Assembly: GCA_029976065.1 (NCBI GenBank)
Contig: JARKNV010000079.1
Span: 62,001-126,000 of the forward strand
Length of the DNA: 64,000 nt
DNA from: Selenomonadales bacterium
GTDB lineage: Bacteria; Bacillota; Negativicutes; Sporomusales; UBA7701
Reading direction: 5' to 3'
A program made the translations under genes and the position numbers. A model generated the notes under the pieces. It had not been told where the DNA came from, ran no database searches, and saw nothing but the letters and a program-made list of their open reading frames with translations. Of the stretch, positions 1 to 64,000 are shown piece by piece (position 1 is the stretch's first letter; the number at the start of each line of letters is the position of its first letter).

Positions 1-516
1 TCAGAATATGCGCTGACGCCAGCAAATGTCGAAGGCATCCTGATTAGGGCCGGAAACTTTTTGAGTCAAGCAAATAAACCCCATCCCAAGACATTGGTGG
101 GAACTCAAACCAGTATGCCGTATTGTCTTGCCGTAGCTTTGAAACATGGTTTTATAACTGAAGAAACGATGCACAAAAGTCTGCATGATGAAGAAATCGC
201 AGCCATTGAGGATAAGGTCAGCATTGTTTTGGATCAAAAAGTGGTGGACCACGAGGTGGCTAACCCAAGTCATTGGGGCGCTGCCGATGTGGAGTTAGTC
301 ACAACTGACGGCAGAAAACTGAGGAAATGGGCGCCGTTGGCGTTGGGCGAACCGGAAATGCCGCTTTCTTGGGAGCAATTGCAAGCCAAGTTCGATAAGT
401 TGGTGGGTGAAACGGAATTAGCTCCTTTCGCTGGGGAAATTGCCAGTATGATTAACTGTTTCGAAGAATACAACTCGGTCGTTGATTTTATCACTGATTT
501 AAATATGATGAAGTAA
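1..516 (+). CDS. MmgE/PrpD family protein, C-terminal part (cut by window edge)
   Basis: The reading frame is open from base 1 to the stop at 514-516, so this is the tail of a gene that begins before the window. It ends in NKPHPKTLVGTQTSMPY and a stretch ending LALGEPEMPLSWEQL, which match the C-terminal third of the next gene (647-2020) almost word for word. It is therefore a tandem paralogue. The family contains 2-methylcitrate dehydratase, cis-aconitate decarboxylase and iminodisuccinate epimerase; which reaction this copy performs cannot be told. The TTG at 61 is only the first possible start codon inside the window, not the real start. Confidence 0.85.
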   Translation, partial: SEYALTPANVEGILIRAGNFLSQANKPHPKTLVGTQTSMPYCLAVALKHGFITEETMHKSLHDEEIAAIEDKVSIVLDQKVVDHEVANPSHWGAADVELVTTDGRKLRKWAPLALGEPEMPLSWEQLQAKFDKLVGETELAPFAGEIASMINCFEEYNSVVDFITDLNMMK

Positions 517-646
517 CCAAGCAGCAAAGCTTATCCGTCCTTTTGGGCAATGCTCCAAGCGGGTTAACTCGGCACCGGGGATGCGGCTCCTTTCTAGAAT
601 TATTACTGAAGCATAAACGCGAGAGTCAAAGACAGTACGGAAATGA

Positions 647-2020
647 GTGAGTACAATGAGCCTCGTACGAATACTGGCAAACCATGTAACAGCAATGGAG
701 TATGTTCAATTACCGATAGCGGTAATTGAACAGGCAAAAAGATGTTTGCTCGACTGCACAGGCAATATGATTGGCGGACGTTATACGAACAAGGGTGAGG
801 CGATTATCCAATATGCGTCACGCTGGGGCAATACTCTTGAAGCAACAGCCATTGGCTACGGCAGGGTATCAAGAGAGGCGGCCGCGTTTGCTAATGCTGC
901 CTTAACGCGAATATTGGATTTAGATGATGGTCACCGTTTCGCCTTTGGACACCCCGGAGGAATACTTGTACCCACCGCTTTGGCAATCGGAGAGGTAACA
1001 GGAGCCAGCGGACCTGATGCAATTGTCGCACTCACGGCGGGATATGACGTATATGCTCGGCTGGGTGCGGCGATCAACCCCTCGTCCTATAATGAACGGG
1101 GTTTCGACGCCACTGGCGTCTGTGGTTCTGTGGCCGTGGCGGCGGTGGCGGCAAAGCTATATAAGCTGGACCCGGAAAAGACGAAAGATGCTTTGGGTAT
1201 TGCCGGACTGCAAGCCGGAGGAATTATTGAATATCAGAATGACGGCACTATGGGCAAAGTGCTTTGTCCCGGCTGGTCCACATCAACCGGGATTAAGGCG
1301 GCGGATTTGGCAGAGCTTGGGTTCACCGGGCCGGAAAAAATTCTGGAAGGAAATAAAGGGTTCTTCCAGGCATTCTCTAACAAATATGACCCTGATCGCC
1401 TAACCGTTGGGCTAGGGAGCACATACGGGATCACGCAAAACTACTTCAAAGTTCATGCATGCATGCGGGGGCTTCATTGCGCGCTTGATGCGATGCTGTC
1501 ATTACGTTCTCAATATTCGTTGACGCAAGATCAAGTTCAAAAGATACTAATTCGAACTTCTACTTTTGTTAACCGGCTCAATAAACCTCACCCTAAAACA
1601 ATGGTTGGGGCTCAGTGTAGTCTTCCCTTTACCATTGCAGTAGCCCTGAAATATGGTTTTGTCGATGAAGTGTCTCTGGCGCGCGGCCTAAATGATATTG
1701 AGATTAGTACTATTGAAGATAAAGTGGAAGTTATTGTTGACGAAAAAGTTCAAAATTATTGGGCAGCAAATCCTGATAGCTGGACAGCGGTGGAATTGGA
1801 AGTGCAAACAAAAGACGAAAAACAAGTGAGTGAATGGGCGCCAATAGCTTTAGGCGAACCGGAAAAACCTCTTTCCTGGGAACAACTGCAAGACAAATTC
1901 ATGAAATTGGTTCATGCTACCGAGTTCCAAACGACTAGTGACACCATTATTAACTCTATTCAACAATTTGATGAGCATGAGTCAATTAAGGAGTTTACAG
2001 CTTTACTTGCCTTGCGATAA
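647..2020 (+). CDS. MmgE/PrpD family protein (second copy)
   Basis: This is a full-length 457-residue MmgE/PrpD protein. The N-terminal all-helical domain carries the family's acidic motif DLDDGH at about residues 91-96, followed by FGHPGG. The C-terminal domain carries NKPHPKT. The family dehydrates, epimerises or decarboxylates polycarboxylates such as 2-methylcitrate or cis-aconitate in the cytoplasm. The start is uncertain: GTG at 647 gives the longest frame and ATG at 656 is an alternative, and neither has a strong Shine-Dalgarno sequence. It lies 130 bases after the first copy and 127 before the third, so the three probably form one transcription unit. The exact substrate is unknown. 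Confidence 0.85.
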   Translation: MSTMSLVRILANHVTAMEYVQLPIAVIEQAKRCLLDCTGNMIGGRYTNKGEAIIQYASRWGNTLEATAIGYGRVSREAAAFANAALTRILDLDDGHRFAFGHPGGILVPTALAIGEVTGASGPDAIVALTAGYDVYARLGAAINPSSYNERGFDATGVCGSVAVAAVAAKLYKLDPEKTKDALGIAGLQAGGIIEYQNDGTMGKVLCPGWSTSTGIKAADLAELGFTGPEKILEGNKGFFQAFSNKYDPDRLTVGLGSTYGITQNYFKVHACMRGLHCALDAMLSLRSQYSLTQDQVQKILIRTSTFVNRLNKPHPKTMVGAQCSLPFTIAVALKYGFVDEVSLARGLNDIEISTIEDKVEVIVDEKVQNYWAANPDSWTAVELEVQTKDEKQVSEWAPIALGEPEKPLSWEQLQDKFMKLVHATEFQTTSDTIINSIQQFDEHESIKEFTALLALR

Positions 2021-2147
2021 CGGGATTTGATGTCAAAAGTGATGGGCATATGCCCTGTAGGGATCAGGGATTCGTACAGTCGACAGGATAATTCATGCTT
2101 GTGGGGCACTAAGCGCCAGGGAGAAGAAAGAAAGGGGTGTTTTGCAA

Positions 2148-3515
2148 ATGACATTATCTGAGCAGTTTGCCCAATACGTTGATAGTATAAAACTTACTGC
2201 GGATGATCAGGCAACAATTGAAGAAGTTAAATCGCGGATTATCGACTATATAGCAGTAACGAGCGCCGCAAAGTATTATTCTGATCTTCCTGCTAAACTT
2301 GAGGCTTATGCGGACGCATTAAGTGCGGGGAAGTGTAGCAAGCAGGCAGCTAATAGTCAGTATCCTGTAAATGTGGCCGGTTTTTTGAACGCCGCTTTAG
2401 CACATTGCCTTGATTATGACGACGGACATCTTTGGGCAGGCGTTCATGCCGCAGGCCCTGTGATAGGAACAGCCTTTGCTCTAGCGCCGATATATAAGCC
2501 GGATGGGAAGCTGTTTCTCGAAGCAATAATAGTAGGCTACGAATTAGAATACAGACTGGCGAAAGCATTAGGAAAATCCCATATAGAAAAAGGCTTCCAT
2601 GGTAGTTGTACATGCGGAGTAATTGGTGCGGCGGCCACGGCGGGTAAAATTCTCGGATTAGACAAAAAACAGTTAGCTTACGCCATAGGCCTGGCTGGAT
2701 TAGGCGCATCAGGATTTCGTCAGCCGTTGCTTGAAGGCCAGATGTCAAAACCGATACAAGTCGGGTATGTCGCCGAAAAAGGGATCATAGCCGCTTTGCT
2801 GGCTAGTCAGGATATTGAAGCGCCGCTGCAAATTTTTGAAGGGAAAAATGGACTATTTTCCATCTTTTCCGATACACCCAAAGAGCAAATTGTTCATGCC
2901 TGTTTGGATGGATTGGGTGAGAGGCATTTAATTAATGATACATACACAAAACTTTATCCCTGTTGCCGCTATACTCATGCGGCGATAGAGGCTGCCTTTA
3001 AATTAATTGAGATGCTTCCGGACCTGAAAGAAATAAAGGAGATTGTCGTCAATACCTTTGATATCGCTATTGAGGCAACAGCGCCTAACCATAAACCGCA
3101 AAGCATCGGCTCAGCCAGATTTAGTATGAACTACCTCTTAGCGGTTGCGCTGCATCAAGGGTTTGTTGGTGCGGACGATTTCACTGACGAGGCGATACGC
3201 CGCAAGGAAATTCTGGCAACAGCGGAAAAAGTCAAAAGTTACTCTACTAAGGAGTGGAACGACGTATATCCCAATATTAGGGGCGCCGAAGTTGTTATCA
3301 AAACCAACAAAGGAGATTGTTATTCTCAAAAGATTGAGCGACTCGCAGGAATGCCGGGAGACCATGCAGAGGTAAAAAGAAAATTCGGTAATGCCTGCAA
3401 GAAAACTTTTTCGGCAGAACAATCACAAAAAATCATTGACTATGTTTCAGAAATAGAAAAATATCCTGACGTATCCAAACTCATTTTATTATGTAACGAA
3501 AAAACGGTTGGTTAA
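2148..3515 (+). CDS. MmgE/PrpD family protein (third, divergent copy)
   Basis: This is a 455-residue MmgE/PrpD protein. The ATG at 2148 is preferred over TTG at 2142 because AAAGGGGTG ends nine bases upstream. The acidic motif is present as LDYDDGH followed by WAGVHAAGP. The protein has Cys and Arg residues (YPCCRYTHAAIEA) in the C-terminal half, where the first two copies have HACMRGLHCALDA. It is clearly more distant from them than they are from each other. A different step or stereochemistry on the same substrate is likely, but that is inference. A long palindrome (3541-3567) follows the gene. Confidence 0.85.
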   Translation: MTLSEQFAQYVDSIKLTADDQATIEEVKSRIIDYIAVTSAAKYYSDLPAKLEAYADALSAGKCSKQAANSQYPVNVAGFLNAALAHCLDYDDGHLWAGVHAAGPVIGTAFALAPIYKPDGKLFLEAIIVGYELEYRLAKALGKSHIEKGFHGSCTCGVIGAAATAGKILGLDKKQLAYAIGLAGLGASGFRQPLLEGQMSKPIQVGYVAEKGIIAALLASQDIEAPLQIFEGKNGLFSIFSDTPKEQIVHACLDGLGERHLINDTYTKLYPCCRYTHAAIEAAFKLIEMLPDLKEIKEIVVNTFDIAIEATAPNHKPQSIGSARFSMNYLLAVALHQGFVGADDFTDEAIRRKEILATAEKVKSYSTKEWNDVYPNIRGAEVVIKTNKGDCYSQKIERLAGMPGDHAEVKRKFGNACKKTFSAEQSQKIIDYVSEIEKYPDVSKLILLCNEKTVG

Positions 3516-3540
3516 TGTACTTGATTAAATTTTTATCAAC

Positions 3541-3567
3541 ATTGAATAAAACGATGTTTTATTCAAT
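3541..3567. promoter_or_regulatory. perfect 12 bp inverted repeat, candidate operator
   Basis: ATTGAATAAAAC and its exact complement GTTTTATTCAAT are separated by GAT, in the 239-base gap before the PrpF-like gene. The hairpin is AT-rich and no T-tract follows it, so an operator fits better than a terminator. No regulator gene lies in this block. Confidence 0.5.
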
Positions 3568-3754
3568 GGAACATAGGTGTTTTTTGGGGGAGATAAATAC
3601 ATTACCTCGCGCCGGTTTAGTTAAACATTTATAAGGCTAATTACAGAGTAAAAGGGGGGGGACCAAGACATCGGAATAGTTGGCTCACATTCGTGTGGGT
3701 AAACAGCTCTGAGGGATTGACAAGTATTTGGTGAGGAAGCTGAGGAGGAGAAAG

Positions 3755-4915
3755 ATGGAAAGAGAAGCGGTACGTGTGCCTTGCGCGATCGTTCGCGGCG
3801 GTACCAGCAAAGCGGTTTTTCTAAACGAACATGAAATTCCTACGGCAGGGCCGCAACGCGACAAATTCATACTGCGGATTTTCGGCAGCCCGGATCAGCG
3901 ACAGATTGACGGTTTAGGCGGGGCCAACTCATTGACCAGCAAAGTCGCGATCATCGGTCCTTCGCAGCGCGAAGACGCTGATGTTGACTACACCTTTGGG
4001 CAAGTATCGTTTGCCGCTCCGGTGATTGACTGGCTGGGCAACTGCGGCAATATTTCTTCCGCCGTTGGGCTCTATGCCGTGGATGAAGGATTTGTCAAAC
4101 CGGTTGAACCCTATACCGTCGTACGAATTTATAATACCAATACCGATAAAATGATCTTCGCCACAGTACCGGTTAAGGACGGCAAGGCATTATCCGAAGG
4201 CGATTATGAAATTGACGGAGTCCCGGGTACCGGCGCGCGGATCCTATTAGAGTTTGACGATCCCGCAGGATCGGTTACCAAGAAGTTGCTACCGACCGGG
4301 AACCCCAAAGATATCATCGATCTTGGCGCAAAAGGCAAATTCACTGTTTCGGTGGTTGACGCGGCCAATCCGGTTGTCTTTATGAAGGCCGAGGAACTGG
4401 GGCTGAAAGGAACTGAGCTGCCTACCGAAGTAGAAGGCATGCCGGAAGTATTGAAAATAATCGAAGAGGTTAGGAGCGTTGTGGCGGCAAAGGTCGGCAT
4501 TGTTGAGGATGCCAGCCTTGCTACCAAAACGAGTCCGGCAATCCCGAAAATCGGCTTCGTTTCCCCGAAAACCGATTACAAAAATCCGGACGGGAAAATG
4601 GTCTCGGCGAAGGATATTGATTTCGTAGCCCGTTTGGCGTCGATGCAGAAGATGCACCGCGCGTATATGGTCACCGGGGGTGTTTGCACAGGCACGGCCG
4701 CTAAAATTGAAGGGTCGATTGTCTGGGAATTGCTGGACGATGCCGCCCGCAAGGCAGATACCATCCGTATCGGGCACCCATATGGCGTAATGGACGTAAA
4801 GGTTACGCTAAATTCCGGCAATACTGACAATTTGGTTCAGCGGGTGGGTGTCGGCAGAACAGCCAGACGGATTATGGAAGGATATGCCTACGTTCCTAAG
4901 ACTTTACTGAAGTAG
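3755..4915 (+). CDS. PrpF-family polycarboxylate isomerase
   Basis: This 386-residue protein belongs to the PrpF family. Members move or isomerise carbon-carbon double bonds in unsaturated polycarboxylates, for example 2-methylaconitate cis-trans isomerase, 3-methylitaconate delta-isomerase and aconitate isomerase. The N-terminus shows VRGGTSKAVFL. Lys63 (SLTSKVA) and Cys97 (GNCGNISS) have the same 34-residue spacing as the Lys73/Cys107 pair I recall for Shewanella PrpF. The ATG at 3755 is chosen over upstream TTG/GTG codons because AGGAGG lies seven bases before it. Next to three MmgE/PrpD genes it probably prepares or consumes the unsaturated acid they handle. Confidence 0.85.
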   Translation: MEREAVRVPCAIVRGGTSKAVFLNEHEIPTAGPQRDKFILRIFGSPDQRQIDGLGGANSLTSKVAIIGPSQREDADVDYTFGQVSFAAPVIDWLGNCGNISSAVGLYAVDEGFVKPVEPYTVVRIYNTNTDKMIFATVPVKDGKALSEGDYEIDGVPGTGARILLEFDDPAGSVTKKLLPTGNPKDIIDLGAKGKFTVSVVDAANPVVFMKAEELGLKGTELPTEVEGMPEVLKIIEEVRSVVAAKVGIVEDASLATKTSPAIPKIGFVSPKTDYKNPDGKMVSAKDIDFVARLASMQKMHRAYMVTGGVCTGTAAKIEGSIVWELLDDAARKADTIRIGHPYGVMDVKVTLNSGNTDNLVQRVGVGRTARRIMEGYAYVPKTLLK

Positions 4916-5126
4916 GTAAAAGTCAATACGTCGCCTCAATGGTTGGTTTAGATGCGAGCGTTGCACCGTTATAGTGACGATGTAAAAGGAAATCTACTAG
5001 TCCAATTCGAACCCCCACCATTTTTTGATTGGAGACTCAGTAAACTGAATGCTACCGGCAATTTCCGGACAACACGGACCCCGGTGTGACTCTAAGCATT
5101 AAGTGTAATATTGGGAGGGATTATCA

Positions 5127-6122
5127 ATGAGGAATAGGAAGATGCAAGGCAAGCTGGCACTAATATTGGTTGTTGCGGTGCTGGCGACGGTGACTTTATT
5201 CGGTTGCTCTAGTCAGAGCAAAAATAAGCCTTCAGATGCCTCCGGCAAGGTAACCATCTCAATCGGTTCCGGAACCTCCGGCGGCGCCTTCTATATGGTC
5301 GGCGCGGCTCTGGCGCAGATTATCCAGAAGTACGAGCCTAATATTCAGGCTAACAGCGAAGCAACCGGCGGCACCAGCGAAAATATCCGCTTGGTGGCCA
5401 ATAAACGGACCAACGTGGGGATGGGGATGGCCGACGACGTGGTCTTCGCCTACAATGGCGAGCAGGCGTATAAAAACAAGCCTGCCAAAAACTTGCGAGT
5501 TCTGATGTCGGGGCAAACAAATACTTTCCACGTGATTGTTCTGGATAAATCGCCTATCCAAAAAGTCAGCGATCTGCGCGGCAAAAAGGTTAGTCTTGGG
5601 CCGGCCGGGGCGCCGTTCTTCGGTCCCAACCTGCTGGATGCCGTGGCCGGGCTGAAGAAAGATACGGATTACAAGGGGCAATATCTCGGACATGATCAGG
5701 CGGCCGAAGCTTTGGCAAATGGCGATATTGACGCGATTATTGCCACGGTGGCTTTCCCGGCTGCGGCATATTCGAACATTGCAATGACCCACAATCTGCG
5801 ATTCATCGAGTTCTCGCCGGAAGATGTGAATAAGGCGGTAGCGGCATATCCCTTCTGGCGGGCTAGCGTAATACCTAAGGGGACGTACAATTTAACAAAG
5901 GACGTTACTACTTTGGCCGTTCCGGTATGGTTGTTCGCCGACAAAGACGAAAGCGAAGATACGGTTTATCGCATTGTCAAGGCAATAGTGGAACACTCCG
6001 AAGAACTGGGCAAGATTCATCCTGATGCCGGCATGTATACGCTCGAATCGGCGACCAAAGGGATAAATATTCCCTTCCATCCTGGTGCGGTGAAGTATTT
6101 CAAGGAAAAAGGCAAAATGTAA
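5127..6122 (+). CDS. TAXI-family TRAP transporter substrate-binding lipoprotein
   Basis: This 331-residue protein has a lipoprotein signal: positively charged start, hydrophobic core, then LFGC with the modified cysteine at residue 27. The mature part begins with ISIGSGTSGGAFYMVGAAL, typical of the TAXI (TRAP-associated extracytoplasmic immunogenic) family, which binds organic acids at the outer membrane face and passes them to a fused permease. The C-terminus HPGAVKYFKEKG is also typical. GGGAGG precedes the ATG. The permease gene follows after a strong hairpin (6127-6160), which could let the binding protein be made in excess. Confidence 0.92.
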   Translation: MRNRKMQGKLALILVVAVLATVTLFGCSSQSKNKPSDASGKVTISIGSGTSGGAFYMVGAALAQIIQKYEPNIQANSEATGGTSENIRLVANKRTNVGMGMADDVVFAYNGEQAYKNKPAKNLRVLMSGQTNTFHVIVLDKSPIQKVSDLRGKKVSLGPAGAPFFGPNLLDAVAGLKKDTDYKGQYLGHDQAAEALANGDIDAIIATVAFPAAAYSNIAMTHNLRFIEFSPEDVNKAVAAYPFWRASVIPKGTYNLTKDVTTLAVPVWLFADKDESEDTVYRIVKAIVEHSEELGKIHPDAGMYTLESATKGINIPFHPGAVKYFKEKGKM

Positions 6123-6126
6123 TAAC

Positions 6127-6160
6127 AACGGGCTGACGGAATGTTAGCCGTCAGCCCGTT
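6127..6160 (+). terminator. strong intercistronic hairpin between binding protein and permease
   Basis: A perfect 13 bp stem (AACGGGCTGACGG paired with CCGTCAGCCCGTT) closes an 8-base loop five bases after the stop codon. The tract after it is CGATTTATCG, so termination would be partial. It may act as an attenuator or as protection of the upstream mRNA end. Confidence 0.6.
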
Positions 6161-6199
6161 CGATTTATCGAATACTGCAAAGATTTAGGAGTTGGATTT

Positions 6200-8116
6200 A
6201 TGGAGGAAATAAAACAGAAGGCGGATGTTCCCGGCTGGCTCAAGTGGTCGGTCATTATCATGGGCATTTTGCTTTCGGGTTTTGCGTTGTATGCTACCAC
6301 TACCGGCGTAGTCAGCATTATGATTCAAAGGGTCATTCATATCGGGGTGGCGATAGTTCTAGCCATTTTAACCATTTTTGAAACGGCTTGCAAGAAAAAC
6401 AGTAAAATTCATTGGTTGCATCGCGTCCTGATGATCGTAATCGCCGGTATAGCCGTTGTGGCTACTTGCTACTTGGTGTTGGTGGATGATGAAATCGTTT
6501 TCCACCTCGGGGACCCCAGTCTTTTTGAAATAATACTGGGTTGTTTATTGGTAGCGGGCTTATTGGAGATTACTAGGCGGATAATGGGGCCAATTCTGCC
6601 GGCAATAGCGGTCATCGCCCTGTTATATGCAGTATTTGGCTCGATTATGCCCGGGGGGTTGGCTCATAAAGGATACGACTTTGAGCGCCTTGTCAGCTAT
6701 ATATTCCTTTCCGACGACGGCGTTTTCGGGGTGCCTACCGGCGTATCTGCCACTGTTGTTGTGATGTTTGTCATTTTTGGATCATTCTTGCAGGGATCCG
6801 GAGCTGGCACAGTATTTAGAGATGGCGCCTTCGCCATCTTCGGCCGGGTCAGAGGAGGTCCCGCAAAAGTTGCCGTAGTCTCAAGCGCGCTTTTCGGCAC
6901 CATAAGCGGCAGCGCTATTGCTAACGTCGCAACAGTGGGGACTTTCACCATTCCCCTGATGAAAGGGGTCGGGTATCCCGCGCGATTCGCGGCCGGAGTC
7001 GAAGCTGTAGCATCCACCGGTGGACAAATCATGCCGCCGATCATGGGTGCGGGGGCATTCATAATGGCCCAGATTCTGGGCGTTTCCTACGGTACGGTTG
7101 CGCTGGCCGCCGTTATTCCAGCCATCCTGTACTTCTACACTTGCCTGGTCACTGTTGATTTGCAGGCAATGAAATGCGGCATGAAAGGCATGCCCGCATC
7201 AGAGCTGCCGCGGATCAAAACGGTTATCAGAGAAGGCTGGCATGTCGTCCTAACGCTAGGGACACTGATTTTTCTGCTGGTAGGTGTCCGCTTGTCGCCC
7301 AACAAGGCCGCCCTATATTGTTGCATCCTATGCGTAGTTCTCAGCTGGTTCTCCCAAGGTTCGAAAATGAAAGGGAAAGAAATCGTCGATGCGCTGGTCG
7401 ATGCCGCAAAAGGAATGGTAAGCGTAGCCTTGGCATGCGCCACCGCCGGCATCGTGGTCGGTGTGCTTGGTCTGACAGGCTTGGGCCTAAAGATGTCCGG
7501 CCTGCTGGTTTACTGGTCAGGCGGCAGCCTGCTCCTGCTCATGATTTTGACGATGATAACCGGTGTTATTCTTGGTATGGGGCTGCCAACTACCGGTGTA
7601 TACATCATTCTAAGCGTATTGGCGGCGCCGGCTCTTATCAAGCTGGGGGTAAATCCGCTTAGCGCCCATATGTTTGTCTTCTACTACGGAGTTTTGGCCG
7701 CTATCACTCCGCCTGTCGCCCTGGCATCCTATGCGGCTGCCGGAATAGCGGGGGCGGATTACATGGCCGTTGGTTGGGAAGCGGTCAAGCTGGGCCTGGC
7801 AGGATTTCTGATGCCGTTTATTTTCGTATTCGATCCGTCGCTGCTCGGCATAGGCTCGCCGTGGCAAATAGTCCATGTTATCTTCATCGCCACATTAAGT
7901 GTCACCGAATTGGCCATGTCTATCCAGGGGGCGCCGTTCGCGCGCCCATTCAGCCGAGTTCTTCTTTGTATCAGCAGTATGTTGTTGCTTGCTCCCGGGA
8001 TGATTACCGACATCTCAGGGGTTGCCCTGTTCATAGTTGTGATCGTATATGAGCGCATCATGAAGAAGCGTGGACAGGAAGCTGTCGACACGAAATCTTG
8101 CGAAAATGACCGATAA
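6200..8116 (+). CDS. TAXI TRAP transporter fused permease (DctQM type)
   Basis: This 638-residue integral membrane protein has an N-terminal group of about four hydrophobic helices (DctQ-like) joined to a large DctM-like domain. The DctM signature region is clear around residues 235-285: GSAIANVATVGTFTIPLMK, then STGGQIMPPIMGAGAFIMA. Members import organic acids using a sodium or proton gradient, together with the binding protein encoded just upstream. A second repeat of the signature, GMGLPTTGVYIIL, lies in the C-terminal half, as expected for the pseudo-symmetric fold. Start ATG at 6200 follows TTTAGGAG. Confidence 0.92.
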   Translation: MEEIKQKADVPGWLKWSVIIMGILLSGFALYATTTGVVSIMIQRVIHIGVAIVLAILTIFETACKKNSKIHWLHRVLMIVIAGIAVVATCYLVLVDDEIVFHLGDPSLFEIILGCLLVAGLLEITRRIMGPILPAIAVIALLYAVFGSIMPGGLAHKGYDFERLVSYIFLSDDGVFGVPTGVSATVVVMFVIFGSFLQGSGAGTVFRDGAFAIFGRVRGGPAKVAVVSSALFGTISGSAIANVATVGTFTIPLMKGVGYPARFAAGVEAVASTGGQIMPPIMGAGAFIMAQILGVSYGTVALAAVIPAILYFYTCLVTVDLQAMKCGMKGMPASELPRIKTVIREGWHVVLTLGTLIFLLVGVRLSPNKAALYCCILCVVLSWFSQGSKMKGKEIVDALVDAAKGMVSVALACATAGIVVGVLGLTGLGLKMSGLLVYWSGGSLLLLMILTMITGVILGMGLPTTGVYIILSVLAAPALIKLGVNPLSAHMFVFYYGVLAAITPPVALASYAAAGIAGADYMAVGWEAVKLGLAGFLMPFIFVFDPSLLGIGSPWQIVHVIFIATLSVTELAMSIQGAPFARPFSRVLLCISSMLLLAPGMITDISGVALFIVVIVYERIMKKRGQEAVDTKSCENDR

Positions 8117-8256
8117 GCAGCCAAGTGATCGTGAGTAGTGAAAACTTGCCGGACCCAATTTTCTGGCGGTAAATAAATGTAATAGCATATAAAAATTAAA
8201 TTTGTTTACCGCCTAGCGAGGCAAGGACGTCAAAAGGAGGGCGGGAGAGTAAATAT

Positions 8257-10125
8257 ATGGACAAGCAGCAACAAGACACACAATTCTGGAAATACTCGAT
8301 TTTTGTCACGGGTTTCGTGCTGTCGACGATCCATATCGCCAATATATTGTTCATATTTCCTTCCAATATTTTGCGGGGCGCGCATTTGGCCTTGGTTTTC
8401 ACCCTGGTCTATTTATGCGGCTTAAAAGGCGCGGGCAGGCTAAAATGCGGCTTTGATATTGCAAAAATGATCGTCGCAATGGTTATCTGTTTCTATTATG
8501 GCTTTGCTTACGATACTCTTATCGATAACGTGACGTCCCCCGAACTGCATGACATGATATTTGGGATAGCGTTGGTGCTTATCCTGATTGATGCCACCGT
8601 GCGAACGGTAGGTAAAGGTATGGGAGTAGTCACTATCGCGTTTCTCTTTTACCTCTTTGTGGGCAAATATCTGCCCGGCGATATCGGCCATGCCGGATAC
8701 AGCCTCGCCAGGTGTATCGGTCACATCTTTATGTCATCCAACGGTATCTTTGGGTCAATGATCCAGATTTCTGCCACATATATTGCGATGTTTACCCTTG
8801 TCGGTGCTTTCCTGGAAAGATGTAAAGCGAGCGACGCGTTTATTAACATCGCTTTAAAAGCGGCGGGCAGAATGCGGGGAGGGCCGGCTCTAACGGCGGT
8901 TATTGCCAGTTGCCTTTTCGGGACTGTAAACGGCAGTGCGGTGGTTAACGTTATAACTACAGGCACTTTTACCATCCCCCTGATGAAAAGCATCGGCGTG
9001 GCACCACATGTGGCGGGGGCGGTGGAAGCCGCTGCCTCCACGGGCGGGCAACTGATGCCTCCGGTAATGGGCGCCGGCGCCTTTATAATGGCCGATATTA
9101 CGGGAGTGCCATATTCCGAAATCATCATAAAGGCTGCCATTCCCGCCCTAATATTCTTCGGCGGCGTATTTGCCGGTGTGTATTGCTATGTTAGAAGAGA
9201 GAACATACCTCCCGTGGACCCGGCGAGAATACCTTCGTGGGGCGCTGTAATAAGGGGAAGCTACCTTCTCTTGCCCATGGCGGTAATTTTAGGGATGATA
9301 CTGCAGAATTATTCCCCGATGTATTCGGCGCTGGCCGGTATAATAGTAGGCGCCATATTGATAGTCAGCAATGATATTCGCAAGCCCAAGGCGATAATCG
9401 AGAATCTGAACATGTCATTGGTGGAGGGTTCCACCAACCTGGCCAGCGTTGCCATGGGTCTGGCCTGCGCCGGGATTATAATCGGCGTAATTACTCTCAC
9501 CGGCCTGGGATCGAAGTTTGTCACGATGGTCCTTTATATCTCCCAGGGTATGCCGTTGCTGGCTTTAGCCCTAGTGGCCATAGCCTGCCTTATTCTCGGA
9601 ATGGGCCTGCCCACTTCGGCAGCCTATGTCATTACTGCTACGATGGCGGTGCCGGCAATGATCAAAATGGGGTTCCCGCTCATTGCCAGCCATCTGTTCA
9701 TCTTCTATTTCGCCGTTATTGCCCCGGTGACGCCTCCCGTGGCAATCGCAGCCTATGCCGGCGCCGGTATCGCCGGCGCCTCTCCGAACGCGACCGGGTG
9801 GAAGGCCTTCGCTTTTGCGTTGCCGGCTTTCTTGGCGCCGTTTATGTTTGTATATAATCCGTTGTTGCTGGCGGAAGGGAATCAGTTCGCGATTATGTGG
9901 GCCTTCTTTACGGCAATGGTAGGCGCCTTTACCCTGGCAGCATCTACCCAGGGATACTTCTTCGGTAAACTCAGCGCGGTCATGCGGGTCGCCCTTGGCG
10001 GTGCGGCTCTGTGCCTGATTGATCCCGGTTTCATTACCGATATGATAGGACTGGCGGTAATATTGTTTGTTTCCGTAATGAGGTTTCTTAAAAACAAACG
10101 CAGTAGTTACAGTAAATTGAGATGA
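8257..10125 (+). CDS. second TAXI TRAP transporter fused permease
   Basis: This 622-residue paralogue has the same layout: about four N-terminal helices then the DctM-like domain. Signature motifs are GSAVVNVITTGTFTIPLMK, STGGQLMPPVMGAGAFIMA and GMGLPTSAAYVIT. AAAGGAGGGCGGG lies upstream of the ATG. Here the permease gene precedes its binding protein (10267), the reverse order of the first transporter. The two systems may import different substrates or the same acid at different affinities; the sequence does not decide. Confidence 0.92.
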   Translation: MDKQQQDTQFWKYSIFVTGFVLSTIHIANILFIFPSNILRGAHLALVFTLVYLCGLKGAGRLKCGFDIAKMIVAMVICFYYGFAYDTLIDNVTSPELHDMIFGIALVLILIDATVRTVGKGMGVVTIAFLFYLFVGKYLPGDIGHAGYSLARCIGHIFMSSNGIFGSMIQISATYIAMFTLVGAFLERCKASDAFINIALKAAGRMRGGPALTAVIASCLFGTVNGSAVVNVITTGTFTIPLMKSIGVAPHVAGAVEAAASTGGQLMPPVMGAGAFIMADITGVPYSEIIIKAAIPALIFFGGVFAGVYCYVRRENIPPVDPARIPSWGAVIRGSYLLLPMAVILGMILQNYSPMYSALAGIIVGAILIVSNDIRKPKAIIENLNMSLVEGSTNLASVAMGLACAGIIIGVITLTGLGSKFVTMVLYISQGMPLLALALVAIACLILGMGLPTSAAYVITATMAVPAMIKMGFPLIASHLFIFYFAVIAPVTPPVAIAAYAGAGIAGASPNATGWKAFAFALPAFLAPFMFVYNPLLLAEGNQFAIMWAFFTAMVGAFTLAASTQGYFFGKLSAVMRVALGGAALCLIDPGFITDMIGLAVILFVSVMRFLKNKRSSYSKLR

Positions 10126-10266
10126 TTATACGATAGCTCGCTCTGTTGAAGAGCTGTTGCCATCGAAAAGGTGCATTGACAACTATGGGCTGCAATGGGG
10201 GGTGAAAAGAATCAATCGGGTTTCGGCACCGAGCCAGGTAAAACTTGAAAGTCAGGGGGAAAGAAA

Positions 10267-11253
10267 ATGAAAAAAGTCTTGATAGGGCTACTTGCCGTTT
10301 TGCTGGTAGTATCTTTGGCAGGCTGCTCATCGCAACAAAAGGACGATAAGGCCAAAGGCAGTACGGGCAAAACAGTCCAACTCCGCATGGGAACGGTGAA
10401 TGTGGGCGGCACCTATTATCTGACTGGTACGGCCTATTCACAAACTTTAGCAAAATACCAGCCGGATATCAAAGTAAACGTTGAAGTTACAGGCGGTTCC
10501 GTCGATAACCTTAAATTGCTGGCCAGCGGGGATATCGATCTCGGCTTTGCCATAGCCCCGGTAATAAAACAGGCCACTGAAGGGACCGGTCCTTTTAAGA
10601 AAGCCATGGAATTAAGAGCGCTAACCTCTGTCAACCTCGGCAGACAGCACATTGTCGTCCGCAAGGACTCCGGAATCAAGTCCATTCACGACCTTAAAGG
10701 GAAGCGGGTATCGACCGGTGAACCGGGTAATTCGACCGAAATAGTCGCCACTGCTACTCTCGAAGCGGCAGGGATCGATGTTAACAACGATATCACCAGG
10801 CAACGCACGAATCTGGGGGACAGCATAGACGCGCTCGCGGACGGGCGGTGCGACGCAGTATTCTACACTGCAGGAGTCGGTATCCCATCCGTCAGGGAAG
10901 TTACAACAACTTCGAATAAAGCGGAATTGATCGGGATCGACGAAGAAGTGATCAAAAAGGTCATAAGTAAATACACTTATTTTGTCAAGACGGAAATTCC
11001 CAAAGGCGCGTATGGAAACGAAAGTGCTTTGCCAACGATCGGTGCGGCCAATGTTCTGTTATGCAAGCCCGATATGCCGGAAGACGTAGCGTATAAGGTA
11101 GTTTCTACGCTGTTTGAACATCGGGACGATTGGGTAAAAGCTCACTCATCTTGCCAGGAACAGACGCTGCAATTTGGGGTACAAGGCTCGCCGGTTCCCT
11201 TCCATCCGGGCGCGATCCGTTATTACAAAGAAAAGGGCCTTACCGCAAAATAA
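10267..11253 (+). CDS. second TAXI TRAP transporter substrate-binding lipoprotein
   Basis: This is a 328-residue TAXI binding protein with a lipobox (SLAGC, modified Cys at residue 20). The mature domain starts with LRMGTVNVGGTYYLTGTAY and ends in FHPGAIRYYKEKG. It is only moderately similar to the first binding protein (5127-6122), so this is an old duplication rather than a fresh one. GGGGGA precedes the ATG. It presumably partners the permease encoded immediately upstream. Confidence 0.92.
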   Translation: MKKVLIGLLAVLLVVSLAGCSSQQKDDKAKGSTGKTVQLRMGTVNVGGTYYLTGTAYSQTLAKYQPDIKVNVEVTGGSVDNLKLLASGDIDLGFAIAPVIKQATEGTGPFKKAMELRALTSVNLGRQHIVVRKDSGIKSIHDLKGKRVSTGEPGNSTEIVATATLEAAGIDVNNDITRQRTNLGDSIDALADGRCDAVFYTAGVGIPSVREVTTTSNKAELIGIDEEVIKKVISKYTYFVKTEIPKGAYGNESALPTIGAANVLLCKPDMPEDVAYKVVSTLFEHRDDWVKAHSSCQEQTLQFGVQGSPVPFHPGAIRYYKEKGLTAK

Positions 11254-11650
11254 CATGCGAGGCAAGGGTATGTACTAGCTATTCGGCAGAAAAGCTGGCT
11301 TGGGAATTTCCCCAACTGCTGTCAATTGACTGGTACATGGCGAGAGGTCAACATCTGGGATTGGCTAGCGGCTCCATGAGCCTATACGTGTAAAGTAGCA
11401 GATTAGTCGACCTGACTTTACCCATGGCCACTTTTCTCCGTGCTGTAACAGCAATAGTGGCCATGGGTAAAAAACAGAAAAAAATGAAACGTTGTTTTGT
11501 CTAACGAAACAACCGCACGCAGATAATATTCGTGCCGTTGAGAGGTCCCTGACGGTTTTTCGGCCACCGCGAAATAGGGGTTGTTGGTCCGCATGCCGGA
11601 TGTTGTCACATTGGGTGCATATTCAAAGAGAAGACTGAGGAGTGGTTAAC
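11254..11650. other. 397-base intergenic region with a long inverted repeat
   Basis: No convincing gene lies here. The region holds one striking structure, a 16 bp perfect inverted repeat: 11417-11432 (TTTACCCATGGCCACT) pairs with 11456-11471 across a 23-base loop. The right arm is followed by an A-rich tract and not by T residues, so it is not an ordinary plus-strand terminator. The CoA-transferase gene begins 180 bases further on. Confidence 0.6.
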
Positions 11651-12844
11651 ATGTCAGATGCATTAAAAGTAGTTCGTGTGCTTGATGTTTCTACTGTGAT
11701 AGCAGGGCCTTTCGCGGCTGCAATGCTTGGTGATTTTGGCGCTGATGTAATTAAGGTTGAAATGCCGGGAGTAGGTGATTCGGGTCGCAATATGGGGCCG
11801 CATTATCAAGGTCAATCGTTGCGTTGGGCGACATTTGCCAGAAATAAGCGAAGTATCACACTGGATCTGCGCAAGGAAGAAGGCAAGAACATTTTTCTGC
11901 AGTTGGTTGCGAAAAGCGATATTATTATCGAAAACTTCCGCACAGGCACTTTTGACAAATGGGGTTTAGACTACGAAACACTAAAAAAAGCAAATCCCAA
12001 AATCATCGTCATTCGGGTTACCGGCTACGGACAAACCGGTCCATATGCCCATCTGGCCGGCTTTGGTACACCTGCTACCGCGTTTTCCGGCTTAACATAT
12101 ATGACGGGTTATCCTGACCGGGCTCCTGTCAATCCCCCGATTTCATTGTGTGATTATGTTGCCGGCCTTTATGCTGCTTATGCCGCCATGGTCTGTCTAT
12201 ATTACCGTGATCTGAAACAGGGCGTAGGTCAAGAAGTGGATGTAAGTCTCTACGAGGGTCTTTTCCGCATGCTGGAAGGGGCAATCGCCAATTATGCCGT
12301 AGCTGGCAAGGTCACGGAAAGAAGACCAAGTATCAGTGGCTCGGCTAGTCCGTCCGGCACCTTCCAATCCAAAGATGGCAAATGGGTTGTATTAGTGTGC
12401 AGCACGGATCGGACTTTCGAATACTTTGCAAAAGGCATTGGCCGGAGCGACCTGCTAGAAGATAGTCGGTTTAATACTAATAGTGCCCGCGTGAAAAATA
12501 ATGCGCTTGTAGAGGAAATTGTCATTGACTGGATGAGCAAGCATGATTATAAGGAACTGAAATCAATTATGGATGAAGCCGGCGTACCGGTCAGCTTGGT
12601 CTATAGTATGGAAGATATTTTTGCGGACCCACATTATGCTGCGCGCGAAGATATTATTGAAGTCGCTCATCCTAATTTCGGCACGATAAAAATACCTGGT
12701 ATCGTGCCGAAACTCAGTGCAACACCTGGAAAGATAAAGTGGATCGGGCCTGATATGGGAGCGCATAACGAGGACATATATCAAGATCTGCTCGGCATTT
12801 CTCCTGCCGACACTGATGCTCTCAAAGAAAAGGGAGTAATTTAA
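11651..12844 (+). CDS. CaiB/BaiF (family III) CoA-transferase
   Basis: This 397-residue protein moves CoA between carboxylic acids in the cytoplasm. Family III features are visible: the N-terminal AGPFAAAMLGDFGADVIKVE, NKRSITLDLR, GQTGPYAHLAGFG, and Asp in EVDVSLYEGL, the position of the catalytic aspartate that forms the acyl anhydride. The ATG at 11651 is preferred to GTG at 11642 because GAGGAG lies eight bases upstream. With the lyase and reductase genes that follow, it probably activates the imported acid to its CoA thioester. The acid cannot be named from sequence. Confidence 0.9.
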   Translation: MSDALKVVRVLDVSTVIAGPFAAAMLGDFGADVIKVEMPGVGDSGRNMGPHYQGQSLRWATFARNKRSITLDLRKEEGKNIFLQLVAKSDIIIENFRTGTFDKWGLDYETLKKANPKIIVIRVTGYGQTGPYAHLAGFGTPATAFSGLTYMTGYPDRAPVNPPISLCDYVAGLYAAYAAMVCLYYRDLKQGVGQEVDVSLYEGLFRMLEGAIANYAVAGKVTERRPSISGSASPSGTFQSKDGKWVVLVCSTDRTFEYFAKGIGRSDLLEDSRFNTNSARVKNNALVEEIVIDWMSKHDYKELKSIMDEAGVPVSLVYSMEDIFADPHYAAREDIIEVAHPNFGTIKIPGIVPKLSATPGKIKWIGPDMGAHNEDIYQDLLGISPADTDALKEKGVI

Positions 12845-12887
12845 ACACCGCTAAAAAATGTATTGCTTTTAGAAAGGATGGGGCAGC

Positions 12888-13841
12888 ATGGGAAATGCAA
12901 ACATGGCATGGCCTGATAAAGTAACAATTTGCGAGGTTGGTTTGCGTGACGGTCTGCAAAATGAGAAAAAGATGCTCAGCGTTGAAGAAAAACTGCAGCT
13001 GCTTGATGCGACGGTCGAATCCGGCGTAAAAATTATAGAAATTGGTTCCTTCGTTCATCCCAAGGCTGTGCCCCAAATGGCTGATACCGACAAGGTAGTT
13101 CAAGCGATGAAGAAGGCTGATGGCATCGAATACCGGGCCCTGGTCGCCAATCTCAAGGGCGTCGAGCGCGCTCATGCCGCCGGCCTCTCCAAGGTCAAGC
13201 TCACGGTGTCGGCCAGTGAGGCCCATTGCATCAATAATTTTAATAGCACACCCACGAAAATGATTGAAGGTTTTGCTACCAGTGTAGAGTTTGCTCTCAA
13301 AAACAGCATGACAGTTTCAGGGGCGATTTCGACTTCGTTTGGATGTCCTTTTGCAGGGAAGGTGCCTGTACAACAGGTAGAAAATGCAGTCCGAGGATTT
13401 TTAAAGCTCGGCATTACCGAACTATCTCTTTCGGATACCACTGGAATGGCCAATCCTCGCCAGGTTTATGAATTGGGTAGTTATATGGTGAGAACCTTCC
13501 CCCAAGTGAGCTGGGTAATGCATTTCCATAACACTCGTGATATGGCTTTGGCAAATATTATAGCTGGCATGCAAGCCGGAGTTGCGGTTTTCGACGGGGC
13601 TTTCGCCGGACTGGGCGGCTGTCCCTTTGCCCCTGGCGCTTCCGGTAACGTAGCTACTGAAGATGTTGTCCATATGCTCCATGAAATGGGAATTGACACA
13701 GGGATAGATTTGTTGAAAGCCATGTCTACAGCTCGCATGGCTGAGAAAATGGTTGGTCATGAGGCCGCGAGCGCAGTCCTCAAGGCCGGTCGTTGCGAGG
13801 ATCTGACAAAAGAAAAGGCGCAGCACCAAGAAAACAAATAG
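12888..13841 (+). CDS. HMG-CoA lyase family protein
   Basis: This 317-residue TIM-barrel protein is of the DRE-metallolyase family. EVGLRDGLQNE near the N-terminus carries the metal-binding Asp. GLGGCPFAPGASGNVATED near residue 245 matches the HMG-CoA lyase signature with its catalytic cysteine. HFHNTRD supplies metal-ligand histidines. HMG-CoA lyase splits its substrate into acetyl-CoA and acetoacetate; relatives may cleave other 3-hydroxy-3-methyl-acyl-CoA compounds. The gene starts 43 bases after the CoA-transferase, which suggests that the activated acid is cleaved here. Confidence 0.88.
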   Translation: MGNANMAWPDKVTICEVGLRDGLQNEKKMLSVEEKLQLLDATVESGVKIIEIGSFVHPKAVPQMADTDKVVQAMKKADGIEYRALVANLKGVERAHAAGLSKVKLTVSASEAHCINNFNSTPTKMIEGFATSVEFALKNSMTVSGAISTSFGCPFAGKVPVQQVENAVRGFLKLGITELSLSDTTGMANPRQVYELGSYMVRTFPQVSWVMHFHNTRDMALANIIAGMQAGVAVFDGAFAGLGGCPFAPGASGNVATEDVVHMLHEMGIDTGIDLLKAMSTARMAEKMVGHEAASAVLKAGRCEDLTKEKAQHQENK

Positions 13842-13914
13842 GTTCACTCGGCTATGAGGACTATCGATGTTGATCACTAACATTGGTTGCAAAAAAGAAC
13901 AGGGGTTGAAAGGT

Positions 13915-15897
13915 ATGCGCTTTGAATATCAATCTCTTTTTTCTACGGGGAAGATCGGAAACCTTATACTGAAGAACCGTATAATCATGGCCCCGATGGC
14001 CACGAATTTTGCGCGGCTGAGCGGTGAGGCATCCGAGCGTTTGATAGACTACTATGTCGAGCGTGCGCGTGGGGGCGTAGGGCTAATTATCGTAGAAAAT
14101 GCGAATATAGATTACCCAACTGGACGTAACGGCGCGATTCAGCTACGCATTGATGACGATGGCTATATTGTTGGCTTAGGTGCTCTCTGCGACGCTATAC
14201 ACGAAGCTGATCCCGCGGTGCGGGTTGCGCTGCAGATAAGTCACGCGGGGGCTAGTACCCGGTCGGCGAGAATTGGCGGCCACCAGATTGTCGGACCGTC
14301 AAACGTCCCGATACGCGTCAACGGGGAGATACCTAGGCCACTAGAAGTGGCTGAAATTAGAGATATAACAACTAAATTTGGGCAAGCAGCTCTCAGAGCC
14401 AAACAAGCAGGTTTTGATGCGGTAGAAATTCATGGAGCAAACGCGTATCTTCTGGCACAGTTTATATCTCCGATAACCAATAAACGAACTGATCTTTATG
14501 GCGGAAGCCTGGCGAATCGTTTGCGATTCCCGCTAGAGGTAGTCAGGAGTATTAGAGAAAGGGTCGGAGACGCTTTTCCCATTTCGTTTAGAATGAGCGG
14601 CAGTGATTTTATGCCGGGCGGGTTGACGCTAGAAGACGCAATGCAGAATGCAAAGCTGCTCGAGCAGGCGGGCGTGAATTTGCTTCATGTTACTGCCGGC
14701 AATGGATACACCCATGAAAAACATGTCGAGCCAGCATCATACCAAGAAGCCTGGAAAACATATTTAGCCCGAGAAATCAAACAGGTCGTTCAGATTCCTG
14801 TTGCGGCGGTGGGCGTTATTCGAACGCCTGCCATAGCCAATGCGATAATAGAAAACCAGGATGCCGATTTCGTAGTGATCGGAAGAGGATTAATCGCCGA
14901 TCCATACTGGCCGAAAAAAGCACAATCAGGCCAGATAAAAGGAATAAGGCGGTGTGTCTCTTGCCTTACTTGCACATCTAGGCGAGTAAACGACAATCTG
15001 GCGATTTGCTGTGCAATCAACCCGGCCGCTGGTCGCGAGGCTGAAATGAGGGTAAGTACAAACCAAAGTGGCGATAAGAAGAAAATCGTCATAGTTGGCG
15101 GCGGCCCAGCCGGAATGTACGCTTCGTCGCTTTTGAAAAAGATAGGCCACGAGGTCACCTTATATGAAAAGGAAGAAGAGCTCGGCGGACAACTACGCAT
15201 AGCTTCGATTCCTCCTTTTAAAGATAAACTTTTATGGCTGCTCGAGTATTTGAAGTATGAGATTGAGAGCACCGGTGTTGCCGTAAAACTGGGCGTTGAA
15301 GCAACGGCAAAAACTCTTGCGGAATCCGGAGCAGAGCTTGTTATTTTGGCTACAGGAGCGAAACCGATTATACCGCCCATTACTGGCGTTGCCAATTCTT
15401 CCGTTTTGACCGCACATGAATTACTGGCTAGAAAAGAGTCGTTTTCAGACTTAGACATTGTAGTAATTGGCGGGGGATCCGTAGGGTGTGAAACTGCGGA
15501 ATTCCTGGCAAAAGCAAACCGGGTGACAGTTGTAGAAATGCGACAGGACATCGCGGTAGATCTTAAACCGTTAAATAAGGCGGATTTACTCGGCCGATTG
15601 CATGAATCGGGTATAAACATACAAACCAATACTCAAGTTGAAAGTATTGGGGATGGAAAAGTCTGTTGCATAATTACCGAGCCAGATGGGTCCAAAAGTA
15701 GAAAAAGTTTTGCGGCCGATTTAACAGTGATTGCGGCAGGGAGTGTCGCATTGAACCATTTGGCCGAAGAACTTCGGCAATATGGCTTAGAAGCCTTTAA
15801 TATCGGTGATTGCGTTAAACCTGGTCAGATTATCGATTCCTTGCGACAGGCGATGTTGTTAGTCAAAAACCTGGTAAGCAACCAAGAAGCCCGGTAA
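13915..15897 (+). CDS. iron-sulfur flavoenzyme, 2,4-dienoyl-CoA/enoate reductase type
   Basis: This 660-residue three-part oxidoreductase has an Old Yellow Enzyme TIM barrel (residues 1-340, beginning LFSTGKIGNLILKNRIIM) that would bind FMN. A cysteine cluster near 347-365 (CVSCLTC ... CCAINP) would hold a 4Fe-4S centre. C-terminal FAD and NAD(P) Rossmann folds carry VGGGPAGMYAS and IGGGSVGCETAEF. Relatives reduce enoates or dienoyl-CoA esters, or demethylate trimethylamine. The ATG at 13915 is chosen because the family's homology begins there; ATG at 13867 would add 16 residues of no obvious family resemblance. It likely reduces a double bond in the pathway's intermediate. Confidence 0.85.
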   Translation: MRFEYQSLFSTGKIGNLILKNRIIMAPMATNFARLSGEASERLIDYYVERARGGVGLIIVENANIDYPTGRNGAIQLRIDDDGYIVGLGALCDAIHEADPAVRVALQISHAGASTRSARIGGHQIVGPSNVPIRVNGEIPRPLEVAEIRDITTKFGQAALRAKQAGFDAVEIHGANAYLLAQFISPITNKRTDLYGGSLANRLRFPLEVVRSIRERVGDAFPISFRMSGSDFMPGGLTLEDAMQNAKLLEQAGVNLLHVTAGNGYTHEKHVEPASYQEAWKTYLAREIKQVVQIPVAAVGVIRTPAIANAIIENQDADFVVIGRGLIADPYWPKKAQSGQIKGIRRCVSCLTCTSRRVNDNLAICCAINPAAGREAEMRVSTNQSGDKKKIVIVGGGPAGMYASSLLKKIGHEVTLYEKEEELGGQLRIASIPPFKDKLLWLLEYLKYEIESTGVAVKLGVEATAKTLAESGAELVILATGAKPIIPPITGVANSSVLTAHELLARKESFSDLDIVVIGGGSVGCETAEFLAKANRVTVVEMRQDIAVDLKPLNKADLLGRLHESGINIQTNTQVESIGDGKVCCIITEPDGSKSRKSFAADLTVIAAGSVALNHLAEELRQYGLEAFNIGDCVKPGQIIDSLRQAMLLVKNLVSNQEAR

Positions 15898-15961
15898 AGC
15901 CTGAAACGGTAGCTTGTTTAGCGGACCAGCGTAACGAAACGCGAAAGAGGTGAAACAGGAT

Positions 15962-16144
15962 ATGAGCCTGACAGTACATACCAATCGTTGCAAAGGATGC
16001 GGTATCTGCGTAGAGTTTTGCCCGAAGAAAGTTTTGACTGTTAATCAACTTGACAAAGTAGAAATAGACAATGAAAAAAACTGCATTCTGTGCCGCCAAT
16101 GCGAAATGCGCTGCCCCGATTTTGCCATTTTCGTACGACAATGA
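15962..16144 (+). CDS. korD: 2-oxoacid:ferredoxin oxidoreductase, ferredoxin-like delta subunit
   Basis: This 60-residue protein has two 4Fe-4S binding motifs, CKGCGICVEFCP and CILCRQCEMRCP. It would carry electrons between the catalytic subunits and free ferredoxin. The ATG at 15962 lies 11 bases after AAAGAGG. Its TGA overlaps a possible ATG (16141) of the next gene, so the genes are tightly coupled. Confidence 0.88.
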   Translation: MSLTVHTNRCKGCGICVEFCPKKVLTVNQLDKVEIDNEKNCILCRQCEMRCPDFAIFVRQ

Positions 16145-16161
16145 TTAAGGAGCTGAAGAGG

Positions 16162-17295
16162 TTGTCTAGAGTTGTTCTTATGCAGGGTAACCAGGCGGTC
16201 GCCGAAGGTGCTATTGCGGCAGGTGTGACTTTTTTTGGCGGTTATCCGATTACGCCCTCCACCGAGGTGGCGGAAGCGCTTTCCAAAAGTTTACCTGCAG
16301 TTGGCGGCAAATTCATTCAAATGGAAGATGAAATCGCCAGTATCGGCGTTATAATTGGAGCTGCTCTTACGGGTAAAAAGGTCATGACTGCCACCAGCGG
16401 GCCGGGTTTTTCTCTGAAGCAAGAATTGATCGGTTATGCTTGCATAGCTGAAATTCCTATGGTTATTGTTAATGTTCAGCGTGTCGGCCCTTCTACCGGG
16501 CAGCCCACGGCGCCGGCCCAGGGTGATGTCATGCAAGCACGATGGGGAACACACGGTGATCATTCCATAATAGCGCTTACTCCCGGCAGCGTCCCGGAAT
16601 GTTTTGACCTGACCATCAAAGCCTATGAGCTGTCGGAAAAATATCGCACCCCGGTAATCTTGCTTCTGGACGAAATTATTGGCCATATGCGGGAGAGGAT
16701 TGATCTCCCCGATTCTTACGATTTCTTGGTCAAGCCGCAGCGGAAGCTTCCGCAGGTTTCGCCCGAGGAATATAAAGCGTACAAACCCGATGCCGATCTG
16801 GTTCCGCCGATGGCGCCGTTTGGTACAGGCTATCGCTGGCATGTTACCGGACTGGTGCATGATGAATATGGTTTTCCTGATGGAGCTCCGGCGGCTACCC
16901 AAAAATGCATCGATCGTCTGCATGACAAAATCTATAACAATCTTGATGAAATAGTCCTCTATGAGAACTACCTCATGGAAGATGCGGAAGTAGCTGTCAT
17001 AGCATACGGGGGCACCGCCCGAGCAGCCTATGCGGCTGTCGATGAAGCGCGGGCCAAGGGAATAAAGGCGGGCCTTTTCCGCCCTATAACCATGTGGCCG
17101 TTCCCCGCCAAACAAGTAAAAGAAATCGCTGGCAAGGTGCAGCGAATCATTGTGGCTGAAATGAACTACGGCCAGTATGTGATTGAAGTAGAGCGTAAAG
17201 TAGCGGGTAAAGTGCCTGTGACGCTGCACGCAAAATACAATAGCGAAGCAATCACGCCCTCTGAGCTTTTGGCGACGATTGAAGGACTGCAGTAA
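16162..17295 (+). CDS. korA: 2-oxoacid:ferredoxin oxidoreductase, alpha subunit
   Basis: This is a 377-residue alpha subunit of the KorA/VorB type. It starts SRVVLMQGNQAVAEGAIAAG and has YPITPSTEVAE and GPSTGQPTAPAQGD, typical of the pyrimidine-binding domain. The complex oxidatively decarboxylates a 2-oxoacid (2-oxoglutarate or a branched or aromatic analogue) to an acyl-CoA and reduces ferredoxin. TTG at 16162 is chosen because AAGGAG lies nine bases upstream and family members begin here; ATG at 16141, overlapping the korD stop, is possible and would add seven residues. Confidence 0.9.
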   Translation: MSRVVLMQGNQAVAEGAIAAGVTFFGGYPITPSTEVAEALSKSLPAVGGKFIQMEDEIASIGVIIGAALTGKKVMTATSGPGFSLKQELIGYACIAEIPMVIVNVQRVGPSTGQPTAPAQGDVMQARWGTHGDHSIIALTPGSVPECFDLTIKAYELSEKYRTPVILLLDEIIGHMRERIDLPDSYDFLVKPQRKLPQVSPEEYKAYKPDADLVPPMAPFGTGYRWHVTGLVHDEYGFPDGAPAATQKCIDRLHDKIYNNLDEIVLYENYLMEDAEVAVIAYGGTARAAYAAVDEARAKGIKAGLFRPITMWPFPAKQVKEIAGKVQRIIVAEMNYGQYVIEVERKVAGKVPVTLHAKYNSEAITPSELLATIEGLQ

Positions 17296-17321
17296 AGACT
17301 ATTAGGAGGATAATCCATCAG

Positions 17322-18149
17322 ATGGAAATGGAACGAATGATCGATAAATATTTCCGCCCAGGAAGGCTTCCGCATATTTGGTGCCCTGGCTGCGGTAATG
17401 GAATAGTCACTGGCGCAATCGTGAAAGCCATAGACAAGCTTGGGCTTGAGCAGGACAACGTGGCGGTGGTGTCTGGCATTGGCTGCTCGAGTCGCGCCTC
17501 CGGTTACCTTGATTTCAATACCGTGCATTCGGCCCACGGGCGCGCGCTGCCGGTGGCGACCGGGATAAAACTCGCGGAGCCGCGTCTGAAAGTCGTTGTT
17601 ATTACCGGGGACGGGGATGCCACGGCGATAGGCGGCAACCACTTTATTCACGCTGCGCGCCGTAATATAGACCTCACCGTAGTTCTGTACAACAACAACA
17701 TCTATGGCATGACCGGGGGCCAGTACTCACCGCTAACACCGACCAACTCCAAGGCTACAACGGCGTATTACGGAACGGTCGACATTCCGTTTGACGTAAC
17801 CGAACTTGCCAGAGGCGCTGGTGCAACTTTTGTAGCCCGTGCCACTACCTTTCATACCCAAATTCTGGTGGATATCATTGCGCAAGGCATTCTGCATGAA
17901 GGTTTCAGTATTATCGAAGCGGTAACCGCCTGCCCGATTTCTTTCGGGCGCCATAATAAGATGGGCTCGGCCGCTAACATGATGAAATGGCAAAGGGATC
18001 ATGGCTTGATGCTTGCAGCCTACGACAAGCTGACGGACGAACAAAAAGCGGACAAGTTTCCGGTCGGCGTCTTATACAAAACCCGGGCCCCGGAATACAC
18101 CGCCGAGTACGATAAAGTGATAGCAAAAGCCCGGAAAGGGGAGAAATAG
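17322..18149 (+). CDS. korB: 2-oxoacid:ferredoxin oxidoreductase, beta subunit
   Basis: This 275-residue thiamine-diphosphate-binding subunit has WCPGCGNGIV near the N-terminus. The TPP/Mg motif runs from GDGDATAIGGNH to NNNIYGMTGGQYSP. AGGAGGA lies 11 bases before the ATG. It follows korA by 26 bases and precedes korC by one base. The ligand residues are intact, so the complex should be active. Its 2-oxoacid preference cannot be read from the sequence. Confidence 0.92.
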   Translation: MEMERMIDKYFRPGRLPHIWCPGCGNGIVTGAIVKAIDKLGLEQDNVAVVSGIGCSSRASGYLDFNTVHSAHGRALPVATGIKLAEPRLKVVVITGDGDATAIGGNHFIHAARRNIDLTVVLYNNNIYGMTGGQYSPLTPTNSKATTAYYGTVDIPFDVTELARGAGATFVARATTFHTQILVDIIAQGILHEGFSIIEAVTACPISFGRHNKMGSAANMMKWQRDHGLMLAAYDKLTDEQKADKFPVGVLYKTRAPEYTAEYDKVIAKARKGEK

Positions 18150-18150
18150 C

Positions 18151-18678
18151 ATGCAGCAACTGCGTTTATCAGGAACAGGCGGACAAGGGCTGATTTTAGG
18201 CGGGATTATCCTGGCCGAGGCAGCTCTTGAGGAAGGAAAATTAGCAGTGCAGTCCCAGTCTTATGGCCCCGAAGCCCGTGGCGGATCAAGCAAATCCGAG
18301 GTTATTATTTCTGATAAAGCGATACGCTACCCAAAAATAACCGCCCCGGATGTTTTGCTCGCAATGAGCGAGGAAGCCTGCAAGAAATATTCGGCTGATC
18401 TTCCCGAGGAAGGCATTCTGGTCACCGACAGCATGCTTGTACACAAATTGCCTGATAGGAAGTTCAAGAAAGTTTATGAACTTCCTATAACTCAGACTGC
18501 GCAAGACAAGTTGGGCAGATCGTTGTTTGCAAATATCGTGGCTTTGGGAGCCATAGCGAAGATAACCGGCGTCGTATCAATAGAATCTTTGATTAAGGTG
18601 ATCCTGGCCAGGGTGCCAAAAGGTACGGAAGAAATGAACGAACAAGCGATCAGGCTAGGAATGGCCTTGGTTGATTAA
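18151..18678 (+). CDS. korC: 2-oxoacid:ferredoxin oxidoreductase, gamma subunit
   Basis: This 175-residue gamma subunit has the family start SGTGGQGLILGGIILAEAA and QSYGPEARGGSSKSEVIIS. It completes a four-subunit complex in the order korDABC. The subunit helps bind CoA and organise electron transfer. The ATG follows the korB stop by one base. It is the last gene of the catabolic block before a C-rich hairpin and the chemoreceptor gene. Confidence 0.9.
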   Translation: MQQLRLSGTGGQGLILGGIILAEAALEEGKLAVQSQSYGPEARGGSSKSEVIISDKAIRYPKITAPDVLLAMSEEACKKYSADLPEEGILVTDSMLVHKLPDRKFKKVYELPITQTAQDKLGRSLFANIVALGAIAKITGVVSIESLIKVILARVPKGTEEMNEQAIRLGMALVD

Positions 18679-18695
18679 TACACTTTCCCTCCCCT

Positions 18696-18754
18696 CCCCT
18701 CCCCGTCATTACACTTTTCAGACCTTCCTCAAGTTGAGTAATCTCGGGGAGGGG
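18696..18754 (+). terminator. possible terminator after korC
   Basis: CCCCTCCCCG (18696-18705) can pair with CGGGGAGGGG (18745-18754), with a small hairpin inside the loop. There is no real T-tract afterwards, so efficiency is doubtful. Confidence 0.35.
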
Positions 18755-18976
18755 GGCCTTCATTTCATGGTTAACTATCATAAAAAACAAAATTCCCCCG
18801 GAATTATGTTTGAATAGAATGAGCCAAACAGTTGTCGGGCGACTTTTCAATGATTGACCGAGAATATTGAGGGCTTAGGGAGAGATAACGCACTAGTGCT
18901 TTTTCTGTAAAACTAGGTGAAGCTGAAGACTGGGGAAGAGCGCAAGCTGTGCTTTAGGCAGAAAGGGAGGGTTCTA

Positions 18977-20956
18977 GTGAAAAGTATTCAGACTAAGATG
19001 ACAGTAACAATTCTTGCAATTTTCCTAGTGTCGCTAGTGGCATTGGGCGGTCTCAACTACTGGAAGGCGCGGGTAATTATCACCGAAACAGTTACGAGCG
19101 ACATGCAAGATTTAGCAGTAAAATCTGCCGGGGCTGTAGGAGATTGGCTGACAACGCGAAAAGCGGAATTGGAATTTATGTCATTGGCACCGGCGTTGCA
19201 GAGCGGGAATCCGGAAGCAATCGTTCCCTATCTCTACAATGTGGCCAATACAAAGAAAATATATGAGAATATCGGTTTTGCCGACCCAAGCGGCAAGTTT
19301 TTTAATGCACTCGGCAAAACGGGAACAATTGCACAGCGCGATTATTTTCAGCAGGCCATATCCAAAGGCGAAACCACTATTTCCGACCCGGTCGTTTCGG
19401 TGTCAACAGGACATACCGTAATTGTTGTGTGCACGCCGGTAAAAGCAAACGGCAAGATTATCGGGGCGGTGTATGGTGGCATTGACATGTCAGGTCTTGC
19501 CCAAAAAGTCGAACAGATTAAAGTTGGGGAAACGGGCTTTGCCACTCTCGTTCAAGGGGACGGCCTAAGAATAGTACATCCCAATAAAGACCTCGCCATG
19601 AAGTTTAATCCGCTTACAGACCCTAATGCCGAGCTTGATCAAAAGCAGGCTACGGAACGCATGGTCAAAGGCGAACAGGGACTCGCTACTTTCACAAGCA
19701 CCCAGGGCCAGAAAATCTACTTTGCCTTTGCACCGGTACCCGACACCAACTGGTCGCTGGGCGTCAATGTGGCGATCGATGAAGTGACTGGCACTGTTTC
19801 CACGCTGACATCGATATCACTGGTGACCATTTTCTTGGTACTTCTTATTGCCGGGCTGATTATCGCCTGGTATACCCGCCGCCTTGCAAAACCTATCCAG
19901 GTACTCGAAGAGGCTGCCAGGCGGATTGCCGGCGGCGACATCACCCGGACGAAACTAGGCATTGTGTCCAACGACGAGATAGGGCGACTGGGACAAAGTT
20001 TTGAGCAGATGACCGAAAACCTGCGCGGACTCATCGCGAAAATAACCCAGGCGACTGATCAGGTAGCCGCTTCTTCCGAGGAATTGACTGCTAGCGCACA
20101 ACAGTCGGCGGAGGCAGCCTCCCAGGTAGCGCAAGTCCTTACCGGCGTGGCGACGGGGGCGGAAAGACAGATGGAAGCCATAGACCATACTACATCGGTT
20201 GTAGAGCAAATGTCAGCCGGGGTACAGCAAATTGCGGCTAATACCAATGCCGTTGCCGGAACATCGGCAAAATCCGCCGGCGCGGCTCAGGAAGGCAGCC
20301 AAGCTGTAGAAAAAGCTGTTACGCAAATGGGAAATATCGAAAAGACTGTGACCCGTTCGGCCCAGGTTGTCACTAAGCTGGGTGAGCGATCAAAGGAAAT
20401 CGGCCAAATTGTTGACACAATCTCCGGCATCGCTGGGCAGACCAACTTGCTTGCCCTTAATGCGGCAATAGAGGCTGCCCGTGCGGGTGAGCAAGGGCGC
20501 GGGTTCGCAGTGGTGGCGGAGGAGGTTCGTAAATTAGCGGAGCAATCGCAAGACGCGGCAAAACAGATTGCCGGGTTAATAGCGGAAATCCAAAATGACA
20601 CCGATAACGCCGTTGTGGCGATGGATGACGGAACACGGGAAGTGCGTGTTGGAGCCGAAGTGGTAAATGACGCAGGCCGAGCCTTCCAGGATATTTTCCA
20701 GTCCGTCAATGAGGTATCGGGCCAGATGCGGGAGATCTCCGCCGCTATTCAACAAATGGCGAGCAGCAGTCAACAGGTTGCTGCCTCGGTACGTCAAATT
20801 GATACAATCAGCAGGGAAGCGGCAGGACAGGCGCAAACCGTATCGGCAACCACGGAAGAGCAGTCAGCCACCATGGAAGAAATAGCGGCATCTAGTCAGG
20901 CGCTTGCAAAGATGGCTGAGGAACTGACTCAGGCAGTCAGCAAGTTTAAGATATAA
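18977..20956 (+). CDS. methyl-accepting chemotaxis protein with periplasmic Cache sensor
   Basis: This 659-residue chemoreceptor has a first membrane helix at about residues 8-28. An extracellular double-Cache-type sensor domain follows to about 275, with [17 protein letters not shown] and [10 protein letters not shown]-like motifs. A second membrane helix lies near 277-300, then a HAMP linker, then a long coiled-coil signalling domain. The conserved tip is [20 protein letters not shown] near 485. GTG at 18977 is chosen because AGGGAGG precedes it; an upstream in-frame start would add 20 charged residues before the membrane helix. Double-Cache sensors commonly bind organic or amino acids, so it may steer cells toward the substrate used by the preceding genes. 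Confidence 0.9.
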
Positions 20957-21095
20957 AAATAGCCCGCTTTACCGGCAGCCGGTCAGGCCTGGAAAACGGC
21001 CGGGAACGAATCTGGCGGCAGCAGGTTTTCTCAACACGCCCGGGGGAACATATACAAATCCTCACACCCGCCGGAAAAATATTGCAAAAACCCTA

Positions 21096-21124
21096 TTGAC
21101 AACGCGCACCTATGCTGGTATATT
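21096..21124 (+). promoter_or_regulatory. sigma-A promoter of the leu operon
   Basis: The -35 TTGACA (21096-21101) and -10 TATATT (21119-21124) are separated by exactly 17 bases. The palindrome TTGTATACAA (21123-21132) overlaps the -10 and probable start site, and TGTATACA recurs at the ilvN promoter. Confidence 0.8.
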
Positions 21125-21214
21125 GTATACAAAGTTACACTCCGTCTTCAGAAATGACGTTTTTGCACACGGAGTTTACACTTTGATCGCCCGGCGCCTC
21201 AGGCCGACAACAGC

Positions 21215-21492
21215 ATAACAAGACTATCAACAGGTGATGATTGGGAGAAAAGGAACGGTCTAAACCGCTCAGAGAGCCGGTGGTTGCTGCGAACCGGTGC
21301 GGAAGCCGTCGCCGAACAACTCGCCCATGAACTGTTTCGCTGAACGCCCCGAGCGGCAACTAGGCGGAGACGTAAGCCGGGCGTTAGCCGGCAGCCGCTG
21401 ATGGGCGGTGAGTGAGTACAGTATAGGGTGGTACCGCGGAATATTCCGCCCCTATTGACGCCATGGCGTCAGTAGGGGCGGTTTTGTTTTCG
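21215..21492 (+). promoter_or_regulatory. T-box leader, leucine specific
   Basis: This is a tRNA-sensing transcription attenuator. The stem I apical part is visible as AGAGAGCCGGTGG ... GAACCGG, and the specifier position aligns with the Ile leader at 29855 and reads CTC (21320-21322), a leucine codon. The T-box AGGGTGGTACCGCGG is at 21425-21439. The terminator stem at 21446-21462/21465-21481 is followed by GTTTTGTTTT. Uncharged leucyl-tRNA would pair with the T-box and prevent termination before leuA. Confidence 0.93.
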
Positions 21493-21517
21493 CAGACACA
21501 AAAGGAGGAAGGCCGCA

Positions 21518-23068
21518 ATGGAAACAAGGAACATCAGGATATTCGACACGACGCTGCGGGACGGCGAACAGACCCCCGGCGTCACCCTCAACGCCGCGGA
21601 AAAGCTGGAGATCGCCCAAACCCTCGCCAAGCTCCGCGTCGACATCATCGAGGCCGGTTTCCCCGCCGCCTCCCCCGGCGACTTTGCCGCCGTCAGCGAA
21701 ATCGCCGCCAAAGTCCGCGGCCCGGTCATCGCCGGCCTCGCCCGCACCAACCCCAAGGACATCGACGCCGCCGTCCAGGCCCTCAAAAAAGCCGAGCGGC
21801 CGCGCATCCACACCTTCATTGCCACCAGCGACATCCACCTGCAATACAAGCTCAAAATGACCAGGGACGAAGTCCTCGCCGCCGCCCAGGACGCGGTGCG
21901 CCACGCCCGCCGGTTCGTCGACGACGTCGAATTCTCCGCCGAGGACGCCTCCCGCTCCGACCGCGACTACCTCTGCCGGGTCTTCGCCGCCGCCATCGCC
22001 GCCGGCGCCACCACCATCAACATCCCCGACACCGTCGGCTACACCACCCCCGACGAATTCGCCGCCCTCATCCGCTACATCCGCGAACGCGTCCCCAACA
22101 TCGACCAGGCCGTCATCAGCGTCCACTGCCACAACGACCTCGGCATGGCGGTCGCCAACTCGCTGTCCGCCGTCCAAAACGGCGCCGGCCAGGTCGAATG
22201 CACCGTCAACGGCCTCGGCGAACGAGCCGGCAACGCCGCCATGGAGGAAATCATCATGGCCCTCCACACCCGCCCCGAATACTACCGGGCCGCCACCGCC
22301 ATCGACACCCGCCACATCTACCGCGCCTCGCGGCTCGTCAGCGTCCTCAGCGGCATTGCCGTCCAGCCCAACAAAGCCGTCGTTGGCGACAACGCCTTCG
22401 CCCACGAATCGGGCATCCACCAGCACGGCGTTTTGAACAACGCCCTCACCTACGAAATAATGCGCCCCGAAGCGATCGGCCTCAACAGGAACGCCCTCAT
22501 CCTCGGCAAACTGTCCGGCCGCCACGCTCTCGAAGAGCGCCTCAAATCCCTCGGCTACGACCTCGAACCCGAGCGCATCAACGAAATCTTCGTCAAATTC
22601 AAGGAACTGGCCGACCGCAAGAAAATGGTCTTCGACCGCGACATCGAAGCCCTCGTCACCGAAAAAGCATCGGCCATGCCCGAGTGGTACCGCCTCGCCA
22701 CCCACCACGTCGTCAGCGGCAACCATACCACCGCCACCGCCATGGTCAGAATCGAGACCGATCGCGGCTTCACCGAACAGGCCGCCTGCGGCGACGGGCC
22801 CGTCGACGCCGCCTTCAAAGCCATCGAGAAAGCCGTCGGCTTCCCCATCTGCCTCAAAGACTACCAGATCAAAGCCGTCACCTCCGGCCAGGACGCCCTC
22901 GGCGAGGCCACCGTCTGGCTCGAGCAGGACGGCCGGATCATCAGCGGTCGCGGCCTCAGCACCGACATCATCGAAGCCAGCACCCGGGCATACATCAACG
23001 CCATCAACAAACTAATCGCCACCTGCGGCCAGCCGGCCGTCGGTGAAAAAGCAGCGGGAGGAGAATAA
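21518..23068 (+). CDS. leuA: 2-isopropylmalate synthase
   Basis: This 516-residue enzyme condenses acetyl-CoA with 2-oxoisovalerate, the committed step of leucine synthesis. The catalytic barrel begins [18 protein letters not shown], and the metal motif [12 protein letters not shown] is present. The C-terminal part from about residue 390 matches the LeuA dimerisation and leucine-feedback domain, so full length is preserved. AAAGGAGG precedes the ATG. It is the first gene after the Leu T-box and is followed five bases later by leuC. Confidence 0.96.
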
Positions 23069-23073
23069 ACCCT

Positions 23074-24332
<1,259 letters not shown>

Positions 24333-24336
<4 letters not shown>

Positions 24337-24824
24337 TCCTCGAAGGCAACGTCTGGCGCTACGGTGACAACGTCGACACCGACGTCATCATCCCCGCCCG
24401 CTACCTCAACACCGCCGACCCCCAAGCCCTCGCCGCCCACTGCATGGAAGACATCGATCCCGCCTTCGCCGGCAAAGTCAAACCCGGGGACATCATCGTC
24501 GCCGGCCGCAACTTCGGCTGCGGCTCCTCCCGCGAGCACGCCCCCGTCGCCATCAAAGCCAGCGGCGTCACCTGCGTCATCGCCGACGGCTTCGCCCGCA
24601 TCTTCTACCGCAACGGCATCAACATCGGCCTGCCCCTCGTCGAACTGGGCGCAGCCGTCGCCGAAATGAATAACGGCGACCGCATCCGCGTCGACCTCGA
24701 CGCCGGCACCATCGAAAACCTCGTCAGCGGCAAAAAATTCGCCATCCAGCCGCTGCCCGGCTTCATCCAGGAAATCGCCCGAGCCGGCGGCCTCATCAAC
24801 TACGTCAAGGGGGAAAAGGCGTGA
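24333..24824 (+). CDS. leuD: 3-isopropylmalate dehydratase, small subunit
   Basis: This 163-residue swivel-domain subunit has the substrate-binding loop [14 protein letters not shown] near residues 55-68 and NTADPQALA near the N-terminus. It pairs with LeuC. The start ATG overlaps the leuC stop, and its own stop overlaps the leuB GTG start, so leuC, leuD and leuB are translated as a coupled set. Confidence 0.95.
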
Positions 24825-25888
24825 GCAGCAAAAAAATCGTCGTCATTCCCGGCGACGGCATCGGTCCCGAAATCACCGCCGCCGCCCGCGAACCCCTCGT
24901 CCTAGCCGCCCGCAAAGCCGGCCTCGACCTCCAGTTCACCACCTGCCTCGCCGGCGGCGCCGCCATCGACGCGCGCGGCGTGCCCCTGCCGGACGACACC
25001 CTGGCCGCCGCCCAGGCCGCCGACGCCGTCCTTCTCGGCGCGGTCGGCGGGCCCAAATGGGACGGCGTGGCGCCCGACCTCCGCCCCGAAAAAGCCATCC
25101 TCGGCCTCCGCAAAGCCCTCGGCCTCTACGCCAACCTCCGGCCGGTAAAAGTCTCCGAATCTTTAGCCGCCTACTCGCCCCTCAAACCCGAAATCGTCGC
25201 CGGCACCGACATCCTCATCGTCCGCGAACTCACCGGCGGCATCTACTTCGGGCCGAAATGCGAAAGCAAAACCGTCGAAGGCGTCGAACGGGCCTGGGAC
25301 ACCGAAATATACAGCGCCCCCGAAATAACCCGCATCGTCAAAATGGCCTGCCAGGCCGCCAAAGGCCGCCGCGGCAAAGTCACCTCCGTCGACAAGGCCA
25401 ACGTCCTCGCCTCCTCCCGCCTCTGGCGGCGGGTGGCCGCCGCCGTCGCCAAAGAAGAAGGCGTCGAAATCGGCAACATGTATGTCGACAACTGCGCCAT
25501 GCAGCTCGTCCTCGGCCCCAAAACCTTCGACGTCATCGTCACAAGCAACCTCTTCGGCGACATCCTCAGCGACGAAGCCGCCGTAGTCGCCGGCTCCATC
25601 GGCCTTCTCCCCTCGGCCAGCATCGGCGACGGCCCCGGCCTCTACGAGCCCATCCACGGCTCGGCTCCCGACATCGCCGGCCAGGGGATCGCCAACCCCA
25701 TCGGCACCATCCTGTCAGCCGCCATGCTCCTCCGCCACTCCCTCAAAGCCGAAGCCCCCGCCGCCGCCATCGAAGCGGCCGTCGACGCCGTCCTCGCCGC
25801 CGGCTACCGCACCGCCGACCTCTACCGGCCGGGGCTGACGAAAGTCTCCACCAACAAGATGGCCGAACTGATAATCAAGCAACTATAA
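24821..25888 (+). CDS. leuB: 3-isopropylmalate dehydrogenase
   Basis: This 355-residue enzyme oxidises and decarboxylates 3-isopropylmalate with NAD to give 2-oxoisocaproate. VIPGDGIGPEIT is at the N-terminus. The substrate and metal motif is seen in the segment ending NLFGDILSDEAAVVAGSIG, and the NAD-binding part includes IHGSAPDIAGQGIANP. Start is GTG at 24821, overlapping the leuD stop. A 168 bp hairpin repeat follows before ilvB1. Confidence 0.96.
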   Translation: MSSKKIVVIPGDGIGPEITAAAREPLVLAARKAGLDLQFTTCLAGGAAIDARGVPLPDDTLAAAQAADAVLLGAVGGPKWDGVAPDLRPEKAILGLRKALGLYANLRPVKVSESLAAYSPLKPEIVAGTDILIVRELTGGIYFGPKCESKTVEGVERAWDTEIYSAPEITRIVKMACQAAKGRRGKVTSVDKANVLASSRLWRRVAAAVAKEEGVEIGNMYVDNCAMQLVLGPKTFDVIVTSNLFGDILSDEAAVVAGSIGLLPSASIGDGPGLYEPIHGSAPDIAGQGIANPIGTILSAAMLLRHSLKAEAPAAAIEAAVDAVLAAGYRTADLYRPGLTKVSTNKMAELIIKQL

Positions 25889-25895
25889 CAGGGGG

Positions 25896-26063
25896 ATTGC
25901 CTAAAAAGTCCATCTGCGGCGTACCCGCAAGGGGTAGGCCGCCGTTCTAAAGCGCTGAAGCGCTAAGAACGGTGCACTTGCTCCTGCGGGCGCTTGCTAG
26001 CGTACGCACCGAGTACGCGTCGCGTCCTCGGGTGCGCCTTGCATCTGGAGCTTTTTAGACAAT
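25896..26063 (+). repeat. intergenic hairpin repeat, copy A
   Basis: This is one of five related elements in the window. Its ends pair with each other (ATTGCCTAAAAAG with CTTTTTAGACAAT). Inside are CATCTGCGGCG near the left end and CGCCTTGCATCTGG near the right end. The central tip is GCTTGCTAGCGTACG...CGAGTACGC. It separates leuB from ilvB1. Confidence 0.8.
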
Positions 26064-26098
26064 CCGCACAAATCATTACCAGAAGGAGGTGCTGCGGT

Positions 26099-27757
26099 AT
26101 GCGCATATCCGGCGCCCAAATCATCGTCGAATGCCTCAAAGAACAAGGCGTCGACACCGTCTTCGGCTACCCCGGCGGCACCATCCTGCCGCTCTACGAC
26201 GCCCTCCTGAGCGCGCCTATCAGGCACATCCTCACCGTCCACGAACAGGGCGCGGCCCACGCCGCCGACGGCTACGCCCGCGCCAGCGGCCGGGTGGGGG
26301 TCTGCATCGCCACCTCCGGACCGGGCGCCACCAACCTCGTCACCGGCCTGGCGGCCGCCTTCATGGACTCCGTTCCCGTCGTCGCCGTCACCGGCCAGGT
26401 CCCCACCGCCCTCATCGGCCGCGACGCCTTCCAGGAAGTCGACATCACCGGCATAACCATGCCGATAACCAAGCACAACTTCCTTGTCAAGGACCCCGCC
26501 AAACTGGCCGACACCCTGCGCCACGCCTTCCGCATCGCCGCCTCCGGCCGGCCCGGCCCCGTGCTCGTCGACATCCCGCGCGACATCCAGGCCGCCGAAG
26601 TGCTGTTCGAGCCCGCCGCCCAGCCCACCACAGTGCCCTTCGCCCTGTCCGCGGCAGTGCTGGCCCGCATCGGCGCCGCCGTCGAAGCCATCGGCCGCGC
26701 CGAACGGCCGGTCATCATCGTCGGCGGCGGCGCGGTAGCCGCCGAAGCCTCCGCCGAAGTCGCCGCCCTGGCCGAAAAGCTCGCCAGCCCCGTTGTCAGC
26801 ACCCTCATGGGCCTCGGGGCAATCCCCGCCTCCCATCGCCTCTTCCTCGGCCTCACCGGCATGCACGGCCACAAACCGGCCAACAACTGCATCCACGACG
26901 CCGACCTCATCATCGCCGTCGGCAGCCGCTTCAGCGACCGCGTCACCGGCGACCGGGCCAAATACGCCGCCGGCAAAACCGTCATCCACATCGACGTCGA
27001 CCCGGCGGAAATCGATAAAAACGTCGCCGCCGGCATCGGCCTCACCGGCGACATGAAAACCATCCTCTCCTTCCTCGCCGAGCGGGTCGCGGCCGGGCGC
27101 AACGAACCGTGGTGGGAAAGAATCGCCGCCTGGCAGGACGATAACCGCAGCGAGCCGGCCGGCGACCGCCTCACCGCCCCGTGGCTGTTCGCGGAAATCT
27201 CCGCCCGGACCGCCGGCGCCGACTGCATCTTCGCCACCGACGTCGGCCAGCACCAGATGTGGGCCGCCCAGCACCTCAAAATCGAAACCCCGCGCACATG
27301 GCTCACCTCCGGCGGCCTCGGCGCCATGGGCTTCGGCCTCCCGGCCGCCATGGGCGCCCAGTTCGCCGCCCCCGGCAAGCGCGTCATCCACATCGCCGGC
27401 GACGGCGGCTTCAAAATGACCGGCGCCGAGCTTTACACCATCGCCGCCCACCGCCTGCCCGTCATCTCCGTCATCGTCAACAACAACGGCCTCGGCATGA
27501 TCCGCCAGCTCCAGCACGCTTTTTTCGCCAAGCGCTACACCGCCTGCGAGCTGCCGGCCGTCGACTTCACCGCCTTCGCCGCGGCCTTCGGCATACCCGC
27601 CCGCTCCGTCGACACCCCCGGGGACTTTACCGCCGCCTTCGCCGCCGCCCTGGCCGCCGCCGGCCCGCGGGTCATCGTCGCCAACATCGCCCCTGAAGAC
27701 CTCGTAACCCCCATGGTGCCGCCGGGGGCGGCCATCAACGCCTATCTCGACATCTGA
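26099..27757 (+). CDS. ilvB: acetolactate synthase, large subunit (first copy)
   Basis: This is a 552-residue thiamine-diphosphate enzyme that condenses two pyruvates, or pyruvate with 2-oxobutyrate, in the first common step to Val, Leu and Ile. Motifs are TVFGYPGG, VHEQGAAHAADGYARASG, and the TPP motif starting AGDGGFKMTGAEL and continuing to NNNGLGM. The ATG at 26099 follows AGAAGGAGGTG; an upstream frame extending through the repeat is not coding. No leader of its own is visible, so it is probably read from the leu promoter through copy A. It needs the IlvN regulatory subunit encoded at 28177. Confidence 0.95.
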   Translation: MRISGAQIIVECLKEQGVDTVFGYPGGTILPLYDALLSAPIRHILTVHEQGAAHAADGYARASGRVGVCIATSGPGATNLVTGLAAAFMDSVPVVAVTGQVPTALIGRDAFQEVDITGITMPITKHNFLVKDPAKLADTLRHAFRIAASGRPGPVLVDIPRDIQAAEVLFEPAAQPTTVPFALSAAVLARIGAAVEAIGRAERPVIIVGGGAVAAEASAEVAALAEKLASPVVSTLMGLGAIPASHRLFLGLTGMHGHKPANNCIHDADLIIAVGSRFSDRVTGDRAKYAAGKTVIHIDVDPAEIDKNVAAGIGLTGDMKTILSFLAERVAAGRNEPWWERIAAWQDDNRSEPAGDRLTAPWLFAEISARTAGADCIFATDVGQHQMWAAQHLKIETPRTWLTSGGLGAMGFGLPAAMGAQFAAPGKRVIHIAGDGGFKMTGAELYTIAAHRLPVISVIVNNNGLGMIRQLQHAFFAKRYTACELPAVDFTAFAAAFGIPARSVDTPGDFTAAFAAALAAAGPRVIVANIAPEDLVTPMVPPGAAINAYLDI

Positions 27758-27772
27758 AAGGAGGTGGCCTTA

Positions 27773-27883
27773 ATGACCGCCAGCATCGACCTGCAAACAA
27801 TCGTTCCCGCCGACGCCGAAGCCATCCCCGGAGTCGATCCGCGGGCCGACGAGAACCTGCTGCGCCAATCCCTCGGCGCATAA
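27773..27883 (+). CDS. 36-residue microprotein after ilvB1, GVDPxADxNLLR family
   Basis: This is a short gene with an excellent ribosome binding site (AAAGGAGGTGG) six bases before ATG, 15 bases after the ilvB1 stop. The product begins MTASIDLQTIVPADAEA and ends GVDPRADENLLRQSLGA. The ending matches GVDPHADQNLLRLAGIA in the 32-residue gene after ilvC (29722-29820). Outside that ending the two differ, so selection appears to keep the C-terminal motif. No signal peptide, membrane helix or cysteine is present. Function is unknown; candidates are a small AHAS or IlvC partner, or a peptide whose translation matters for the RNA switch just downstream. Confidence 0.7.
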   Translation: MTASIDLQTIVPADAEAIPGVDPRADENLLRQSLGA

Positions 27884-27915
27884 CAAAAAAGAATAAAGAA
27901 CTTATCAAAAGTATA

Positions 27916-27944
27916 TTGACAAAATTGTTTAGTCCGTGGATAAT
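27916..27944 (+). promoter_or_regulatory. sigma-A promoter of ilvN-ilvC
   Basis: The -35 TTGACA (27916-27921) and -10 GATAAT (27939-27944) are 17 bases apart. ATGTATACAA follows directly, the same TGTATACA palindrome at the same place as in the leuA promoter. Confidence 0.8.
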
Positions 27945-27969
27945 GTATACAACATTACAATGATGTGAT

Positions 27970-28115
27970 GTAAGGAAGTGCGTCTAGGGTTCCGCCGTAA
28001 ACTTACGGGCCTGGACCGAGCGGCGCAGAATGCGATACGCATTACACCGTGGGTATAAAAGACCCTGCGGGAAGTTTCTTACGCAAAAGTAGGGGACTTT
28101 TCGGCAGGGCATTTT
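27970..28115 (+). promoter_or_regulatory. ykkC-class riboswitch with terminator, probably ppGpp-sensing (subtype 2a)
   Basis: The conserved ykkC core is recognisable: TCTAGGGTTCCGC, then CTGGACCGAGCGGCGC, then ACACCGTGGGTATAAAAGAC and CCTGCGGGAAG. P1 pairs GTAAGGAA (27970-27977) with TTTCTTAC (28075-28082). Within the aptamer's 3' side, CCCTGC (28063-28068) can instead pair with GCAGGG (28104-28109), followed by CATTTTT, making a terminator. Ligand binding would therefore favour read-through. Guanidine and PRPP are other ykkC ligands; the branched-chain amino acid genes downstream favour the ppGpp subtype by context. Confidence 0.8.
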
Positions 28116-28176
28116 TATACCCCTACGCCTTGTATACAGTATTCAGTATGCTTGTATTTCGAGAGGAGGATCGACC

Positions 28177-28704
28177 ATGAAACATGTGCTGTCAATACTG
28201 GTCTACAACCAGCCCGGCGTGCTGGTCAGGGTCGCCGGCATGTTCTCGCGGCGGGGCTTCAACATCCACAGCCTGGCCGTCGGTACGACCCAGGACCCGA
28301 AATACTCGCGAATTACCGTGGTCGTCTGCGGCGACAACGGCATCCTCGACCAGGTCGTCAAGCAGCTCGACAAACTCGTCGAAGTCGAAGCCATCCAGCT
28401 TCTGCCCCCCGAAGCCTCGGTCCGGCGGGGGATAGCGATGGTCAAAATCGCGGCCGGCAACGACAAGCGGGCCGAAATTCTCAAACTCGCCGAAGTCTTT
28501 CGCGCCAGCATCGTCGACCTGTCCACCCAGACGGCCACCTTCGAAATAACCGGCGACGACGACAAGATCGACGCCTTCATCGACCTCTTAAACCCCTACG
28601 GCATCATCGAAATGGTCCGCACCGGCATGGCCGGCCTCGCCCGCGGCGAGAGCAACATCCACCAGTACGAGAGGAGAGAATACTTTGAGCAAATTGTATT
28701 ATGA
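28177..28704 (+). CDS. ilvN: acetolactate synthase, small regulatory subunit
   Basis: This 175-residue subunit has an N-terminal ACT domain ([20 protein letters not shown], then [10 protein letters not shown]) that binds valine, and a C-terminal activation domain. It stimulates the large subunit and gives feedback control. GAGGAGG precedes the ATG. Its last 20 bases overlap the start of ilvC. It is the only small subunit in the window and would have to serve both IlvB copies. Confidence 0.94.
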
Positions 28705-29677
28705 TCTTGACGCCAACTGGGATATGATCAGCAGCAAAAAAATCGCCGTCATCGGTTACGGCAGCCAGGGCCACGCCCACGCCCTCAACCTCAAGGAGAG
28801 CGGCATCGACGTAACCGTCGGCCTCTATAAAGGCAGCAAATCCTGGCTCAAAGCCGAGAGCGACGGCCTCAAAGTCGCCGCCGTGGCCGACGCCGTCAGC
28901 GGCGCCGACATCGTCATGATCCTCATTCCCGACGAGCGGCAGGGCCAGGTCTACCGCGACCACATCGCCCCCAACCTCAAAGCCGGCGCCGCCCTCGCCT
29001 TCGCCCACGGCTTCAACATCCACTTCAGCCAGGTCGTGCCGCCCGAAAATATCGACGTCTTCATGGTCGCCCCCAAAGGACCCGGCCATCTCGTCCGCCG
29101 GATGTACAGCGAAGGCAAAGGCGTCCCCTGTCTCATGGCCGTCCACCAGAACTTCACCGGCAACGCCCAGGAACTCGCCCTCGCGTACGCCCGCGGCATC
29201 GGCGGCACCCGCGCCGGCGTCCTGGCCACCACCTTCAAGGAAGAAACCGAAACCGACCTCTTCGGCGAACAGGCCGTCCTTTGCGGCGGCATCAGCGAAC
29301 TCATCAAGGCGGGCTTCGAAACCCTCGTGGAAGCCGGCTACCAGCCCGAATCGGCCTACTTCGAGTGCATGCACGAAATGAAACTCATCGTCGACCTCAT
29401 GTACGAAGGCGGCATCGGCATGATGCGCTACTCCATCAGCGACACCGCCGAATTCGGCGACTACATGACAGGCAAACGCATCATCCCCGACGCCACCCGC
29501 GCCGAAATGAGGCAGATCCTCGCCGAAATCCAGAACGGCGAATTCGCCAAAAAGTGGATCCTCGAAAACCAGGCCAACCGCCCCGTCTTCAACGCCATGC
29601 GGCGGCGCGAGGCCGAGCACCAGATCGAGAAAGTCGGCCGCGACCTCAGGGCCATGATGCCCTGGCTCAAAAAGTAG
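28685..29677 (+). CDS. ilvC: ketol-acid reductoisomerase
   Basis: This 330-residue class I enzyme converts acetolactate or acetohydroxybutyrate to the dihydroxy acid, using NAD(P)H and magnesium. [17 protein letters not shown] is the nucleotide-binding loop. [11 protein letters not shown] and the acidic metal ligands in [17 protein letters not shown] are present. Start is TTG at 28685, inside the ilvN end, with GAGAGGAGAG upstream. Residues expected for catalysis are all there. Confidence 0.96.
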
Positions 29678-29721
29678 CAGACCTCATTCAGCAGATATAA
29701 AAACGGCAAGGAGGGACCGAA

Positions 29722-29820
29722 ATGGAACGTTTAGCGCATGTTGGCGGGATCAGCGACGACCTCGGCGGCGTCGACCCGCATGCGGACCAGAACCTGCTGC
29801 GCCTCGCCGGAATCGCCTAA
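29722..29820 (+). CDS. 32-residue microprotein after ilvC, GVDPxADxNLLR family
   Basis: This short gene has GGCAAGGAGGGA before ATG, 44 bases after the ilvC stop. The product begins MERLAHVGGISDDLG and ends GVDPHADQNLLRLAGIA. It is a paralogue of the microprotein at 27773-27883 only in that last part. Like the first copy it sits immediately upstream of an RNA switch, here the Ile T-box, and in an acetohydroxyacid pathway transcript. Function unknown. Confidence 0.7.
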   Translation: MERLAHVGGISDDLGGVDPHADQNLLRLAGIA

Positions 29821-29854
29821 AACCTTCTTCTCCCACGGAATCATACTGCCGATA

Positions 29855-30110
29855 AAAGTGATGAGCGGGACGGCTATGCGACCAGCAGCCGCCGCAGAGA
29901 GCCGGGGTAGGTGAAAGCCCGGCGCGGCTGCCGCATATCGAATCACCCGTGAGCTCTCCCCCGACGGCCTCCGGCCCTAGACGGGAGCGCGACCGCGCGT
30001 TACAGCGGAGCCGGCTGATGGGCCGGTACGGAGAGTTACAAACGATAGGGTGGTACCGCGGTTACCCGCCCCTATCGGCGCCTATGCGCCGGTAGGGGCT
30101 TTTTATTTTC
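29855..30110 (+). promoter_or_regulatory. T-box leader, isoleucine specific
   Basis: The stem I apical part AGAGAGCCGGGG...AAAGCCCGG is followed by the specifier loop CGAATCACCC, giving ATC (29942-29944), an isoleucine codon. The T-box AGGGTGGTACCGCGG is at 30047-30061. The terminator stem 30068-30081/30086-30099 is followed by TTTTTATTTT. No clear promoter lies between it and the upstream microprotein gene, so it may act on read-through from ilvC. It controls ilvB2. Confidence 0.93.
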
Positions 30111-30151
30111 GCCCGGCGCAAGCCGGCTATTCCACAGGAGGTGCAGACACC

Positions 30152-31816
30152 ATGCAGCTTACCGGTGCAGAAGCTGTCGTAAAATGCCTCGTCGAGCAGG
30201 GCGTCGACACCGTCTTCGGCTATCCCGGCGGCCAGATCATGCCGCTCTATGACGCCCTCTACGACTCACCCCTCAGGCACATCCTCACCGTCCACGAGCA
30301 GGGGGCGGTCCACGCCGCCGACGGCTACGCCCGCGTCAGCGGGCGGGTCGGCGTGTGCATCGCCACCTCGGGCCCCGGCGCCACCAACCTCGTCACCGGG
30401 CTGGCGGCCGCCTACCTCGACTCGGTGCCGCTCGTCGCCATCACCGGCCAGGTGCCCATCGGCATGCTCGGCCGCGACTCCTTCCAGGAAGTCGACATCA
30501 CCGGCATCACCATGTCGGTCACCAAACACAACTTCCTCGTCAAAAACGCCGCCCGCATCCCCGAAATATTGCGCCTGGCCTTCCGCATCGCCCGCTCCGG
30601 GCGGCCGGGGCCGGTGCTCGTCGACCTGCCCCGCGACGTCCAGCAGGCTCAGCTGACCTATTACCCCGCCGAGCAAGCGGCCGCCAAGCCGGCCGTCAGG
30701 GACGGCAAGACGGACGACGCCCTTCGGCGGGCAACGGCGGCCATCGCAGCCGCCCGCCGTCCCGTCATGGTCGTCGGCGGCGGCGTCATCCGCGGCCAGG
30801 CCAGCCGCGAGGCGACCCTGCTCGCCGAAAAGCTCGGCCTCCCCGTCGTCAGCACTCTCATGGGCCTCGGCGCCCTGCCGTCCACCCATCCCCAGTGGCT
30901 CGGCCTCACCGGCATGCACGGCCACGTAGCCGCCAACCGCACCGTTCACGAAGCCGACCTCGTCATCGCCGTCGGCAGCCGCTTCAGCGACCGCGTCACC
31001 GGCGACCCCAAGCGCTATCCCGCCGGCAAAACCTTCATCCACCTCGACATCGACCGCTCCGAAATCGGCAAAAACATCGCCAGCCACATCGCCCTCATCG
31101 GCGAGCTGGGGCCGCTCCTCACCGAGCTAACCGCCCGGGCCGCCGCCGGCGACACCGCCCCCTGGAACGCCGCCGTCGCCGCCTGGCGGGCCGAAAACAC
31201 GAGCGACTACCAAACCGGCACCCTCAACGCCCCCTGGATAATGCGCGAAATCTCCCGCCACGCCGCCGGCCGGCCCGTCGTCTTCGCCACCGACGTCGGC
31301 CAGCACCAAATGTGGGCCGCTCAGCACCTCGCCGTCGACGCCCCCGGCACCTGGCTCACCTCCGGCGGCCTCGGCTGTATGGGCTTCGGTCTCCCGGCCG
31401 CCCTCGGCGCCCAGGTCGCCGCCCCCGGCAGCCGCGTCGTCCTCGTCGCCGGCGACGGCGGCTTCAAAATGACCGGCATGGAGCTTTACACCCTCACCGC
31501 CTACAACCTGCCCGTCATCGCCGTCATCCTCGACAACCGCTGCCTCGGCATGGTCCGCCAGTGGCAGCAGCTCTTCTACCGCCAGCGCTACTCCGCCAGC
31601 CTCGCGCCGCGCGAGCTCGACTTCGCCGCCTTCGCCGCCGTCTGTGGCGTCCCCGGCCGGCGAGTCGCCACCCCGGCCGAATTCACCGCCGCCTTCGCCG
31701 CCGCCTGGCGGTCCGGCGGCCCTGCCGTCATCGCCGCCGACATCGGCACCGAAGATATCGTCACCCCGATGATCGGCCCCGGCGCGGCCATCAACGAGTT
31801 TGTGAACGTGAAATAA
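30152..31816 (+). CDS. ilvB: acetolactate synthase, large subunit (second copy)
   Basis: This 554-residue paralogue of ilvB1 has the same motifs: TVFGYPGGQIMP, VHEQGAVHAADGYARVSG, and the TPP motif starting VAGDGGFKMTGMEL and continuing to DNRCLGM. ATG at 30152 follows CACAGGAGGTG; the frame upstream runs through the T-box and is not coding. Having its own Ile T-box separates its control from that of ilvB1. A strong terminator follows at 31828. Confidence 0.95.
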   Translation: MQLTGAEAVVKCLVEQGVDTVFGYPGGQIMPLYDALYDSPLRHILTVHEQGAVHAADGYARVSGRVGVCIATSGPGATNLVTGLAAAYLDSVPLVAITGQVPIGMLGRDSFQEVDITGITMSVTKHNFLVKNAARIPEILRLAFRIARSGRPGPVLVDLPRDVQQAQLTYYPAEQAAAKPAVRDGKTDDALRRATAAIAAARRPVMVVGGGVIRGQASREATLLAEKLGLPVVSTLMGLGALPSTHPQWLGLTGMHGHVAANRTVHEADLVIAVGSRFSDRVTGDPKRYPAGKTFIHLDIDRSEIGKNIASHIALIGELGPLLTELTARAAAGDTAPWNAAVAAWRAENTSDYQTGTLNAPWIMREISRHAAGRPVVFATDVGQHQMWAAQHLAVDAPGTWLTSGGLGCMGFGLPAALGAQVAAPGSRVVLVAGDGGFKMTGMELYTLTAYNLPVIAVILDNRCLGMVRQWQQLFYRQRYSASLAPRELDFAAFAAVCGVPGRRVATPAEFTAAFAAAWRSGGPAVIAADIGTEDIVTPMIGPGAAINEFVNVK

Positions 31817-31827
31817 AAATGGCCGTT

Positions 31828-31856
31828 AAAAAGCCCCCGGAAGCCGGGGGCTTTTA
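31828..31856. terminator. bidirectional terminator between ilvB2 and the APC permease gene
   Basis: AAAGCCCCCGG pairs with CCGGGGGCTTT across a three-base loop, with A-rich and T-rich flanks on either side. It serves two convergent genes. Confidence 0.85.
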
Positions 31857-31859
31857 CTC

Positions 31860-33119
31860 CTATTGTATAATTGTCTTTTTCCGGCGCTGGTAATAGACGA
31901 CCGCCAGCGCCACCGCGGCGGTATACAGGATATAACGGCCGGCGAACAGCAGCACGCCGCACGACAGCAGGGCGCTGAGCCAGGCGGCGTACCGGCCCGT
32001 CCGCCCGGGAACGATCCGCGCCGCCGCCGCCATCCCGAGTGTGTACACCACCAGGAAATTCGCGCAGGGAATGGTCAGCAGCGGCTTCAAGTCCCATGCG
32101 AACAGATAGCTCAGCGACAAAATGGTTATATGCACCGGCGCAAAGCAGAGCAACGCCGTGTGCGGCGTCTGGAAGCGAGGGTGCAGGCGGCCGAGGCGGG
32201 CGGGGAAATGTCCGTCCCGCGCCTGGGCGTACACCAGGCGGGCGAACCCGGCAATGTACGTGTGAACCGTGCAATAACAGACGATAAAGCCCAGCAGCGC
32301 CACCAGCCCTCCCGCCATGCCCCCCCAGCGGAACGCCATCAGCGTCACCATCGCCACGATCGGGTTGCCGGACCGGTAAACCGCCGTACCCACCGTCGCG
32401 AAAGCCACCGCCACATACAGCGCCACGACCAGCACGACGGCCGCCGCGAGACTCAGGGGAATATCGCGGCGGGGATTATTGAACTCCTCGGCCAGATGCC
32501 CGATCATCTCCCAGCCCATAAAGGCGAAAAACAGCAGCGTCATCGCCTCGCCGACAGGCAGCCAGCCGTGGGGGAGGAAGGGGGTGAACGCCTCCGGGCG
32601 GATCTGCGGCGCGGCCGACCACACCGCCGCCGCGAGCATGGCGACAATGGCGGAAACCACGAACACCTGCGTCCGCCCGGCCAGCTCGATGCCGCGGTAG
32701 TTGAGGGCCAGCGCGGCGAACAGCAGCCCGGCGGCTGTCACGTGGACGCCGGCGGGCGACCAGCCGAAAACGCTGCCGAGATAATGGGCGCCGACCAGCG
32801 CCGTGGCCGGCATGCCGAACGGCATGGCGGTAAGCATCAGGATGCCGGCCACCTGGCTGGCGCGGGGGCCGAACGCCTGGCGTACATAAGTGGCCATCCC
32901 CCCCGAATCGGGAAACCGCGACGACATCGCGCCGATGGCGACGACCATCGGCAGCGTGAACAGGCCCATAAGCAGCCAGCTGAGCAGCGAGGCCGGCCCC
33001 GCCATCTCGGCCGCCAGCGCCGGCAGCACCAGAATGCCCGCCCCGAGGACGGCGCCGACCGTCAGGGCCGCTCCCTGTATCCAGGTAATACTTTTTCGCA
33101 GCTTAACGGCTTGCTCCAT
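31860..33119 (-). CDS. APC-superfamily amino acid permease
   Basis: This 419-residue membrane protein has about twelve hydrophobic helices. The first carries the unwound substrate-binding signature TVGAVLGAGILVLPALAAEM, typical of APC transporters. It presumably imports or exports an amino acid or amine with a proton. The gene is divergent from a LysR regulator, with an operator-like palindrome between them. Substrate is not evident. Confidence 0.87.
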   Translation of the reverse strand: MEQAVKLRKSITWIQGAALTVGAVLGAGILVLPALAAEMAGPASLLSWLLMGLFTLPMVVAIGAMSSRFPDSGGMATYVRQAFGPRASQVAGILMLTAMPFGMPATALVGAHYLGSVFGWSPAGVHVTAAGLLFAALALNYRGIELAGRTQVFVVSAIVAMLAAAVWSAAPQIRPEAFTPFLPHGWLPVGEAMTLLFFAFMGWEMIGHLAEEFNNPRRDIPLSLAAAVVLVVALYVAVAFATVGTAVYRSGNPIVAMVTLMAFRWGGMAGGLVALLGFIVCYCTVHTYIAGFARLVYAQARDGHFPARLGRLHPRFQTPHTALLCFAPVHITILSLSYLFAWDLKPLLTIPCANFLVVYTLGMAAAARIVPGRTGRYAAWLSALLSCGVLLFAGRYILYTAAVALAVVYYQRRKKTIIQ

Positions 33120-33193
33120 CTCATCGCCTCGCCATAAATGATCACCCTTGCCGGGAAGACAATTTTATCCTACCATATAATAGGAAGTATTGT

Positions 33194-33227
33194 TAAGCCG
33201 ATTATTTAGATAAAACCAATCGGCTTA
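33194..33227. promoter_or_regulatory. inverted repeat between APC and lysR genes, likely LysR operator
   Basis: TAAGCCGATT (33194-33203) and AATCGGCTTA (33218-33227) are exact complements 14 bases apart, in the divergent intergenic region. The dyad and position suit LysR-type autoregulation and control of the permease. Confidence 0.65.
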
Positions 33228-33246
33228 GCCGATGGAAGTGACGCAA

Positions 33247-34140
33247 ATGGACGTCAAGCACTATCAGTCGTTTCTGGCCGTCGCCCGCCTGCTCAGCTTC
33301 GGGGAAGCCGCCAGAGAACTCAACTACTCCCAGTCCACCATATCGGAGCAGATTCAGAGCCTTGAGGATTATCTCGGCGCCAGACTGTTCGAGCGGCTCG
33401 GCAAGCGGGTATTTCTGACCGAGCAGGGCCGCCGGCTGCTGCCCTTCGCCGAACAGATGGTGGACCGCTCGGCCGAAATCAAGGGCCTGTTCAGCGATAA
33501 GGGCCGCATCGCCGGCACCCTCACCATCGGGGCGGCCGAGACGCTCTGCATATCCTGGCTGCCGCCGGTGCTCAAGGAATACCGGCTTCGCTACCCGGAC
33601 GTGCAGATCAACATCAAGGTCGGCAACTGCGTCGACTTTCCCCACTGGCTGCAGCACAACGTCATCGACGTCGCCTTCAGCCTCAACGACGAAACCCGCC
33701 AGCGCCACCTGCGGCAAATCGAACTGTTTCGCGGTGAAACCGTCTTCGTCGCCTCGCCGGACCACAGTCTGGCCGCCGCCCTCGCCCTCGCGCCGCCAGA
33801 CCTTGCCGGTTGCACCCTGCTGCTGCCGGAAGGCTACTGCGGCTACCCGACGGACCTCAAAAACCTGCTGGAGAAAGAGCGGATCAAGACCAACACCATC
33901 ATGGAATTCGGCAGCCTCGAGGCCATCAGGCAATGCGTCAAAAACGGCCTGGGAATATCCCTGCTGCCGAAGATCGTCGTGGAAGAAGAATTGAAGCGCG
34001 GCGAACTGGTCAGCTTCGTGTGGCGCGGGCAACCGATACCGATCGAAGCCCGCATGATTCTGCACCGGGAAAAATGGCTGTCGCCGCCCCTGGCGGCGCT
34101 GGAAGAGCTGGTCTTAACCCATATCCGCAGTAAGCCGTGA
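33247..34140 (+). CDS. LysR-family transcriptional regulator
   Basis: This 297-residue regulator has an N-terminal winged helix-turn-helix (FLAVARLLSFGEAARELNYS, then QSTISEQIQSLE). A periplasmic-binding-protein-like effector domain follows from about residue 90. ATG at 33247 begins at the family start; ATG at 33232 would add five residues. It probably regulates the divergently transcribed permease and itself through the palindrome at 33194-33227. Effector unknown. Confidence 0.9.
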   Translation: MDVKHYQSFLAVARLLSFGEAARELNYSQSTISEQIQSLEDYLGARLFERLGKRVFLTEQGRRLLPFAEQMVDRSAEIKGLFSDKGRIAGTLTIGAAETLCISWLPPVLKEYRLRYPDVQINIKVGNCVDFPHWLQHNVIDVAFSLNDETRQRHLRQIELFRGETVFVASPDHSLAAALALAPPDLAGCTLLLPEGYCGYPTDLKNLLEKERIKTNTIMEFGSLEAIRQCVKNGLGISLLPKIVVEEELKRGELVSFVWRGQPIPIEARMILHREKWLSPPLAALEELVLTHIRSKP

Positions 34141-34252
34141 GCCGGCCGTGCCCGGCACGCGCGGCCGCAACGGCGGAAAGTCGGGCAGGAGGGTTTTTTG
34201 CCGCGGCGTGAAAACATAATATATAGAAGAAACCATGCGAAAGGTGCCTGCC

Positions 34253-35503
34253 ATGACCGCGACCAACCGGAACAAAGCCACCATAACGCTGGGCGTGGTA
34301 ACGCTCGGCTTCATCGCCAGCCACCCCTTCGCCCACACCTTCGCCGGCGGCCTCCTCGCCAGCGGCTGCAGCGCCGCCCTGGTAGGCGGCCTCGCCGACT
34401 GGTTCGCCGTGTCCGCCCTCTTCCGCCGCCCCCTCGGCATCCCCTTCCGCACCGAGCTCATTCCCCGCAACCGCGCCCGCATCACCGAAGCCATCATCGC
34501 CATGGTCGAGGACGAACTCCTCACCCGCGAAAACATCCGCGCCACCATCGGCCGCTACGACATCGCCGCCCTCGTCGTCCGCTACCTCGCCGACTCCGGC
34601 AGCCAAGCCCGCATCAGCGAGTTCCTCGCCCGCATCGCCGACGACGCCGTCGGCCAGGCCAACCCCGACAAGATCGGCGCCTTTCTCGCCGGCCTCGTAC
34701 GCGACAACGCCGCCCAGATAAAGCTCGCCCCCATCCTCGCCCAAACGGTCGAATGGTCCGTCCGCCACGGCTACGCCGACCGTCTCGCCACCTTCGTCCT
34801 CGGCGAGCTCCAGGCCCTCATCGCCCAGCCCCAAGTCGGCGAACTGCTCGCCTCCTTCATCGCCGAGGCTCGCCAAGCCTACGAACGCGAACTGACGCGC
34901 CGCCGGTTCGCCGGCCAGTTCCTCGAAGGGATCGGCTTCACCCCCGCCGTCATGGCCGCCATCGCCCAGCGGGAAGGCGGCCTGTTCCTGCGCGCCCTCG
35001 AAGACCCGGCCCACCCCTGGCGGGAAAACCTCCGCCGGCGGGCCCTCGCCCTTGCCGCCCGCCTCGGCGGCGATCCCGGCCTTCAGGAGAAGGTAGAACA
35101 AGCCAAAAACGACTGGCTGGCCGGGCGCACCGACCTTGCCGAGCGCATCGCCGGCGGCGTGGCCGTCATCCTCAGGGCGGCCGCCGGCGACACCGGCCGG
35201 GCCGTCCTCCGCCGCTGGCTGGACGCCCAGGTCGGCCGGCTGGTGCACGCCTTCCAGGGCGACGCCGGCCAGCAGCAGGCCCTCGCCCAGCTTCTCCGCC
35301 AGGCGCTCATGGCCTTCATCGACACCCATCACGCCCACATCGGCACCATGGTCCGCGAACGGCTCGATCAATACTCCACCGCAGCGCTGGTCGCTTTCAT
35401 CGAAAACAGGGTCGGCAACGACCTGCAAATGATCCGCATCAACGGCTCGGTCGTGGGGGGGTTGGCAGGCATGCTCATCTTCCTGCTGACCTACTGGTGG
35501 TAG
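34253..35503 (+). CDS. DUF445 membrane-associated protein (first copy)
   Basis: This 416-residue DUF445 protein has a hydrophobic N-terminal helix, then the family motif GGLADWFAVSALFRRPLGIP, a long helical domain, and a C-terminal membrane helix preceded by INGSVVGGLAGMLIF. DUF445 proteins have no settled function; some have been linked to spore or envelope processes. ATG at 34253 has AAAGGTG upstream and is preferred over ATG at 34235. It overlaps or abuts the second copy. Confidence 0.85.
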   Translation: MTATNRNKATITLGVVTLGFIASHPFAHTFAGGLLASGCSAALVGGLADWFAVSALFRRPLGIPFRTELIPRNRARITEAIIAMVEDELLTRENIRATIGRYDIAALVVRYLADSGSQARISEFLARIADDAVGQANPDKIGAFLAGLVRDNAAQIKLAPILAQTVEWSVRHGYADRLATFVLGELQALIAQPQVGELLASFIAEARQAYERELTRRRFAGQFLEGIGFTPAVMAAIAQREGGLFLRALEDPAHPWRENLRRRALALAARLGGDPGLQEKVEQAKNDWLAGRTDLAERIAGGVAVILRAAAGDTGRAVLRRWLDAQVGRLVHAFQGDAGQQQALAQLLRQALMAFIDTHHAHIGTMVRERLDQYSTAALVAFIENRVGNDLQMIRINGSVVGGLAGMLIFLLTYWW

Positions 35504-35505
35504 CC

Positions 35506-36798
35506 GTGGCCGCCCGCGATTACCGCCGCAAAGCCAACCGCGTGCTGGCGCTGGTGTTCGGCCTGTTCGCCGCCGCCGCCGCCGCCCGCTATTACTACCC
35601 GGACTCCATGGCCGTCCGCGTCGCCTTCATCGTCGCCGAAGCCGCCCTCGTCGGCGGCCTTGCCGACTGGTTCGCCGTCACCGCCCTCTTCCGGCGGCCG
35701 CTCGGCTTCCCCTGGCACACCGCCCTCATCCCCCGCAGCCGCGAAAAAATCATCGCCGCCATCTCCGGCGCCGTCCAGAACGAACTGCTCAGCAAAGACT
35801 CGATCAAACGCCGCCTCGCCGGCGTCCGCCTCGTCGACGTCATCGTCGGCTGGCTGGAGGAAGACGGCCGCCAGGCGCTGCTGCCCGGCCTCGCCGCCCG
35901 CTACGTCCAGGCCGCCTGGGACAACCTCGACCTCCCGGCCGTCGCCCGCTATGGGCAGAAATGGCTGAAAGCCTTCCTCTACGAAGCCGATCTCGCCGCC
36001 TACAGCCGCCGGGGCCTCTCCTGGTCCCTGGCCACCGGCCGCGCCGACCGCTTCATCGAATACCTCCTCGCCGAACTCACCGCCGCCGCCGCCCAAGACA
36101 GCACCCGCCTCGCCATCAAGCGCTACCTCGACCAAGCCGCGCAGAACGCCGCCCGCAGCTGGTGGCAAAAGCTTGTCCTCAGCCTGGCCGAAGCCACCAA
36201 CACCCTCAATACCGCCGAAGCCGCCGCCGTCCTTCACGCCGAGCTCCTCCTCCTCCTCGGCGACCTCGCCGTCCCCGGCCATCCCGTCCGCGCCTGGGTG
36301 CGGGCCCGGCTGGCCGCCGCCGTCGACCGCCTCGAAGGCGACCCGGCCTGGACGACGAGCATCGACTCCTGGCGAAAAGGCTTGGCCGGCCGCCTGCGGC
36401 TCGAAGAAGCGCTGATCGCCATCGCCGCCCTCGCGGTCAGGAACGCGCCCCCCGAATGGCCGGCGGCGTGGGCGGAGCGCCAGACCGGCAAACTCTGGGC
36501 GACCTTCAAGGCCGACGCCGCCATGCGCGACTGGGTGGAAGAACAGCTGCAGACCGCGCTGAGCCGCTTCATCGACAGCGAGCACGAAATCGTGGCCGTC
36601 GTCGTCAGGGACGCGCTCGCCCGCCTCAGCGACGAGGACCTCAACCTGTTCATCGAAGACAAAGCCGGCGAAGACCTTGCCTGGATACGCATCAACGGCT
36701 CGGTCGTCGGCGGCGGCGTCGGTCTGCTGCTCTTCCTGTTCGTGCGCTATCTCTATGATCCTTATGTGGTGCCCTTGGTTCATTCCGTAATGAGATAA
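35506..36798 (+). CDS. DUF445 membrane-associated protein (second copy)
   Basis: This 430-residue paralogue has GGLADWFAVTALFRRPLGFP near residue 50 and a C-terminal INGSVVGGGVGLLLFLFVRY membrane segment. The start is GTG at 35506 (or GTG at 35497, overlapping the first gene's stop), with GGTGG just upstream. The pair most likely arose by tandem duplication and is co-translated. The same frame is open further upstream inside the first gene, but that part is not homologous to anything expected and is a shadow. Confidence 0.85.
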   Translation: MAARDYRRKANRVLALVFGLFAAAAAARYYYPDSMAVRVAFIVAEAALVGGLADWFAVTALFRRPLGFPWHTALIPRSREKIIAAISGAVQNELLSKDSIKRRLAGVRLVDVIVGWLEEDGRQALLPGLAARYVQAAWDNLDLPAVARYGQKWLKAFLYEADLAAYSRRGLSWSLATGRADRFIEYLLAELTAAAAQDSTRLAIKRYLDQAAQNAARSWWQKLVLSLAEATNTLNTAEAAAVLHAELLLLLGDLAVPGHPVRAWVRARLAAAVDRLEGDPAWTTSIDSWRKGLAGRLRLEEALIAIAALAVRNAPPEWPAAWAERQTGKLWATFKADAAMRDWVEEQLQTALSRFIDSEHEIVAVVVRDALARLSDEDLNLFIEDKAGEDLAWIRINGSVVGGGVGLLLFLFVRYLYDPYVVPLVHSVMR

Positions 36799-36802
36799 GC
36801 AG

Positions 36803-37138
36803 CTATTGGCTGATGTACACCGGCGTCCCTATCGCCACCATCCCCGCCAGCTCCAGCACATCGTGGTTATGCATCCTCACGCAGCCGCGGGACACATAGC
36901 CGCCGATCGACGCCGGATTGTTCGTGCCGTGGATGCCGTAATGGGGAATGCTCAGGCCGAGCCACATCACGCCGAACGGGCCGCCGGGATTGGCCCGCTT
37001 CACGGCGATGGTGTAAGAGCCCGGCGGCGTCTGGTGACCGGGGCGGCCCACCCCCACGGGATAAGACTTCACCGGCCGGCCGTTCGCCGCCAGCGACAGC
37101 GTGCGGGCGGAGAGGGAGATGCGGATGGAGTAAGCCAT
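36803..37138 (-). CDS. L,D-transpeptidase (YkuD) domain protein, minimal
   Basis: This 111-residue protein consists of little more than a YkuD domain. IHGTNNPASIGGYVSRGCVR contains the conserved His and the catalytic Cys of the SxGCxR motif. YkuD enzymes cross-link peptidoglycan 3-3 or attach peptides to it. No signal peptide or LysM domain is present, which is unusual for an exported enzyme. ATG at 37138 is used because GGAGGTGA lies upstream. It converges on the second DUF445 gene. Confidence 0.85.
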   Translation of the reverse strand: MAYSIRISLSARTLSLAANGRPVKSYPVGVGRPGHQTPPGSYTIAVKRANPGGPFGVMWLGLSIPHYGIHGTNNPASIGGYVSRGCVRMHNHDVLELAGMVAIGTPVYISQ

Positions 37139-37171
37139 AAAAATCACCTCCCTCCATAATATGCCTCGGTC

Positions 37172-37396
37172 GCTTATAAGCCCCCATCTGCGTTGCACTT
37201 GTAAAGAGCAGGCCGCAGTTCTAGGCGCTGAAGCGCCAAGAACTTGCGCACTTGTTCCGCCGGGCGCTTGCTAGCGTACGTTCGAGTACGCGTCGGCCGA
37301 GCGCTGGCGCCTTCCATGGCGCGCTCGGCACTAGGTCCATCCGGGGCCGTCGCGGCACGCCCGGCTGAGCCGCCTAGCATCTGGGGACTTCTAAGC
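37172..37396 (+). repeat. intergenic hairpin repeat, copy B
   Basis: The ends GCTTATAAGCCCCCA and TGGGGACTTCTAAGC are near-perfect inverted copies. CATCTGCG, GCGCTTGCTAGCGTACG and CATCTGGGG are in the family positions. An extra hairpin-rich arm makes it 225 bp. This copy, with its flanks, fills the 328-base gap between two minus-strand genes. Confidence 0.8.
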
Positions 37397-37425
37397 GGCC
37401 GAGGGCTTGTGCCCTAGACGAATAA

Positions 37426-37453
37426 AAGCAGGCAGCGGTTTTGCTGCCTGCTT
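37426..37453 (-). terminator. terminator of the CDGSH gene
   Basis: AAGCAGGCAGC pairs with GCTGCCTGCTT; read on the minus strand the stem is followed by TTTATTC. It lies 13 bases after the gene's stop. Confidence 0.8.
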
Positions 37454-37466
37454 CGTATCATAAGCC

Positions 37467-38114
37467 TTATTTGAACCTTTCCTTCCAGTGGGTGCCGTCG
37501 CAGAACGGCTTATTGGCCGACTTGCCGCAGCGGCAGAGCGTATAGTGGCTAGCGGCCGCCGGCGCCGCTCCGTCGGCGTCCTTGAGCGCGATGCAGCCCG
37601 TGCAGCGCAGCGGCCCGCCCTTGTCCACCCTGATCGCCGGCGGCCCGTCGCCCCACTCCTGGTGAAGCTCGCCGTGCACCGTATAGCTCAAAGCCCCGGA
37701 CGGGCAGCTCTCGATTACCCTGATAATCTCCTCGGCCGTCGCCGCGTCGGGGTCGATCCACGGCTTGCCGTCCTTCCTGAACACCGCCGGCAGGCCCCGC
37801 AGACACTCGGCCGAATGGGCGCACGCCCGCCGGTTGTCGTGGATGGTGATATGCTTGCCGGCGTAAGAACGGCTGCGGCCGGCCGGTGCACTCCGTTCCC
37901 GTTTGCCGATAAAGCCGATCCGCGCGTGGCTGCCGTCGCAATAAGGCTTGCTGCCCGAAGCCCCGCAGCGGCACAGCGCAGTCACCGGCGCCAGCGGCAG
38001 CTCCCGGCCGTCGGCGCCGGTCAGCCTGTCCACATCCACCACCATATAAGGGCTATATGGGGTAAAGACGATCATTGGCGTTTTACCGCCAGCCCCCTGG
38101 GGCGTTTTTTTCAA
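37467..38114 (-). CDS. CDGSH iron-sulfur protein with two CDGSH domains around a ferredoxin-like domain
   Basis: This 215-residue protein has the 2Fe-2S motif CRCGASGSKPYCDGSH at residues 48-63 and a second one, CRCGKSANKPFCDGTH, near the C-terminus. Between them are Cys residues (CAHSAEC, CPSGAL) of a divergent single-cluster ferredoxin domain. Such proteins are thought to carry electrons or clusters in the cytoplasm. TTG at 38114 has GGAGGG seven bases upstream; ATG at 38075 is the alternative. No partner gene is adjacent. Confidence 0.85.
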   Translation of the reverse strand: MKKTPQGAGGKTPMIVFTPYSPYMVVDVDRLTGADGRELPLAPVTALCRCGASGSKPYCDGSHARIGFIGKRERSAPAGRSRSYAGKHITIHDNRRACAHSAECLRGLPAVFRKDGKPWIDPDAATAEEIIRVIESCPSGALSYTVHGELHQEWGDGPPAIRVDKGGPLRCTGCIALKDADGAAPAAASHYTLCRCGKSANKPFCDGTHWKERFK

Positions 38115-38185
38115 CCGTCATCCCTCCGCTCGGCACATTGTTAGGGAATAATTCCCTGGCCGCCGGGCCTAATCCTCCTTCGCCG

Positions 38186-39472
38186 TCATACAAGATAGCG
38201 CAGGTAGACATACGCGGTCGCTATCACGACCGTCAGCAGCATTACCGGAAACCCGACCTTGAAAAAACCGCGGAAAGTGATATTATAGCCCTCCTGAGCC
38301 GCCAGGCCGGCCACGATGATGTTGGCGCTCGCGCCGACAATCGTTCCGTTGCCCCCCAGGCAGGCGCCGAGAGCCAGGCTCCACCACAGCGGCTCAAGAT
38401 TCGTTATCCCCAGCGCGCCCATATCCTTGATCAGCGGAATCATCGTCGCCACGAACGGGATATTGTCCACAAACGCCGACGCAATCGCGCTCAGCCACAG
38501 GATGAGCAGGGACGAAGCAGCCACGTCGCCGGCCGTCAGCCTCATCGCCTCCCGGGCCAGCCACTTGATAACCCCCGTCTCCACCAGGCCGCCCACCAGC
38601 ATGAACAGACCGACGAAGAAAAACAGCGCGCTCCACTCCACCTTGTGGAAAATGTGCTCCAGGCTGTGCTCGGTTTGCCTGGTCAGCAGGAGAAGGATGC
38701 TGGCGCCGAACAGGGCGACGGTAGCCGACTCCAGGTGGAAGAACTGATGGGTGGCAAACAAAAAGATCGTCAGAGCCAACACCGCCAGGGAAATCCTGAG
38801 CAAGCCGATGTTGGTCAACTGCCTGCCCGCGTCGAGGCGCATTATTTTTTCCCGCAGCGCGGCGGTCGTTTTCAGCCGGCCGCGGTACAGCCACGCCAGG
38901 ATGGCGGTAACGAGGAAGTGGGCGAAAAAGGAGACGGCGGCCAGATTGTCGACAAACGCCATGAACGTCAACTCCTTCACCGCGCTGCCGATCATGATGT
39001 TCGGCGGGTCGCCGATCAGCGTCGCCGTGCCGCCGATATTCGAGGCGATGATCTGGCTGATCAGGTAGGGGGTCGGCGACACCTCGAGCTGGCGGGTGAT
39101 GCTGATCGTCACCGGCACGGTAAGTAGCACCGTCGTCACATTGTCCAGCAGGGCCGAACACACCGCCGTCAACGTCGCCAAAGCGTAAAAAAGCTTTACA
39201 GGGTCGCCGCCCACCTTCTTGGCCGTCCAAATGGCGAGATAACGGAACAGACCCGTCTCGGCGGTTACGCCCACGATTACCATCATCCCTACCAGCAGGC
39301 CGAGCGTATTGAAATCGATGTGGTGAATGGCCCGCTCCTGGCTGAGGATGCCGAACACTACCATGAACACGCCGCCGACCAAGGCGAGGACGGTGCGGTG
39401 AATCTTCTCCGAAATGATCAATGCATACACGACGATAAAAACCGTAACCGCCAATACTACTTGTTTATCCAT
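38186..39472 (-). CDS. ArsB/NhaD-type ion transporter (third in transcription order)
   Basis: This 428-residue membrane protein of the ion-transporter superfamily (CitMHS/ArsB/NhaD) has about eleven helices. Motifs shared by all three tandem copies are LLDNVTTVLLTVPVT, ASNIGGTATLIGDPPNIMIG and SAFVDNIPFVATMIPL. Family members exchange Na+ for H+, or move arsenite or dicarboxylates; which applies here is unclear. A leader hairpin (39525-39552) lies just upstream of the ATG. Confidence 0.87.
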   Translation of the reverse strand: MDKQVVLAVTVFIVVYALIISEKIHRTVLALVGGVFMVVFGILSQERAIHHIDFNTLGLLVGMMVIVGVTAETGLFRYLAIWTAKKVGGDPVKLFYALATLTAVCSALLDNVTTVLLTVPVTISITRQLEVSPTPYLISQIIASNIGGTATLIGDPPNIMIGSAVKELTFMAFVDNLAAVSFFAHFLVTAILAWLYRGRLKTTAALREKIMRLDAGRQLTNIGLLRISLAVLALTIFLFATHQFFHLESATVALFGASILLLLTRQTEHSLEHIFHKVEWSALFFFVGLFMLVGGLVETGVIKWLAREAMRLTAGDVAASSLLILWLSAIASAFVDNIPFVATMIPLIKDMGALGITNLEPLWWSLALGACLGGNGTIVGASANIIVAGLAAQEGYNITFRGFFKVGFPVMLLTVVIATAYVYLRYLV

Positions 39473-39513
39473 CTATTGCCTCCATACGCCATTAATGTCA
39501 GAACCCCATGCCG

Positions 39514-39571
39514 GCATACAAAAAGGAGGAGACCTTGGTGACAGTCTCCTCCCGAATCCCTATTCATATGC
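39514..39571 (-). promoter_or_regulatory. leader hairpin upstream of the third ArsB/NhaD-type gene
   Basis: On the minus strand GGAGGAGAC pairs with GTCTCCTCC (39525-39552) around the loop TGTCACCAAG, followed by TTTTT. GCATA and TATGC (39514-39518, 39567-39571) can close a second helix around it. The 28 bp hairpin is identical to that at 40945-40972. It could be a terminator of the upstream gene or an attenuator of this one. Confidence 0.65.
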
Positions 39572-39605
39572 ATTTATAACCCGTAAGCCGCGCTTTCGGC
39601 CGTTG

Positions 39606-40895
39606 CTACAGCAGATAGCGCATGTAGACATACGCGGTCGAGATGACGATCGACAGCAGCATCAGCGGGAAAGCGATCTTGAAATAGCCGCCGAACGTGA
39701 TATGGTACCCCTCTTGGGCGGCCAGGCCGGCGACGATGATATTGGCGCTCGCGCCGATAATCGTCCCGTTGCCTCCCAGGCAGGCGCCGAGAGCCAGGCT
39801 CCACCACAGCGGCTCCAGATTGGCCACCCCCATCGTGCCCATATCCTTGATCAGCGGAATCATCGTCGCCACGAACGGGATATTGTCCACGAACGCCGAC
39901 GCGATCGCGCTCAGCCACAAAATGAGCAGCGACGTCGCCGTCACGTTGCCCGCCGTCAGCCTGATAGCCTCCTCGGCCAGCCGCTTGATGACCCCCGTAT
40001 CCACCAGGCCGCCCACCAGCACGAACAGGCCCACGAAGAAGAACAGCGCCACCCACTCCACCTTGTGAAAAACGTGCTCCAACCCGTGCTCCGACTGTTT
40101 GGCGGTCAGCAGCAGGAGGATGCTGGCGCCGAACAGGGCGACCGTCGCCGACTCCAGATGGAAATACTGATGGGTCGTGAAAAGGAAGATGGTTAAAACC
40201 AGCACTCCCATACAGGTTTTCAGCAATGGGATATTAGTGAGCTGCTTGCGCTCGTCGAGCAGGGAAATCTTCGCGCGCAGCTCGTCGCTTGTCACCAGCT
40301 TGTGGCGGTAAATCCACGCCAGGATAATGATCGTGATGAAATGGATAAAGAACGCAATCAGGAACAGGTTCTCGATAAAAGCCATAAACGTAAGCTCTTT
40401 GACCGCGCTGCCGATCATGATGTTCGGCGGGTCGCCGATCAGCGTCGACGTACCGCCGATATTCGAGGCGATGATCTGGGCAATCAGGTAGGGGGTCGGC
40501 GCCACTTCCAGCTGGCGGGTAATGCTGATCGTCACCGGCACGGTCAGCAGCACCGTCGTCACGTTATCCAGCAGGGCCGAGCAAACCGCCGTCAGCGTCG
40601 CCAGGGCGTAAAACAGCTTAACCGGGTCGCCCTTCACCTTCTTGGCCGCCCATATGGCCAGATAGCGGAACAGGCCCGTCTCGGCGGTCACGCCGACGAT
40701 TATCATCATTCCTACCAGCAGGCCGATCGTATTGAAATCGATATGGTGGATGGCCCGCTCCTGGCTGAGAACGCCGAAAACGACCAGCAGCATGCCGCCC
40801 ACCATCGCCAGGACGGTGCGGTGAATCTTCTCCGAAATGATCAGAGCATACACCGCAATAAATACCGCCACGGCAAAAACAACCTGTTTGTCCAT
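39606..40895 (-). CDS. ArsB/NhaD-type ion transporter (second in transcription order)
   Basis: This 429-residue paralogue is very similar to its neighbours, especially the third (both begin MDKQVV and share the LLDNVTTVLLTVPVT and GDPPNIMIG motifs). ATG at 40895 follows ATGGAGGTAG. Its own promoter (41003-41031) and leader hairpin lie upstream, so it can be controlled separately from the first copy. Ion specificity is not evident. Confidence 0.87.
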   Translation of the reverse strand: MDKQVVFAVAVFIAVYALIISEKIHRTVLAMVGGMLLVVFGVLSQERAIHHIDFNTIGLLVGMMIIVGVTAETGLFRYLAIWAAKKVKGDPVKLFYALATLTAVCSALLDNVTTVLLTVPVTISITRQLEVAPTPYLIAQIIASNIGGTSTLIGDPPNIMIGSAVKELTFMAFIENLFLIAFFIHFITIIILAWIYRHKLVTSDELRAKISLLDERKQLTNIPLLKTCMGVLVLTIFLFTTHQYFHLESATVALFGASILLLLTAKQSEHGLEHVFHKVEWVALFFFVGLFVLVGGLVDTGVIKRLAEEAIRLTAGNVTATSLLILWLSAIASAFVDNIPFVATMIPLIKDMGTMGVANLEPLWWSLALGACLGGNGTIIGASANIIVAGLAAQEGYHITFGGYFKIAFPLMLLSIVISTAYVYMRYLL

Positions 40896-40923
40896 TCATC
40901 TACCTCCATGACCAAATTTTTCG

Positions 40924-40990
40924 GCATATGGCGGCAAACGGAAAGGAGGAGACCTTGGTGACAGTCTCCTCCTCAATACCGGCCATATGC
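40924..40990 (-). promoter_or_regulatory. leader RNA structure upstream of the second ArsB/NhaD-type gene
   Basis: The hairpin 40945-40972 is the same 28 bp sequence as upstream of the third gene, loop included. GCATATGG (40924-40931) and CCATATGC (40983-40990) form an outer helix. The T-tract is interrupted (TTTCC), so simple termination is weaker here. Confidence 0.6.
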
Positions 40991-41002
40991 TTTTATACTG
41001 CA

Positions 41003-41031
41003 ATTGTACCCGATTTGCCGCTTTCAGGCAA
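41003..41031 (-). promoter_or_regulatory. promoter of the second ArsB/NhaD-type gene
   Basis: On the minus strand TTGCCT (41026-41031) and TACAAT (41003-41008) are 17 bases apart, between the first gene's stop and the leader hairpin. Confidence 0.65.
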
Positions 41032-41044
41032 GCGGCAAATCAGA

Positions 41045-42337
41045 TTACAGCAGATACCGTAAATAAATGTAAACCGTACAGATGGCGATCGACATCAGCA
41101 TCAGGGGGAAAGCCACTTTCATATACTCGTTGAAGCCGATGTGATGGCCCTCCTGAGCCGCCATGCCGGCGACGATGATGTTGGCGCTCGCGCCAATGAT
41201 CGTGCCGTTGCCGCCCAGGCAAGCGCCCAGCGACAGGCTCCACCACAGCGGTTCGAGGTTGGTTATCCCCATCGTGCCCATATCCTTGATCAGCGGGATC
41301 ATCGTCGCCACGAACGGGATGTTGTCCACGAACGCCGACGCGATCGCGCTCAGCCACAGGATCAGCATCGACGTCGCCGTAATATTGCCGGCTGTAAGCT
41401 TGATCGACTCCTCGGCCAGCCACTTGATCACCCCGGTATCCACCAGGCCGCCGATGATGACGAACAGGCCGACGAAGAAAAACAGCGCCACCCATTCCAC
41501 CTTGCTGAAAACGTGTTCGAGATGATGGGCGAACTTGTTGGCGGTCAGCACCAGCAGGGTGCTGGCGCCGATGAGGGCGACGCTCGCCGAATCGAGGTGG
41601 AAAACCTGATGGGTCATAAAGAGCGCAATCGTAAACGCCAGCACCGCCAGGCAAATCTTGAGCAGCCTGGTATCGGTGAGCTCCTTGGTCTCATCCAGCT
41701 CCATCACCTTCGCCTGCAGATCGGGGGTCGTCACCAGCTGGGCGCGGTAAATCCAGATCATCACCGCGACGGTGACGAAATGGATAAGGAAGGAGATCAG
41801 GAAGAGATTATTGACGAATACCATAAAGGTCAACTCTTTGACCGCGCTGCCGATCATGATGTTGGGCGGGTCGCCGATCAGTGTCGAGGTGCCGCCGATA
41901 TTCGACGCAATAATCTGCGCAAAAAGAAAGGGAACGGGATTTAGTTTCAACTGGCGGGTGATGCTGAACGTCACCGGCACGGTCAGCAGCACCGTCGTCA
42001 CGTTGTCGAGAAACGCCGAACACACCGCGGTCAGCGTCGCCAAAGCGATGAACAGCTTAACCGGATCGCCCTTCACCTTCTTGGCCGACCAGATTGCCAG
42101 ATAACGGAATAACCCGGTCTCGGCGGTGATGCCCACAATAATCATCATCCCCACCAGCAGGCCGATGGTATTGAAATCGATATGATGGATGGCCCGCTCC
42201 TGGGTCAGCACCCCCAGGGCGATCAGCGCCATTGCTCCGGCCATGGCCAGGATGGTGCGGTGGAGCTTCTCGGCGATAATCAGGGCATAAACGAGGAGAA
42301 AAATCGTTAACGCGATAATGACCTGTTTGTCCAACAA
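41045..42337 (-). CDS. ArsB/NhaD-type ion transporter (first in transcription order)
   Basis: This 430-residue transporter has the same superfamily motifs (FLDNVTTVLLTVPVT, SNIGGTSTLIGDPPNIMIG). It is somewhat further from the other two copies in its hydrophilic loops. Start is TTG at 42337 after GGGAGGC. A good promoter (42478-42506) and a structured leader of about 130 bases precede it. Three copies in a row suggest gene dosage or slightly different ion preferences. Confidence 0.87.
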   Translation of the reverse strand: MLDKQVIIALTIFLLVYALIIAEKLHRTILAMAGAMALIALGVLTQERAIHHIDFNTIGLLVGMMIIVGITAETGLFRYLAIWSAKKVKGDPVKLFIALATLTAVCSAFLDNVTTVLLTVPVTFSITRQLKLNPVPFLFAQIIASNIGGTSTLIGDPPNIMIGSAVKELTFMVFVNNLFLISFLIHFVTVAVMIWIYRAQLVTTPDLQAKVMELDETKELTDTRLLKICLAVLAFTIALFMTHQVFHLDSASVALIGASTLLVLTANKFAHHLEHVFSKVEWVALFFFVGLFVIIGGLVDTGVIKWLAEESIKLTAGNITATSMLILWLSAIASAFVDNIPFVATMIPLIKDMGTMGITNLEPLWWSLSLGACLGGNGTIIGASANIIVAGMAAQEGHHIGFNEYMKVAFPLMLMSIAICTVYIYLRYLL

Positions 42338-42470
42338 AGACGCCTCCCATAGAAATCTCTGTTACGCAATGCCGCCGTAAAGGGCAATCGGTCCGCAGGG
42401 CATAAAAAAGCAAAGCTAAGAGAAACCTACCCAGCAGGCCCCTCCCAGCTCCGCGGCAATAAGCATATTC
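42338..42470 (-). promoter_or_regulatory. structured leader of the ArsB/NhaD-type cluster, unassigned
   Basis: Between the promoter and the TTG start, the minus-strand RNA contains TGCCGC near its 5' end that can pair with GCGGCA near its 3' end. These enclose a G-rich segment GGGAGGGGCC, then GGGTAGGTTTCTC, then GCCCTGCGGACC. A cation-sensing riboswitch is conceivable beside ion transporters, but I do not recognise a known class with certainty. Confidence 0.4.
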
Positions 42471-42477
42471 ACATATT

Positions 42478-42506
42478 ATTGTAATCCTAAATATTCAAAA
42501 TCGCAA
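42478..42506 (-). promoter_or_regulatory. promoter of the ArsB/NhaD-type cluster
   Basis: On the minus strand TTGCGA (42501-42506) and TACAAT (42478-42483) are 17 bases apart, 140 bases before the start codon. Confidence 0.7.
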
Positions 42507-42543
42507 GAATAAAGAACCACAAATCCGGCAACAATATAAACTT

Positions 42544-43929
42544 TTACAGCCTGAGCGCCGCCTCCGCCGCCAGCGGCGACCGCTCGCACTCGTCGTACTG
42601 CAGCGTCACCTGGAAACACAGCTTCGAGCCGCGCATCTTCTCGCTCGCGTAGCTCAGACCGTTCGAGCGGCTGTCGAGGAACGGGTTGTCGATCTGCTCC
42701 GGATCGCCGAGGAGAATAATCTTCGTCCCCAGCCCCGGGCGGGTGATTACCCCCTTCGCCTGGCGGGGCGTCGCATTCTGCATCTCGTCGAGAATCATCC
42801 AGTACTTGTAAAGCGAACGGCCGCGCTGGTAGGCCAGCGCCTCCGTCTGGATGACGCGCTTGTCGAACAGCATCTGCACCGTATCCTCCACCTGGGAAAT
42901 CTCCTTGGCCTCGGTCATCATATGCCCCGACATGAGGGTGAACATATTGTCCCTCACCCCCCGCATATAAGGGCTGATCTTCTCGTTCTCCGACCCCGGC
43001 AAAAAGCCGATATCCTCATCCATCGGGATATTGGGCCGGCAGATAAGCAAATGGTGATAATCGCGCGGCCGGCAGTCCAGGTGCTTATAAAGGCCCACCG
43101 CCAGCGAATAAAAAGTCTTGGCCGTCCCGGCGGGGCCCTTGATGATCACCAGCGGCGCCTCGTCCGCGTCCATCATCAGGCACTCCTGCATGAAAACCTG
43201 GCCGATATTGCGCGGCGTCACGCCGAACGGATTGCGGTTGCGGTACTTCAAATGCACCGTCTTCTCCCCGTCGAACCGGCCCAGCGCCGTATGGCGGTCG
43301 TTGTCGGTCGAACGGATCAGCATGAACTGGTTGGTCACGAACGACGCCGGTTTCAGGCTGTGCTCATTCTCGTCATACTCGCTCAAAAGCGCGGGATCGA
43401 TGGCGTTGCCGTCGTCGGCGTGAAACCTGTTGATCGTCTCCGACGAAGTATAGACAACCGTACGGCCCGTATATTGATCCTCGATCGCCGCCACCTTGTC
43501 GTTGCGGAAATCCTCCGCCTGGATATCGAGAATCACCGCCTTGACCCGCAGGTTGGTATCGCGGCTGACCAGCACGGTATGCTGATTATTGTCGGCCAGA
43601 CCCTTGCACACCTGAAGAATGCGGTTGTCCGGCTTCGCCCGGTCCCAGTGGGGGGGCAGATTGATTTCCAGGCAATTTGTCTCGATGCGCAGGATGCCGC
43701 CCTGGTCGTTGAGCGGAACGCCGTTCAGCAGATTGCCCTGGCAGCGCAGCTCGTCGATGATGCGGCTGACCTGGCGGCTGTGGGCGCCGCGTTCGGTCGA
43801 CTCGGACTTGAACTTGTCCAGTTCCTCCAACACAACTTCGGGGATAATCACCGTGTGCTCGCTGAAAGCAAAAATTGCTTGCGGGGAATAAAGCAAAACA
43901 TTTGTATCGAGCACATAATGCTTCTTCAA
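42544..43929 (-). CDS. PIN-PhoH family ATPase/ribonuclease-type protein
   Basis: This 461-residue protein has an N-terminal PIN domain (HYVLDTNVLLYSP, with the first catalytic Asp) and a C-terminal PhoH ATPase domain. The Walker A motif is GPAGTAKTF near residue 265, and the Walker B region is WMILDEMQNATP. PIN-PhoH proteins are thought to unwind and cut RNA. Start is TTG at 43929 after AAAGGGGGA. It is followed closely by the transporter cluster promoter on the same strand; no functional link is evident. Confidence 0.9.
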   Translation of the reverse strand: MKKHYVLDTNVLLYSPQAIFAFSEHTVIIPEVVLEELDKFKSESTERGAHSRQVSRIIDELRCQGNLLNGVPLNDQGGILRIETNCLEINLPPHWDRAKPDNRILQVCKGLADNNQHTVLVSRDTNLRVKAVILDIQAEDFRNDKVAAIEDQYTGRTVVYTSSETINRFHADDGNAIDPALLSEYDENEHSLKPASFVTNQFMLIRSTDNDRHTALGRFDGEKTVHLKYRNRNPFGVTPRNIGQVFMQECLMMDADEAPLVIIKGPAGTAKTFYSLAVGLYKHLDCRPRDYHHLLICRPNIPMDEDIGFLPGSENEKISPYMRGVRDNMFTLMSGHMMTEAKEISQVEDTVQMLFDKRVIQTEALAYQRGRSLYKYWMILDEMQNATPRQAKGVITRPGLGTKIILLGDPEQIDNPFLDSRSNGLSYASEKMRGSKLCFQVTLQYDECERSPLAAEAALRL

Positions 43930-44091
43930 TGGAATCCCCCTTTTGACAAAAAGTGCTACCTAACTTCATTATAAATGAAAACCACAACATCTGCACTAAG
44001 TTTATCGCCCCGCCGCAACATGTTGGGTAGAACCTGCTCCATCCCGTGCTATAATAATAGCAGGAACCAGTCCGGAGGGATGGGATATGCT

Positions 44092-44220
44092 GTGGGCGAA
44101 CGCCTGCTTGTAGCCGCCGCCGTGGTCCTCGCCACGGTCTGCGAGATACTTGACGTCTTCTCCAAAGCCGTATGCGACAAAATCTTCCGGCTGAATGCGA
44201 ACCAGCCGCAGCAGAGGTGA
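44092..44220 (+). CDS. hypothetical small protein, one possible membrane helix
   Basis: This is a 42-residue frame (GTG 44092; ATG 44080 gives 46) with GGAGGG upstream. It ends six bases before the ATG of the oxidoreductase gene. The product begins GERLLVAAAVVLATVCEILD, a short hydrophobic helix, then a basic tail. A TATAAT (44050-44055) lies upstream. No family is recognised, and it may be a real microprotein or only a translational leader. Confidence 0.4.
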   Translation: MGERLLVAAAVVLATVCEILDVFSKAVCDKIFRLNANQPQQR

Positions 44221-44224
44221 TAAC

Positions 44225-44908
44225 ATGCAAGTAGGAATAATCGGCGTCGGCCGCATGGGCAGGGAACTGGCCCGCCGCCTCAAAGACCACGTCGAACTCA
44301 CCGTCTTCGACCGCGACGCCGCCTTCCTGGCCACCGTCCAGAACGACCTCGGCCTGCCCGCCGCCGGCTCCATCGACGAACTGGCGGCCATCGGCACCGT
44401 CATCCTTGCCGTCCCCGACCCCGAAGTGATCAACTGCATCAAAGACTTCAACCAGCTAAAAACCCCCATAACCGTCATCAACATCGCCACAAATGTCGCC
44501 CAGCATGTCCTTGAGGAAACGGCCGTCCCGCCAGTGCGCTGCATCGGCGTCAAATTCGTCGGCCAGGCCGGGGAAATGGCTCTGGGGCTCGACCCGGTCG
44601 TCGTCATCGACAGCCGCCCGGCCGAGCTCGTGCCAGTCGCGCAGGCAATCTTCGCCGCCGTCGGCCCCGTCCTTGTCGGCAAAGCCGACATCGTGAGCCT
44701 CGTCAACAACATTGCCGGCGAAAAGGCCCTCGAAGCCGCCGTCCACATCGAGGAAAACCTCCGCCAGCAGGGCGTCACCGACCCCGCCATCGTCAAAAGC
44801 GCCATCCGCATGGTCGCGGCCGGGATAATGAAAGCGTATGCCGACCAGAATTTGGGGCCGTTTGCCCGCCAGATCGTCCGTGCCATCCGGGCTAAGATGA
44901 AAAAATGA
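44225..44908 (+). CDS. NAD(P)-binding oxidoreductase of the ProC/prephenate dehydrogenase-like fold
   Basis: This 227-residue protein has an N-terminal Rossmann fold with VGIIGVGRMGRELARRL. VILAVPDPE follows the third strand, and a helical C-terminal domain completes it. It resembles F420- or NADP-dependent reductases related to pyrroline-5-carboxylate reductase. It lacks the full length of ProC, so proline synthesis is not claimed. ATG at 44225 follows CAGAGGTG. Substrate unknown. Confidence 0.75.
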   Translation: MQVGIIGVGRMGRELARRLKDHVELTVFDRDAAFLATVQNDLGLPAAGSIDELAAIGTVILAVPDPEVINCIKDFNQLKTPITVINIATNVAQHVLEETAVPPVRCIGVKFVGQAGEMALGLDPVVVIDSRPAELVPVAQAIFAAVGPVLVGKADIVSLVNNIAGEKALEAAVHIEENLRQQGVTDPAIVKSAIRMVAAGIMKAYADQNLGPFARQIVRAIRAKMKK

Positions 44909-44917
44909 GGCGGCCGC

Positions 44918-45024
44918 GGATAAGACCCCATCTGCGGCGTTGTTCCGCCCGACGCTTGCTAGCGTACGCCCCGAGTACGCTAGCAAGCGCCGGGCGGAGC
45001 CGCCTTGCATCTGGGGACTTCTGA
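44918..45024 (+). repeat. intergenic hairpin repeat, copy C (compact)
   Basis: The shortest copy is nearly one hairpin. GCTTGCTAGCGTAC and GTACGCTAGCAAGC form a 14 bp perfect stem around GCCCCGA, inside CCGCCCG/CGGGCGG. CATCTGCGGCG and CGCCTTGCATCTGGGG flank it. It shows the minimal unit of the family. Confidence 0.85.
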
Positions 45025-45049
45025 ACGTCCTCAGACGATATTCGACGGG

Positions 45050-45078
45050 AACGCCCCTTCTCCGGGGCGTTTCTTTTT
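45050..45078 (+). terminator. terminator after repeat C
   Basis: AACGCCCC pairs with GGGGCGTT across a six-base loop, followed by TCTTTTTAT. It ends transcription from the oxidoreductase gene. Confidence 0.85.
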
Positions 45079-45184
45079 ATCCCGCAAACTGGTCGGTTCC
45101 AAATATAGCAAAACTGGCGATTGACGACAGGCCGGATTAGCGGTATAGTTTCATCATGGCGGATAAACCGCCCCGGAGGTAGAG

Positions 45185-46672
45185 ATGCTGCTGCTCACCG
45201 TCGACGAACACAGCGCCGAGCCCATCTACCGGCAGATCGTCGCTCAGATCAGGGACAAAATCGCCGGCCGCGTCCTGCTGCCCGGCGAAAAACTCCCCTC
45301 CACCCGCCGGCTGGCCGACCGGCTCGCCATCCACCGCTCCACCGTCGCCACCGCCTACCAGGAACTGTGGGCCCTCGGCTTCGTCGACCTCAGCCCCGGC
45401 TCCTGCCCGCGCGTCCGCGACCGCATGCAGATGGCCACCGCCGCCGACCGTGGCGAAAAAGGGCTCATCGACTGGCAGGCCCTCTCCTCCCCCGCCAGCG
45501 AAAACATCTGGCAAGCCCACCGTCGCATCAGCCCCCAGGCCGGCCGCGAAGACACCGCCGCCCTCATCAACTTCGCCAGCCTCGACATGGACCGCCGCCT
45601 CTTTCCCCTCGAAAGCTTCCGCGCCTGCCTCGACCGCGCCGTGAAAAACCACGGCGAAGCCCTCCTCGGCTACGGCGCCCGGGCCGGCTTCGGACCGCTC
45701 CGGGAATACATAGCCCGTCGGCTGCAAGGCCACGGCATCTCCGTAACCACCGACGAAATCCTCATCACCAACGGCTCCCAGCAGGGCCTCGACCTCGTCT
45801 TCCGCATGCTCGCCGCCCCGGGGCGCACCGTCGCCATCGAATCCCCCACCTACAGCTATGTCCTGCCCCTGCTGCGCTTCTACGGCCTCACGCCCGTCGA
45901 AATCCCCGTCCGTCGGGACGGCATGGACCTCGACGCCTTGGAGGCGGCCATCGCCCGGGAAAAGCCCGTCCTCGTCTACACCATGCCCACCTTCCAAAAC
46001 CCCACCGGCATCACCACCGGCCAGGCCCACCGCGAACGCCTCCTCTCGCTGTGCGAAACCCACCGCCTCCCCATTCTCGAAGACGGCTTCGAGGAAGAAA
46101 TGAAATACAGCGGCCGCGTCGTCCTGCCGGTCAAATCGATGGACAAACGCCAGCTCGTCATCTACTGCGGCACCTTCTCCAAAGTCCTCTTTCCCGGCGT
46201 CCGCATCGGCTGGCTGGCCGCCGAAAAAGAATGCGTCGAACGCCTCGTCGCCATCCACCGCTTTAGCGAAATCGCCCCCAGCATGATCCTCCAGGCCGCC
46301 ATCCACGAATTCTGCCAAAGCGGCCACTACGACCGCCACATCGGCCGGATGCACCGCGCCTACCGCAAAAGGATGCAGACCGCCATCCGCGCCCTCCAGC
46401 GCCACATCGACCCCGCCTGGGCCGAATGGACCGAGCCCAGCGGCGGCTTCCTCATCTGGCTCAAGCTCAAACAGCCGCCCTGCCCGCCGGCCGACTGGCA
46501 GGCCCTCCTCGCCGCCCACGGCGTCGAAGCCGCCACCGGCAGCGACTTCTTCAACTGGGAAACCCCCGAAACCTACCTCAGGCTGTCCATCTCCCCCCTC
46601 GACGAGGGCGAGATCACCGCGGGAGTGCAGCGCCTCGCCGCCGCCCTCCGCCAGGCCCATTGCCCCGACTGA
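45185..46672 (+). CDS. pdxR: MocR/PdxR-type GntR regulator with aminotransferase domain
   Basis: This 495-residue fusion has an N-terminal GntR winged helix (EPIYRQIVAQIRDKI, LPSTRRLADRLAIHRSTV). It is joined to a fold-type I aminotransferase domain that binds pyridoxal phosphate; the Schiff-base lysine lies in GTFSKVLFPGVRIGW near residue 332. Such regulators sense PLP or another ligand and control vitamin B6 genes. It lies directly upstream of pdxS-pdxT on the same strand, which supports the PdxR assignment. GGAGGT precedes the ATG. Confidence 0.88.
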   Translation: MLLLTVDEHSAEPIYRQIVAQIRDKIAGRVLLPGEKLPSTRRLADRLAIHRSTVATAYQELWALGFVDLSPGSCPRVRDRMQMATAADRGEKGLIDWQALSSPASENIWQAHRRISPQAGREDTAALINFASLDMDRRLFPLESFRACLDRAVKNHGEALLGYGARAGFGPLREYIARRLQGHGISVTTDEILITNGSQQGLDLVFRMLAAPGRTVAIESPTYSYVLPLLRFYGLTPVEIPVRRDGMDLDALEAAIAREKPVLVYTMPTFQNPTGITTGQAHRERLLSLCETHRLPILEDGFEEEMKYSGRVVLPVKSMDKRQLVIYCGTFSKVLFPGVRIGWLAAEKECVERLVAIHRFSEIAPSMILQAAIHEFCQSGHYDRHIGRMHRAYRKRMQTAIRALQRHIDPAWAEWTEPSGGFLIWLKLKQPPCPPADWQALLAAHGVEAATGSDFFNWETPETYLRLSISPLDEGEITAGVQRLAAALRQAHCPD

Positions 46673-46777
46673 CCGGAAAATTCCGGTGCCGGCAGGAACT
46701 GCCGGCCGACCGTCGTATAAATTAACGGATATGTCCCCATGTTATCCTTGATGCACCATACAGGAGGTAGAAACACA

Positions 46778-47659
46778 ATGGAACAAGGCACCTTTCGCGT
46801 AAAAGCCGGCCTGGCGGAAATGCTCAAAGGCGGCGTAATCATGGACGTAACCACCCCCGAACAGGCTAAAATCGCCGAACAGGCCGGCGCCTGCGCCGTC
46901 ATGGCCCTCGAGAGGGTCCCCGCCGACATCCGCGCCGCCGGCGGCGTCGCCCGCATGGCCGACCCCACCATCGTCCAGAAAATCATGGAAGCCGTCACCA
47001 TCCCCGTCATGGCCAAAGCCCGCATCGGCCACTTCGTCGAGGCCCGGATCCTCGAAGCCCTCGGCGCCGACTATATCGACGAGAGCGAAGTCCTCACCCC
47101 CGCCGACGACAAATACCACATCAACAAACACGAATTCAAGGTACCCTTCGTCTGCGGTGCCAAAAACCTCGGCGAAGCCCTCCGCCGCATCGGCGAAGGC
47201 GCGGCCATGATCCGCACCAAGGGCGAGCCCGGCACCGGCAACGTCGTCGAGGCCGTCAAGCACATCCGCATGGTCATGAGCGAAATCCGCCTCCTCCAGA
47301 ACCTCCCCGAAGAAGAAGTCGCCGCCTTTGCCAAAAACATCGCCGCCCCCATCGAACTCGTCCGCGAAACCAAGAAACTCGGCCGCCTGCCGGTCGTCAA
47401 CTTCGCCGCCGGCGGCATCGCCACCCCGGCCGACGCCGCCCTCATGATGCAGCTCGGCTGCGACGGCATCTTCGTCGGCTCCGGCATCTTCAAATCCGCC
47501 GACCCGGCCGCCCGGGCCAAAGCCATCGTCGCCGCCACCACCTACTACAACGACCCCAAAGTCCTCGCCGACGTCTCCCGCGGTCTGGGCGAAGCCATGC
47601 CCGGCCTCGAAATATCAACTATCGCCCCCCACGAACGCATGCAGGAGCGGGGCTGGTAA
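46778..47659 (+). CDS. pdxS: pyridoxal 5'-phosphate synthase, PdxS subunit
   Basis: This 293-residue synthase barrel builds PLP from ribose 5-phosphate, glyceraldehyde 3-phosphate and ammonia. Highly conserved segments include [20 protein letters not shown], then [18 protein letters not shown] and [13 protein letters not shown]-like residues near the C-terminus. CAGGAGGTAG precedes the ATG at 46778. It is two bases from pdxT. The 105 bases after pdxR probably hold the PdxR operator. Confidence 0.96.
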
Positions 47660-47661
47660 CA

Positions 47662-48237
47662 GTGAAAATCGGCGTACTCGCCCTGCAGGGCGCCTTCCGT
47701 GAACACCGCTGGATGCTTGAGCGCCTCGGGGCCGAAGGCGTCGAAGTCCGCAAACCCGAGGATCTCGACCTCGTCGAAGGCCTCGTCATTCCCGGCGGCG
47801 AAAGCACCACCATCGGCAAACTGCTCATCGAATGGGGCCTCATGGACAAAATCAGGGAGCGGGCCGCCGCCGGCCTGGCCATCTACGGCACCTGCGCCGG
47901 CATGATCCTCCTTGCCAAGGAAATCGTCGGCAGCGACCAACCGCGCCTCGGCCTCATGGACGTCACCGTCCGGCGCAACGCCTTCGGCCGCCAGCGCGAG
48001 AGCTTCGAAGCCGACCTCAACGTCCCCGAATTCGGGGCCGACCCCGTGCGGGCCGTCTTCATCCGCGCCCCCTACATCGAAAAAGCCGGGCCGGACGTCA
48101 AAGTCATGGCCGCCGTCGGCGACCACATCGTCATCGCCCGCCAGGGAAAATTCCTCGCCACCGCCTTCCATCCCGAGCTCACCAACGACGACCGCATCCA
48201 CAAATATTTCATCAGCATGATTCGGGGCCAAGCGTGA
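47662..48237 (+). CDS. pdxT: pyridoxal 5'-phosphate synthase, PdxT glutaminase subunit
   Basis: This 191-residue class I glutaminase supplies ammonia to PdxS. Motifs are VLALQGAFREH, IPGGESTTIGKL, the nucleophile Cys78 in YGTCAGMILLA, and the His/Glu pair in FHPELTND. Start is GTG at 47662, two bases after the pdxS stop. Confidence 0.95.
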   Translation: MKIGVLALQGAFREHRWMLERLGAEGVEVRKPEDLDLVEGLVIPGGESTTIGKLLIEWGLMDKIRERAAAGLAIYGTCAGMILLAKEIVGSDQPRLGLMDVTVRRNAFGRQRESFEADLNVPEFGADPVRAVFIRAPYIEKAGPDVKVMAAVGDHIVIARQGKFLATAFHPELTNDDRIHKYFISMIRGQA

Positions 48238-48317
48238 AGCAGGCCGGCGGACAGACATCCGCCGGCTTTTCCGTTGTGTCGCAAAGAGGTATACTAAAAG
48301 CAGAAAGGGAGGAGGCC

Positions 48318-48899
48318 ATGAAAAAAATACTGCTGTTGCTCGCCGACGGCTTCGAAGCCTACGAGGCGAGCGTCTTCACCGACATATTCGACTGGAACGC
48401 GGAGGAAGGCGACGGCTCGACCCGCCTGGTCGCCTGCGGTCTCCGCAAGCAACTGATGTGCACCGGGCACCTTACCGTAATACCCGAACTGCTGGCCGCC
48501 GAGGTCGATGTCGACGAATTCGTCGCCCTGGCCATCCCGGGTGGCTACGAATCCCTCGGCTTCTATAACGACGCCTACAGCGAGGAATTCCTGGCCCTCA
48601 TCCGCAAATTCGACCAGGCGGGGAAATATATCGCCGCCGTATGCGTCGGCGCCCTGCCCGTCGGGAAAAGCGGCGTCCTACGAGGCCGCCGGGGGACCAC
48701 CTACCACCTGCGGGACGGCTACCGGCAGAAGCAGTTGGCGGCCTTCGGCGTCAACGTCGTAAACCAACCTATAGTAATCGACGCCAACATCATCACCTCG
48801 TCGTCGCCGGCCACCGCCCTGGACGTAGCCTATAAACTCCTCGAACTGCTCACCTCGCCGGAAAACTGCCGGCAGATAAAACACCTCATGGGCTTCTAA
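48318..48899 (+). CDS. DJ-1/PfpI family protein
   Basis: This 193-residue protein has the DJ-1/PfpI fold: KILLLLADGFEAYEASVF at the N-terminus and a probable nucleophile Cys109 in AAVCVGALPVGKSGVL. Family members act as glyoxalases, deglycases or chaperone-like proteins. GGGAGGAGG precedes the ATG at 48318. It follows pdxT by 80 bases. The same frame is open upstream through pdxT, but that part is a shadow. Confidence 0.85.
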   Translation: MKKILLLLADGFEAYEASVFTDIFDWNAEEGDGSTRLVACGLRKQLMCTGHLTVIPELLAAEVDVDEFVALAIPGGYESLGFYNDAYSEEFLALIRKFDQAGKYIAAVCVGALPVGKSGVLRGRRGTTYHLRDGYRQKQLAAFGVNVVNQPIVIDANIITSSSPATALDVAYKLLELLTSPENCRQIKHLMGF

Positions 48900-48959
48900 A
48901 GCAGAAAAGATAACCAAAGGACCCCAAAAGACACCAAATGATTCCAAAGGAGAATTGCC

Positions 48960-50135
48960 ATGGCCACCCCCGCCGCTGACCTGACCGCCGCCGCAAGCGC
49001 CCTTACCCTCACCCCCGAGCAGGAGGCCGCCGTCGCCGCCCGCTTCCGCGCCGCCATGGTCGCCGGGCTGGCCGGCCGGCCCAGCCCCCTCAAAATGCTG
49101 TCCTCCCACCTCGCCCTGCCCGGCGGCGACGAGCGCGGCCTCTACCTCGCCATCGACTTCGGCGGCAGCAACGTCCGCGTCCAGCTCGTCGAACTCCTGG
49201 GCGGGGGCAAGTGGCTGGTCCGCCGGCAAAGCGCCGCGCCGCTCAAAGACCCCGCCGGCGCCTACGACTACACCGTCGCCGCCGCCACCGGCGAGCAGCT
49301 CTTCGACTTCCTCGCCGCCCGGATAGCGCCCCTCGTCGACGACGGGCGCGACTACCTTCTCGGCCACACCTTCTCCTTTCCCTGCACCCAGCTGGACGCA
49401 GGCCGCGCCGTCCTCATCTCCTGGACCAAGGAAATAAGCACCGCCGGCGTCGAAGGCCGCGAAGTCAATGCCCTGCTGGCCGCCGCCCTCGCCCGCCGGG
49501 GCCTTGCCCGCATCCGGCCCGTCGCCGTCATCAACGACACCGTCGGCACCCTCCTCGCCGCCGCCTACCGCGACCCGAGCGCCGATATCGCCGCCATCTG
49601 CGGCACCGGCCACAACACCTGCTACTACGATGCCGCCCGCGGCACCATCATCAACATGGAATCAGGCAACTTCGACGCCCTGCCCGTCACCCCCTGGGAC
49701 GACGCCCTCGACGCCGCCAGCGAGCACCCCGGCGCCCAGCGGCTTGAGAAAATGGCCGCCGGCCGCTACCTCGGCGAAATCGCCCGCCTCGTCCTCGCGG
49801 CCGAGGGCGCCCCGACCGATCCGCCGTACTCGCTCGCCACCGCCGACCTCGCCGCCTGGCTGGCGGACGGCGACGGACCGCGCCGCCGCCTCGCCGCCCT
49901 GATCGCCGAACGCTCGGCCCGGCTCGTCGCCGCCACCTTCCGCGGCGTCCTCGCCCATATCGACCCCGGCGGCAAAAAAAAGCACACCATCGCCATCGAC
50001 GGCACGCTCTACGAAAAAATGCCCGGCTACGCCGGGACAATGGCCGCCGCCCTCGGCAGCGCCCCGGTCCTCGCCAAGGACGGCTCCGGGGTCGGGGCGG
50101 CGATTGCCGCCGCTCTTGCCGCTAGCCGCCGTTAG
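48960..50135 (+). CDS. hexokinase of the eukaryotic-type family
   Basis: This 391-residue protein resembles the hexokinase family best known from eukaryotes rather than bacterial ROK or Glk glucokinases. LYLAIDFGGSNVRVQLVEL is the phosphate 1 loop. SFPCTQ and ISWTKEI are sugar-site segments. INDTVGTLLAAAY contains the catalytic Asp, and CGTGHNTCYY follows. It would phosphorylate glucose or another hexose with ATP in the cytoplasm. GGAG lies upstream of the ATG. It is a single-gene unit followed by repeat D. Confidence 0.85.
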   Translation: MATPAADLTAAASALTLTPEQEAAVAARFRAAMVAGLAGRPSPLKMLSSHLALPGGDERGLYLAIDFGGSNVRVQLVELLGGGKWLVRRQSAAPLKDPAGAYDYTVAAATGEQLFDFLAARIAPLVDDGRDYLLGHTFSFPCTQLDAGRAVLISWTKEISTAGVEGREVNALLAAALARRGLARIRPVAVINDTVGTLLAAAYRDPSADIAAICGTGHNTCYYDAARGTIINMESGNFDALPVTPWDDALDAASEHPGAQRLEKMAAGRYLGEIARLVLAAEGAPTDPPYSLATADLAAWLADGDGPRRRLAALIAERSARLVAATFRGVLAHIDPGGKKKHTIAIDGTLYEKMPGYAGTMAAALGSAPVLAKDGSGVGAAIAAALAASRR

Positions 50136-50148
50136 TCCGGCCGGTACC

Positions 50149-50379
50149 GGCCGTTGATAACCGCCCATCTGCAGCGCACCCGCAAGGGGCAGGCCGCAGT
50201 TCTAGGCGCAAAGCGCCAAGAACTTGCGCACTTGCTCCTCAAAGCGCTTGCTAGCGTACGTCCCGTGTACGCGTCGCGGCGCGCTTGCACCCTTTCGGGT
50301 ATAAGCGACCACATCAACGCTGAAGCGTTGTGTGTCTGCTCATTCGGTGCGCCTTGCATCTGGACGATTCTGAACGGCC
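50149..50379 (+). repeat. intergenic hairpin repeat, copy D
   Basis: The ends GGCCGTTGATAACC and GATTCTGAACGGCC pair imperfectly. Inside are CATCTGCAGCG, GCGCTTGCTAGCGTACG, GTGTACGCGTCGC and GCGCCTTGCATCTGG. At 231 bp it is the longest copy, with extra side hairpins. It lies between convergent genes. Confidence 0.8.
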
Positions 50380-50637
50380 TTAGCCGCGATCGGCCGGGGA
50401 CGCGGACGGCTCCTCCCAGCGGGGCATATTGCCGCGGGGGCTGTTGAAGACCGAATTGATCGCATGGGTGGCGTTAAGCTGCGTCATCAGCCAGATATAC
50501 ATATCCCGCAAACTGTTCAGGTCGAAATGGGTATTCTTCAGCGCATTCAGCGTCCAGGCCGTCAGCCAGATCAGCAGAAAAACGATGGTGATCATTCCCA
50601 CGCAGATATTGGGGGCGTGCACAATCATCTTCCACAT
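50380..50637 (-). CDS. hypothetical protein with one membrane helix
   Basis: This 85-residue protein has a hydrophobic segment VGMITIVFLLIWLTAWTL near residues 13-30, then a polar helix and a disordered C-terminus. AAAAGGAG precedes the ATG at 50637. I do not recognise a family. Its end lies right next to repeat D, so the last residues may have been contributed by the repeat insertion. Confidence 0.6.
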   Translation of the reverse strand: MWKMIVHAPNICVGMITIVFLLIWLTAWTLNALKNTHFDLNSLRDMYIWLMTQLNATHAINSVFNSPRGNMPRWEEPSASPADRG

Positions 50638-50710
50638 GCCGCATCGCTCCTTTTCCTAAGCTGCTACAGCGTATGCGGCCGGCGCTCCCGCGGCTGCTTC
50701 CCGGTGATAG

Positions 50711-50739
50711 AAAAAAGCGGCCTATTAGGCCGCTTTTTT
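50711..50739. terminator. terminator after panE
   Basis: AAAAAAGCGGCCTA and TAGGCCGCTTTTTT form a symmetric stem with T-tracts on both strands, six bases past the panE stop on the minus strand. Confidence 0.85.
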
Positions 50740-50744
50740 CTATG

Positions 50745-51671
50745 CTAATGATTCGTGCGGGGCAGCTTCTCCAGCGCCTTGATCAGCAGCGTCAGCACCT
50801 GGTTCACCGGTGTCGCCACACCCAGGCGCTCGCCCTCGCGCACCAACGCGCCATTGATCGCCTCGATCTCCGTCTTCCGGCCCCCCGATAAATCCTGCAG
50901 CATCGACGAGCGGTTCTGGGCCGTCGCCACCGCGATGCCCAGCACCTTCTCCACCGGATTGGCGTAAGGCAGCGCAACGCCGGCGGCGTCCGCCACCTTC
51001 ACCGCTTCCTCGACGGCCAGAGCCAGCACCTGCCTGGTCTCCTCGTGGTCCGCCAGCTCGCCGTTCTTCAAACCGGTAATCCCGGTCAAGGCGTTGATGC
51101 CCACATTCACGATCAGCTTGCCCCAGATCAGGGACGCCACATTGCCGTCGGCGACCGTCGCGATGCCGGCCCGCGTCAGGCAGGCCGCGATCTTCTCCAG
51201 GCGGGCGGTAATGCCGCCGCCCAGCTCGCCGATATGAGTCTCGCCGCTGCCGCCGTGCATAATCCGCCCCGGCCCCAGCAGCGTCGCCCCCTGGGCGGTC
51301 GTGCCGGCGATCACCCGGTCCGCGCCGACCGCGGCGGCGATCGTCTCGGCGTTGCCGTAGCCGTTCTGGAGGGTCAGCACCGCCGTATCCGGGCCGAGGA
51401 GCGTGCGGGCCGTCGCGGCCGCCTGGGCGGTCGCGGTCGACTTCACGAAAATGATCACGAGCTCGGCCGGCCCGATCTCGCCGGCCTTGGTCGTCGCCCG
51501 GGGCCGGGCGACGATATCCCCGGCCGTCGTCGCGATCGACAGGCCCTTATCGCCGATCGTGCGGACATGCTCTTCCCACACGTCCAGCAGCCACACTTCC
51601 TCGCCCGCCAGCGCCAGGCGGCCGCCGAACAGGCTGCCCATCGCCCCGGCGCCGATAATGGCGATCTTCAT
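50745..51671 (-). CDS. panE: 2-dehydropantoate 2-reductase
   Basis: This 308-residue enzyme reduces ketopantoate to pantoate with NADPH. The N-terminal Rossmann motif is KIAIIGAGAMGSLFGGRLAL. The helical C-terminal domain includes KLIVNVGINALTGITG, with the catalytic lysine and the Asn that bind ketopantoate. It follows panB by 15 bases, so the two consecutive steps are co-expressed. panC and panD are not in the window. Confidence 0.93.
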   Translation of the reverse strand: MKIAIIGAGAMGSLFGGRLALAGEEVWLLDVWEEHVRTIGDKGLSIATTAGDIVARPRATTKAGEIGPAELVIIFVKSTATAQAAATARTLLGPDTAVLTLQNGYGNAETIAAAVGADRVIAGTTAQGATLLGPGRIMHGGSGETHIGELGGGITARLEKIAACLTRAGIATVADGNVASLIWGKLIVNVGINALTGITGLKNGELADHEETRQVLALAVEEAVKVADAAGVALPYANPVEKVLGIAVATAQNRSSMLQDLSGGRKTEIEAINGALVREGERLGVATPVNQVLTLLIKALEKLPRTNH

Positions 51672-51686
51672 AGTCTCACCCCCGGA

Positions 51687-52523
51687 CTAATACAGCCGCT
51701 TGAGCACTTCGTCCTTCATCGTGAAGCTGTGCTCCGGCCCGGGGAACTTGCCGGTGGCGACATCGTCGGCGTAAGCGTTGAAAGCGGCGACGATATCCTC
51801 GCTGATATTCGCATATTTCTTCACGAACTTAGGCACAAAGCGGTCGAACAGGCCGACCATATCGTGCATAACCAGCACCTGGCCGTCGCAGTGGACGCCG
51901 GCGCCGATGCCGATCGTCGGGATGGTCAGCTTCTTGGTGATAATCTCCGCCAGCGGCGCGGGAATAGCCTCCAACACGATCGCAAACGCCCCGGCCTCCT
52001 CCAACTGCAGCGCCTCGTTGATCATCCGTTCGGCCGCAGCCGCGTCCTTGCCCTGCACCTTGAAGCCGCCGAGCGCCGAAGCCGTCTGCGGCGTCAGGCC
52101 GATATGGGCCATCACCGGCACGCCGCCGTTCACGATCGCCCGCACCGTTTCCACCACATTCAGACCGCCCTCCAGCTTCACGCAGTCCGCGCCACCCTCC
52201 TTCATCATCCGGGTGGCGTTGTAAACCGCGTCGCTGATGCTCATGTTATACGAACCGAACGGCAGGTCGCCGACGATCAGCGTATTCTTCGCCCCGCGGA
52301 CGGTCGCCTTGCAGTGATGGAGCATCTCCTCCATCGTCACCGGCACCGTGCCGTCGTAGCCCAGCACCACCATACCCAGCGAATCGCCCACGAGGATCAG
52401 CTCGATATCCGTCCTATCCACCAGAATACCGGTGGGATAATCGTACGCCGTCACCATGCGGATCTTTTTGCCCTGCTCCTTCATCTCCTTCAGTCCGGGG
52501 ATGGTCACTTTCTGCTTGGCCAT
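51687..52523 (-). CDS. panB: 3-methyl-2-oxobutanoate hydroxymethyltransferase
   Basis: This 278-residue enzyme transfers a hydroxymethyl group from methylene-tetrahydrofolate to 2-oxoisovalerate, the branch point from valine synthesis to pantothenate. ILVGDSLGMVVLGYD and VKLEGG are conserved metal and substrate segments, and GIGAGVHCDGQVLVMHD follows. ATG at 52523 has GGAGGAAG upstream. The frame stays open upstream by 56 codons but that extension is non-coding leader. Confidence 0.95.
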   Translation of the reverse strand: MAKQKVTIPGLKEMKEQGKKIRMVTAYDYPTGILVDRTDIELILVGDSLGMVVLGYDGTVPVTMEEMLHHCKATVRGAKNTLIVGDLPFGSYNMSISDAVYNATRMMKEGGADCVKLEGGLNVVETVRAIVNGGVPVMAHIGLTPQTASALGGFKVQGKDAAAAERMINEALQLEEAGAFAIVLEAIPAPLAEIITKKLTIPTIGIGAGVHCDGQVLVMHDMVGLFDRFVPKFVKKYANISEDIVAAFNAYADDVATGKFPGPEHSFTMKDEVLKRLY

Positions 52524-52645
52524 GATCGCTTCCTCCATTCGCATATTGATTCCGGTGCGGCAAACTGCGCCCGCACCAAAACACCTAATGCAAAATATTC
52601 GCTGCCGGCAAATAATTCCCTGCCCGAATTTTTGCGCAAAAAAGG

Positions 52646-52668
52646 AAAGGGTGGCACGCCACCCTTTT
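52646..52668 (-). terminator. terminator of the small-protein operon
   Basis: AAAGGGTGGC pairs with GCCACCCTTT. Read on the minus strand the stem is followed by CCTTTTTTGCG. It lies after repeat E and before the panB leader. Confidence 0.65.
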
Positions 52669-52669
52669 C

Positions 52670-52790
52670 GGACGTTGATACCCCCCCCCATCTGCGGCGT
52701 TGCTCCTCGGCTGCCCTCCTCAGCGTACGTGCGAGTACGCTGAGGATGGCAGCCTCCGGTGCGCCTTGCATCTGGGGGGTTCTGAACGTC
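52670..52790 (+). repeat. intergenic hairpin repeat, copy E
   Basis: The ends GGACGTTGATACCCCCC and GGGGGGTTCTGAACGTCC pair. CATCTGCGGCGTTGC and GCGCCTTGCATCTGG flank a perfect stem CCTCAGCGTAC/GTACGCTGAGG with loop GTGCGA. It lies between the small-protein genes and panB. Confidence 0.85.
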
Positions 52791-52804
52791 CTCAGGCTAT
52801 TTCC

Positions 52805-52927
52805 CTACTTCCCGCTCTTGTTCTTGCCGCTCTTGCCGCCGCACTTCTCCTCGAACCCGGAGAAGGTGGCGAAATCGCCCTGCACCGGAGCGCCCGGGGC
52901 GTTCTTGTCCTTGTTCTTGGCCATCAT
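52805..52927 (-). CDS. 40-residue Lys/Gly-rich microprotein
   Basis: AAGGAGGAAGA precedes the ATG, and an alternative ATG follows one codon later. The product begins MMAKNKDKNAPGAPVQG and ends in GKSGKNKSGK, very basic, with one cysteine. It begins 17 bases after the stop of the cysteine-rich microprotein on the same strand, so the two form an operon. Function unknown. Confidence 0.6.
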   Translation of the reverse strand: MMAKNKDKNAPGAPVQGDFATFSGFEEKCGGKSGKNKSGK

Positions 52928-52944
52928 TCTTCCTCCTTGATCTG

Positions 52945-53067
52945 CTACGAGCAGCCTTCGATACACTTGAACCCGCACTTCACGCAGACATCGCCGTTCA
53001 GCACGTCCTGGTCGACCGGGCAGGAAGCGCTCGCGCCGCTGCCGTCGGACCGGCTGGAATCAGCCAT
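52945..53067 (-). CDS. 40-residue cysteine-rich microprotein
   Basis: AAAGGGGTGG lies upstream of the ATG. The product has a Ser-rich start, then CPVDQDVLNGDVCVKCGFKC and a final CS, five cysteines in the last 25 residues. The spacing suggests a small zinc or iron-sulfur site. It forms an operon with the Lys-rich microprotein downstream. No family is recognised. Confidence 0.6.
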   Translation of the reverse strand: MADSSRSDGSGASASCPVDQDVLNGDVCVKCGFKCIEGCS

Positions 53068-53203
53068 CGATTACCACCCCTTTCGGGCATAGTTTAGCCC
53101 GGAAAAGGGTGAAATATATTCAAAGTAAACGGCCTTTCCCGCGCCCGCAGGGCGCGGATAGCCCAACCGCGGCCGGGCGGTCGCCCGGGCCAGGTTTCGC
53201 ATA

Positions 53204-53680
53204 TCAACGGCCGGTACCGAGAAGCGCCTGCAGCCTCACGATAAACTCCCCCTGCGCCCGGTTAATCTTCCGCATCGCCTCCGGCACGGGGAAAAACGCC
53301 GCCTTGTCGACCTCCGGGAACCACTCCTGCTTGCCCGACTTGGGTGGCCACTCCAGCGGGAACAGGTTGCTCGCCGGCGTCCGGCCGTCCTCCCAGTCGC
53401 CCGCGAACGCCCAGGCGTGCACCGTCTTGCCGCTCGCCTGCACCACCGACCCCAGCGGCAGGAACTCGCCCGCCGCCGCCAGGCCCGTCTCCTCGCCGAA
53501 CTCGCGCACCGCCGCCGCCAGCAGTTCCTCGCCGTTCTCAACCTCCCCCTTGGGAATGCCCCAGTAGCCCAAATCCTTGTTTTTCAGGAACGGTCCGCCG
53601 GGATGGGCGAGGAAAATCTCCAGTTCGCCGTTATTCAGCCGGTACATCATCAGACCGGCGCTCACCTTGCCTGTTGTCAT
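53204..53680 (-). CDS. NUDIX hydrolase
   Basis: This is a 158-residue NUDIX protein. The Nudix box begins GEVENGEELLAAAVREFGEE and runs on to TG, fitting the metal-binding consensus. LAHPGGPF and YWGIPKG precede it. The family hydrolyses nucleoside diphosphates linked to another group, and substrate cannot be set from this. ATG at 53680 is preferred to GTG at 53686 because GGAGG then sits at normal distance. Confidence 0.9.
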   Translation of the reverse strand: MTTGKVSAGLMMYRLNNGELEIFLAHPGGPFLKNKDLGYWGIPKGEVENGEELLAAAVREFGEETGLAAAGEFLPLGSVVQASGKTVHAWAFAGDWEDGRTPASNLFPLEWPPKSGKQEWFPEVDKAAFFPVPEAMRKINRAQGEFIVRLQALLGTGR

Positions 53681-53825
53681 CGTCACCCTCCGGGCCGGGC
53701 TGTTGTTGGCCGGCCCGGCACATCCATTATAGAAGTTTTCCCGGCGGGTGTCAGTCGAAAACAGGAATAAAAACCCTCCACCCGGAAATATTGAATCAAG
53801 AAACTAATCGAGGGAGGCGCAAAAA

Positions 53826-54839
53826 GTGCTGTTCAGCCCGTTTACCGCCAAAAGCCTTACCCTGAAAAACCGCATCGTCATGCCGCCGATGTGCACCTAT
53901 TCCGCCGGCCGCGACGGCCTCGCCAACGACTGGCACTATATCCACTACGCCACCCGCGCCGTCGGCGGCGTCGGGCTCATAATCCAGGAAGCCACCGGCG
54001 TCGAGGACGGCGGCCGCATCACCGCCCGCGACCTCGGCCTGTGGCACGACGGCCAGCTGGAGCCGCTGGCCCGCATCGTCGCCGCCGTCCGCCAATACGG
54101 CGCCAAAATTGCCATCCAGCTCAACCACGCCGGCCGCAAAAGCGAAGTCGAATACCTCGAGCCCGTCGCCCCGTCGCCCATCCCCTTCAGCGACAAATAC
54201 CGCACCCCCCACGAACTCACCGCCGCCGCCATCGCCGCCATCGTCGGCCGCTTCGCCGCGGCCGCCCGCCGCGCCGCCGCCGTCGGCTACGACGCCGTCG
54301 AAATCCACGCCGCCCACGGCTACCTCATCAGCCAGTTCCTCTCGCCCCTCAGCAACAAGCGCGACGACGACTACGGCGGCTCCCCCGCCGGCCGGGCCCG
54401 CCTGCTCGGCGAAGTCGTCGCCGCCGTGCGCGCCGCCGTCCCCGCCCTGCCGATCATCGTCAGAGTATCCGCCTCCGACTGGGAGCCGGGTGGCAACACC
54501 CCCGAAGCGATGGCCGAAATGCTCAACCTCGTAAAAGGCCAGGGCATCGACCTCCTCCACGTCAGCTCCGGCGCCGTCACCCCGGCCGTGCCGCGGGCCT
54601 TCCCCGGCTACCAAATCCCCTTCGCCCTCACCCTCAAGGAAAAAACCGGCCTGCCCGTCATCGGCGGCGGCCTTATCACCGACCCCATCCAGGCCGAGCA
54701 AGTCGTCAAAACCGGCGTCGACCTCGTCTTCCTCGGCCGCGAGCTGCTGCGCAGCCCCTACTGGCCGCGCAAGGCCGCCTTCGTCCTCGGCGAGGAAACC
54801 GACTGGCCCGAACCCTACCTGCGAGGCAAGTTCCTGTGA
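53826..54839 (+). CDS. namA: Old Yellow Enzyme, NADPH dehydrogenase NamA/YqjM type
   Basis: This 337-residue FMN TIM-barrel flavoenzyme begins LFSPFTAKSLTLKNRIVMPP. It has MCTYSA with the YqjM-type active-site cysteine, IQLNHAGRKS, and EIHAAHGYLISQFLSPLSN with the substrate-binding histidines. It reduces activated double bonds using NADPH. Start is GTG at 53826 after GGGAGGC. The stop overlaps the next gene's GTG by four bases. Confidence 0.9.
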   Translation: MLFSPFTAKSLTLKNRIVMPPMCTYSAGRDGLANDWHYIHYATRAVGGVGLIIQEATGVEDGGRITARDLGLWHDGQLEPLARIVAAVRQYGAKIAIQLNHAGRKSEVEYLEPVAPSPIPFSDKYRTPHELTAAAIAAIVGRFAAAARRAAAVGYDAVEIHAAHGYLISQFLSPLSNKRDDDYGGSPAGRARLLGEVVAAVRAAVPALPIIVRVSASDWEPGGNTPEAMAEMLNLVKGQGIDLLHVSSGAVTPAVPRAFPGYQIPFALTLKEKTGLPVIGGGLITDPIQAEQVVKTGVDLVFLGRELLRSPYWPRKAAFVLGEETDWPEPYLRGKFL

Positions 54840-55405
54840 ACGCCCTGCCCGCCACTGCCGCCCTGCTCGTCATCGACGTCCAGCAAGCCATCGACGACCC
54901 CGTCTGGGCAAAATACGGGCCGCGCAACAACCCCGGTGCCGAGGACAACATCGCCGCCCTGCTCGCCGCCTGGCGCCGTAGCGGCCGTCCGGTCGTCCAC
55001 GTCCGCCACGAATCGGTCGAGCCCGGCTCCACCTATCGCCCCGGCCAGAGCGGCTGCGACTTCAAACCCTGCGCCGCCCCGCTCGCCGGCGAAACCGTCG
55101 TCGCCAAACACGTCAACAGCGCCTTCATCGGCACCGGCCTCGCAGACACCCTGCGGGCCGCTGGCGCGCAATGCCTCGTCGTCTGCGGCGTCATCACCAA
55201 TAACTCCGTCGAAGCCACCGTCCGCATGGCCGGCAACCTCGGCTTCGACACCTGGCTCGTCGAAGACGCCGCCTTCACCTTCGCCCGCCCCGACTACGCC
55301 GGCCGCCTGCGCAGCGCCGCCGAAGTCCACGCCATGTCGCTCGCCAACCTCGCCGGCGAATACTGCACCGTCGTCACCACCGGCGAATTGCTTGCCCTGC
55401 TCTAA
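54836..55405 (+). CDS. isochorismatase-family hydrolase with Ser at the nucleophile position
   Basis: This 189-residue cysteine-hydrolase-fold protein has the catalytic Asp in LLVIDVQQAID and Lys in VVAKHVNSAF. In VVCGVITNNSVEATVRMA the residue that is Cys in nicotinamidases is Ser, as in true isochorismatases such as PhzD (Ser155, as I recall). Hydrolysis of an ether or amide is possible. It is translationally coupled (GTGA overlap) to namA and followed 21 bases later by the DUF362 gene. Confidence 0.85.
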   Translation: MNALPATAALLVIDVQQAIDDPVWAKYGPRNNPGAEDNIAALLAAWRRSGRPVVHVRHESVEPGSTYRPGQSGCDFKPCAAPLAGETVVAKHVNSAFIGTGLADTLRAAGAQCLVVCGVITNNSVEATVRMAGNLGFDTWLVEDAAFTFARPDYAGRLRSAAEVHAMSLANLAGEYCTVVTTGELLALL

Positions 55406-55426
55406 ATCCATCCCGGGAGTGGTCAG

Positions 55427-56545
55427 ATGAAAGTCGCGGCCGTAAAAGCCGAAACCTACGACAGGCCCGAGGTCGAAAGCCGCCTCGGCGAAGCCCTCGC
55501 CCTCCTCGGCGGCCTGGGCTCCTTCGTCGCCCCCGGCGACCGGGTGCTCGTCAAACCGAATATGCTCGAAGGCCTGCCCCCCGAGCGGGCCGTCACCACC
55601 CATCCCGAAATCGTGCGGGCGGTCATCCGGGCGGTCAAAGCGGCCGGCGCCACCCCGTTCGTCGGCGACTCGCCCGGCACGAGCGGCACCCTCAAGGCGG
55701 CCGAGAAATGCGGCATCCTGGCCGTCTGCCGTGAGGAAGGCGCCGACCTTGTCCCCTTCGACGCCAGCGTGGACCGGCCTTTCCCCGCCGGCCTCACCGT
55801 CAAAAAATTCGCCGTGGCCCGTCCCTTGGCCGCCGCCGACAAAGTCATCTCCCTCGCCAAAATGAAAACCCACACCTTCATGGGCGTCACCGGCGCGGCC
55901 AAGAACATGTTCGGCTTCATCGTCGGCATGCGCAAAGCCCAGTTCCACCTGCGCATGCAGGCGCGGCCGGAATTCGCCGCCATGCTCGCCGACCTGGCCC
56001 AATGCATCAACCCCGTCCTGTCGATCGTCGACGGCATCGTCGCCATGGAAGGCGACGGCCCGCGCAACGGCAAACCCCTCCACGCCGGCGTCCTCCTCGC
56101 CGGCGCCAACTGCTTCGCCGTCGACCTCGTCATGGCCGAAATCATGGGCTTCGACCCCGCCCGCCTGCCGCTCGCCGCCCTCGCCCGCGAACGCGGCCTC
56201 ACCCCGCCGCTCGCCGGCATCGACCTCGTCGGCAGCGCCGCCGGCGTCAGGCTCAATTTCGCCGCCCCCCGCAGCATGAAATCGCTCACCGACCGCCTGC
56301 CCGGCTGGGCCGCCTCCTTCGGCCGCAGCCACCTCACCGCCCGCCCGGAAATCGGCGACGCCTGCATCGGCTGCGGCCGCTGCGCTAATCATTGTCCGCC
56401 CCAGGCCATGACCGTCGCTGGCGGCAAAGTCCGCATCGACTACGACAAATGCATCCGCTGCTACTGCTGCCAAGAGCTCTGCCCGGAAGACGCGGTACAC
56501 CTGCGCGAAGGCCGTTTGCTGAAAATGGCCCAGCGGCTAATGTGA
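55427..56545 (+). CDS. DUF362 protein with C-terminal two-cluster ferredoxin domain
   Basis: This 372-residue protein has a DUF362 domain (VLVKPNMLEG, VGDSPGTSG, KMKTHTFMGVTGAAKNMFGF) followed by a ferredoxin domain. That domain's motifs are CIGCGRCANHCPPQA and CIRCYCCQELCPEDAVHL. The role of DUF362 is unsettled; the fused clusters imply electron transfer. Start ATG at 55427 follows GGGAGTGG. Two degenerate copies of its last 30 codons occur downstream at 58210 and 62613. Confidence 0.87.
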   Translation: MKVAAVKAETYDRPEVESRLGEALALLGGLGSFVAPGDRVLVKPNMLEGLPPERAVTTHPEIVRAVIRAVKAAGATPFVGDSPGTSGTLKAAEKCGILAVCREEGADLVPFDASVDRPFPAGLTVKKFAVARPLAAADKVISLAKMKTHTFMGVTGAAKNMFGFIVGMRKAQFHLRMQARPEFAAMLADLAQCINPVLSIVDGIVAMEGDGPRNGKPLHAGVLLAGANCFAVDLVMAEIMGFDPARLPLAALARERGLTPPLAGIDLVGSAAGVRLNFAAPRSMKSLTDRLPGWAASFGRSHLTARPEIGDACIGCGRCANHCPPQAMTVAGGKVRIDYDKCIRCYCCQELCPEDAVHLREGRLLKMAQRLM

Positions 56546-56609
56546 GCCCTGCAAGGGAGAAAAGAATAGCGCCCGCTTGGACCGCTATAAAAAAGATGAA
56601 TAATATATT

Positions 56610-56636
56610 TTGACAGGATTTTCATTTTGCCCGATA
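56610..56636 (+). promoter_or_regulatory. candidate flagellar/chemotaxis (sigma-D-like) promoter
   Basis: CCGATA (56631-56636) after GCC resembles the -10 of sigma-D/sigma-28 promoters. TTGACA (56610-56615) sits 15 bases upstream, where that class prefers TAAA. It could be a mixed or sigma-A promoter. It precedes the chemoreceptor gene at 56686. Confidence 0.45.
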
Positions 56637-56685
56637 GAAGTTCATTATAAAGAAGCAGTATCACGGAATCGAAGGGAGATGACCT

Positions 56686-58161
56686 ATGAATTTCTTCAAA
56701 AAAGATGCCCCGTGCGACGAAGCCCTATGTATCATCAAACATGTTGAAGATCGGCTAAGCGGGAAAAAAGTGTTAGTCCTCAGGCCGGATTATCCTATTC
56801 ATCAAACCATGCTTAAGCATTTTGACAAACTGTTGTCCAACGAAGAAAAAATGTCGCTTAGCGCGAAGAAAATGCTGGGTATTACCTCCTCCCTGAGCCA
56901 GTTCGATGTAGATATGTCGCACTCCGCCTACCAGCTGAGCGATTTTGCCAACAATCTGTCGGGTCTAAGCGAATCGAACCTGGCTATTGTCGAGGAAATT
57001 ACCGCCAGCATGAGCGACGTAAACGAAAAAATTACTTATACCTCCGGCATTATGGACAAACTCTCCAGTTCGTCGAACATGCTGATCCAGAAGAATGACG
57101 AGAGTATGCTCCAATTGGCCGAGGTCGCCAAGCTGAAAGAGCATGTGATAACCGACACCACAAGGATGACCGAGCAAATCGAACACCTGGTAAAAATGGT
57201 CGTTAAAGTGAGCGAAATCGTCAACGGTGTCGAAGCGATCGCGGAAGAAACCAACCTGCTGGCGCTTAACGCCTCCATAGAAGCGGCCAGGGCCGGGGAA
57301 TCCGGGAGAGGGTTTGCGGTCGTGGCCAATGAAATAAGGAAACTGGCCGACAACACCAAAAAGAATCTGGACGACATGCGCGGCTTCGTCAACAGCATCC
57401 ACCTGGCGGCGAACGGCAGCAAGGAGAGCCTCGACCACACGATGCAATCCACCGGCAACATGAACGAAAAATTGGATATGATCTCCGATACCATTAAAGA
57501 AAATGTATTCATGATGCAAGACACGATAAAAGATGTCCATAAAGTGTCGGAGTCGCTGCAAAACATCAAGCTATCGGCGGCCGAAGTCAATCAGGCCATG
57601 GGCTCCTCGGCCCAGGACGCGGAAAAGCTGCTCGGTATGACCCAGATTATTCAGGCCGACGCGAATCAAAGCAAGGAAAACGCGAAACTGATTTCGCGGA
57701 TCGACGAAGACCTGAGCGCCATTGTGAGGGACATGACAGTGTCTTTGCTCGGCGGCATGCATGCGATTTCGAACGAGGATTTGATCAGCAATCTGCAAAA
57801 AGCCAAGGAAGCTCATGGCACCTGGCTGAAAAACCTGAAACGGATTGTGGACGACATGAAGGTTTATCCCATCCAGACTGATTCCAAGCGTTGCGCTTTC
57901 GGCCATTTCTATCATTCCCTGCAGATAAACCATCCCGATCTCATTGACGAATGGCAGGCCATCGACGGGGTGCATGACAAGTTCCACAGCATGGGGGCGG
58001 CGGTACTTGACGCGGTCCGAGACAAAAACGAGGTTCAGGCTCGTGCCCTGCTGGCAGAGGCCCAGCAACTGTCGGGAGAGATTTTTGCCCATCTGGATAA
58101 TACGATCGAAGCCATTGAAAAGAACGCGAGACTGGGAATTGAAGTGCTAAAGGTCAGTTAA
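56686..58161 (+). CDS. soluble methyl-accepting chemotaxis protein with C-terminal CZB zinc-binding domain
   Basis: This 491-residue chemoreceptor has no membrane helix. A helical N-terminal region leads to the signalling domain, whose tip is [20 protein letters not shown] near residue 190. The C-terminus is a CZB domain: His near 377 (AHGTWLKN), Cys near 403 in [10 protein letters not shown], and later histidines in [13 protein letters not shown] domains bind zinc and can sense redox or oxidant changes. GAAGGGAG precedes the ATG. It would report cytoplasmic conditions to CheA/CheW. Confidence 0.9.
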
Positions 58162-58209
58162 AGGAAATTGCTCCACACCGCCAGATAAGGTATTGTCCCA
58201 TATAAAAAG

Positions 58210-58300
58210 ATGCAAGTGCTTGGCGAGAGCTGCGACAAATGGCTCCGCTGCTACCGCTGCCGGGAGCTACGCTCCGAAAATACCGTGCATTTGCTAACCT
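58210..58300 (+). pseudogene. degenerate fragment of a DUF362/ferredoxin gene 3' end
   Basis: Translation in the frame starting ATG 58210 gives CDKWLRCYRCRELRSENTVHLL. This aligns with YDKCIRCYCCQELCPEDAVHL from the intact gene at 56449-56510, but four cluster cysteines are replaced. Nucleotide similarity over about 60 bases is obvious. It is a decayed relic, not a functional ferredoxin. Confidence 0.7.
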
Positions 58301-58317
58301 TCCTTGCTTTCGAGCAA

Positions 58318-58355
58318 ATAAAAACAACCACCCTGAAATCGGGTGGTTGTTTTTA
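58318..58355. terminator. bidirectional terminator
   Basis: AACAACCACCC and GGGTGGTTGTT form an 11 bp stem with A-rich and T-rich flanks. It isolates the chemoreceptor from the recombinase cassette, which reads toward it from the right. Confidence 0.88.
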
Positions 58356-58419
58356 TTTAGGCAATAAGCGGGAAGCGGGCATAGCGGGTTTTACTTTGCC
58401 TTCTGGACTAGTACAAAAT

Positions 58420-58442
58420 GTAACATAATCAGTTTATGTTAC
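58420..58442 (+). repeat. left recombination-like site of the invertible cassette
   Basis: GTAACATAA, spacer TCAGT, TTATGTTAC: 9 bp inverted arms around a 5-base asymmetric spacer. The right site at 59175 is its exact reverse complement. Confidence 0.8.
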
Positions 58443-58533
58443 TAATTAAAAATAAAAATTAACAATACAATTCTCTTTTTTTGACAGCTTTCCTTCTATT
58501 CCGACAATTTATTTATTTTTGCCCACAGAATCT

Positions 58534-59094
58534 TTATAGGTTTAAGTTTCTGTAAACATTATCCAGATCATCCTTCGTAATTCCTATATAAGCTAAGGTA
58601 ATACCGGGAGTGGAATGATTGAGCAGCTTTTGAATTTTAGTTATATCTGCGCCATTTTTATAAGCCCAATAGCCAAATGTCTTTCGCAAGGTATGTGTGC
58701 CAATCGCCTCTTTTATGCCTATCATGCGGGCCGCCTTATTTATCACTCTATAAGCTTGTATTCGAGTAATCGGATGATTGCCTTTTTTGCTTTTAAATAA
58801 CCAATTGCCATCTATCTTAGTGCTTACAAGATATTCGCGAATAGCTTCCTTACATGTATCTGAAAGAGGAAAATCTTTAGGTTTGCCAGTTTTTTTCTCG
58901 CGCAAAGTAATACGGTCGATTTCTTTCACGTTATCTATGGTAAGAGACAGTAAATCCGAAATTCGCAAACCGCTATTGATACCTAGTACAAAGAGCAAAT
59001 AATCACGCAAGTTTTGTTTCTTTAGATGGCGCTTGATAGCAATAATTTGTTCCTTGCTGCGAATTGGTTCCACGCATTCCATGTTAATAATCAC
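58534..59094 (-). CDS. small tyrosine recombinase, FimB/FimE-sized
   Basis: This 186-residue protein consists essentially of the catalytic domain of tyrosine recombinases. All expected residues are visible: Arg44 (SGLRISD), Lys near 68-71 (EKKTGK), His134 and Arg137 (HTLRKT), His160 (LLNHSTPG) and the nucleophile Tyr169 (LAYIG). FimB/FimE invertases are about this size and lack the core-binding domain of phage integrases. Start is GTG at 59094 (or ATG at 59082). The gene lies wholly between two inverted 23 bp sites. AT-rich composition marks it as acquired. Confidence 0.88.
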   Translation of the reverse strand: MIINMECVEPIRSKEQIIAIKRHLKKQNLRDYLLFVLGINSGLRISDLLSLTIDNVKEIDRITLREKKTGKPKDFPLSDTCKEAIREYLVSTKIDGNWLFKSKKGNHPITRIQAYRVINKAARMIGIKEAIGTHTLRKTFGYWAYKNGADITKIQKLLNHSTPGITLAYIGITKDDLDNVYRNLNL

Positions 59095-59174
59095 ATCCCA
59101 CGAATTAGTTGTTTATGTAATTTAATATGTTATGCCAAGAAGCCAGAAATACCTTGTAAAAAGCAGAAAAAAAT

Positions 59175-59197
59175 GTAACATAAACTGATTATGTTAC
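59175..59197 (-). repeat. right recombination-like site of the invertible cassette
   Basis: GTAACATAA, spacer ACTGA, TTATGTTAC. With three further bases (ATT) outside, it matches the left site in inverted orientation over 26 bases. The HD-GYP gene starts 46 bases further on. Confidence 0.8.
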
Positions 59198-59243
59198 ATT
59201 AAATCGTTTGGGCTTTTAAATTTATAAGTTAGGAGATTAGGGC

Positions 59244-60266
59244 ATGAAATATTTTCGGCTTGCTTTGTTGGAGCTAAAGCCCGGAATGATTTTAGCAAAG
59301 AACATTTTTTCTGATAAACAATTAATTCTAAAAAAAGAAACTGTTTTAACAGATGCCTTTATCTCTTTATTAAAATTGTGGAACATTCCATTGGTGGACG
59401 TTTTCTGCACAAAAAATGAAAATATCAGTTACGCCGAATTTGAAGATTTCCACACGTCGACAGTAGCGGTTTTAACTGAAATCATTAATAAGGCCCGCCT
59501 TTTTAAAACTTTATCCATTACCGGTTTAAACGAGATTGTCAAGACATCCGAACATATCATTACTTGTGAAAAAGGCATTTTGGCCTATCTTGCAATGATC
59601 AAGAACACCGACGACTCAATTTATCGGCATTCGGTCACTGTTGGAATTTTAGCCGGGCTTATCGGCAAGTGGGTAGGACATTCCAATCTGCAGGAACTGA
59701 TATTGGCAGGATTTCTACATGATATCGGAAAAACGCAGGTTTCACTTCAGCTGCTGAATAAGCCGGGCAAGCTTAATGCGGATGAGTGGGAAATTATAAG
59801 GCGGCACCCGTACCTGGGTATCAAATTGCTTAAATTAACTGCCGGCCTATCTGAGCAGGTTCTGAGAGGGATTTATCAGCATCATGAACGGATGGACGGC
59901 AGCGGGTATCCGGATGGTCTACGTGACCGGGAAATCGCAATAGACGCGAAGATTATTTCTATAGCCGATGTCTATGACGCCATGACTTCCAACAGGGCCT
60001 ACCGGGTGGCGGAAACGCCTTTTCGGGCGATAGAGGAAATGCACGGCGAGATGTTTGACAAACTGGATCCGAAGTTATGCAATACTTTTATTTCGCATGC
60101 CAAAGAATCGTTTATTGGCATGAGCGTACGGTTGTCCGACGGGTCTGAAGCGACTGTCGTAGGGATTGACAAAACAACACTGATAAAACCGATTCTCCGC
60201 TGCGATAAAGGTAGTTACATAAATCTTACCCAAAGACACGATCTGACGATCGTTGACGTTACCTAG
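59244..60266 (+). CDS. HD-GYP domain protein, probable cyclic-di-GMP phosphodiesterase
   Basis: This 340-residue protein has an N-terminal region of about 110 residues with no named domain and then an HD-GYP domain. The metal and catalytic HD is in GFLHDIGKTQVS (about residues 158-159). HHERMDGSGYPDGLRDREI carries the GYP motif near 219. HD-GYP enzymes hydrolyse cyclic di-GMP, so it may tune motility against adhesion next to chemotaxis genes. TTAGGAG precedes the ATG. Its upstream region reaches into the recombinase cassette. A terminator follows. Confidence 0.88.
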   Translation: MKYFRLALLELKPGMILAKNIFSDKQLILKKETVLTDAFISLLKLWNIPLVDVFCTKNENISYAEFEDFHTSTVAVLTEIINKARLFKTLSITGLNEIVKTSEHIITCEKGILAYLAMIKNTDDSIYRHSVTVGILAGLIGKWVGHSNLQELILAGFLHDIGKTQVSLQLLNKPGKLNADEWEIIRRHPYLGIKLLKLTAGLSEQVLRGIYQHHERMDGSGYPDGLRDREIAIDAKIISIADVYDAMTSNRAYRVAETPFRAIEEMHGEMFDKLDPKLCNTFISHAKESFIGMSVRLSDGSEATVVGIDKTTLIKPILRCDKGSYINLTQRHDLTIVDVT

Positions 60267-60313
60267 ACGGACCGGATTTGCTTCGGCTGTGATAGAGTCT
60301 GGCCAAAATGGCC

Positions 60314-60343
60314 AGAGCTTTCCGTTGAACGAAAGCTCTTTTT
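60314..60343 (+). terminator. terminator after the HD-GYP gene
   Basis: AGAGCTTTC pairs with GAAAGCTCT, followed by TTTTAA. Confidence 0.88.
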
Positions 60344-60381
60344 AAATACAGAACTAAACATACGAAGGGTGAACGCAAAAA

Positions 60382-62070
60382 ATGAAAATGAACTTAACAG
60401 CAAAAATGGTGATCTACTTTTTACTGGTCGTATTTGTGACTTCGACGGGATTTGTTTATACCATCTGGAAAGTTGACGAAGCGGCGGAGCTGGCGGACAA
60501 TGTCAACCAGCGGGAATTGCCCCGCCTGGTGAAAACAACCCGGATTAACATCAATGTCTCGGACGAAATCGTCGCCATGCGTGGATACTACATATATAAA
60601 GATCCCCAAATGATAAGCGACTATAAAAAACTGGCTGATGAAAACGTGAAACTCGAAGCGGAGCTTATCAGTGCTTCTGTCAATCCCGAGGCCAAGCTCC
60701 TGATCACCGAGGTCAAGGCGCTGGATGATAAGTATTCCGAACTGGCGGAAAAGAAATTCGTCCCCCTGATGCAGGCAGGTAAGCAGGAGGAGGCGCTTCA
60801 GGCTCTGGCGGAGATGGCTCCCATGGTCAAGGCGCTGAACGCCAAGATAGAAGAATATCAAACTTACCGCAACAAGGAAATCAGCGATGCGCTTAAATTG
60901 ACGGTGGCAAACACCCAGCAGGCCAGGCTGGCTGCCATCATAGCGGCGGCGCTCTCCGCCGTCCTCGGCATCGTCATCGGTTTCTTCGCAGCCCGCAGCA
61001 TTGCCCGGCCAGTTAACCAACTGGCCACCGTGGCCCAGAAAGTGGCCGGCGGCGACCTTACCGAACAAGTGGTAGTGGACCGCAAAGATGAGATCGGCCA
61101 ATTGGCTACGGCCTTCAACACCATGGTCGTTCAGCTCAAGAGCCTGATTAAGCAGATAACCGCCAGCGCTGAACATGTAGCGGCCTCGTCCGAGGAACTG
61201 ACCGCCAGTTCCGAACAATCGGCCCAAGCGGCCAACCAGATCGCGACTTCGACAACAGGAATGGCCAACGGAGCTACCGAGCAGCTGGCGGCGGCCAACG
61301 AAACCTCTGCGGTCGTGGAGCAGATGTCCGCCGGCATCCAGCAGGTAGCTGCCAACACCAATCACGTTTCGGAACAATCGGCCCAAGCGGCCGATAAAGC
61401 TAAGGAAGGCGGCAAAGCGGTCGAAAGAGCGGTGAGCCAGATGGTCCAGCTTGAGGGCACGGTCAACACTTCCGCCAATGTTGTGACTAAACTCGGCGAA
61501 CGGTCCAAGGAAATCGGCCAAATCGTCGACACCATCTCCGGTATTGCCGGACAGACCAACCTGCTGGCGCTCAATGCGGCCATCGAGGCGGCGCGGGCGG
61601 GCGAGCAGGGCCGGGGCTTTGCGGTGGTTGCGGAAGAAGTAAGAAAACTGGCCGAACAATCGCAGGAAGCGGCCAAAAAGATTGCCGAGCTTATCGGCGA
61701 AATCCAAGGCGACACCGATAAAGCTGTCGCGGCCATGAACGACGGCACACGGGAAGTAAAGACCGGGACCGAAGTAGTCAACGCCGCTGGCGTTGCGTTC
61801 CGGGAAATCGTGGAATTAGTGTCGCAAGTGTCGGACCAGGTAAGAGAAATTTCGGCGGCTATTCAGCAGATGGCCTCCGGCAGCCAGCAGATCGTGGGGG
61901 CAGTCAAGAAAATAGACACCCTCAGCAAAGCATCAGCGGGTGAGGCCCAGAGCGTTTCGGCGGCTACCGAGGAACAATTGGCCTCCATGGAGGAAATTGC
62001 CACATCCAGCCAAGCGCTGGCGAAGCTGGCCCAGGATCTCCAGTCGGCTGTTGCCAGGTTCCGGATATAG
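60382..62070 (+). CDS. methyl-accepting chemotaxis protein with four-helix-bundle sensor
   Basis: This 562-residue chemoreceptor has a first membrane helix at about residues 9-28, an extracellular helical sensor to about 180 of the 4HB_MCP type, and a second membrane helix near 185-205. HAMP follows ([20 protein letters not shown]), then the signalling coiled coil with the tip [20 protein letters not shown]. The tip region is nearly identical to that of the receptor at 18977. GAAGGGTGAAC precedes the ATG. cheW follows 18 bases later, so receptor and adaptor are co-expressed. Confidence 0.9.
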
Positions 62071-62088
62071 CGGGAAAGAGGTAGAAGC

Positions 62089-62529
62089 ATGGCGGAAGAA
62101 CAACTGGTATTGTTCCGTTTGGGACAGGAAGAATATGCGATATCCATAACCCAGGTCAAAGAAATCATCCAATACAAGGGTGCCACTCGGCTTCCCAATG
62201 CCCCGGAGTATATCGAAGGGATAATCAGCCTGCGCGGCAAGATCATTCCGGTGGTCGATCTGGGAAAGCAACTGGCGCTGGCGACGCCCGGGATAAACGA
62301 TAAACGCGCGTTGATCGTCGAGACGGCGGGGCGGGAAATTGGCATAGTGGTTGATGAGGTGACGGAAGTAATCCGGCTTCAGGACAGCGCCATCGCTCCG
62401 TTGCCTACGGCGACCGCGAACCGGTACATTAGAGGGGTCGGCAAGGAAGGAACTCGGCTACTCATACTGCTGGACGTGGACAAGTTGTTCGATGAGGGCG
62501 AGATGCAGGAACTAAAGAAAATAGGGTAA
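62089..62529 (+). CDS. cheW: chemotaxis coupling protein CheW
   Basis: This 146-residue CheW domain protein begins QLVLFRLGQEEYAISITQVK and has IEGIISLRGKIIPVVDL, both family hallmarks. It links receptors to the CheA kinase. AGAGGTAG precedes the ATG. No cheA or cheY is in the window, so it must join kinase encoded elsewhere or serve this one receptor. Confidence 0.93.
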   Translation: MAEEQLVLFRLGQEEYAISITQVKEIIQYKGATRLPNAPEYIEGIISLRGKIIPVVDLGKQLALATPGINDKRALIVETAGREIGIVVDEVTEVIRLQDSAIAPLPTATANRYIRGVGKEGTRLLILLDVDKLFDEGEMQELKKIG

Positions 62530-62536
62530 CGTCAAG

Positions 62537-62560
62537 AAGGTTCCGCCGCGGCGGAACCTT
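62537..62560 (+). terminator. hairpin after cheW
   Basis: AAGGTTCCGCCGCGGCGGAACCTT is a perfect 24-base palindrome seven bases after the stop. The following tract (CCTCGTCG) is not T-rich, so termination may be weak. Confidence 0.55.
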
Positions 62561-62612
62561 CCTCGTCGTCGGCAGCGGCGATGGGTAACGGAGCGCATAA
62601 TCAAACTCCGGA

Positions 62613-62699
62613 TACAAATGCGTCCGCTGCCACTGCTGCCGGAAGCTCTGCCCCGCAGACGCCGTCCATCTGCTGAAGACGCCGCGCCGGCTGATGTGA
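62613..62699 (+). pseudogene. detached 3' end of a DUF362/ferredoxin gene
   Basis: An open 28-codon segment reads YKCVRCHCCRKLCPADAVHL and then ends in RRLM and a stop. The intact DUF362 gene reads CIRCYCCQELCPEDAVHL and ends in QRLM and a stop. All four cluster cysteines of the second motif are kept. No start or upstream domain is present, so it is a broken-off copy. Confidence 0.7.
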
Positions 62700-62791
62700 A
62701 AAAGCCGGCCTGTCGTGCAGGAAATCAAACAAATAATATCAAACAATAATTGTTATAGACATGTTACAGACATCGCTTGGAGGGAGAGCAC

Positions 62792-63571
62792 TTGGACAAA
62801 AACAGGGCAATGGTAATCCTCACGCCGTACGAATCGCGGCGGCTGATCGCCAAGGCGGTCGCCCGCATGCCGGCCGTCGTCAACGCGCTCGAAAACGGCC
62901 GCATCATCGTCGCCACCGGCAGCAGCACCGGCTATGTAGCCGAGGAACTGCTCGGCGAACCGCTGGTCAAAGAAAACTTCATCTCCGGCCACATCACCGC
63001 CGGCGAAACCTGGGGCGCGCCGAAAAACCCCGACTACATCTTCCCGATCGTCATCATAAAAGGCAAACGCCAGTTCATGAAGCCCGAGGACGCGCTCGCC
63101 GAATTCACCGCCGCCGACGTCTTCATCAAAGGCGCCAACGCCGTCGACCCCGAATACCGCGCCGGCGTGTTCGCCGCCGACGCCCAGGGCGGCACGATGG
63201 GTTGGGCCATGGGGGCCCTCTATGCCCGCGGCGCCAACCTCATCATGCCGGTCGGCCTCGAAAAGCTCGTCGCCAGCGTCCCCGAGGCGGCGAAACACGC
63301 CGGGTCGCAAACCCTCGAATACGGCATGGGCCTGAAGTTCGGCATGGTCCCGGTGGTCACCGCCACCGTCGTCACCGAAATCCAGGCCGTCGCGCAGCTG
63401 TTCGGCGTCGCGGCCTACCACGCCGGCGGCGGCGGCATCGCCGGCTCGGAAGGCGCGGTCGTCCTCTTCCTTGAGGGGCCGGCCGACAAAATCGCCCAGG
63501 CGTTCGCCTTCGCCAAAAGCCTCAAAGGCGAGAAACCGCTCGCCCGCCCCAACGGCCAGCCGGTCCAATAG
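62792..63571 (+). CDS. uncharacterised conserved protein, sugar-phosphate-isomerase-like loop
   Basis: This is a 259-residue soluble protein. GRIIVATGSSTGYVAEELLG near residue 38 resembles the phosphate loop of the ribose-5-phosphate isomerase/NagB/CoA-transferase fold. A glycine-rich AYHAGGGGIAGSEGAVVLFL lies near the C-terminus. The charged and glycine pattern looks like a real enzyme, but I cannot name the family. TTG at 62792 is preferred over ATG at 62777 because GGAGGGAG lies between them at the right distance. It is followed by a terminator. Confidence 0.7.
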   Translation: MDKNRAMVILTPYESRRLIAKAVARMPAVVNALENGRIIVATGSSTGYVAEELLGEPLVKENFISGHITAGETWGAPKNPDYIFPIVIIKGKRQFMKPEDALAEFTAADVFIKGANAVDPEYRAGVFAADAQGGTMGWAMGALYARGANLIMPVGLEKLVASVPEAAKHAGSQTLEYGMGLKFGMVPVVTATVVTEIQAVAQLFGVAAYHAGGGGIAGSEGAVVLFLEGPADKIAQAFAFAKSLKGEKPLARPNGQPVQ

Positions 63572-63670
63572 CGCCTTTCGCAAAGAATCCGCCGGCGCCC
63601 GGCAGGAAAGCCGGCCGCGGCGTAGAATTACGCACATAGCAACCCAAGAAGCATAGCTTTGCTGAGCATA

Positions 63671-63702
63671 CCTCTAGTAGTCTTTACTACTAGGGGTTTT
63701 TT
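63671..63702 (+). terminator. terminator before the M20 peptidase gene
   Basis: CCTCTAGTAGT pairs with ACTACTAGGGG (one wobble), followed by TTTTTTG. Confidence 0.88.
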
Positions 63703-63733
63703 GTACCAAACCGTTCAAAAAGGAGCTGACAGC

Positions 63734-64000
63734 GTGCCCGAACTCGGGGAAAAAATCAAAGCCCTCGCCCTCGAACTGACCAAAATGCCGAGCATCGTCG
63801 GCACGTCCGGCGAAGCGGCCATCGCCGCCTGGCTTTACGAGCGCCTCGGCCGGCTCGACTACTTCCGGCGTTATCCGGAGCGGCTCGTCCTGCTGCCGGT
63901 CAGGGGCGACCGCCTCGGCCGCCAAAACGTCCTCGCCGTCATCCGCGGCGAAAAATGTTCCGCTCCCCGCCATCTCCTGTGCCTCGGCCACATCGACACC
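63734..64000 (+). CDS. M20-family metallopeptidase, RocB-like, N-terminal part (cut by window edge)
   Basis: The first 89 residues are present. LGEKIKALALELTKMPSIVG is the usual M20 start, and CLGHIDT at the end gives the first metal-binding His and Asp. DYFRRYPERL is reminiscent of RocB, a protein linked to arginine catabolism. Start is GTG at 63734 with AAAAAGGAG upstream. The catalytic Glu and dimer domain are beyond the window, so the RocB assignment is tentative. Confidence 0.75.
   Translation, partial: MPELGEKIKALALELTKMPSIVGTSGEAAIAAWLYERLGRLDYFRRYPERLVLLPVRGDRLGRQNVLAVIRGEKCSAPRHLLCLGHIDT

Follow-up and report, generated by a model that had tools for sequence, protein, structure and literature searches.

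Within the 64-kb stretch of DNA analysed here (the window), two recombination sites lie in inverted orientation, and the sole accepted gene between them encodes a tyrosine recombinase (Table 1). Each site has 9-bp arms (GTAACATAA/TTATGTTAC) on either side of an asymmetric five-base spacer, TCAGT at the left and ACTGA at the right, and the outer edges of the two 23-bp cores are 778 bp apart. An original prediction made from this sequence had described the pair in the same terms, and every dimension was borne out, with the exact inverted repeat proving longer, at 26 nt and 100% complementarity. A search of the organism's own genome (3.42 Mb, 87.89% complete, 6.03% contamination) found the site pattern at these two places alone and a reversed control pattern nowhere. 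Matched recombination sites in inverted orientation, one criterion for an inverton, are present at this locus, which is itself known in one orientation only.

Pfam and alignment agree with the earlier description of a single enclosed recombinase of 186 residues with all catalytic residues, with an ATG four codons inside the GTG (182 codons) as the more likely start. Phage_integrase is the only Pfam match of the protein (101.7 bits), and the catalytic set R44, K68, H134, R137, H160 and Y169 is present. Across 24 family loci including the window, these residues are conserved in 24, 24, 23, 23, 22 and 22 sequences, respectively, the exceptions being gaps, and the cognate recombinase is on this basis predicted to be catalytically complete. 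The enzyme had also been likened to FimB/FimE-type invertases, a likeness that does not extend to family membership, as it scored 48.5 and 53.4 bits, far under the curated cut-offs of 221 and 222 (NF007370 and NF007371). Membership of XerA, XerC or XerD was likewise rejected (102.8, 72.9 and 86.6 bits against cut-offs of 220, 335.15 and 329.6), and a Hin-type serine invertase is ruled out, the enzyme being a tyrosine recombinase of the Phage_integrase type. The half-site-like sequence in the recombinase promoter region may possibly serve autoregulation.

Table 1. Positions of features at the invertible locus, numbered from the first letter of the window
Feature	Position	Strand	Remarks
Strong left-flank hairpin, read as a bidirectional terminator	58316..58358		repeat search, folding
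Left inverted site	58417..58442	+	23-bp core 58420-58442
Outward sigma-H-type promoter motif, AGGAAA-N15-GAAT	58470..58494	-	points away from HD-GYP now, would point towards it after inversion
Spo0A-box-like sequence, TGTCGGAA	58499..58506	-	imperfect here
Tyrosine recombinase	58534..59094	-	186 codons from GTG; Pfam match
Internal half-site-like sequence, CATAACATA	59126..59134	-	in recombinase promoter region
Right-junction hairpin, 12-bp stem	59172..59200	+	stem as sequenced; does not exceed swapped flanks
Right inverted site	59175..59200	-	23-bp core 59175-59197
HD-GYP protein, presumed switched gene	59244..60266	+	HD, HH and GYP motifs
Terminator-like hairpin 3' of HD-GYP	60314..60339	+	4 such found, 3.7 in shuffles: class not above chance
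Chemoreceptor (MCP), possible second output	60382..62070	+	clusters with and matches relatives with a Pfam MCP domain (L061)
CheW-like protein	62089..62529	+	follows MCP; name presumed from this position

The right site lies 46 bp from the start of the HD-GYP gene. To the left of the segment, folding of the hairpin gave -26.4/-27.8 kcal/mol (z -6.65/-8.00), and a terminator pattern scan of 58150-59300 listed none; of the bidirectional terminator said to guard this flank, the strong hairpin stands, and its role as a terminator is our reading. Before this hairpin, at 56686-58161, lies the gene of another chemoreceptor, which carries a CZB zinc-binding domain.

Related cassettes and their site code

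Relatives of the recombinase were sought in the order (28 genomes) and the class (380 genomes) at E <= 1e-30, and 36 of the 380 genomes of the class carry one. We examined the surroundings of 53 loci (52 of the 59 class matches plus L085, with 7 weaker matches left out) and found matched inverted sites around the recombinase at 25 of them, with a total length of 705-907 bp; this number includes L069, where a contig end truncates the left site. Two further loci, L114 and L116, run into a contig end and so have one visible site each. In a tree of 50 recombinases (L082, L085 and L127 being left out for their short length), one clade with a support of 95/96 holds the paired-site loci in the tree except L121. 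Its 25 rows include L114, L116 and L118, the last of which has paired sites. These counts are not independent, since the loci share ancestry.

Outside this clade the layout differs. No exact inverted repeat of at least 15 bp was found around the recombinase in 12 further relatives, most from other phyla or classes (L047-L058, drawn from 16 loci of which three repeat G003/G005 and L059 was left out), and a plasmid relative (G022:C2) has no paired sites. Several relatives have a single site near or upstream of the recombinase start with no partner seen nearby, either exact (L070, L071, L073, L074, L085 and L125) or with one mismatch (L072, L075, L120, L124 and L126); L075 is the second relative in the genome of the window and adjoins two large genes without a Pfam match. 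When the order was searched for the site pattern, the reversed control pattern also matched in 9 of the 28 genomes, and lone site matches there may therefore be due to chance. One lone site, GTAACATAAGACTGTTATGTTAC (L136:7647-8147, G024), lies 7 bp ahead of a CheW-like gene as called, with an MCP gene next and no recombinase in the displayed neighbourhood, and is possibly a decayed switch. At L069 (L069:724-3337, G015) a third site lies 3' of the MCP gene in direct orientation relative to the right site, which would make excision or a larger inversion possible. In L079 and L082 the recombinase is broken by stop codons and both sites are intact, so that these switches may be stuck in one orientation or depend on a recombinase acting in trans.

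The sites of the family follow the consensus GTAACANAA-NNNNN-TTNTGTTAC. Within each of the 24 complete pairs (L069, with its cut left site, being left out) the 9-bp core at positions 8-16 is identical in both members, and among the pairs there are 14 different cores and 13 different five-base spacers. Random re-pairing gave a mean of 2.2 core matches and a maximum of 8, against the 24 observed. No core equals its own reverse complement, and orientation is therefore defined. Two cassettes of a single genome (G003) differ in spacer, with TCAGT in L061 and TCTAC in L063.

Inversion and the genes outside the sites

Two relatives that are 95% identical, L115 and L117, are collinear at 94-95% in both flanks (1-1877 and 2646-3826), and the segment between is reversed exactly from site to site, with 1845-2674 matching 2740-1912. 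Both orientations thus exist in nature for this family. Among 25 loci with a visible target side (24 paired-site loci plus L114), the recombinase is divergent from the target in 22 and parallel to it in three (L106, L110 and L115), an imbalance that may reflect rare or biased flipping. A distance of about 500 bp separates the HD-GYP gene from the site in L106 and L110. Contigs end within a site or at most 4 bp from one in five genomes (G015, G101, G107, G174 and, at both flanks, G009, in which no recombinase relative was found). About 0.18 such site-linked ends would be expected by chance over 20 contigs, a figure that leaves out the lone-site contigs of G018 and G021 (the latter contig stopping 156 bp short of or beyond its site) and would rise to about 0.3 with them. 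This evidence is indirect, since repeats of this kind could also interrupt an assembly made with low k-mers. In G174 an inverted-type junction precedes an MCP gene beside an N gap, and because of this gap we do not claim L118/L119 as both orientations in one genome. The exact inversion between L115 and L117, the pair-matched cores and the contig ends in five genomes all support the predicted ability of the segment to flip, and the comparison that the prediction had proposed, for the same sites in relatives, yielded paired sites at nearly half of the loci examined with both orientations represented. We hold an inversion switch in the family with high confidence, and by extension the segment in the window would itself invert.

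The first gene outward of the target-side site encodes an MCP at 12 and an HD-GYP protein at 11 of the 25 loci, 23 together, as read from the neighbourhoods and for some from Pfam. At L065 a transposase-like gene, recognized by eye, lies between the site and the MCP gene, and at L108:7205-7792 (G119) the outward gene encodes a sigma-70-family protein that also matches the spore_sigH profile below its cut-off. In L117 an ATG after GAGGAGG lies 33 bp from the site. This recurrence of outward targets supports the earlier proposal of the HD-GYP gene as the output, which we accept for the window locus with moderate confidence.

The outward motif and the junction hairpins

The original prediction had named no strong outward promoter. 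This is corrected by a conserved promoter-like motif at the recombinase-3' end, which points out of the segment and, in the window, faces away from the HD-GYP gene. The sigma-H consensus, as in spoIIA, is AGGAWW-N15-GAAT, and the window motif fits it exactly. All motif and hairpin counts leave out L118, a near-copy of L119, and L114 and L116, which are cut by contig ends. At least 9 of the 10 positions of the strict consensus are matched at the recombinase-3' end of 13 of 24 loci, with a mean score of 8.46 against 7.46 in shuffles, and the match is exact (10/10) in three only (L060, L061 and L082); spacings other than 15-16 gave no excess across the 24 loci. When the motif was relaxed to GWAW, a change made after the data had been seen, it was exact in 16 of 24 loci at 36-60 bp from the site (shuffles: mean 0.15, maximum 2) and matched at 9 or more positions in 21 (shuffles: 2.76). 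For the same 24 loci, the inward strand gave no exact match and two of at least 9/10, and the other end of the segment gave none of either kind.

These matches suggest that the motif may act as a promoter at the window locus, and with lower confidence that the output would depend on sigma-H. SigH is above its cut-off in 13 of 13 genomes and Spo0A in 12 of 13. Upstream of spoIIAA, in a comparison of 12 genomes made without a shuffle control of its own, the motif is exact in five, including the genome of the window, matches at 9/10 in a sixth and is absent from six; spoVG is present in one of 13 genomes, and the motif was not found in the 330 bp upstream of it. A sequence like the Spo0A box (TGNCRAA) lies upstream of the motif in 9 of 24 loci, the window copy being imperfect. 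A sigma-70 scan of the segment returned three matches, at 58481, 58697 and 58976, all on the + strand and facing HD-GYP in the present orientation, the best being TTGACA-16-GACAAT at 58481. They could drive HD-GYP now; as shuffles give 3.4, their number equals the chance expectation and we did not accept them as output promoters.

A second feature of the family is a hairpin split across the target-side site. The mean pairing energy between the recombinase-5' end and the target flank of the same locus is -14.1 kcal/mol over 24 loci, against -9.0 with swapped flanks and -10.1 in the best of 60 flank permutations; in comparison pairings, the 3' end gave -6.5 and, over 22 loci, the 5' end with the other flank -5.7 kcal/mol. 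Strong split hairpins, of -19 kcal/mol or beyond, occur in 8 of the 24 (L069, L106, L107, L108, L109, L110, L113 and L117), and the fold of the whole junction reaches -43.5 kcal/mol in relatives. The junction fold is stabler with the recombinase-5' end in 20 of 24, and the junction palindrome is longer with this end in 18, never with the 3' end and tied in 6, many of the differences being of 2-4 bases. In the parallel loci L106 and L110 the partner of the 5' end sits at the far side of the segment, as if flipped. Strong pairing of the 3' end with the outer flank away from the target is seen as well in L066, L113 and L119, as though the present orientation insulated that side also. For the window, pairing of the 5' end with the target flank reaches -7.5 kcal/mol, weaker than both the swapped mean and the other flank (-9.7), and we therefore claim no hairpin lock there; the whole junction folds at -15.1 kcal/mol now and would fold at -8.7 when flipped.

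Readings of the probable switch

We take the anatomy of the locus, the family, the pair-matched cores and the inversion in a relative as established, and consider it likely that the segment in the window is a recombinase-carrying phase-variation cassette, probably OFF as sequenced because the conserved motif faces away from HD-GYP. The encoded recombinase would recombine both inverted sites and so flip the 778-bp segment. In the sequenced orientation the sigma-H-type promoter would point left towards the putative terminator, leaving HD-GYP OFF; after a flip its distance to the right site would be about 50 bp, and transcription across this site would enter HD-GYP behind a leader of about 90 nt, turning the gene ON, with MCP and CheW possibly co-expressed by read-through. 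Orientation would in this way change HD-GYP expression, with a predicted effect on c-di-GMP or chemotaxis. In several relatives the hairpin between the 5' end and the target flank, closed in the OFF orientation only, may add a second lock, which in the window would be weak or absent.

The same anatomy could be read in the opposite sense, with the present orientation ON and the flipped form OFF. The window shares its orientation with 22 of the 25 sequenced relatives, a TATAAT-like sequence lies within the 80-bp recombinase-5' end of several loci, and the three sigma-70-like matches all face the presumed target. Yet none of these matches lies within the 5' end, their number is at shuffle level, the one at 58481 is absent by eye from the nearest relative, L061, and the conserved motif faces the other way, so that we think this sense unlikely. 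Quite unlikely, in our view, is attenuation as proposed for cwpV, in which a promoter outside the segment reads through and the junction hairpin terminates in one orientation, the internal motif being secondary. The strong split hairpins and whole-junction folds of relatives are in its favour, and in the model put forward for cwpV the OFF transcript carries an intrinsic terminator (PMC2784873). Against it, the window has a strong hairpin directly to the left of the segment, and its junction hairpin is at the level of chance pairing.

Mobile baggage is a distinctly improbable reading, in which the recombinase would be a minimal element inserted between two sites, with inversions as by-products and an uncontrolled neighbour. 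Related recombinases do occur in 236 phage records (all below 60% identity) and 2,712 plasmid records (2,707 below 60%), and the flanking genes on the non-target side vary between loci, but the near-constant choice of an MCP or HD-GYP gene on the outward side, the recurrence of the outward motif and the strong pairing of the 5' end with its own target flank in about one-third of the loci speak against this reading. Sites that serve as operators for autoregulation alone, with the difference between L115 and L117 an accident, would fit the half-site-like sequence that recurs in the recombinase promoter region and the related group whose members have one site close to the start of the recombinase; the exactness of that inversion, the matching of cores within pairs and the contig breaks at sites make this very improbable. 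The phase-variation cassette is the reading that we prefer.

Known DNA switches mostly control surface structures. In Hin of Salmonella an outward promoter lies in the segment that carries the recombinase gene; the window shares this placement of the gene inside the inverted segment, although Hin is a serine and the window enzyme a tyrosine recombinase. FimB and FimE are small tyrosine recombinases, as is the window enzyme, and invert a promoter segment, but the fim genes lie outside their switch whereas the window gene lies inside. Sekulovic et al. (2018; PMC5903667) name the Hin gene as lying within its own segment and report one 844-bp invertible segment in Providencia that encloses a recombinase. 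In the Clostridia of that paper, inversion signatures adjoin MCP, HD-type phosphodiesterase and chemotaxis genes, and signalling and chemotaxis are the most prevalent neighbours, an exception to the rule of surface structures (PMC5903667). Inversions near such genes are thus already known in Clostridia, and the window cassette is a variant of known switches. The species named in that paper are others than those of the present family, and its Clostridia section does not mention the shared recombinase clade, the pair-matched site code, the internal sigma-H-type motif or the split hairpin found here (PMC5903667), though its sites may overlap with the present family. As described for Clostridioides difficile, the pdcB switch likewise has an invertible promoter before a c-di-GMP phosphodiesterase gene and is OFF in the reference, but its enzyme is of the EAL type and the required recombinase was not identified there (PMC9286219). 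In cwpV of C. difficile, a terminator hairpin is predicted to form in the OFF orientation alone, where the repeat meets the inverted region, as may be the case in several relatives here; the cwpV promoter lies outside the segment (PMC2784873). Among the matches listed from the open-access literature, no title describes this cassette family.

We tentatively extend this reading, in a form that we hold to be possible rather than probable, to a lineage-wide set of orthogonal self-flipping cassettes. Each would have its own recombinase and core code, without cross-recombination of paralogues, and together they would put chemoreceptors, HD-GYP phosphodiesterases and one sigma factor under a sporulation-stage promoter (sigma-H, perhaps Spo0A) in a fraction of cells, some with a split terminator as a second lock. 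If this is true, DNA itself would encode a bet-hedging decision of whether to swim or to sporulate. In a further bacterial class, the family would bring sensing and c-di-GMP turnover under phase variation and link both to a sigma factor of sporulation. With their small size, self-sufficiency and pairwise matched cores, the cassettes make up a naturally occurring collection of inversion systems that may be orthogonal, and they suit a simple test of what the core must match.
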